From the IMG/VR virus record IMGVR_UViG_3300046010_000376, positions 1-23,702 of that record: a stretch of DNA of 23,702 bases, one strand, 5' to 3'. Made by a program: the position numbers and the translations under genes. Shown piece after piece: positions 1 to 23,702 of this stretch; position 1 is the first letter of the stretch, and every line of letters starts with the position of its first letter. The notes beneath the pieces were generated by a model that saw only the letters and a program-made list of their open reading frames with translations, was not told the DNA's origin and did no database searches. Source of the stretch: a virus.

Positions 1-1824
1 ACCGCCTTCCAACGGCATTTCTGTCTGTGTCTCCACAAGTGGAAGCTGCAGTTGGATCGGCGTAGTAACTGGTATCGTAGCAGGAGTCGTGGGCGGTGCA
101 GCGGCAACGCCACGTAGAAGATTCTGTTGCCCAAATGGTAACGTCGGCTGTTCTGCAAGACGTTGCGCCATAGCCTCAGACCGACCAGTAGTCGTCAGCC
201 TTCCAGCAGCGTCGATAGCTGCGATAGCTTCACGCGCCCTAGCAATCTGGCTTGTCAGCCTAGAAACGCGAATCGGATCAAGAGACCCAGCACCAGCAGC
301 GGCAGCCTCAAGCTGGGCATTAGACTCAGCGATCAGACCTTCGAGGCGACGGCGTTCATCAATGGCGGCGAAGTCAGTCTCACGAGCAGCGGCAAGCGTC
401 TCACCTGTGGGCTGCATAGTTAACGTCGGAGCTACGCCGAGTTCAGCACCGGGGAACAGTTCGCCCTGTGCGCCCGGTTGCGGCCCAACAGTCGGAGCCT
501 CTGGCTTCTGAGCGCCAGCAGTCTCAAGCAGATTGGTAGGCTTACCAGTCGCAGTACCAACTTGTGGTTCAGCGCCGAACGCAGCGCCGAACGCACCACC
601 AAGCACCGCGCCAGCACCAGCGGCTATGAGAGCAGACTCACCATATTTTTCAATGACGTACGGCGCAAGCGCCTTCCAATCTGAAGCGTTAAGCTGACGG
701 CGGAACTCAGGATCAAAGATCGCCTGCTGCGCAAGTTGCGTAGCGCCTTCGGCAAATGCTTCAGAGGCAGCGCCCTTGGCAGCACCGGTCGCAGCACGAC
801 CAATAGCAGAACGGGTGATCTGCTCACCGACGTTCTTAACTGCATCCCTAAAGAACGGGGAGAAGCCAGACGCAATCTTACCTTCGGCAAACGTCTGTAA
901 GAGCGTCGTACCACCAGCAGCAATGGCTATGTCAGCGCGAGTCGCCGGGTCATCCAGATTATAAGCGGGGGTGCCATCCGGGTTCTTGGCGTTCTTCGCC
1001 GCCTCATAGAAGTTCTGGAACTCAGACGGATACGTTGACGCAGCGAGGCCAGTCAGTGCGCCGATTGTACGAGCGCGCCCAATATTAGCAGCAGCGCCAG
1101 CAACCCGAGCAGCGGCAGCAGCGCCCCCAAGAGCGCCAAGACCACCAGAGACAAGTGAAAGACCAACAGAAGGAATACCCTGAGCAACGGCGTCCCATAT
1201 GTTTGACAGCGTCGAGTTCGACTGCTGTATCAGCGCAGATCGTTCTTGCTCAGCTTTGGTTTGGCCAAACGTACGCTCAGCAAAACCGGCAATCTCAGCG
1301 CCGCGAGGAGAGCCGATGGTTGATAGTATATCACCAACGCCACCGATTGTCTGCTCAGCTAGACCACGCGCACCGAGAGCGACGTTCTCCCCGAAACCAC
1401 GAGGTGTCTTTAGGTTCTGGATGTACTGGTTGTACGCCTGCGGAGAGACCGGTTGCCAGTCCGTAGCGACATTAGCCGGAGCAGGCTGGGGTGCCTGACC
1501 AAGAAGAGACTGCGCCTGTACAGCAGAGCCAACATCTCCGCGATCAAACGTCATGCCACCAACAAACATCTTGTTGGTGGACGGGCTAAACGCGATGCCA
1601 CTATATCCTTCAGTCGGCGCGCGAGCAGGCTTGATCTGCGCCAGCATCTCAGCGGGCGTCGTCTGCATACGTTCAATCGTACGCTGGGTTTCTAACCCAA
1701 CGACATCCGCGCCCGTCGCTCCAAGATTGCCTAGCCCAGACGCTTGCGTAAGACTCTCTGGACCGCGAGCAATCTGCAGACCCAGTTCAAGCGTGCTGGG
1801 AGAGTAGGTCAATCCATTAGCCAT
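1..1824 (-). CDS. Large internal virion / ejection-type protein, 3' end beyond window
   Basis: The frame is open from ATG at 1824 to the window edge: 608 codons with no stop, so the C-terminus is missing. The N-terminal 200 residues are polar. Residues 217-262 are Gly/Ala-rich and hydrophobic, including GALGGAAAAARVAGAA. Residues 351-367 (GAASEAFAEGATQLAQQ) match the G-x-x-x-E-x-x-x-EG-x-T-x-x-x-Q pattern I associate with long polyvalent phage proteins. A second Gly/Ala segment lies at 399-417. The part after 420 is Pro/Ala/Glu-rich with a predicted helix around 490-540. It starts 9 nt after the transglycosylase-like gene, in the place T7 puts its largest internal protein, gp16. I infer a virion protein ejected into the cell with membrane-inserting segments. 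The SD is weak (AAGAGA). No enzymatic domain is visible in the part present. Confidence 0.72.
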   Translation of the reverse strand, partial: MANGLTYSPSTLELGLQIARGPESLTQASGLGNLGATGADVVGLETQRTIERMQTTPAEMLAQIKPARAPTEGYSGIAFSPSTNKMFVGGMTFDRGDVGSAVQAQSLLGQAPQPAPANVATDWQPVSPQAYNQYIQNLKTPRGFGENVALGARGLAEQTIGGVGDILSTIGSPRGAEIAGFAERTFGQTKAEQERSALIQQSNSTLSNIWDAVAQGIPSVGLSLVSGGLGALGGAAAAARVAGAAANIGRARTIGALTGLAASTYPSEFQNFYEAAKNAKNPDGTPAYNLDDPATRADIAIAAGGTTLLQTFAEGKIASGFSPFFRDAVKNVGEQITRSAIGRAATGAAKGAASEAFAEGATQLAQQAIFDPEFRRQLNASDWKALAPYVIEKYGESALIAAGAGAVLGGAFGAAFGAEPQVGTATGKPTNLLETAGAQKPEAPTVGPQPGAQGELFPGAELGVAPTLTMQPTGETLAAARETDFAAIDERRRLEGLIAESNAQLEAAAAGAGSLDPIRVSRLTSQIARAREAIAAIDAAGRLTTTGRSEAMAQRLAEQPTLPFGQQNLLRGVAAAPPTTPATIPVTTPIQLQLPLVETQTEMPLEGG

Positions 1825-1833
1825 GTCGGTCTC

Positions 1834-3816
1834 TTACTGAGTAGGAACAGCGCCAGTATAGGGAGTGCGAATAACGCGGTAACGCGGACCACTCTTGGGG
1901 TCAGCAGGATTAATAAGCACCGGCTTTCCATCAATGCCTATTTCGGGTTCAGTCGTCAAATAGGATCGTATGTTGCCAGCTTCATCGTATTCGATAAAGC
2001 CTGCGCCGTCACCGGTCTTCTCTAGCTTGACCTTCGGATTGTCCCGTTTGAACTGGAGTTCAGCCAGCTTATTGGTTAGTTCTCTAATCTGCTGAACAGA
2101 CTGCTTCTTCGTCTCTTTATAGATATCCAGCCCGGCCTTGGCGACTTCCTGCTGGTAGGCGATCTGCGCCTGCCGCTGCGCTTCCACTCGTTTCTGGAAG
2201 TCTTGGTCAAACGCCATACGAAACTGCGTTGACAGTTCATCGCGGGTCAGACCTTCGGCAGTCTTACGCTTACCGTCGTAGACATTGAATCTACCATCCG
2301 TGCGCGGTTCAATCGACATACGACCGCGCGTCATCTGGTTAAGAATGCCAGCCATTGGCGCAACGTCACCAGCGTTGAAGCGGGTTAGCGCATCCATACG
2401 CCCAAGCAATTCGACCTCAGTTCCGAACGCGGCGGTCTCAGCCTGAATCTTATCCATCGCCCCGACATCGCCGGTAAGCTGAGCGCGACGGTAGGAAGAC
2501 TTCAGGTACTCAGCTTTGCGACGAGCATTGTCCATCGACTGCGCAACACGCACCGGCTCAAGAAGCTCAAACGTATTGGCTTCCCCGACGGCAGCAGGCG
2601 CACCAGTCTGCACACCGGGAGGCGTAAAGATAGACGCCGACGGCGCAGCCGGAGCGGGCGCAGTAGTCAAAGCAATCGGAACTTGAGTCGCAGGAAGCGG
2701 AGACTGCAGAAGCGGCTGCGTCGGAAGCGGGCTAGTAGGGGCAGCAGAAGGAGCCGACGCAGCTTCACTTGAACCGCCATAACCAGCGGCAACGAGTCCA
2801 CGTCCAAGAAGATATTTAGCGTAGTCATCCCACGCTGAACCCATCCCAGTAGCAGATTCGGCAGGAGCGCCACCGGTCATCGGGACGCCGCCAGTTGAGA
2901 CCGGAAGCCCTTCGAAGATAGGGGCCGCGCCAAACTCAGGTGCGCCGATAGCGCCAAGAGTGGTAGGCGTGCCGTATCCTTGTCCGGGCATAGGCACATT
3001 CGCCATAGACGGAACAGGGCTCGGAGCCATGACACCACCATGGCGACTCATGTAGCTGGCGAGCGAAGTGCCTAACTGATCCGCAGGATTGTACTTGCCA
3101 CCGGTCTCAAGGAACTGTTTAAGCCCACCTTTGCCACCAAGATGCGCGACAGCCAGCATACCCTGTGGCGTTACAACAGCGCCATCAATCGTTTGGCCGA
3201 CATACTTACCAAGTCCTTCACGCTGGATGAAGTTATTGATATCGTTGAAGTGCCAAGCCTCAACACGATTCTGGAGTTCAGGATTGGAAGCAAACTGCTG
3301 CGCAGTGACCCCCGCTGGAATAATGCCAGCGGCAGCGGCATCGGCCAAACGCTCAGGTCCAAATTGCAGACGGCCAGCGTACCCCCATTTATTAATCAGG
3401 TCCGGGCGACCGCCACTTTCGGTCTGCACCAAAGATTCAGGTGCGCCAGTCGCAGTAAACCCCGGCTGTTGTAAACCGGGAGCAGTCGGACGAAGGCCAG
3501 CACCAGTAGCAGGCGTGGTCATACGCATACCCGGCGTGACTAGTGGCATACCAAGGGCTTCTTGGGTACGGCCATACTGCTCTTGGTCACGACGCCACTT
3601 TTCGGCGGCTTGCTGCTGTGCAAGTTCAAGACCAGCCATTCGATATGGCTGTTCCATCGCAGCGAACTGTCTCGCCTGCTCATACGCACCTTGCTGAAGT
3701 TGCGTCATCGCAATATCGGCGGCAGTCTTTTGCCCTTCTTGGAAAGCCGTAGCAGTCCTTGCGCCAGTTGGCACCACTGAACCGAGATTTGAAAGATACT
3801 CAATGCCAACGGCCAT
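1834..3816 (-). CDS. Internal virion protein with lytic transglycosylase-like domain
   Basis: 660 aa, ATG with SD GGAG 6 nt upstream. Residues 1-90 form a Gln/Ala-rich helical region. Residues about 126-262 look like a soluble lytic transglycosylase/lysozyme fold: E133 in QTESGG is the candidate catalytic Glu, GYAGRLQFG lies at 145-153, and AVAHLGGKGGLKQFLE at about 222-237 resembles the C-terminal helices of such enzymes. A Pro/Ala-rich linker follows to about 420, then a charged, probably coiled-coil C-terminal part. Virion-borne wall hydrolases of this type (compare T7 gp16) cut peptidoglycan locally while DNA enters. The gene lies between a Gly/Ala-rich internal protein and a very large one, as expected for an ejection set. 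The fold call rests on motif pattern only; the virion role is inferred from position. Confidence 0.75.
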   Translation of the reverse strand: MAVGIEYLSNLGSVVPTGARTATAFQEGQKTAADIAMTQLQQGAYEQARQFAAMEQPYRMAGLELAQQQAAEKWRRDQEQYGRTQEALGMPLVTPGMRMTTPATGAGLRPTAPGLQQPGFTATGAPESLVQTESGGRPDLINKWGYAGRLQFGPERLADAAAAGIIPAGVTAQQFASNPELQNRVEAWHFNDINNFIQREGLGKYVGQTIDGAVVTPQGMLAVAHLGGKGGLKQFLETGGKYNPADQLGTSLASYMSRHGGVMAPSPVPSMANVPMPGQGYGTPTTLGAIGAPEFGAAPIFEGLPVSTGGVPMTGGAPAESATGMGSAWDDYAKYLLGRGLVAAGYGGSSEAASAPSAAPTSPLPTQPLLQSPLPATQVPIALTTAPAPAAPSASIFTPPGVQTGAPAAVGEANTFELLEPVRVAQSMDNARRKAEYLKSSYRRAQLTGDVGAMDKIQAETAAFGTEVELLGRMDALTRFNAGDVAPMAGILNQMTRGRMSIEPRTDGRFNVYDGKRKTAEGLTRDELSTQFRMAFDQDFQKRVEAQRQAQIAYQQEVAKAGLDIYKETKKQSVQQIRELTNKLAELQFKRDNPKVKLEKTGDGAGFIEYDEAGNIRSYLTTEPEIGIDGKPVLINPADPKSGPRYRVIRTPYTGAVPTQ

Positions 3817-3830
3817 GATAGGCTCCAGAC

Positions 3831-4850
3831 TTAACCGAAGAGGCTTTTAAGAGTCATAGGGCCGCCACTCGTAGCGGGGCCAAACAACCCACCAACGGCG
3901 CGAGCCGTTTCCTGCTGATAAGTCTGCTGGCGTTTCTCAGGCAGGCCAGCAAACATAAGGCCAGCATATGCAGGACCAGCGGGAGCTTCAGTCGGCATAG
4001 CCGCAACGCCCATCTGTCTGATCTTAGCAGCACGTTCATAGTCGCGGTTAACCGCCAGCGTACCTTCACGAGTTCCAGCAAGAGCAGCCTGTCGTTCAGC
4101 GGTAGCGCGGGTCTCTGGAGTGCTTGCACCACGAAGCGCAGCAGTTCTTTCAGCCTCACGGAACCCGCGTTCGACACGCCCTTGAGCTTCAGCAAACGCC
4201 TGTTCAGGCGCGGGCGTACCCATATTAATAAGTCGCTGCGCTTCACTCACCCGCTGGTTAAACAGGTTCTGATTAGTCTGAGCAAGTTGCGCCGTCTCGA
4301 TGAGGGCTGCCTGCTCCGCAGGGGTAAGACCTTCCTGTGGTTTATTGAACATCGTCATAGCCAGATTAGCCAGACCCGGCACAGAGACGCCACCAGCAAG
4401 CTGCTTGCCCAAGTTCAGAATCGTACTGCTTACGCCGCCAGTAGCAAGACCAGCAGCAGGAGCGGCTGCTCCAATCGTAGGAACCGCAGTGGTCCCCAAA
4501 CCACCAATAACGCCAACGGGTGCTGCACCTGTCGCGCCGACTGTGCCAGCCGCAGCGGGAGCGCCCGCACCAAACAATCCACCAGCCGTACCGCCTGTAC
4601 CGCCGAAGAGACCACCTAAGTCACCTGCGCCAGCAAAACCACCTAGACCACCACCTGCAGCGCCTAGTAGCGCCCCGCGCCCACCTCCAGTAAGCGCACC
4701 TGCGCCCGCACCGAGGCCAGCGCCAACGAGCGCACTACCCATGGCTCCAAGGCCAGCGACTACCGGAAGGGCCGCAGCAATAACAGGCGCTACGAATGGG
4801 ATGGCTACCGCCGCTGCGACTCCGAGAACTGTCTTAACACCCTTGCTCAT
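3831..4850 (-). CDS. Gly/Ala-rich internal virion (ejection) protein
   Basis: 339 aa, ATG with SD GAGGAAA about 7 nt upstream. After a basic N-terminus (MSKGVKT) comes a long hydrophobic stretch from about residue 8 to 150, full of GxGxG and AxxG, such as GAGLGAGAGALTGGG, resembling glycine-zipper membrane segments. Residues about 175-290 are charged and helical, with many Glu, Arg and Gln. The tail ends in GGPMTLKSLFG. It precedes the transglycosylase-like gene and follows a GNAT-like protein, so it occupies the place of T7 gp14, the small internal core protein that forms the outer-membrane part of the ejection channel. I infer the same sort of role from composition and synteny; no sequence match to gp14 is claimed. 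Low-complexity GC-rich codons leave long open frames on the opposite strand, which I do not treat as genes. Confidence 0.66.
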   Translation of the reverse strand: MSKGVKTVLGVAAAVAIPFVAPVIAAALPVVAGLGAMGSALVGAGLGAGAGALTGGGRGALLGAAGGGLGGFAGAGDLGGLFGGTGGTAGGLFGAGAPAAAGTVGATGAAPVGVIGGLGTTAVPTIGAAAPAAGLATGGVSSTILNLGKQLAGGVSVPGLANLAMTMFNKPQEGLTPAEQAALIETAQLAQTNQNLFNQRVSEAQRLINMGTPAPEQAFAEAQGRVERGFREAERTAALRGASTPETRATAERQAALAGTREGTLAVNRDYERAAKIRQMGVAAMPTEAPAGPAYAGLMFAGLPEKRQQTYQQETARAVGGLFGPATSGGPMTLKSLFG

Positions 4851-4860
4851 ATCTATTTCC

Positions 4861-5289
4861 TCAGAGCGTCATGCGCACAAAAGTACAAGACTTATTGAAT
4901 CCAAACTTGGCCATGTAGAGGTTAGCCAATCTAGGCTGCGAGTAAGCATCAAGAAATTGTACATCGTTTGCACGTAGCCAGTCCAGAATTGGACTCCAGA
5001 ATGCAGCCTTGAATGACATAAGGTTCTTGCCAGCCATAGCCACTATATCAGCACCTTTCTTCCCATAGGTTGTATGGAACTGAATGGCCAAGACTGTAGA
5101 CAATCTCCCAAGATCAAAGCACGCGAAGACAACGACTTTATCTTCTTGACTTAGTTTATAAATGTCTTCCGCTGAAATATCAACGGCAACCTCGTTTGCT
5201 TCGCACGCTTTTGTGAACAATGGCTCCATCTTAGGCCATAGTTCAGTCACCCGTTCAGGAGTAAGCAATTCAATAGTCAGCCTACTCAC
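4861..5289 (-). CDS. Small GNAT-like protein in internal virion protein cluster
   Basis: 142 aa from GTG at 5289, preceded by GGGGTGG as a plausible SD; GTG at 5295 would add two residues. The start overlaps the end of the 433-aa gene by 8 nt. The sequence alternates strands and helices as in GCN5-type acetyltransferases: a central strand pair (VVVFACFDLG, then LSTVLAIQFHTTYG), a helix with MSFKAAFWSPILDWLRA, and a C-terminal LANLYMAKFGFNKSCTFVRM resembling the 'Y-x-x-x-GF' ending of GNAT enzymes. T7 gp13 (138 aa), at the same place before gp14, also looks GNAT-like, so this is probably its counterpart: a protein needed for assembly or ejection rather than a free enzyme. I cannot see a clear acetyl-CoA pyrophosphate loop (Q/RxxGxG/A), so catalytic activity is doubtful. 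Confidence 0.62.
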   Translation of the reverse strand: MSRLTIELLTPERVTELWPKMEPLFTKACEANEVAVDISAEDIYKLSQEDKVVVFACFDLGRLSTVLAIQFHTTYGKKGADIVAMAGKNLMSFKAAFWSPILDWLRANDVQFLDAYSQPRLANLYMAKFGFNKSCTFVRMTL

Positions 5290-6583
5290 GACCACCCCGA
5301 TACTTGGACACTAAGCTATCGAAGAACTCGGTGCCTTTTGCGCGAACAACTTCAGCCGGAATGACATACTCGCCGGTATGCGCCATGATCGGGACCGGTT
5401 CGCTCTTGGCTGGAAGCTCACCGCCTTTAGCCATCGACGGCATAGGCCCAACCTCAGCAGATGAGACACCACCCGTCTGAGTCGCTGCAGGCATGAGCGC
5501 CGGATTCTCAGCAACAGGTTGGCCCATCTGACCCTGCGGCTGCGGAACGCCACCTTGGGACGCCATCGCCTGACCGACGACAATAAGCGTGAACAGCAGA
5601 CCCGGATCGAACTGGGGGCTAATATCCTGCGGCGTAGCCAGACCCTGCTGGATAGCCACATTCCTAAGCTGCGGATACATATCAGGATTCTGCAACGCGA
5701 CCGTCGCCATCTGGACGATGGTGTTAAGTTCCTGCTGTGTCAATTCACCAGATTGCATGGCCTGTTGAATAGCCATCTGGATTTCCTGAACCTGACGTGG
5801 ATTGCGCTGCACGAACCGCTGCGCTTCCATCTGAATCTGCTGCGGGGACAACCCACCAGCAGACGGAGCAAGGCCCGGCTGCCCACCCGCAGGAGCAGGA
5901 GACGGAAGATCAGGGCGAATCGGAGCGCCACCAGCGCCAACCATGCCACCTTCTTGATAAGAAGGCATCGGCTGTGAAGAACCCATAGGCGTCATGGCCG
6001 TCGTGCTAAGAGCAGACGAGAGGCCCGCCGACGGCGGCTGCACCGGAGTCTGGATGGACCCCATGTTCAGAAGGCTTTCGAGCGCCGGAGGCAGGTCCAG
6101 CGAAGTGGTGTCCATAGGCTGGGGGGTCTGCATAGCCATCTGAGGTCCTTCCGAAGTAACGAGTCCGCCTTGCGCATATTTCTGATTAGCTGCAGGAGTC
6201 CATGGCGAGAATAAAACATTACCCGGCTCTACAGTAGTAAAATATCTTTTCAGAGCTTCCATACCCATGTTCTGAAGATTGGTTGCGCTAGGAGTAAATG
6301 TAGCAGCAGGACCATGAGAACCCCAGACCCCACCGACATTCCCGTTCACACCGCTGTAGATACTTTGGTTGGAGAACGTCGGATGATTGGGCTTTTTCCA
6401 TGTATCTGCCCCATGCCCATTAGGAGTAAACTGACCGCCGCTCTTCCAAAAATCCCGTATATCGTAGTCATATACATCGCGCTGCCGATTATTAGCCGTA
6501 GCCCAGTCTTGAAATGCTGCTTCTTCCTGTGGGGATAGCACAGTATTATACTTCGCAGAAAAGTCGTACGGGTCCGTAGGCAT
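5282..6583 (-). CDS. Virion structural protein with conserved N- and C-terminal modules
   Basis: 433 aa, ATG one base after the stop of the 134-aa gene. Residues 38-78 hold an aromatic segment (YDYDIRDFWKSGG, later KKPNHPTFSNQSIYSG) of a kind that recurs in many unrelated phage structural proteins. The middle is Pro/Gln/Met-rich and flexible, carrying KYAQGGLV and SYQEGGMV, then a helical block around residues 245-345 (QQIQMEAQRFVQRNPRQVQE onward). The last 47 residues contain AKGGELPAKSEPVPIMA and HTGEYVIPAEVVRAKGTEFF, resembling C-terminal parts of some tape-measure or internal proteins. It sits between the nozzle region and the GNAT-like gene, so I infer an internal or tail-associated virion protein. 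Exact role unknown. The modules look like two common virion pieces joined by a linker. Confidence 0.65.
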   Translation of the reverse strand: MPTDPYDFSAKYNTVLSPQEEAAFQDWATANNRQRDVYDYDIRDFWKSGGQFTPNGHGADTWKKPNHPTFSNQSIYSGVNGNVGGVWGSHGPAATFTPSATNLQNMGMEALKRYFTTVEPGNVLFSPWTPAANQKYAQGGLVTSEGPQMAMQTPQPMDTTSLDLPPALESLLNMGSIQTPVQPPSAGLSSALSTTAMTPMGSSQPMPSYQEGGMVGAGGAPIRPDLPSPAPAGGQPGLAPSAGGLSPQQIQMEAQRFVQRNPRQVQEIQMAIQQAMQSGELTQQELNTIVQMATVALQNPDMYPQLRNVAIQQGLATPQDISPQFDPGLLFTLIVVGQAMASQGGVPQPQGQMGQPVAENPALMPAATQTGGVSSAEVGPMPSMAKGGELPAKSEPVPIMAHTGEYVIPAEVVRAKGTEFFDSLVSKYRGGRE

Positions 6584-6584
6584 A

Positions 6585-6989
6585 TCAAGCCTTTATCTGT
6601 GCGATGAGAGTGTTCACTGTAGCACGAAGTTGCGCTACGTCATTGATTAATCTCTGTATATCGGCCTGCAGCGCCGCAGTAGACATGAAGTTCTGCAAAC
6701 TTCCGATATTAGCATCGTAAGCAACAACAAACCGATCAATGCCAGATGTGTCTTTGACTGTGTAATATCCAAATGTCACCGTTGGGAAACTAGTCGGAGT
6801 CGTGATCGTTGGTAGTGGGGCAGTTCCGACCGTAAACTGTGACCGTATAAGCGCCTTACTAGCGAGATCAGTTTCCCCGCGAGCGCCCGTCAGCAATTCC
6901 ACATTCTGCTTTAACGCTCCGAGTGTGCGAAGATTCCATTCTTCAACACCAGACTGCGGAAGCGAAGGGATACCAGAGAATCTAGCCAT
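6585..6989 (-). CDS. Small virion protein with C-terminal coiled coil (unknown)
   Basis: 134 aa. The ATG overlaps the nozzle gene stop (TAATG), so translation is probably coupled. Residues 1-55 are mixed (MARFSGIPSLPQSGVEEWNL). A beta-rich middle follows with a TITTPTSFPTVTFGYYTV stretch and FVVAYDANIGS. From about residue 100 there is a clean heptad-type helix (ALQADIQRLINDVAQLRATV), suggesting trimerisation. Genes of this size next to the nozzle in short-tailed phages are usually virion proteins. I recognise no named family. A fibre-attachment or small internal protein would both fit. Confidence 0.6.
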   Translation of the reverse strand: MARFSGIPSLPQSGVEEWNLRTLGALKQNVELLTGARGETDLASKALIRSQFTVGTAPLPTITTPTSFPTVTFGYYTVKDTSGIDRFVVAYDANIGSLQNFMSTAALQADIQRLINDVAQLRATVNTLIAQIKA

Positions 6990-9208
6990 TAGACTTCCTT
7001 AAGTGCCGTAGGCGTTTGAGCAAGTTGTATTGCGCGAATACGAATATTGCTCTCGACCTCTACCTCAAAGGTGTCAGACTTATATCCTTGTGGGAGTCTA
7101 AACGTATCGGCGTCTACCACGGATTTTGTGAACTTAAGCTCTTTGTCTACATATAGTTTCAGGGTAATAGAAGAATCTACAAACCATGTCTGATCTGTTG
7201 AGTCCCAGTTTACGTCTGCGGTATCCCATACCAGTTGTGAATAACTCGCTGGGTAGTCTGCAATAACCCGCGCTGCGCCAATATTAATTGGCACATCAGT
7301 TTTATAAACTTTTGACTTCCACTGCATGGTATCAGCAGATTGGTTCGTATCATCCCATCTATAAATAGCCCCGCTTGTCCCTACAACAGCGTACAATGCG
7401 TTATCAGTCGTGTCATACCACGCAGCGGAGAATGCAAAGTCGGCATCCACAAATGATGGAGTGCCTTTATCGCCGGGATCAAATACGATAGACGCGGATA
7501 CATGCGAGGCGAAGTACGTATCTTTATACATAACTCCGACAAGCGTACTAGGGTCTAATGACTCATTCCAAGTATCGCTACTGTGCAAGGCGCGCGTTAT
7601 AAGTTGCGCGCCAGCGGACGGCGCAAATACAGCTAGTCCGTCATGGGTGGCGTAGACCACACCGAAATTGGTCTCGACAATGCTGCGTCGATTTAGGCAT
7701 GGATACCGTGAAGGGAGACGCGCCTGTGTCAGAACAGCAGGATCGCTACCGTCCACGATGTACGGGTATGACTCGGTAAGCACCAAGAGCGTACCGCCAA
7801 CGGTGGCTAGGCCAACAATGGGGCTTTCAAACGACCGCTTATATGCACCCGGCCACGCATGGAACTGATTAGGCTCAGAGAAATAAACATCGTTGCCAGA
7901 GAAGCCAGCCATAATGTTATTCTGCAGAATCACCAACCCCTTGAGGTCATTGGGCGGCGGCGTATAGCTGTCCGACTGAAGTGTGTTGCTTAAATCTCGA
8001 TAGTCGAAATCATCTGTAAACGTATATACACCGCCATCACCCCAGTACCTCGCTGGTTTGTCAGTGCTTTCGGCTACATCATAATATAATGTACCAGTAG
8101 TAATTACTATACTGGACACATTAGCGCCTACTTGGGCGTATTCAAAAGTATATTGGTCTATAACCGAAGTAACAATACCGTCGGTAATATCAAACGACGG
8201 TACGCTCATACCAGATAATTTGAATCTATCATCTTCAAGTAAATTATGGGGGTACGTAAATGTAACCCGAGACACATTAGACGTGCGCTGTGCATTAGAA
8301 GCTGAATTGGGGAACCACAACGTGGCGAGTCTAAAATACTCAGTCTCAGTAGTTCCAGCTAACGTGCGATATAAACGAATACCACGGACAAAGTTCTGTC
8401 CAGACGGAGCCGCTGTAGGCAAATTAGATACTGTGACAATCTGACCTTCTTTTATAAAGATAGCATCAGACGGTTCAGAACCAATAGACTCCTCAGCCCA
8501 TGGCGTGTACCATGTATAAACATAATTACGTGACTGTATCTGTGCGCCTAGATCAATAACCGCACCACCATCAGCACCAGACGCAACAACAGCCCCGACT
8601 GAATAGTATGTGAACGTCGTCGTGCTAGTCACTGTCACGGTAGCAATGGTGTTAAACGACGTATCTGTAAACCCAGACATAGATACCGTAGCGCCATCTT
8701 TAATATTGTGGGCGCTGGCCGTAGTAATAATAGCGTTATTAGCCCTATCGCGCTCCCGCGTGACACCAGTAATAGGAGAAAACGCGGTAGCTACAGCCGT
8801 CGGCTTAGCCGTAGGTAGCGGTAGACCTAGCTCATAATACCCCGTCGTAGATGGATATGGCGCACTACCAGCAGTAGCGAGGGCGTAAGTACTTACTTTA
8901 GGGACCCCGTCACCAGCGTAATAGAACCGCTGTTCATCAAGCTGATCCGCTGCAGGCGTGACAATAGCTACGTCATTTACCCAAGACAGCCATACAAGAC
9001 TACCTGAATTTGGATTACGCAGCGCGTATAAGGTCCTTATTGTCCCTGATCTACCTGTACTCGCAACCTGCACAGCTTCGGGATATGGTATAAGATCGCC
9101 GGAATACAGCTTGCAATTTCTTGCAATCTGCGCAGACGTAGCCGGAAGCAACTCCGGGGAAAGCCTCGGAGCCGTACCTTGAAATCCGGCGATCTTAATA
9201 GAAGCCAT
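6989..9208 (-). CDS. Tail nozzle / tubular tail protein B-like
   Basis: 739 aa, ATG after an AAGGAAG SD. It is almost entirely beta-strand, rich in Thr, Ser, Tyr, Asp and Trp. The N-terminus MASIKIAGFQGTAPRLSPEL, with ATSAQIARNCKLYSGDL after it, is typical of nozzle proteins of short-tailed phages. Residues about 150-400 hold fibronectin-like repeats (such as SAHNIKDGATVSMSG and PHNLLEDDRFKLSGM). From about 430 a propeller-like region includes NNIMAGFSGNDVYFSEPNQF, TYPHNL-type repeats and Trp-Asp motifs such as YRWDDTNQS. T7 gp12 (794 aa) and P22 gp10 (472 aa) are the functional equivalents: they extend the tail tube below the adaptor and carry the fibres. It is followed directly by virion and ejection genes. 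Confident as a tail tube-end protein, less so as strict homology to gp12. Confidence 0.78.
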   Translation of the reverse strand: MASIKIAGFQGTAPRLSPELLPATSAQIARNCKLYSGDLIPYPEAVQVASTGRSGTIRTLYALRNPNSGSLVWLSWVNDVAIVTPAADQLDEQRFYYAGDGVPKVSTYALATAGSAPYPSTTGYYELGLPLPTAKPTAVATAFSPITGVTRERDRANNAIITTASAHNIKDGATVSMSGFTDTSFNTIATVTVTSTTTFTYYSVGAVVASGADGGAVIDLGAQIQSRNYVYTWYTPWAEESIGSEPSDAIFIKEGQIVTVSNLPTAAPSGQNFVRGIRLYRTLAGTTETEYFRLATLWFPNSASNAQRTSNVSRVTFTYPHNLLEDDRFKLSGMSVPSFDITDGIVTSVIDQYTFEYAQVGANVSSIVITTGTLYYDVAESTDKPARYWGDGGVYTFTDDFDYRDLSNTLQSDSYTPPPNDLKGLVILQNNIMAGFSGNDVYFSEPNQFHAWPGAYKRSFESPIVGLATVGGTLLVLTESYPYIVDGSDPAVLTQARLPSRYPCLNRRSIVETNFGVVYATHDGLAVFAPSAGAQLITRALHSSDTWNESLDPSTLVGVMYKDTYFASHVSASIVFDPGDKGTPSFVDADFAFSAAWYDTTDNALYAVVGTSGAIYRWDDTNQSADTMQWKSKVYKTDVPINIGAARVIADYPASYSQLVWDTADVNWDSTDQTWFVDSSITLKLYVDKELKFTKSVVDADTFRLPQGYKSDTFEVEVESNIRIRAIQLAQTPTALKEV

Positions 9209-9225
9209 TATAGCTTTCTTCCTTT

Positions 9226-9378
9226 TTAGCAGGGCTTGGCGACTTTGCCACCAGCTTTCATGCTCATCATTTTTGACTTCTTGGTGGCTTTAGCTTTCGG
9301 CATCATGGCCTTGCTTTTCGTCACCATGCCGCCAGCTTTATAGCTCATCATCTTTTCAGACACAGACTTCTTCATCAT
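9226..9378 (-). CDS. Lys/Met-rich 50-aa peptide with GGMV motif
   Basis: 50 aa, ATG overlapping the o-spanin stop by 4 nt (ATGA) with GAGGG upstream. About 12 Lys and 10 Met residues give a strongly basic, unusual composition. It contains two related blocks, MMSYKAGGMVTKSK and MMSMKAGGKVAKPC. The first resembles EEYRKGGMVRKPKKKGC at the end of the 59-aa protein near 13110. No membrane segment or signal peptide is visible. Function unknown. Small peptides of this style appear in environmental phage genomes among virion genes, so a DNA-binding or minor virion role is possible. The overlap and SD support it being translated; the very small size keeps confidence moderate. Confidence 0.58.
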   Translation of the reverse strand: MMKKSVSEKMMSYKAGGMVTKSKAMMPKAKATKKSKMMSMKAGGKVAKPC

Positions 9379-9566
9379 AATCCCTCACAATAGGCTTTAC
9401 GGCGCGCATTATGCGCCTTCACTTCCTCGATGGTCTTATCAGTATCTCTCTTAGACCACGAGATCGGACGCCAGACCAGACAGCTAGTCTCGCCTGTGGC
9501 CATCGTTGTCGCGCAACCCTCCAGCAGAGGAACTAGCACGAGACTTAGCATCAGCATCCAGCGCAT
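9375..9566 (-). CDS. o-spanin (Rz1-like outer-membrane lipoprotein)
   Basis: 63 aa, ATG with SD GGAG 8 nt upstream, starting out of frame inside the preceding i-spanin gene and running past its end: the classic Rz/Rz1 overlap. Residues 1-17 form a lipoprotein signal (MRWMLMLSLVLVPLLEG) with Cys18 as the lipidation site; the lipobox LLEGC has an atypical Glu just before Gly. The mature part is about 46 residues and has SCLVWRPISWSKRDTDKTIE, a segment seen in small spanin-like phage lipoproteins, and a second Cys near the end. It should sit in the outer membrane and bind the i-spanin across the periplasm to fuse the two membranes after wall degradation. Confidence 0.82.
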   Translation of the reverse strand: MRWMLMLSLVLVPLLEGCATTMATGETSCLVWRPISWSKRDTDKTIEEVKAHNARRKAYCEGL

Positions 9567-9729
9567 TCTTTAATCTCCGACGCGCATCTTCCTCTTGCGT
9601 CTTGCGTAAATCACCCTCGCCTTGGCGGCGGCCCTTCTCTTCAGCCATGCGCACAGCAGCCCACACAGCCACAAGGACAGCAACCACAAGACCAATAATA
9701 GTCGCAAGCGCCACAATGAGCGTAGTCAT
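9484..9729 (-). CDS. i-spanin (Rz-like inner-membrane protein)
   Basis: 81 aa from the ATG at 9729, whose A is the last base of the holin stop (TAATG). An upstream in-frame ATG at 9804 would add 25 residues lying over the holin gene and is less likely. Residues 2-26 are one transmembrane helix (MTTLIVALATIIGLVVAVLV). A charged, Glu/Arg/Lys-rich helix covers residues 29-70, as in the periplasmic coiled coil of Rz-type proteins. Length is short compared with lambda Rz (153 aa) but within the range of phage i-spanins. The o-spanin gene starts inside it in another frame. Predicted N-in/C-out topology. Confidence 0.78.
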   Translation of the reverse strand: MTTLIVALATIIGLVVAVLVAVWAAVRMAEEKGRRQGEGDLRKTQEEDARRRLKNALDADAKSRASSSAGGLRDNDGHRRD

Positions 9730-9908
9730 TATGTCTCGCCGGGGGGAGTAGTCGTAACAGACCGCATGACCGCCATAAGAACAGACATGACGATGATCGA
9801 CCACCCAGCCTTGGGGTCCTTAAGGAACGAGTTCCAATCAGCGATAGACAGAGCGCCAAACGCAGCAGTCAAAGCCGAAATGAGATACGTGCGCCAACCA
9901 ATAATCAT
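9729..9908 (-). CDS. Holin-like small membrane protein
   Basis: 59 aa from ATG at 9908, with GGAG 6 nt upstream and a 4-nt ATGA overlap with the 40-aa gene. An ATG four codons further up (9920) would lie over the SD. Two hydrophobic segments: about 7-24 (TYLISALTAAFGALS) and 38-51 (WSIIVMSVLMAVMR), joined by a polar loop with WNSFLKDPKAG, and a short polar tail TTTPPGET. Size, two helices and position between endolysin and spanins fit a class II holin (both ends cytoplasmic) or a phage 'superinfamily' holin. It would time lysis by permeabilising the inner membrane. The exact holin family is not identified. Confidence 0.7.
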   Translation of the reverse strand: MIIGWRTYLISALTAAFGALSIADWNSFLKDPKAGWSIIVMSVLMAVMRSVTTTPPGET

Positions 9909-10027
9909 AGACCTCTCCACATATGCGCAGCAGCTATTCCTAGTTTAGCCGCAACAGAAGCCGACAAAGCGGCAATTCCAGCTACCACTAATTTCATAAA
10001 GAAATCAAAGTGGTCTGGGTGCATCAT
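9905..10027 (-). CDS. 40-aa single-helix membrane peptide in lysis cassette
   Basis: 40 aa, two ATGs in a row; the first ATG shares its A with the stop of the lipoprotein gene (TAATG) and its stop TGA overlaps the holin start (ATGA). The reading is MMHPDHFDFFMKLVVAG and then IAALSASVAAKLGIAAA, a single Ala-rich hydrophobic helix at about 12-34, ending HMWRGL. The final codons also encode the holin SD. No SD of its own is clear, so expression probably depends on coupling. It could be a second holin, an antiholin, or a coupling peptide. Family not recognised; supported by the precise overlaps on both sides. Confidence 0.52.
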   Translation of the reverse strand: MMHPDHFDFFMKLVVAGIAALSASVAAKLGIAAAHMWRGL

Positions 10028-10128
10028 TAGTTGCACGGCCTCGCCGTGTTGTCACGAGCAATGCACTCGACATACTTTAGGTCAGCGCACCCACTCAGCA
10101 ACAGACAAAGAATAAGGACTAGTCTCAT
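10027..10128 (-). CDS. 33-aa lipoprotein in lysis cassette
   Basis: 33 aa; ATG overlaps the endolysin stop by 4 nt (ATGA). It begins MRLVLILCLLLSGC: a short basic start, hydrophobic core and a canonical LSGC lipobox, giving lipidation at Cys14. The mature peptide would be only 20 residues (CADLKYVECIARDNTARPCN) with two further Cys at 22 and 32. Residue +2 is Ala, so sorting to the outer membrane is likely. It is separate from the 63-aa o-spanin downstream. It could be a second spanin-type partner, for example for the 95-aa membrane coiled-coil protein, or a surface lipoprotein affecting superinfection. Function unknown. Confidence 0.6.
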   Translation of the reverse strand: MRLVLILCLLLSGCADLKYVECIARDNTARPCN

Positions 10129-10520
10129 CGCTTAGGGTCCGGGTATTTGCGCGCGGGCAACTGCCAGTGCGGGCCATCCTTAAAAGTTTTCCAGTCACCG
10201 CCCCATTCAACTGGAACGCCAACGTCTTTAGCGGCCTGCTTCATCGTAGCCGCCAGTTCATAGTAGAGCGGCCAATCCCAGCGGACCTGACCAGCTACGA
10301 ACGGAGCAATATCAACAGCAAATCCGTGGATGTGCCGAGATTTCATAGTCCTTGATGCGCCTTTTTTAACCAGTTCCCGCTGCCGCGCAACTGATCGAAC
10401 GCCTTCTAAGACTTTGAAATCCTGTTTCGTAATCTGGATAGCACGACGAACAACCTTTACAAGATCGGGATGAACACCACGAAGCAGCATCTCAGAATGC
10501 GCGCCAAGTTTGTACCCCAT
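10125..10520 (-). CDS. Endolysin, zinc L-alanyl-D-glutamate peptidase-like (M15/VanY)
   Basis: 131 aa, ATG sharing its A with the stop of the 95-aa gene (TAATG). It carries the M15 peptidase signature S-x-H-x-x-G-x-A-x-D at residues 61-70 (SRHIHGFAVD), giving zinc ligands H63 and D70, and a third ligand H118 in GPHW. D115, three residues before H118, fits the catalytic acid of the T5 endolysin type. LEGVRSVARQREL at 38-50 is the conserved helix of the family. Length matches T5 Lys (137 aa). It cuts the peptide stem of peptidoglycan in the periplasm. There is no signal peptide, so it needs the holin for release. Confidence 0.92.
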   Translation of the reverse strand: MGYKLGAHSEMLLRGVHPDLVKVVRRAIQITKQDFKVLEGVRSVARQRELVKKGASRTMKSRHIHGFAVDIAPFVAGQVRWDWPLYYELAATMKQAAKDVGVPVEWGGDWKTFKDGPHWQLPARKYPDPKR

Positions 10521-10807
10521 TATTTACGCCCTTCTTTTTCGAGTCGTGTTTCAATCCGACTCACGATCTGAAGGATGCTCGTTAGCCGCTCATCGGCACG
10601 GGCCTGATTCATTTCGAGTGTACGAATGCGGGTCTCAGAAGTCGTCTGCATGGCTTCCAACTCTTTGATACCCTTATGTGTTAACTCGCTTCGTTCGGTC
10701 ATTGCCCCCCATGCGACGGCAACAGCTACCCCCATAGCAGCGAGGTTAATAAGATTTCCTAGAGAGAAATCCCAGCGGACGTAAGGTTTGTTCTCGTCAA
10801 GCATCAT
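10520..10807 (-). CDS. Membrane-anchored coiled-coil protein, first gene of lysis cassette
   Basis: 95 aa; two ATGs in a row (10807, 10804), with only a weak SD (GTGAGCG). Residues 16-36 form one transmembrane helix (LGNLINLAAMGVAVAVAWGA). Residues 40-92 are a charged helix with heptads (ELTHKGIKELEAMQ, then RIRTLEMNQARADERLTSIL). This is an i-spanin-like or antiholin-like layout. It is coupled to the endolysin by a TAATG overlap. Similar small 'TM plus coiled-coil' proteins often stand just before phage endolysins, and their roles are poorly known. Alternatives are a holin regulator or a second i-spanin. Confidence 0.66.
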   Translation of the reverse strand: MMLDENKPYVRWDFSLGNLINLAAMGVAVAVAWGAMTERSELTHKGIKELEAMQTTSETRIRTLEMNQARADERLTSILQIVSRIETRLEKEGRK

Positions 10808-10810
10808 CGC

Positions 10811-11137
10811 TCACAAAAGCAGTAGGTCAAGATCGTCTAGTATGTTTCTCACATTCGCTGCCGTCACACGCAGTTCTATGCGGGCATTTGCAGCAAACGG
10901 AATCGCAGGAGTGCCTTCCTGCCCTCGCACAACCGTAAACGTATCTCCAGCTATTGCCGTAACTTTAACTATCTCGAATGTACCGCTAAGCGACGAGATA
11001 GTGGCGTTGAAGTAATCTGACGCACCCAATGTAGGGAATAGAGACCCGTCGCCTGTATTAATAGCGAACGACGTAGTCGAATCCGTAAGGATCGTAGGTA
11101 TCGTAGATACCGCATTATTCGTGAGCTTTATTCCCAT
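10811..11137 (-). CDS. Beta-rich fibre-base-like virion protein
   Basis: 108 aa from ATG at 11137, 5 nt after AGGTG; the ATG at 11140 is too close to the SD. A beta-strand domain with LFPTLGASDYFNATI, FEIVKVTAIAGDTFTVVRGQ and EGTPAIPFAANARIELRVTA, followed by a short helix NVRNILDDLDLLLL. The 'VVRGQEGT' pattern is one I know from the N-terminal parts of larger phage tail fibres, so this seems to be that module standing alone. It lies 8 nt after the 256-aa connector-like gene. Probably a small tail or fibre-adaptor protein. No named family assigned. Confidence 0.6.
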   Translation of the reverse strand: MGIKLTNNAVSTIPTILTDSTTSFAINTGDGSLFPTLGASDYFNATISSLSGTFEIVKVTAIAGDTFTVVRGQEGTPAIPFAANARIELRVTAANVRNILDDLDLLLL

Positions 11138-11145
11138 CATGTCAC

Positions 11146-11916
11146 CTATGCAAACTTAGGAAAATGAACTGCCACCATGCCACGCATATTAGCTAGATTG
11201 GCTCTTGCTCTACGCTCAGTTGTCTCAAATAGGCACTGCCGCGCATGGTAAGTGGCGAGTTCTCTGTCAGCCCAGACTACGTTAGGTAGGACAAGAAGCT
11301 CTTGGAGCGCTCTATGAATAATAGCACTCTCAAGTTCATCCATTATGATGCTATCCATACCGGAAGCATCGCGCTTTGGTTTCAAAGCGTAGAACATCCG
11401 TATGGTATAAGTCTTAGAGTTATCAGGTAGCGGGAGGACGACATACTTATCCGGTGTAATCTGGCATATAGAACGCGGCTCGGAGCCATCGGCAAGCACA
11501 GAATCCGGGTACGTTATCGTAGGCTGAGAATTAAATTGCTGCGTATTGAACGCACCCGTATTGAACGTGGTGCTGGGAACAAGGCTCCAAACAGTAGAGA
11601 CAGGCTGCCCACTATATATGTCAGCCCATTGAGGGTAATTCATAAGTGCTTGTTCTAGCGTCAGCTTTTCGAGCGGCATATCGTTCAGCATCGCATCGAA
11701 CAGAACATGCACATCCGCAGTCAGCGGCTTCCTATATGCGTACTCGAAGACTCCGGGTTCTAGATTATACGTAGGCTCGACGTACCTCCACATAAGGGTA
11801 CGCTCACACAGCTTAATAGCTGCCTCACGGATATGATCGAGGATCAATGGTTGTGGGCATCCCGGCACACTCGGACTAACTTTTGAGATTAGTGTTGTAA
11901 AGGCGCGATCAGCCAT
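11146..11916 (-). CDS. Connector/tail-like virion protein (unknown family)
   Basis: 256 aa; ATG overlaps the stop of the adaptor gene by one base (TAATG). N-terminal half is helical (HIREAAIKLCERTLMWRYVE at about 28-47), then beta-rich with Pro and Tyr (YVVLPLPDNSKTYTIRMFYA), and a C-terminal helix with RELATYHARQCLFETTERRA. The opening, a helix that counts as an 'insertion' region, and a beta domain with a final helix pair, resembles the plan of the preceding adaptor-type protein. It was probably built into the head-tail junction next to the 221-aa adaptor. This is inference from order and fold impression; I recognise no named function. Confidence 0.6.
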   Translation of the reverse strand: MADRAFTTLISKVSPSVPGCPQPLILDHIREAAIKLCERTLMWRYVEPTYNLEPGVFEYAYRKPLTADVHVLFDAMLNDMPLEKLTLEQALMNYPQWADIYSGQPVSTVWSLVPSTTFNTGAFNTQQFNSQPTITYPDSVLADGSEPRSICQITPDKYVVLPLPDNSKTYTIRMFYALKPKRDASGMDSIIMDELESAIIHRALQELLVLPNVVWADRELATYHARQCLFETTERRARANLANMRGMVAVHFPKFA

Positions 11917-12581
11917 TAGATCACCTCGCCTACAATTTGGTCTGTGCGCGACTGTTTCATGCCAGCAGCCTTAGTGTCAGTCACAGTGCGATTCTGTAGC
12001 GCAGTTCCGAGTTCACTCGTGAAAAGGTCAAGGAACAACTTAGCCCGCCCAGAGTTCACATGCTCATCATCAATAGACTCAGCTAAGAACACCGTGGCGT
12101 CCACGATAGCTGGCATGAAGCTGTCCGATGGCGAAGTAATCACATCAGTAAGCGCGTAATCCGGTGGTGTCTTAGCGTACTCGCCAACGAGTACAATTCC
12201 AGCGGAGGGGCGAGGATATAGGAAAAACCGTTCAGGGTTCTTAACATGCCGCATGAAGTTGACTGGAGTGCCAGAGGTCTCAGACATCCACGAGGGATTA
12301 CATCGAGCCATGGTCTCACGATCAACTTCAGTTATGGCCGCCCCATTTTTCACCTGAAAGATGTCGATCAAGCGCAGGGCATCAGAAGGGAGCGATTGAA
12401 CTGCGGTATCAGCAGTCGTGGAAATATCGACAATCTCCCCAAAGAGATCAGGGCGTAAGATCGACATCCTCTTAAGCGCTTGATTTATAAAGCCTAAGAG
12501 GTCTACGTCACTGTATCGTTGGGGTGTGTCAACATCCTGCAACAACTTGCGGACTTCGACTATGATACCTGCTGGCGTCAC
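11916..12581 (-). CDS. Head-tail adaptor (P22 gp4-like / tubular tail A-like)
   Basis: 221 aa starting with GTG at 12581, overlapping the previous stop as TAGTG. N-terminus MTPAGIIVEVRKLLQDV then YSDVDLLGFINQALKRMSIL and RPDLF is the hallmark of phage adaptor proteins, where a first helix bundle of this type (R/Y-x-D-x-x-L-x-x-x-x-N-x-A) docks on the portal. The central region is beta-rich (FFLYPRPSAGIVLVGEYA) and the C-terminal helices contain AIVDATVFLAESIDDEHVNS and FLDLFTSELGTALQNR. P22 gp4 (166 aa) and T7 gp11 (196 aa) are the functional counterparts. It connects portal to nozzle and seals the packaged head. Confidence 0.8.
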   Translation of the reverse strand: MTPAGIIVEVRKLLQDVDTPQRYSDVDLLGFINQALKRMSILRPDLFGEIVDISTTADTAVQSLPSDALRLIDIFQVKNGAAITEVDRETMARCNPSWMSETSGTPVNFMRHVKNPERFFLYPRPSAGIVLVGEYAKTPPDYALTDVITSPSDSFMPAIVDATVFLAESIDDEHVNSGRAKLFLDLFTSELGTALQNRTVTDTKAAGMKQSRTDQIVGEVI

Positions 12582-12937
12582 TACCCAAGTCTCCGCGTTG
12601 CTTCGTCATCTATGTCGGGATTACTATACCCCGGTTCTTCAGGGATGTCATCCGTATGGAGGTCAATCCCCTTACGTTTCCGCCCCTTACGAGTAGCCTT
12701 CACTACGGTCGGAACTTCTGCTGTCGCCTCAATAAGCTGCGCAACAGCGGCATCTAACTCTTCCGGCTCAGGCACCGGCTCTGCGAATCTGACCAACCGA
12801 TCTCGATGCGACTGCGTAAGAAACCGTTCAGGAAATGCAATTTCCTCAGTGACTTCCTCACACTTCGGGTTCTTCGCAAGAATGGAGTCCCATTCATAAA
12901 TGACTCCATTTGCTCTGTTTCGCAACCATCGAGTCAT
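12581..12937 (-). CDS. 118-aa hypothetical protein, acidic C-terminal half
   Basis: 118 aa; ATG overlaps the stop of the 58-aa gene (ATGA), and its own stop overlaps the adaptor GTG start. It opens MTRWLRNRANGVIYEWDSIL, resembling short phage proteins that begin with a 'basic-aromatic' strand pair, then a Pro/Glu-rich linker with EPVPEPEELDAAVAQLIEA, a KKR-type basic patch (KATRKGRKRKG) and an acidic end (DIPEEPGYSNPDIDDEATRR). Probably partly disordered. Function unknown; its position, coupled to the adaptor, suggests a late structural or assembly role. Confidence 0.55.
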   Translation of the reverse strand: MTRWLRNRANGVIYEWDSILAKNPKCEEVTEEIAFPERFLTQSHRDRLVRFAEPVPEPEELDAAVAQLIEATAEVPTVVKATRKGRKRKGIDLHTDDIPEEPGYSNPDIDDEATRRLG

Positions 12938-13110
12938 TTGCCTAGCTTTCTAAGAGTTTGCGCCAGACGAGCGCGTTTACCAGTGACGCCGGGTTTCTTA
13001 GCCGCAGCGGCCAAGGCTTTAGCGGGAATCTTTTCATCCTTCTTCGCGCCCATCTCTTTGCGAAGCGCGCCGGGTTTTTTGATCGCCTTCTGAATCCACT
13101 TCTCGGCCAT
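12934..13110 (-). CDS. 58-aa basic helical protein (unknown)
   Basis: 58 aa from the ATG at 13110, which shares its A with the TGA of the 59-aa gene; an in-frame ATG three codons up would lie within that gene. Lys, Arg and Ala dominate: MAEKWIQKAIKKPGALRKEM, then KALAAAAKKPGVTGKRARLA, ending TLRKLGK. 'KKPGALRK' and 'KKPGVTGKRARLA' look like two copies of one helix unit. No membrane or signal sequence. Short proteins like this (WIQKAI.KPGALR) are common in environmental phages and are usually hypothetical. A nucleic-acid-binding role would fit the charge but is not shown. Confidence 0.62.
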   Translation of the reverse strand: MAEKWIQKAIKKPGALRKEMGAKKDEKIPAKALAAAAKKPGVTGKRARLAQTLRKLGK

Positions 13111-13289
13111 CACTTGCATCCCTTCTTCTTAGGTTTGCGGACCATACCGCCTTTGCGGTATTCTTCCATGTCGGCGTCTTCGCAGCCGCCGCGCATCTTC
13201 TTGCCTTTACCCTTGCCGTTAGACTCTTTCTTCATAACAACAAGCATCACAGCCGGAGCCTTCATCTTCTTAGTCGGAGCCTTAGCCAT
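13110..13289 (-). CDS. 59-aa Lys-rich peptide with GGC and GGMV motifs
   Basis: 59 aa, ATG with AAGGA about 9 nt upstream, overlapping the previous stop by 8 nt (the TAA lies inside the codons for Met-Ala-Lys). Sequence begins MAKAPTKKMKAPAVMLVVM, then a basic stretch (KKESNGKGKGKKMRGGCED) and an ending with MEEYRKGGMVRKPKKKGCK. The end resembles SYKAGGMVTKSK in the 50-aa peptide at 9226. Two Cys (35 and 58) are present. No fold or function recognised. Expression is supported by the SD and by one-base coupling to the next gene. Confidence 0.6.
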   Translation of the reverse strand: MAKAPTKKMKAPAVMLVVMKKESNGKGKGKKMRGGCEDADMEEYRKGGMVRKPKKKGCK

Positions 13290-13524
13290 TCTTCGGTCCT
13301 TTCCGTTTACCAGACGGTGTAACCGGCCAAGACTTTCTAGCCGGTCCTGTCTTTTTAGAAGCCATCGCGCGCTTCTCTGAAGCCGTCATTTTCGTCGCAG
13401 CCGCAGCCGGACGACACGCCGGATATCCTCGCTTATCGGCCTTACCAGAACGGCCACAGGGCTTGCCGGTCTTCACATCGACCCACTTTTCCCCGAACCA
13501 CTTTCCGAGGCCACCCTTAGCCAC
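13282..13524 (-). CDS. 80-aa basic protein with KGGLGKWF-EKWVDVKTGKPCGRS motif
   Basis: 80 aa starting with GTG at 13524, 3 nt after the SD-like GGGTGAA and overlapping the previous stop by 8 nt. Its first 30 residues (MAKGGLGKWFGEKWVDVKTG, then KPCGRSGKADKRGYPACRPA) form a compact motif that I know from small phage and environmental virus proteins of unknown function. The two Cys (24 and 38) with nearby basic residues could bind a metal, but no full zinc ligand set is visible. The rest is Lys/Ala-rich (MTASEKRAMASKKTGPARKS) ending in a VTPSGKRKGPKNG tail. Very basic; DNA binding or minor virion component is possible. Confidence 0.66.
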   Translation of the reverse strand: MAKGGLGKWFGEKWVDVKTGKPCGRSGKADKRGYPACRPAAAATKMTASEKRAMASKKTGPARKSWPVTPSGKRKGPKNG

Positions 13525-13687
13525 GCTTCACCCGATTATCTGTACCAGACCAAGTACCGCCACGACTTTTATATTCTTTCGCTGCCCACGCATTAGCGTA
13601 TGCACTTGGGTAAACCTTAAACTTCTTCTTGGCTTCAGCTTTTACGCGAGACCATAGAGCAGCGTTGTTCGGTTTAGATGCAGCCAT
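13517..13687 (-). CDS. 56-aa basic protein, YPSAYAN-KEYK-GG family
   Basis: 56 aa from ATG at 13687, with GGAA 8 nt upstream; the in-frame ATG at 13738 would add 17 hydrophobic residues overlapping the preceding gene and lacks an SD. Sequence: MAASKPNNAALWSRVKAEAK then KKFKVYPSAYANAWAAKEYK and SRGGTWSG. The 'VYPSAYAN.W..KEYK.RGG' pattern is a conserved small-protein motif seen in phages and some large DNA viruses; no biochemical function is established that I can cite. Basic and compact, probably a single helix pair. It lies between two other basic genes. Confidence 0.66.
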   Translation of the reverse strand: MAASKPNNAALWSRVKAEAKKKFKVYPSAYANAWAAKEYKSRGGTWSGTDNRVKRG

Positions 13688-13688
13688 A

Positions 13689-13943
13689 TCAGCAATTCCA
13701 AGCGCGAAGAGATTTATTAATCCGTGAGTTCGGATCATTGGCTGTCTTGGCGCTTGTCAGTTTTTTCTTCATACCTTTCATACGGGCACAAAAAGAATCA
13801 CGGCGTGGACCACCTTCAGGCTGCGGTGCTTTCAATCCGGGCTTACCCGGATTAGCAGCATTATAGGAAGCACGACCCTTGGCGTTCAAACCGCCTTTAG
13901 GATTCTTACCTTCCTTGCGCGTCCATGCGGGAGTCTTGGGCAT
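13689..13943 (-). CDS. 84-aa basic protein, GGLNAKGRASYN family
   Basis: 84 aa; ATG shares its A with the stop of the fibre gene (TAATG). The motif blocks are TPAWTRKEGKNPKGGLNAKG, RASYNAANPG, KAPQPEGGPRRDSFCARMKG and SAKTANDPNSRINKSLRAWN. This ordered set of blocks belongs to a widespread small phage family usually labelled a domain of unknown function; I do not commit to an accession. Cys52 and the final Cys84 are the only cysteines. Strongly basic with no membrane segment. Its place right after fibre genes and before further basic genes suggests a virion or assembly function, not shown. Confidence 0.7.
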   Translation of the reverse strand: MPKTPAWTRKEGKNPKGGLNAKGRASYNAANPGKPGLKAPQPEGGPRRDSFCARMKGMKKKLTSAKTANDPNSRINKSLRAWNC

Positions 13944-14920
13944 TATGCAATCCTTTCAACAACAATAATTGCAGACGGAATAGCTGGAATAGCTGGAGGG
14001 CCAGCGGCGGCAGCCGTATGGTCAATAGTTACAGCTACGTTTTCAGGTAGCCACATAATTTCTACATACTGAGAAGCAGTAACAACGACGTAAAACACTA
14101 TCTGAAAAAATGTTGTACCGCCATCTCCCGCCTTTGGTACTGTTACCTTTGTAGCAGACCGAGCCACATTCGAACCATTTAACATCAACCACACAGTAAC
14201 GTCGCGATCCGCTGCATCTGAGTTATAAAGCTGCAGATTTGGGGCTACCATATACGTACCTGCGTCAGTAAATGTGACTCGCGTCGGATCACCACTGCCA
14301 TTATTAGCGACCGATACGCCTGCACCAGTGACTTCATTAGTGCCAAATTTTACTGCCGTCGCTGCAGTCGTACTACCTGTCTGGTCAGTGATATCTGAAA
14401 ATGAACCGTATGCACGCCCACCTAAATCAGCAAAAGGTATCGTAGCCGAAGCTGTGAACGCAGACGTGCCATTACCTTTGACATACCCTGTAAGAGTCGA
14501 AGCGCCCGTGCCACCGTCGGCAACAGCTAGGTCAGTTATGCCAGTAATAGACCCACCGGTAATTGCGACGGATGAAGCAGCTTGAGTGGCCATCGTGCCG
14601 AGGCCAAGATTTGTGCGTGCATCTGCTGCAGTCGAAGCACCTGTCCCACCGTCAGAAACAGCTAAGTCAGCAGTAAGCCCAGATATCTGACTGCTCGATA
14701 TGCTCGCTCCAGTCACCACAAATGAGCCTGCTAACGGGGTAATTCCGCTAGACGATAAGCGTACATTACCGACTGATAATGACGTAGTGCCTAAATTAAG
14801 CACCGTAGCTACGCCAGAGCCGCTATATACCACCTTCTCAGTGGTAGTCGGTCCCCCATCGACGTGCAGAAGCTGCGGGTACGTGTCTTTAATCTTGGTG
14901 CTAGTCAAACTTGTAGGCAT
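13943..14920 (-). CDS. Tail fibre with GGTGAST repeats and C-terminal beta domain
   Basis: 325 aa, ATG with AGAGG 6 nt upstream. Residues 1-80 are beta-rich (DTYPQLLHVDGG, VYSGSGVATVLNLGTTSLSV). Two copies of DLAV-x-DGGTGAST lie at 85-97 and 130-142, 45 residues apart, with ADARTNLGLGTMATQ after the first: the standard phage tail-fibre repeat. After residue about 170 comes a jelly-roll-like domain (GTYMVAPNLQLYN, DVTVWLMLNGSNVARSATKV, FFQIVFYVVVTASQYVEIMW), resembling C1q/TNF-like carbohydrate-binding ends. The end is Ala/Pro-rich (AAAGPPAIPAIPSAIIVV). Likely a trimeric receptor-binding fibre following the tailspike gene. No collagen-like or chaperone region is seen. Confidence 0.82.
   Translation of the reverse strand: MPTSLTSTKIKDTYPQLLHVDGGPTTTEKVVYSGSGVATVLNLGTTSLSVGNVRLSSSGITPLAGSFVVTGASISSSQISGLTADLAVSDGGTGASTAADARTNLGLGTMATQAASSVAITGGSITGITDLAVADGGTGASTLTGYVKGNGTSAFTASATIPFADLGGRAYGSFSDITDQTGSTTAATAVKFGTNEVTGAGVSVANNGSGDPTRVTFTDAGTYMVAPNLQLYNSDAADRDVTVWLMLNGSNVARSATKVTVPKAGDGGTTFFQIVFYVVVTASQYVEIMWLPENVAVTIDHTAAAAGPPAIPAIPSAIIVVERIA
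14496..14535. repeat. Direct repeat copy 1 (fibre GGTGAST unit)
   Basis: A 40-base segment matching 14631-14670 with about 6 mismatches, on a 135-base (45-codon) spacing. On the minus strand it encodes DLAVADGGTGAST, the second repeat of the fibre. Most mismatches look synonymous, so selection for the peptide as well as recent copying may explain it. Confidence 0.8.
14631..14670. repeat. Direct repeat copy 2 (fibre GGTGAST unit)
   Basis: Partner of 14496-14535. On the minus strand it encodes DLAVSDGGTGAST, the first repeat of the fibre (residues 85-97). Such repeats are known recombination points for swapping fibre ends among phages. Confidence 0.8.
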
Positions 14921-14940
14921 ACTAAACCTCTAGGAAGTTA

Positions 14941-14957
14941 GTTGTCTATTAGACAAC
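14941..14957. other. 8-bp inverted repeat over the tailspike stop codon
   Basis: GTTGTCTA-T-TAGACAAC is a perfect 8-bp inverted repeat with one central base, containing the TAA stop of the tailspike gene at 14949. In RNA the loop would have to open to 3 or more bases, leaving about 7 AU-rich pairs. No U-run follows, so it is a weak candidate for a structure between the spike and fibre genes rather than a terminator. Confidence 0.4.
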
Positions 14958-17159
14958 ACCTTCTACGATAACCCAGTTCGTGCCATTACTGCGCAGCCTA
15001 GCCCAACGGCCAGCGGTGTTGCTTACAATAGCTGTACCTGCAGCGCCGCCAGCAAGGGGGATAACATTGGAAGATGCCGACGCAACTGCCTGCGCCTGTA
15101 TGGTCTTAACTAGAAGTTCGCGCCCATCTGCAGTAGACGCTGCCGGAAGAGTGAGCGTTACTGTGCCAGCGGCTCGATTTGCAATGATGCTATAATCGTC
15201 TTCTGCTATAGTTCTACCAGTGTCCGTCACGGTTACAATGCTGGCGCTGCGGTAATCAAACGCATACTTAGATACGCCAGCACCAAAATCATATCTCTGT
15301 GTGATGGTTGAATCGAACACAGTACCCGTTTCGGTACCGTTTTCGGCGTACTGGATGTAGTACCCAAGAGTGCCTACACCAGAATACCGTTCGAGTACTG
15401 CGCCCGTAACCGACCAGTTAGTGATAAGATTACCAGAGGTACCAGCAATATCTATTACGCCTGTGGATGAAGCACTAGCAGCATAATCTCCGAGACGATG
15501 TACGCCACCGGTAATACTCACGTTGTCAATAGACGAAGCGGCTGCGTATATAAATATGGCTCGATTACCCATGCCGTCCAAGCAAACAGCATTACTTATA
15601 CAAATATTATTAATAGCTGATGCGTTTGCTTGAACCCAGACATTCGCCAACCCAGACTTCGTTTGCTGATTGCTGACACTTACCCCAGAGACCGGAGCAA
15701 AAGTATATCCAGCGTCAGCCGTACCCGTCGTTGTGGTGACAGCTAGTCCGTAACCTACAGGTGCCGCAGTGGTCTTATATATTACGGTATTATCAGAAAA
15801 CACTCCCGATATCGGGTCAGTTAATGTAGTGTATGTAGCAGGTTCCCACGTAATGCCATGGCGAAACGGATTGTGGATACGATTGCCAATTACGGTAGGG
15901 GCCGTAGCATTGACATATATTCCGTCGCCATTACCATAATCGAGTGTGCTGAAGAACACCGTATTATTTATAATAGATACTTCATGCGCCGCAGTATGCG
16001 CGTCAATAGCTAAATCTTGCGTTCCATACGCGTAGCTATTTACTATAGCAGTATGCCTAGTGATGCCGCTAGTGCCGCCTATAGCCATAATGCTGCGCAT
16101 ATTGCTGCCAGTGTACGAATCTATCACCACATTATAACACGCATCGGCTATGGCCACTCCGTAATCTAGCCCAGTATATATGCCGGTCCTATTGCTAGAA
16201 CATCCATAGACTCCGACATTTGCACTACGCGTAAACACAAAATGCGCATAGTCAAACGACGTAGTATCAACATTACGCAACTGAATGTCAGCGCAACGCC
16301 CAAAGTAAAATGCACCCTGATCCCCAGTAGTCGGACCAGTCGCACTCACGTCAATAAGGTTGACGTTCTTTACTATAGAAATAGGGGTTATCGTCGCACT
16401 TTTTGCGGTCGTATAATCTAGTAGTGTCATATTGTAAAACGATACAACATTGCCGACTACAGACTTAATATGCAACAACTCTCCGAAAGTCGTACCATCA
16501 GCGGCCCACTTTTCAGTAGACCCAACATAACACCAACTATCTGGTGTGAAAGCCGCACCATTAGGGACAGTCATCTGTGAGACACCGGCAGAATAGTTAC
16601 TTGCCAATGTCTGTGGCGTACCGTCCGAGCCGACCCATTTAATTACGTATTTGCGCCCGGAAGATAAGCCGGTAGCAGAGAATGTCGCATTGCGGATAGT
16701 CTGGTTAGCAACACCGACCATTTCTGATGAGATCACATAGGTCTTACCAGAGCCATCAATTACCTTAGCGCCGGAATTGATAGCATTCTGCCATGCCGTT
16801 GTATCGTCCGCGACGCCGTCGCCAACTGCGCCAAAATCTATGGGGGATACGGTGTCTCGCAATTTGGCTTGCACAGTGCGCGCTGAAGCGCCGGTTCCAG
16901 ATTGTAAAAATCCGACTAGAGACGATCCGCTGCTGGCCGATAATTGGCTATCAATCTCCGCGATTGCGGTAGGCACAGTCGAAGCGCTGATATTCCCACT
17001 TGGTGTATAGGGGAGTTCGCTAACGATACCCTTAGCTAATTCAGATCGCACAATGCGCTTAGTGGTATCAACGCTAGTATCAAATATGACAATGCTATCG
17101 TCACTAGCTGAACCCGCGCCTGTTAGTGCGTCAAGCTGAGGTATCCGTTTATTAGTCAT
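14949..17159 (-). CDS. Tailspike with pectate-lyase-type beta-helix
   Basis: 736 aa from ATG at 17159, 6 nt after GGGAG; the GTG one codon up (17162) is too near the SD. Residues 1-45 (MTNKRIPQLDALTGAGSASD, then SIVIFDTSV) are the usual virion-anchoring head of phage spikes and fibres. SPIDFGAVGDGVADDTTAWQ at 105-124 is the signature opening a right-handed parallel beta-helix of the pectate lyase 3 type. Residues about 150-600 are rich in short N/T/V turns fitting stacked coils. A C-terminal beta module spans about 656-736 (NRAAGTVTLTLPAAS). Such spikes bind and often cut capsule or O-antigen. The catalytic residues cannot be read from sequence, so depolymerase activity is likely but unproven. 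Confidence 0.86.
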   Translation of the reverse strand: MTNKRIPQLDALTGAGSASDDSIVIFDTSVDTTKRIVRSELAKGIVSELPYTPSGNISASTVPTAIAEIDSQLSASSGSSLVGFLQSGTGASARTVQAKLRDTVSPIDFGAVGDGVADDTTAWQNAINSGAKVIDGSGKTYVISSEMVGVANQTIRNATFSATGLSSGRKYVIKWVGSDGTPQTLASNYSAGVSQMTVPNGAAFTPDSWCYVGSTEKWAADGTTFGELLHIKSVVGNVVSFYNMTLLDYTTAKSATITPISIVKNVNLIDVSATGPTTGDQGAFYFGRCADIQLRNVDTTSFDYAHFVFTRSANVGVYGCSSNRTGIYTGLDYGVAIADACYNVVIDSYTGSNMRSIMAIGGTSGITRHTAIVNSYAYGTQDLAIDAHTAAHEVSIINNTVFFSTLDYGNGDGIYVNATAPTVIGNRIHNPFRHGITWEPATYTTLTDPISGVFSDNTVIYKTTAAPVGYGLAVTTTTGTADAGYTFAPVSGVSVSNQQTKSGLANVWVQANASAINNICISNAVCLDGMGNRAIFIYAAASSIDNVSITGGVHRLGDYAASASSTGVIDIAGTSGNLITNWSVTGAVLERYSGVGTLGYYIQYAENGTETGTVFDSTITQRYDFGAGVSKYAFDYRSASIVTVTDTGRTIAEDDYSIIANRAAGTVTLTLPAASTADGRELLVKTIQAQAVASASSNVIPLAGGAAGTAIVSNTAGRWARLRSNGTNWVIVEGVV

Positions 17160-17179
17160 CACTAACTCCCGAAGAGAAA

Positions 17180-17201
17180 GAAAGGGGCCATAGCCCCTCC
17201 C
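17180..17201 (-). terminator. Hairpin with pyrimidine tract between virion protein and tailspike genes
   Basis: On the minus strand AGGGGC-TATG-GCCCCT (17198 to 17183) forms six perfect pairs, extendable by two G-U and one G-C pair. It is followed by TTTCTTTCTCTTC, a pyrimidine tract rather than a pure U-run. It lies in the 44-base gap between the 184-aa gene and the tailspike gene. A partial terminator reducing spike expression, or an mRNA 3'-end stabiliser for the head genes, are both possible. Confidence 0.6.
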
Positions 17202-17203
17202 TA

Positions 17204-17758
17204 TTAGCTAACAGCAGCGCTGAACGGGGTCGCCTCAGTACCATTACCGACCGTTGTACCGACAACAGAAAATTTGCCGGACGCAATATCGACAATAGTG
17301 ATGAGACCGCCAATCAGGCCGCCAGTAGTTCCGCCATTGAGCGTGATCGTATCGCTCGCCGCGACCGTACCAAACGTAGCCGTCGAACCATCAGCCTGAT
17401 CCGTAACAGTCAAAGCACCGGCCATAACATCGGTCGCGTTAGCAACCTGAATCTTATCGCTATTGCTCGTAACCGTCGTACCAACGCTGAAGCGGTAAAC
17501 CGCGCCAGAGCCGGTCGCAGCCGGAAGAGTAGCCGTCACGCCAGCAGCGCGATTAAGCACAACGATTTTACCGTCATGCGAAGCCGCCGTAACTGCAAGC
17601 GTAGCGCCTGTAGCCGACACCAGACGGGCAGACGAATCCGCCACTGCATTGATTTCCGCAGCAGTGGCAGTAATGGCCGTACCACCGAGGTACAGCGTAT
17701 CGGCTTCAACATTGACGCCCTTTAGCCGGGAGTATGTGATGCCTTCATAAGCAGCCAT
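17204..17758 (-). CDS. Beta-rich virion protein, decoration- or fibre-like
   Basis: 184 aa, ATG with a strong SD (AGGAGGT, 4 nt spacing). The N-terminus MAAYEGITYSRLKGVNVEAD is followed by LYLGGTAITATAAEINAVAD, a repeat type common in phage head and fibre proteins. Residues 69-81 are NRAAGVTATLPAA, also found in the C-terminal module of the adjoining tailspike. The rest is Thr/Ala/Gly-rich beta (GALTVTDQADGSTATFGTVA). No Cys, few charged residues. Position two genes after the coat suggests an abundant head-surface protein, and the strong SD agrees. Decoration is inferred. Confidence 0.66.
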   Translation of the reverse strand: MAAYEGITYSRLKGVNVEADTLYLGGTAITATAAEINAVADSSARLVSATGATLAVTAASHDGKIVVLNRAAGVTATLPAATGSGAVYRFSVGTTVTSNSDKIQVANATDVMAGALTVTDQADGSTATFGTVAASDTITLNGGTTGGLIGGLITIVDIASGKFSVVGTTVGNGTEATPFSAAVS

Positions 17759-17777
17759 TGTTACCTCCTATGCGAAG

Positions 17778-17797
17778 GTAGGGGCCGAAGCCCCTAC
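17778..17797 (-). other. Strong cUUCGg hairpin between two virion genes
   Basis: Perfect 8-bp stem GTAGGGGC / GCCCCTAC with loop TTCG when read on the minus strand. In RNA this is the exceptionally stable C(UUCG)G tetraloop. No U-run follows (CTTCGCATAGGAGG), so simple intrinsic termination is doubtful; it is placed only a few bases before the SD of the 184-aa gene. Stabilising the upstream head-gene mRNA or causing partial attenuation are plausible roles. Confidence 0.75.
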
Positions 17798-17799
17798 AA

Positions 17800-18270
17800 T
17801 CAGTTCGGGTTAAGGACAACCGCGAAGCAGCGGAGGACGCAGTCCGTCGGCGCAGCCGTATTAATCAGCAGGTCGATGGTATCGTTTGACGTACCGATAA
17901 TAACCGGATTCGCCAAACCATTACCAGCAGCCCATGACCAAGCGAGTGCGTTCGACGCAATATCGTTACCAAAAACATTGGCCGCAGCAGGCGAAGCGCC
18001 CGTGAAACCAAAGTCAAAGGTAGCCGTCGTGTTCGTCGATTCGACCGTCGTGACTTCAAACCCAGCATGGAGGACAACAGCGTTGGCCGGAAGCTGGATG
18101 ACCTGAAGCGTATCCGTCGCAGCAAGCGCCGTAACGCCAGCCGCAGAGCGCGCCGCAACGATCTTGGCAAAGTCAAGAACGACTTCGACGTAGGAAATGC
18201 GGTTGCCGCCGTAAGCAGGAAATTCCGCAGTACCTTTATTGAACCCGTAGGAGTCCGTATAAGCAGTCAT
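17800..18270 (-). CDS. Capsid-associated virion protein (probable decoration protein)
   Basis: 156 aa, ATG with a near-perfect SD (AAGGAGGA, 6 nt spacing). Beta-rich throughout: MTAYTDSYGFNKGTAEFPAY, then ISYVEVVLDFAKIVAARSAA, LQVIQLPANAVVLHAGFEVT and ATFDFGFTGA, ending VLRCFAVVLNPN. It lies 12 nt after the coat gene, the usual place for head decoration or head-stabilising proteins, and the strong SD fits a high-copy product. I recognise the type from other environmental phages but not a named family. A role as a minor head or tail protein cannot be excluded. Confidence 0.68.
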   Translation of the reverse strand: MTAYTDSYGFNKGTAEFPAYGGNRISYVEVVLDFAKIVAARSAAGVTALAATDTLQVIQLPANAVVLHAGFEVTTVESTNTTATFDFGFTGASPAAANVFGNDIASNALAWSWAAGNGLANPVIIGTSNDTIDLLINTAAPTDCVLRCFAVVLNPN

Positions 18271-18282
18271 TTATCTTCCTCC

Positions 18283-19209
18283 TTACGAGAACTGAACAAC
18301 GGCGGTCGAAAGCGCTTCCGGCTTGACCACTTTATAGCCGTAGACCTGCAGGCCACGGATGATGTCACCAAACGTCGTCTCCGAGCGAATGGTCTCCATC
18401 TCGGTCATCTGTGACGCAAAGGTGAAGCCCATCTTATGACCAGCGATGATGTTGGTCTTACCGCTGCTGAGCTTCAGATTGTGCGACACGTAGAGCGTGA
18501 AGCGATCAATCATGCCAAGGCGACCGTTGCGAATCGGAGAAGTCGAATCGCCCGTGAGCGAAGCATCCTTCAGTTCCGACTTCTTAATCAAACCAGCCAT
18601 ACGGGCGGGGATGACCAGATAACGATCCTGCTCAGGAACATTGGCCTCGTCGAGGACGGTGCCGAGGTCAACGACAAGGTCGATCACCGAGGTGGTGCCG
18701 CCAGAGCCGTCTTTCGTAACCGTCAGCGGCGAACCGGTCGTGCCGAGGTTGAACGCAGCCGACTTAGCACCGGCAGTCGCGCCCTGATTGTCGGCGGAGA
18801 TATCCGTCAGCATATCAGTCAGAACACGCTGGTCGATCTTGATCTTCATCTGCTCGGAAGCATCTTTAGACCACATATCCATCAGCTTAACGTCAGCCTG
18901 AACGCGGTCAATATCGTCTTCAACGCAGGCGAAGTACTCGCCCTTGTCGATGAGAAGCTGGACCTTCGGCTTGTCGGGGTTCTCAACCACGAGGCTCTGA
19001 CCCTTGACGTAATCGCGGATCGTGATGTTCGGGATCGTACGGATATTAACCGTATCGCCCTGACCCTTGATTTCGCCTTCGTAGTCAGTATTGGCGATGG
19101 CCGCAAGGACCGTCGCATCGTAGAAATTTTCGATCAGTTTACCCGACCAAATCTCGGGGATGAAGTTCCCCGAATAATTCGGACGGCCCGGAGAGACAGG
19201 ATAAGACAT
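18283..19209 (-). CDS. Major capsid protein, HK97-fold
   Basis: 308 aa, ATG with GGAG 7 nt upstream. N-terminus MSYPVSPGRPNYSGNFIPEI is followed by WSGKLIENFYDATVLAAIAN and GQGDTVNIRTIPNITIRDYV: the N-arm, spine helix and E-loop pattern of HK97-fold coat proteins. RVLTDMLTDISADNQGATAG and RYLVIPARMAGLIKKSELKD belong to the P- and A-domains. Shorter than T7 gp10A (345) and P22 coat (430), with no extra insertion domain seen. It lies right after the scaffold gene, as expected for procapsid assembly. Confidence 0.92.
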   Translation of the reverse strand: MSYPVSPGRPNYSGNFIPEIWSGKLIENFYDATVLAAIANTDYEGEIKGQGDTVNIRTIPNITIRDYVKGQSLVVENPDKPKVQLLIDKGEYFACVEDDIDRVQADVKLMDMWSKDASEQMKIKIDQRVLTDMLTDISADNQGATAGAKSAAFNLGTTGSPLTVTKDGSGGTTSVIDLVVDLGTVLDEANVPEQDRYLVIPARMAGLIKKSELKDASLTGDSTSPIRNGRLGMIDRFTLYVSHNLKLSSGKTNIIAGHKMGFTFASQMTEMETIRSETTFGDIIRGLQVYGYKVVKPEALSTAVVQFS

Positions 19210-19221
19210 TATTTAACTCCA

Positions 19222-20220
19222 TTAGCCATTGGCGACAATGCGATTCTCGCGCTGTGCAGCGAAGATATCGCGTTCGATTCGGTCGCGTTCGGCTTCCTTC
19301 CCCCGATAAACACCTTTGCGTACATCATCGAAGAACTTTTGGATATCCTTCGGTGAATACATTTTAGACTGCTCTATAGTCGGTGCGCCGCTACTGCGGC
19401 CCCTACCGGGAGCAACCTGTTTATCAAGCTGGGACGCCACTGCGTTCCGAGTTGGTTGAGCAACAGATTGGCCATTGATTCCCTGCCAAGTGGAAAAGAA
19501 ACTCACAACTCTGTTTACATCCATGTTTCGCTGGGCGTCTTCGAGGTAGGTCTGACGAGATAAACCGGTCAGTGGGTCTACTTCCATAAGCCAATCAAGA
19601 AACTTGGAGTCAGCGTTAATCTCTTTCCAATCAGGGACTCTCATAGAAAGGTCTGACCAGAAAGCCTGTTCCGCTGATACAGCTTGCTTATGGGCGACTT
19701 GTTCGACCTTCGGCAACACACTGGTCTGCATCTGCTTAAGCATCTGCTCCAGTTCAGCGATCTTCCGATCTGCTGCAGCGCGTTCTTCTTTGGCTACGCG
19801 CCGCATAACCTCAAGAGAATCGCCGTATTCCTCAACGTCTTTATCAGTCACCAGCTTGTCTACAATATCCGCCGTCTGAGCGGGTGCCGTAGAAAGCGAC
19901 GAAAGCAACTGTTCCAGTTGCGTGAGTCTACCGTTCAACTGCTGATTCTCAGCCCGAAGCCGGGATGTATCAGCGTTGTACATACCCTGAAGCGTTTTAT
20001 ATCGACGCTCAAAGGTCTCTTCTTCCTTAGTGTCCGTATTCCTTTGCTCGTTAGGGACGGACTCAGGTGCAGGCTCTATAACACTGTCGGCTCGCGCAGC
20101 TACTTCGATAGCTTGACCCGTATCTTCCTGTTTTTCAACGGTTTCAACGTCGGTCTGTGCATTCTCGTAGTGCTTTGCAATAGCCTCAGACTGTTTACGA
20201 ATCTGCTCAGGTACAGCCAT
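19222..20220 (-). CDS. Scaffolding protein
   Basis: 332 aa, ATG with AGGAG 7 nt upstream. Highly charged and helical: a Glu/Ala-rich N-terminal part, a coiled coil at about 72-112 (RRYKTLQGMYNADTSRLRAE then NQQLNGRLTQLEQLLSSL), another helix at about 140-165 (ERAAADRKIAELEQMLKQMQ), and a basic-rich C-terminus (SPKDIQKFFDDVRKGVYRG, then AERDRIERDIFAAQREN) such as scaffolds use to bind coat. Size matches T7 gp9 (307 aa) and P22 gp8 (303 aa). It lies between the portal-associated gene and the coat gene. No protease domain is seen. Confidence 0.86.
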   Translation of the reverse strand: MAVPEQIRKQSEAIAKHYENAQTDVETVEKQEDTGQAIEVAARADSVIEPAPESVPNEQRNTDTKEEETFERRYKTLQGMYNADTSRLRAENQQLNGRLTQLEQLLSSLSTAPAQTADIVDKLVTDKDVEEYGDSLEVMRRVAKEERAAADRKIAELEQMLKQMQTSVLPKVEQVAHKQAVSAEQAFWSDLSMRVPDWKEINADSKFLDWLMEVDPLTGLSRQTYLEDAQRNMDVNRVVSFFSTWQGINGQSVAQPTRNAVASQLDKQVAPGRGRSSGAPTIEQSKMYSPKDIQKFFDDVRKGVYRGKEAERDRIERDIFAAQRENRIVANG

Positions 20221-20255
20221 TAGAACGCTCCTCTCGGTGTGCGCGGCATCACCAG

Positions 20256-20483
20256 CTACTTCTTCCGAAGTTCTGCTGATAATTCAGGGGCATCATGCAC
20301 AAGTTTATATATCTCTGTCAACACCTGACAGCGACCCTGAGCGAGCATGACATTCGCTCCGGCCACATATGGGAGTTGGTCCAGTTCCCGCTTCCTCCAC
20401 TCTTCTAGCCATTCGACTAGATGCGGATTATGGCGGGACAGGCTTGCCCACATCTGGATAATCTCAGGTGGCGGACGAACCAT
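20256..20483 (-). CDS. 75-aa helical protein coupled to portal gene
   Basis: 75 aa; ATG one base after the portal stop, with AAGG about 8 nt upstream. Reads MVRPPPEIIQMWASLSRHNP, then HLVEWLEEWRKRELDQLPYV and ANVMLAQGRCQVLTEIYKLV, ending with LSAELRKK. Two amphipathic helices with a 'LVEWLEEWRKRELDQLP' core that I know from small genes found next to portal genes in many environmental podoviruses. Function unknown; a small portal- or scaffold-associated assembly factor is the simplest guess. Confidence 0.7.
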   Translation of the reverse strand: MVRPPPEIIQMWASLSRHNPHLVEWLEEWRKRELDQLPYVAGANVMLAQGRCQVLTEIYKLVHDAPELSAELRKK

Positions 20484-20484
20484 C

Positions 20485-22518
20485 CTAGCCGCCTTGTGGT
20501 CTTGCCGTGGCAGCGCTCATGCCGCCAGCAGCATTCCCCGCTTGGTCGAGTACGGCAGGTTGCGGTTGCTGCTGTGCAGCTTGCATCGCCTGAACTCTAC
20601 CAACGTAGGATAGCTTTTCACGAGACGGGATAATCTCATCAACCGGCATCTGCAGACCTTTAGCAATCTCCCGAAGGATCGCAGCACGACCGCCCGGACC
20701 CATAATCTGCATATCCATCTCATTTGCAGTGGCGTTGAGGAACTCAACTCGCCGCAGATTAACCGTCTCTTTAACCGCCAGATTAACTGCGCCACGCGGG
20801 ATGATCTCGGCATCGCCCTTAATCGACTCGTCCTCATCGTACCGCATATTGTAGATAAATTGCCGTTCTACAATCGGCATGATGATATCACTATCAATGT
20901 GCATAACGACTTGGCGGATACGCTTACCCGCCGACCCCATCAGCATTGACAGGCCAGAGGCCGTACGGCCCGCACCTCTAACATCCACATCTCCATAGAT
21001 GTAAGAGGGGATGCCAGAATGGTCATCAGCCAAACGACTAAACCGTTCATAAACAGCCATAAGCGTATTGGCATTATCATTTGGCTGGTTGAACCTAACC
21101 GCTGGAGCAGAGCTACCTAGCGGATCGTTAAGCACCTGCCAAATCTTCCATGGGTGCATCTGGGTAATATCCTCATTCGGAGGAATACGCTCCAGATTAA
21201 CCTCAACCTGCGGGCCAGAAGCGATGCCCATATTATTCACAAGCGCACGGGCCGCTGCATTACAGATATTCTGCAGGTCTTCAATGATCTCAGGAATGCC
21301 GCGACCCCAGAAAGCTCCGGGCATCTTAATGAAAGATGTTTTAGCGTACGGCTTCTCGCCAAGAGGGTCGTAATTCAAGACCGCTTTGACGACATAATTG
21401 CCGATAAGCCATACATTAGCGTCATACTCACGCGCCTCATCAGGGACTTCTTCTTCGTCGAGTCCCCATTCGCGCAGCATTCTACCACTTACTTTGCCCC
21501 AAAACTCAAGGGCGTCAAACATGTCAGTCGGACGAAGCTCAGTATAGTACTTACGCTCCTCTTCCTCTCGCTGCATCTCAGTCGGCTCGGTCACCCAAGA
21601 CTGGCTAGGGCCATCCTCAAGGACTTTGCGAATAGCTTGGTCATCATATCCCGGCACACCGATCAGATCAGCCAGTGAGGTGCGGCTAAGCTGATGAAGC
21701 TCGAAAATATAACCGTCGTTAATCCGAGTGATGCCGGGTTCAGGGTAAATATTGAACGGGCTTACGCGCTCAAATTCCGGCGCGAGTCTCTCGCTCGCTT
21801 CGACAATAGTGCGACCGTCTGGACTTTTCGACCAGCCGAGGTGGCGTTGGCGACGTACAATAGGACCCTTGATAAAAGCGCAAGGGAAAGTAACGAGATC
21901 AGTGATAAACTCATTGAACGCCTCCGGCCAACCACCTTGGGCAAACTGATCTTCAATCTTAACTTTCATTTTGTCAACACGCATTTGTGCCTGCTGCAAA
22001 ACGCGGAACCTCAACTCCTGAGACACGACTTCCCGAATCTCAGCCATCTCTGATTTTGTCGGAGCCTGTCCCGTATTCTGAATAACCTGCATGACCTGTT
22101 CGGCAAACGCCTCTTGCAACGCAGCAGAACTGTCTGGGTCTAGGTCAGGAATCGGTGTAGGGGACATATCCCACGGTGGGGTGCCGGTATCCATGAGGAT
22201 GTCGCGCAGCCAGCTTTCAGCGGCTCGGCACTTCACCTCAGTAATCATCATATAGACTTCAGAGCCACCCTGCTTGCGGATAGCGCCGAGTTTATCGGGT
22301 TCATATTCGCCATTACGCTGCCGAAGCGCAGCGAGCATGGTGTCATTTATTGGCTGTTTGGCGATACGCGCAGCATCCCAACATTCTTTCAGATACCCAG
22401 CTAGGCCAAGAATAACTGAATCCTGTTGTCGCGCCTGAAGTTCACGGTTCATGCGCTCCTGTTCAGCCCGATTAAGCTGTTCATTATTGACTACCCGGAG
22501 AAGCGCCAAACCGGCCAT
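20485..22518 (-). CDS. Portal protein (head-tail connector)
   Basis: 677 aa from ATG at 22518, 7 nt after AGAAGG; the TTG at 22539 would add seven residues across the SD. It starts MAGLALLRVVNNEQLNRAEQ. Typical portal segments are FERVSPFNIYPEPGITRIND in the stem region, KMPGAFWGRGIPEIIEDLQN in the crown/wing helix, and GRTASGLSMLMGSAGKRIRQ at 517-536, the conserved portal loop-helix. The last 40 residues are Gln/Ala-rich (VQAMQAAQQQPQPAV), as in P22-type portals with a C-terminal barrel. Longer than T7 gp8 (536) and closer to P22 gp1 (725). It makes the dodecameric DNA channel of the head. Confidence 0.9.
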   Translation of the reverse strand: MAGLALLRVVNNEQLNRAEQERMNRELQARQQDSVILGLAGYLKECWDAARIAKQPINDTMLAALRQRNGEYEPDKLGAIRKQGGSEVYMMITEVKCRAAESWLRDILMDTGTPPWDMSPTPIPDLDPDSSAALQEAFAEQVMQVIQNTGQAPTKSEMAEIREVVSQELRFRVLQQAQMRVDKMKVKIEDQFAQGGWPEAFNEFITDLVTFPCAFIKGPIVRRQRHLGWSKSPDGRTIVEASERLAPEFERVSPFNIYPEPGITRINDGYIFELHQLSRTSLADLIGVPGYDDQAIRKVLEDGPSQSWVTEPTEMQREEEERKYYTELRPTDMFDALEFWGKVSGRMLREWGLDEEEVPDEAREYDANVWLIGNYVVKAVLNYDPLGEKPYAKTSFIKMPGAFWGRGIPEIIEDLQNICNAAARALVNNMGIASGPQVEVNLERIPPNEDITQMHPWKIWQVLNDPLGSSAPAVRFNQPNDNANTLMAVYERFSRLADDHSGIPSYIYGDVDVRGAGRTASGLSMLMGSAGKRIRQVVMHIDSDIIMPIVERQFIYNMRYDEDESIKGDAEIIPRGAVNLAVKETVNLRRVEFLNATANEMDMQIMGPGGRAAILREIAKGLQMPVDEIIPSREKLSYVGRVQAMQAAQQQPQPAVLDQAGNAAGGMSAATARPQGG

Positions 22519-22542
22519 CTTAATACCTTCTCTTACCAAGAG

Positions 22543-22701
22543 CTATTTAGGCTCTGTCTCGTGCTTTATCTGAGCTTCACCCTGTGACTTAATGTCAGAT
22601 ATTAGACTAACTACCTCATCATAGGGTCTTTTCGACAGCGCGTGTAAAACGACATTCCACTCATTAGCCTTAAGAGTAATACTAATCTCTGGATTATCCA
22701 T
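22543..22701 (-). CDS. 52-aa protein upstream of portal (unknown)
   Basis: 52 aa, ATG at 22701 with a weak SD (GGTGA). Sequence begins MDNPEISITLKANEWNVVLH and continues ALSKRPYDEVVSLISDIKSQ, ending in EAQIKHETEPK. The plan 'strand, then NEWN.VL.AL...PY..V..LI..I' is that of a small phage family I have seen near portal or terminase genes; no function known. It is a compact helix pair, neutral in charge. It is separated from the 105-aa gene by 14 nt and from the portal start by 24 nt. Confidence 0.62.
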   Translation of the reverse strand: MDNPEISITLKANEWNVVLHALSKRPYDEVVSLISDIKSQGEAQIKHETEPK

Positions 22702-22715
22702 ATGCTATTTCACCA

Positions 22716-23033
22716 TCACCAAGGAGTTGCCATAGTTGCTGCGGCTCTAGCTTTATATTGCTGCGCTTTTGCATCTAGATTTCTAAAAATGGCGTTGAAC
22801 TCCTCATCCCCAAGAGTCGTGTGAATCCACTCTATGACTTGGGCTTCTGTAAGATTAGCGAAGTCTACAAACTGACTAGACGCGTCATACTGTACGTAGG
22901 TGCGGCCATATACACTAACTGGTGCGGACTCATCCGTAGAAATCACGCGCCAATCAATGGCGTTAACAACGTCGTCTACTTCTCCGACCGAGTGCCTATG
23001 GAGACAAGTGAAAGCCCATTCATAAGGCGTCAT
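22716..23033 (-). CDS. 105-aa hypothetical protein
   Basis: 105 aa, ATG with AAGGA 8 nt upstream. N-terminal half is beta-rich (DVVNAIDWRVISTDESAPVS, VYGRTYVQYDAS), then an alpha-helical end (LTEAQVIEWIHTTLGDEEFN, AIFRNLDAKAQQYKARAAAT). The 'V..I.WR......V.VYG...V' then 'EAQVIEWI...LG' arrangement is a recurring small phage protein of unknown function, often encoded near fibre genes. It has one pair of His/Cys residues near the start (CLHRH) without a clear metal site. Role unknown. Confidence 0.62.
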   Translation of the reverse strand: MTPYEWAFTCLHRHSVGEVDDVVNAIDWRVISTDESAPVSVYGRTYVQYDASSQFVDFANLTEAQVIEWIHTTLGDEEFNAIFRNLDAKAQQYKARAAATMATPW

Positions 23034-23044
23034 AGCCCTAATCC

Positions 23045-23702
23045 TTACGTTGCGTTCGTTGTTGCAAGGAGATAATAAATCGTCCCGTTCACACGAACAG
23101 CTATCTTAGTTGTTACAGTCGTATTGGTTATTCCGGCATTTGTAACTCCAGAACCTTCACAGTAGAAGGAAGGTATGGTGTTCCCGGCAGTACGATCAGA
23201 TGAGTAGAAGGAGACGCTATCCGCCGCAGTCGCAGTCGGGGCAGTTCCGGTAAATACAGCTAAAGCGCCAACTGAGCTAGTCGGGGACGTAGTGCCATTA
23301 ATCAGAAGATTGCCGGGGGCATCCCAACGGCCAACCTCTGTAATAGCACTAGCTCCATCGCGTATTCTGAATACAATATCGCCCTGTATGCTACCCGTAC
23401 TAACGGCTCCGGGTCCCGTGTCAAATATAAGCTGCGCAACTTCAAGCTCAGAAGTTCCGTCATAAGCGAACATTCTAAATCCGAGAATGTCATCACCGGC
23501 GACTATAGCCGATTTTGATGCTTTGGAACCTCTAGATTTAGTAACGCCAAAAAAGACCGCATTGGTCGAGTCAGCATATGCAAATGATCTTACTGCGTAA
23601 TATCCTGCAGCATCAGCTTCGGTATAATACCCCTTACCGGCGTTAGCATTATACCCATTAGCGGTTCTTATTAAGTCAGCGTCAGAAGTATACGCAGAAC
23701 TT
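23045..23702 (-). CDS. Tail-fibre-like protein, 5' end beyond window
   Basis: The frame is open from the window edge to the TAA at 23045: at least 218 codons, so the N-terminus is missing. The part seen has an Ala/Tyr/Asp/Gly-rich repeat-like region (GKGYYTEADAAGYYAVRSFA), then beta-sheet FFGVTKSRGSKSASKIAVIA, GDIVFRIRDGASAITEVGRW, DAPGNLLINGTTSPTSSVGA and a last strand pair TKIAVRVNGTIYYLL. 'VGRWDAPGNLLING' and the 'V-NGT-YYLL' ending are typical of phage fibre C-terminal domains. It is likely a receptor-binding fibre upstream of the portal gene. An internal ATG at 23473 has no good SD and is unlikely to be the start. Confidence 0.75.
   Translation of the reverse strand, partial: SSAYTSDADLIRTANGYNANAGKGYYTEADAAGYYAVRSFAYADSTNAVFFGVTKSRGSKASKSAIVAGDDILGFRMFAYDGTSELEVAQLIFDTGPGAVSTGSIQGDIVFRIRDGASAITEVGRWDAPGNLLINGTTSPTSSVGALAVFTGTAPTATAADSVSFYSSDRTAGNTIPSFYCEGSGVTNAGITNTTVTTKIAVRVNGTIYYLLATTNAT

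Follow-up and report, generated by a model that had tools for sequence, protein, structure and literature searches.

The closest described counterparts of the genes reported here are the internal proteins (IPs) IPI, IPII and IPIII of phage T4, which are head-associated and accessory, and are likewise small and basic (56–84 aa and pI 10.2–11.0 for the present genes). The ejection proteins of T7 and P22 likewise travel in the head and come from genes of the structural module. These are large and form an internal core or channel, whereas the present genes encode basic modules of 56–84 aa, in which no similarity to them was seen. In T4, the capsid-targeting sequence (CTS) comprises 10 residues, with targeting at positions 4 and 7 and processing at positions 8 and 10; the prohead protease gp21 cleaves after Glu, and ∼300 copies of each basic IP are found per head (PMC9026906, PMC5694885). 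The lysines of these proteins contact DNA phosphate (PMC3012670). A further point of comparison is T4-GC119 of the T4-like cyanophages, for which the only description is as a hypothetical protein of a carbon-metabolism cassette (PMC3037559). DUF5872 (PF19197) has been reported from CpV-BQ1, a giant alga virus (PMC12085832). In the open-licence literature I found no link of GC119, DUF6321 or DUF5872 to internal head proteins, nor any description of the modular, apparently cleaved GC119 architecture and its separate-gene form.

The window, i.e. the whole stretch of DNA analysed, is a viral contig of 23.7 kb; its structural module, on the minus strand, is podovirus-like. The module runs from an SU10-type portal through a scaffold-like protein, an HK97-type capsid protein and two tail fibre/spike genes to five small basic genes (g1–g5, positions 12934–13943, minus strand), followed by an acidic gene of 118 aa (pI 5.0, positions 12581–12937), an SU10-type adaptor (positions 11916–12581) and more tail genes, beyond which the module also has genes for an M15 endolysin and for internal-virion-like proteins. 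A sequence-only reading of this DNA had drawn attention to the run, and the five minus-strand ORFs of 84, 56, 80, 59 and 58 aa are present as it gave them. The overlaps or 1-nt gaps that it described are also borne out, the spacings from the fibre gene through to g5 being −1, +1, −8, −8 and −1 nt. Its interval (12581–13943) was drawn too wide, since it takes in the acidic sixth gene along with the basic ones. Likewise, it placed the run between the fibre and adaptor genes, which is right in that the fibre lies upstream and the adaptor downstream, but the acidic gene, which stands outside the basic set, separates g5 from the adaptor.

All five proteins are strongly basic, with pI values of 10.2–11.0, a net charge of +10 to +17 each, 23–32% Lys and Arg, and 5–10% Asp and Glu. 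The earlier description of the proteins as rich in Lys/Arg with few acidic stretches holds for charge, with the reservation that CEDADMEE in g4 forms a short acidic patch. Purifying selection on the genes is strong, and they are genuine genes rather than chance ORFs: the median dN/dS is 0.04 for g1, the most constrained gene of the run, 0.09 for g2, 0.08 for g3, 0.11 for g4 (from 3 pairs) and 0.10 for g5, against a comparison value of 0.10 for the major capsid protein. The three motifs quoted in the sequence-only reading are all present and are conserved in the homologue alignments.

The first gene, g1 (positions 13689–13943, minus strand, 84 aa; GGLNAKGRASYN ... RRDSFCARM ... LRAWNC), is a full-length member of DUF6321 (Pfam PF19846), matching positions 1–72 of the 72-position profile with 71.5 bits (cut-off 28.5, E 9e-20). 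Over 78 aa it is 75–78% identical to the C-terminus of polyproteins from T4-like phages (S-BM3, S-SCSM1, Bellamy and L248), and it is 61% identical to Syn9 gp114. The second, g2 (positions 13517–13687, minus strand, 56 aa), consists of a YPSAYAN-AAKEYK module and corresponds to the N-terminal half of DUF5872 (Pfam PF19197; profile positions 1–39, 29.4 bits, cut-off 27.5), with 29 of 44 residues identical to residues 163–206 of S-BM3 GC119. A 73-aa version of g2 from an upstream ATG at 13738 was rejected, as homologues start at the Met of the 56-aa form. The third, g3 (positions 13282–13524, minus strand, 80 aa, GTG start; KGGLGKWFGEKWVDV...PCGR...YPACRP), corresponds to the C-terminal half of the same family (Pfam PF19197; profile positions 53–101, 28.2 bits, cut-off 27.5), and shows weak but significant similarity (z 6.4–6.8) to the LRDWF module of the T4-like polyproteins. 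The two halves of the 116-position DUF5872 profile are thus encoded in the window by two adjacent overlapping genes rather than within one protein, and a fused g2+g3 ORF, resembling the giant-virus DUF5872, was found in none of the 160 related loci scanned.

The remaining two genes differ in their breadth. The ORF of g4 (positions 13110–13289, minus strand, 59 aa, Lys-rich; EEYRKGGMVRKPKKK) has no match in Pfam or PHROG, and its homologues are confined to 8 loci, the window itself counted. In g5 (positions 12934–13110, minus strand, 58 aa), a W-I-Q-x-A-I-K-K-P-G-A-L...IPAK.LA.AAK.PG..G.RARLA.TL module is present, with about 35 relatives among the fetched loci; g5 is widespread in freshwater viral contigs, and 36 of 57 residues are identical to gp44 of the Pelagibacter phage HTVC027P. 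Sequence searches of solved structures with g1, g2, g3 and g5 found no relative, and confidence in the g3 model is low, with a mean pLDDT of 65.6.

T4-like cyanophages join the modules in a single protein, T4-GC119, usually encoded between TerS (gp16) and TerL (gp17). In order, its modules are LRDWF...PCA...PKC (g3-like), WPSAYASG/YPSAYAN (g2-like), CWxGY...C and, at the C-terminus, DUF6321; some of these polyproteins carry fewer than all four. Local alignment of the window proteins to the polyproteins gave z values of 15–47 for g1, 23–25 for g2 and 6–7 for g3. The DUF5872 halves are therefore in reversed order and joined by a linker in the T4-like polyproteins, versus two overlapping genes in the window, which likewise has the separate-gene form of the GC119 DUF6321. 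PHROGs also place DUF6321 at the extreme C-terminus, in proteins of up to 928 aa. Neither the relation of g2 and g3 as halves of one family nor the polyprotein form of the set had been noticed in the sequence-only reading.

The residue next to DUF6321 in the T4-like polyproteins is nearly always Glu, in linkers that are otherwise unconserved. A phi-x-E motif is found within 5 residues before the A-W of the domain in 32 of 43 independent linkers (the set after redundancy reduction), while control windows of the same size further upstream averaged 1.6 and never exceeded 5; this enrichment was reached by none of 10,000 shuffles. Such junctions look like T4 gp21 prohead-protease sites, and S-SM1 encodes gp21. 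Standalone DUF6321 proteins, including that of the window (MPKTPAW), have no Glu before the domain, and their N-terminus falls at the place expected for the cleaved form. The junction Glu was also considered as part of the DUF6321 fold; this was rejected because the standalone forms have no Glu at that place, and the distance from Glu to Trp varies by 1–2 residues. From this comparison, g1 is equivalent to the predicted mature, post-cleavage form of the C-terminal domain in the T4-like cyanophage polyproteins.

Short DUF6321 ORFs of T4-like phages (<200 aa) add a second feature. The leader of the T4 IPs is ∼10 residues long, has aromatics close to residues 4 and 7 and is cut at a Glu; the leaders of these DUF6321 ORFs, for example MKNYKEFKELAE|A and MKTFKQFCIDLDE|G, match this arrangement. 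A CTS-like leader is present in 15 of 17 such ORFs and in 10 of 740 other ORFs, nearly all ten belonging to a neighbouring gene family; the pattern was written after seeing the sequences, and the contrast is therefore descriptive, although the T4 rule it resembles is independent. Taken together, these protease sites and targeting peptides suggest a place inside the head. Both features were also looked for in the window genes, where neither a CTS leader (the starts are MPKTPAW, MAASKPN, MAKGGLG, MAKAPTK and MAEKWIQ) nor a phi-x-E prohead-protease site is present.

I therefore favour the reading that the run probably encodes modular basic proteins located inside the head with the DNA, like the T4 IPs, made as a polyprotein in T4-like phages and as separate genes of mature form here. 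To the homology, the recurrence of the set, the junction and leader motifs and the constraint, all observed directly, and to the published virion presence of two fused homologues, this reading adds a putative series of steps, in which I infer that the precursor is cleaved, that the window phage packages the proteins, and that these touch the DNA and are ejected. T4-like cyanophages would make the modules either in a single precursor or in a short protein with a CTS; the former would be recruited to the prohead core, where a gp21-type prohead protease would cut it after Glu and free the modules. The window phage and other small phages, in which no leader was seen, would express them as separate genes of the late head/tail operon, starting at the mature end. 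In the head, the proteins most likely line the packaged DNA and neutralise part of its charge, and they may leave together with the DNA at ejection.

The likeness to the T4 IPs has its bounds. There is no recognised sequence relation between these and the modules described here, and the cyanophage precursor strings several modules together, unlike the T4 IPs. The modules are highly conserved across unrelated phages and hosts, whereas the T4 IPs are not. Since the window genes, unlike the T4 IPs, have no leader and no cleavage site, they are not classed as CTS internal proteins; the claim is that they work alike.

As roles for the set, the sequence-only reading had put forward DNA condensation in the virion, injection into the host or help in assembly, a proposal that is partly supported. 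Co-occurrence of the set elsewhere, on which it had made this proposal depend, is strong, and extends to isolates. In the contigs retrieved with g1 or g3, 83 of 85 g3 loci have g2 directly before g3, usually overlapping it; where enough upstream DNA was available (57 loci), 38 have g1 no more than 2.5 kb upstream. In 160 further loci, obtained with more distant queries, g2+g3 is accompanied by g1 upstream in 23 and downstream in 19, and in 52 by a basic RFG-type family upstream (motif RFG...RRxSFxARH). This substitute for g1 was rejected as a Pfam family, as it has no Pfam match. HTVC027P has g5-, g2-, g3- and g1-like genes and three more small basic genes in a single run, just before probable head genes. 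In all, three of the five proteins (g1–g3) recur in many lake and ocean phages. Of 50,697 phage records, 537 carry DUF6321, cyanophages and pelagiphages making up the bulk of them, whereas none of 14 well-known control genomes has it. A scan of GTDB contigs for DUF6321 gave 50 loci, probably on phage-derived contigs and for the most part from metagenome-assembled genomes. The complete Rhizobium phage TM3_14A, with a capsid protein 54% identical to that of the window, does not have the set, which therefore looks accessory to the capsid lineage.

This distribution bears on the possibility that the proteins are injected effectors, carried in the head but with their main job in the new host (anti-restriction, or takeover of the nucleoid or ribosome), like T4 IPI and Alt. 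The CTS-bearing internal proteins of T4 do include IPI, a restriction-enzyme inhibitor, and Alt (PMC9026906, PMC3012670). The phages that carry the modules infect many different hosts, and transfer of the modules may take place between unrelated phages, as g1 is found at 92–95% identity in loci with no recognised structural gene of the window, bar a weak fibre match; the absence of the set from a structural relative, TM3_14A, fits an accessory effector as well. However, arms-race proteins diverge quickly, while g1 has the lowest dN/dS of the run and is ∼75% identical between a freshwater podovirus-like phage and marine cyanobacterial myoviruses. An effector role would then call for a target common to all hosts, DNA or the ribosome for instance, and I consider it unlikely. 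The high conservation across hosts favours a universal partner such as DNA over a fast-evolving host target, as proposed here for proteins inside the head.

Gene position suggests a different role, as aids to assembly or packaging that work on the prohead or the terminase while the head is being filled, with virion presence either none or incidental. The genes adjoin TerS/TerL in the T4-like phages, and in C72C1 and CRP-2 g2+g3 stand beside packaging genes; in the Prochlorococcus phage P-SCSP2, g2, g3 and g1 lie between the scaffold and capsid genes. Yet the position of the set relative to structural genes varies widely among phages, purified virions contain fused homologues, and TM3_14A manages with a related capsid protein and without the set. 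Such a role is thus quite unlikely, and a reading of the set as an essential assembly factor was lowered for the last of these reasons.

Proteomes of T4-like cyanophage virions speak more directly to presence in the particle. S-SCSM1 gp029, which has all four modules, is tagged as a virion protein in its record, the tags of which seem to derive from a 45-protein MS proteome (PMC9602691). S-CREM2 gp137, with DUF6321 at residues 415–488 (E 3.5e-10), was detected in the published virion proteome (4 unique peptides, coverage only 4.1%), although these peptides may come from outside the DUF6321 part; its neighbour gp136, which starts MQTFSMFFSE, has 8 unique peptides (PMC10665884). The authors of both reports warn of carry-over for some virion-associated proteins (PMC9602691, PMC10665884). 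S-SZBM1_192, in which the leader MKTFKQYITE precedes DUF6321, is absent from the 30 virion proteins detected in that phage, and GC119 of S-SM1 was called hypothetical, not structural, though that virion was analysed. Virion presence, the other point on which the sequence-only reading depended, is hence supported for fused homologues in S-SCSM1 and S-CREM2, but unreported in S-SZBM1 and S-SM1. Tryptic workflows readily lose small peptides rich in Lys and Arg, which is a possible reason for non-detection and not evidence. That the proteins are late intracellular regulators, binding nucleic acid or ribosomes and never packaged, with the virion detections as carry-over, would suit the proteomes without them and the authors' caution, but is very unlikely, as the CTS-like leaders and the Glu junctions at the T4-like module boundary would then be purposeless and the genes belong to late structural operons.

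Several observations count against proteins inside the head: the window genes carry neither leader nor cleavage site, S-SZBM1_192 went undetected and GC119 of S-SM1 was not deemed structural, structure searches gave no match, and TM3_14A lacks the set. On the favoured reading, the junction motifs, leaders and proteomes tie DUF6321, a family previously without assigned function, to the head interior, and DUF6321, both DUF5872 halves and the CWxGY module become one testable system. If true, the concept of internal proteins, as known from T4 and variable among its relatives, would extend to a conserved set shared by unrelated aquatic phages. A broader and more doubtful possibility, which I put forward only tentatively, is that of a virion nucleoid-like set, transferable across morphotypes among tailed phages of aquatic bacteria and partly shared with giant algal viruses (DUF5872). 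It would organise the packaged DNA, and phages with a prohead protease would make it as a cleaved polyprotein, those lacking one as a cluster of overlapping genes.

Structure prediction was also applied to the polyprotein form. Foldseek with the polyprotein model gave only matches with E > 1 and no significant fold; most of these were to alpha-defensins over ∼24 residues, and were treated as chance. The AlphaFold2 model of the fused protein consists of small folded beads (pLDDT 70–86) on disordered linkers (pTM 0.25). Fusion is seen in another member of the set as well, some relatives of g5 being joined to an EF-hand/dockerin-like loop.

The capsid protein encoded in the window (18283–19209) shares 54% identity with that of Rhizobium soil phages of the RHph_TM3_14A group, and the whole set of five small basic genes (g1–g5) is absent from the one phage of this group that was examined. 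Close relatives of g1, the DUF6321 gene, are found in contigs L052, L123 and L164 (92–95% identity), and relatives of g2 and g3, which encode the N- and C-terminal halves of DUF5872, in L104, L123 and L164 (66–81% identity). Since none of the window's capsid, portal and adaptor genes was recognised in these four contigs, sequence comparison suggests that the basic set may have moved between unrelated phages.

In L007 (1832–2116) and about 55 loci among L314–L393, g1 is substituted, immediately 5' of g2, by a basic protein of about 90–100 aa (RFG...RRxSFxARH...AxYWxxKxW), referred to as the RFG family. This family gave no match on comparison with Pfam, and has the R-R-x-S-F-x-A-R motif in common with DUF6321. 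EF-hand/dockerin-like Ca-binding loops (e.g. FPDLTGDGKVTQADILKGRGV) also occur (L006:7743–7868; L475:2190–2456; L029, L049, L051, L058 and L088), some fused to g5 relatives and others as a separate small basic gene within the set; the P-SCSP2 loop gene matches EF-hand_5 slightly under the cut-off (E 9e-6). A short motif, K/Y-x-x-G-G-M/x-V, is repeated across several small basic proteins and a 433-aa tail protein, in the window (9226–9378, 5282–6583 and 13110–13289, the latter being g4) and in related phages (L007:2541–2855; L475:3046–3384).

Synechococcus phage MinM2 encodes a clear DUF6321 protein (L176:5001–5246; 83% identity to g1), named 'RecA-like recombination protein' in GenBank, which looks like a misannotation. 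The intact DUF6321 gene of S-CBP4 (NC_025464; L178:5953–6204) is without annotation in its RefSeq record. In T4-like cyanophages, the interval between the terminase genes gp16 and gp17, where DUF6321 is usually located, looks like an internal-protein locus. The product of the gene immediately 3' of DUF6321 (MKSFKQFLSESxNIxGDFNGTL...) likewise opens with a leader resembling the T4 capsid-targeting sequence (L168:4240–4560; L313:8312–8629; L192–L256 loci).
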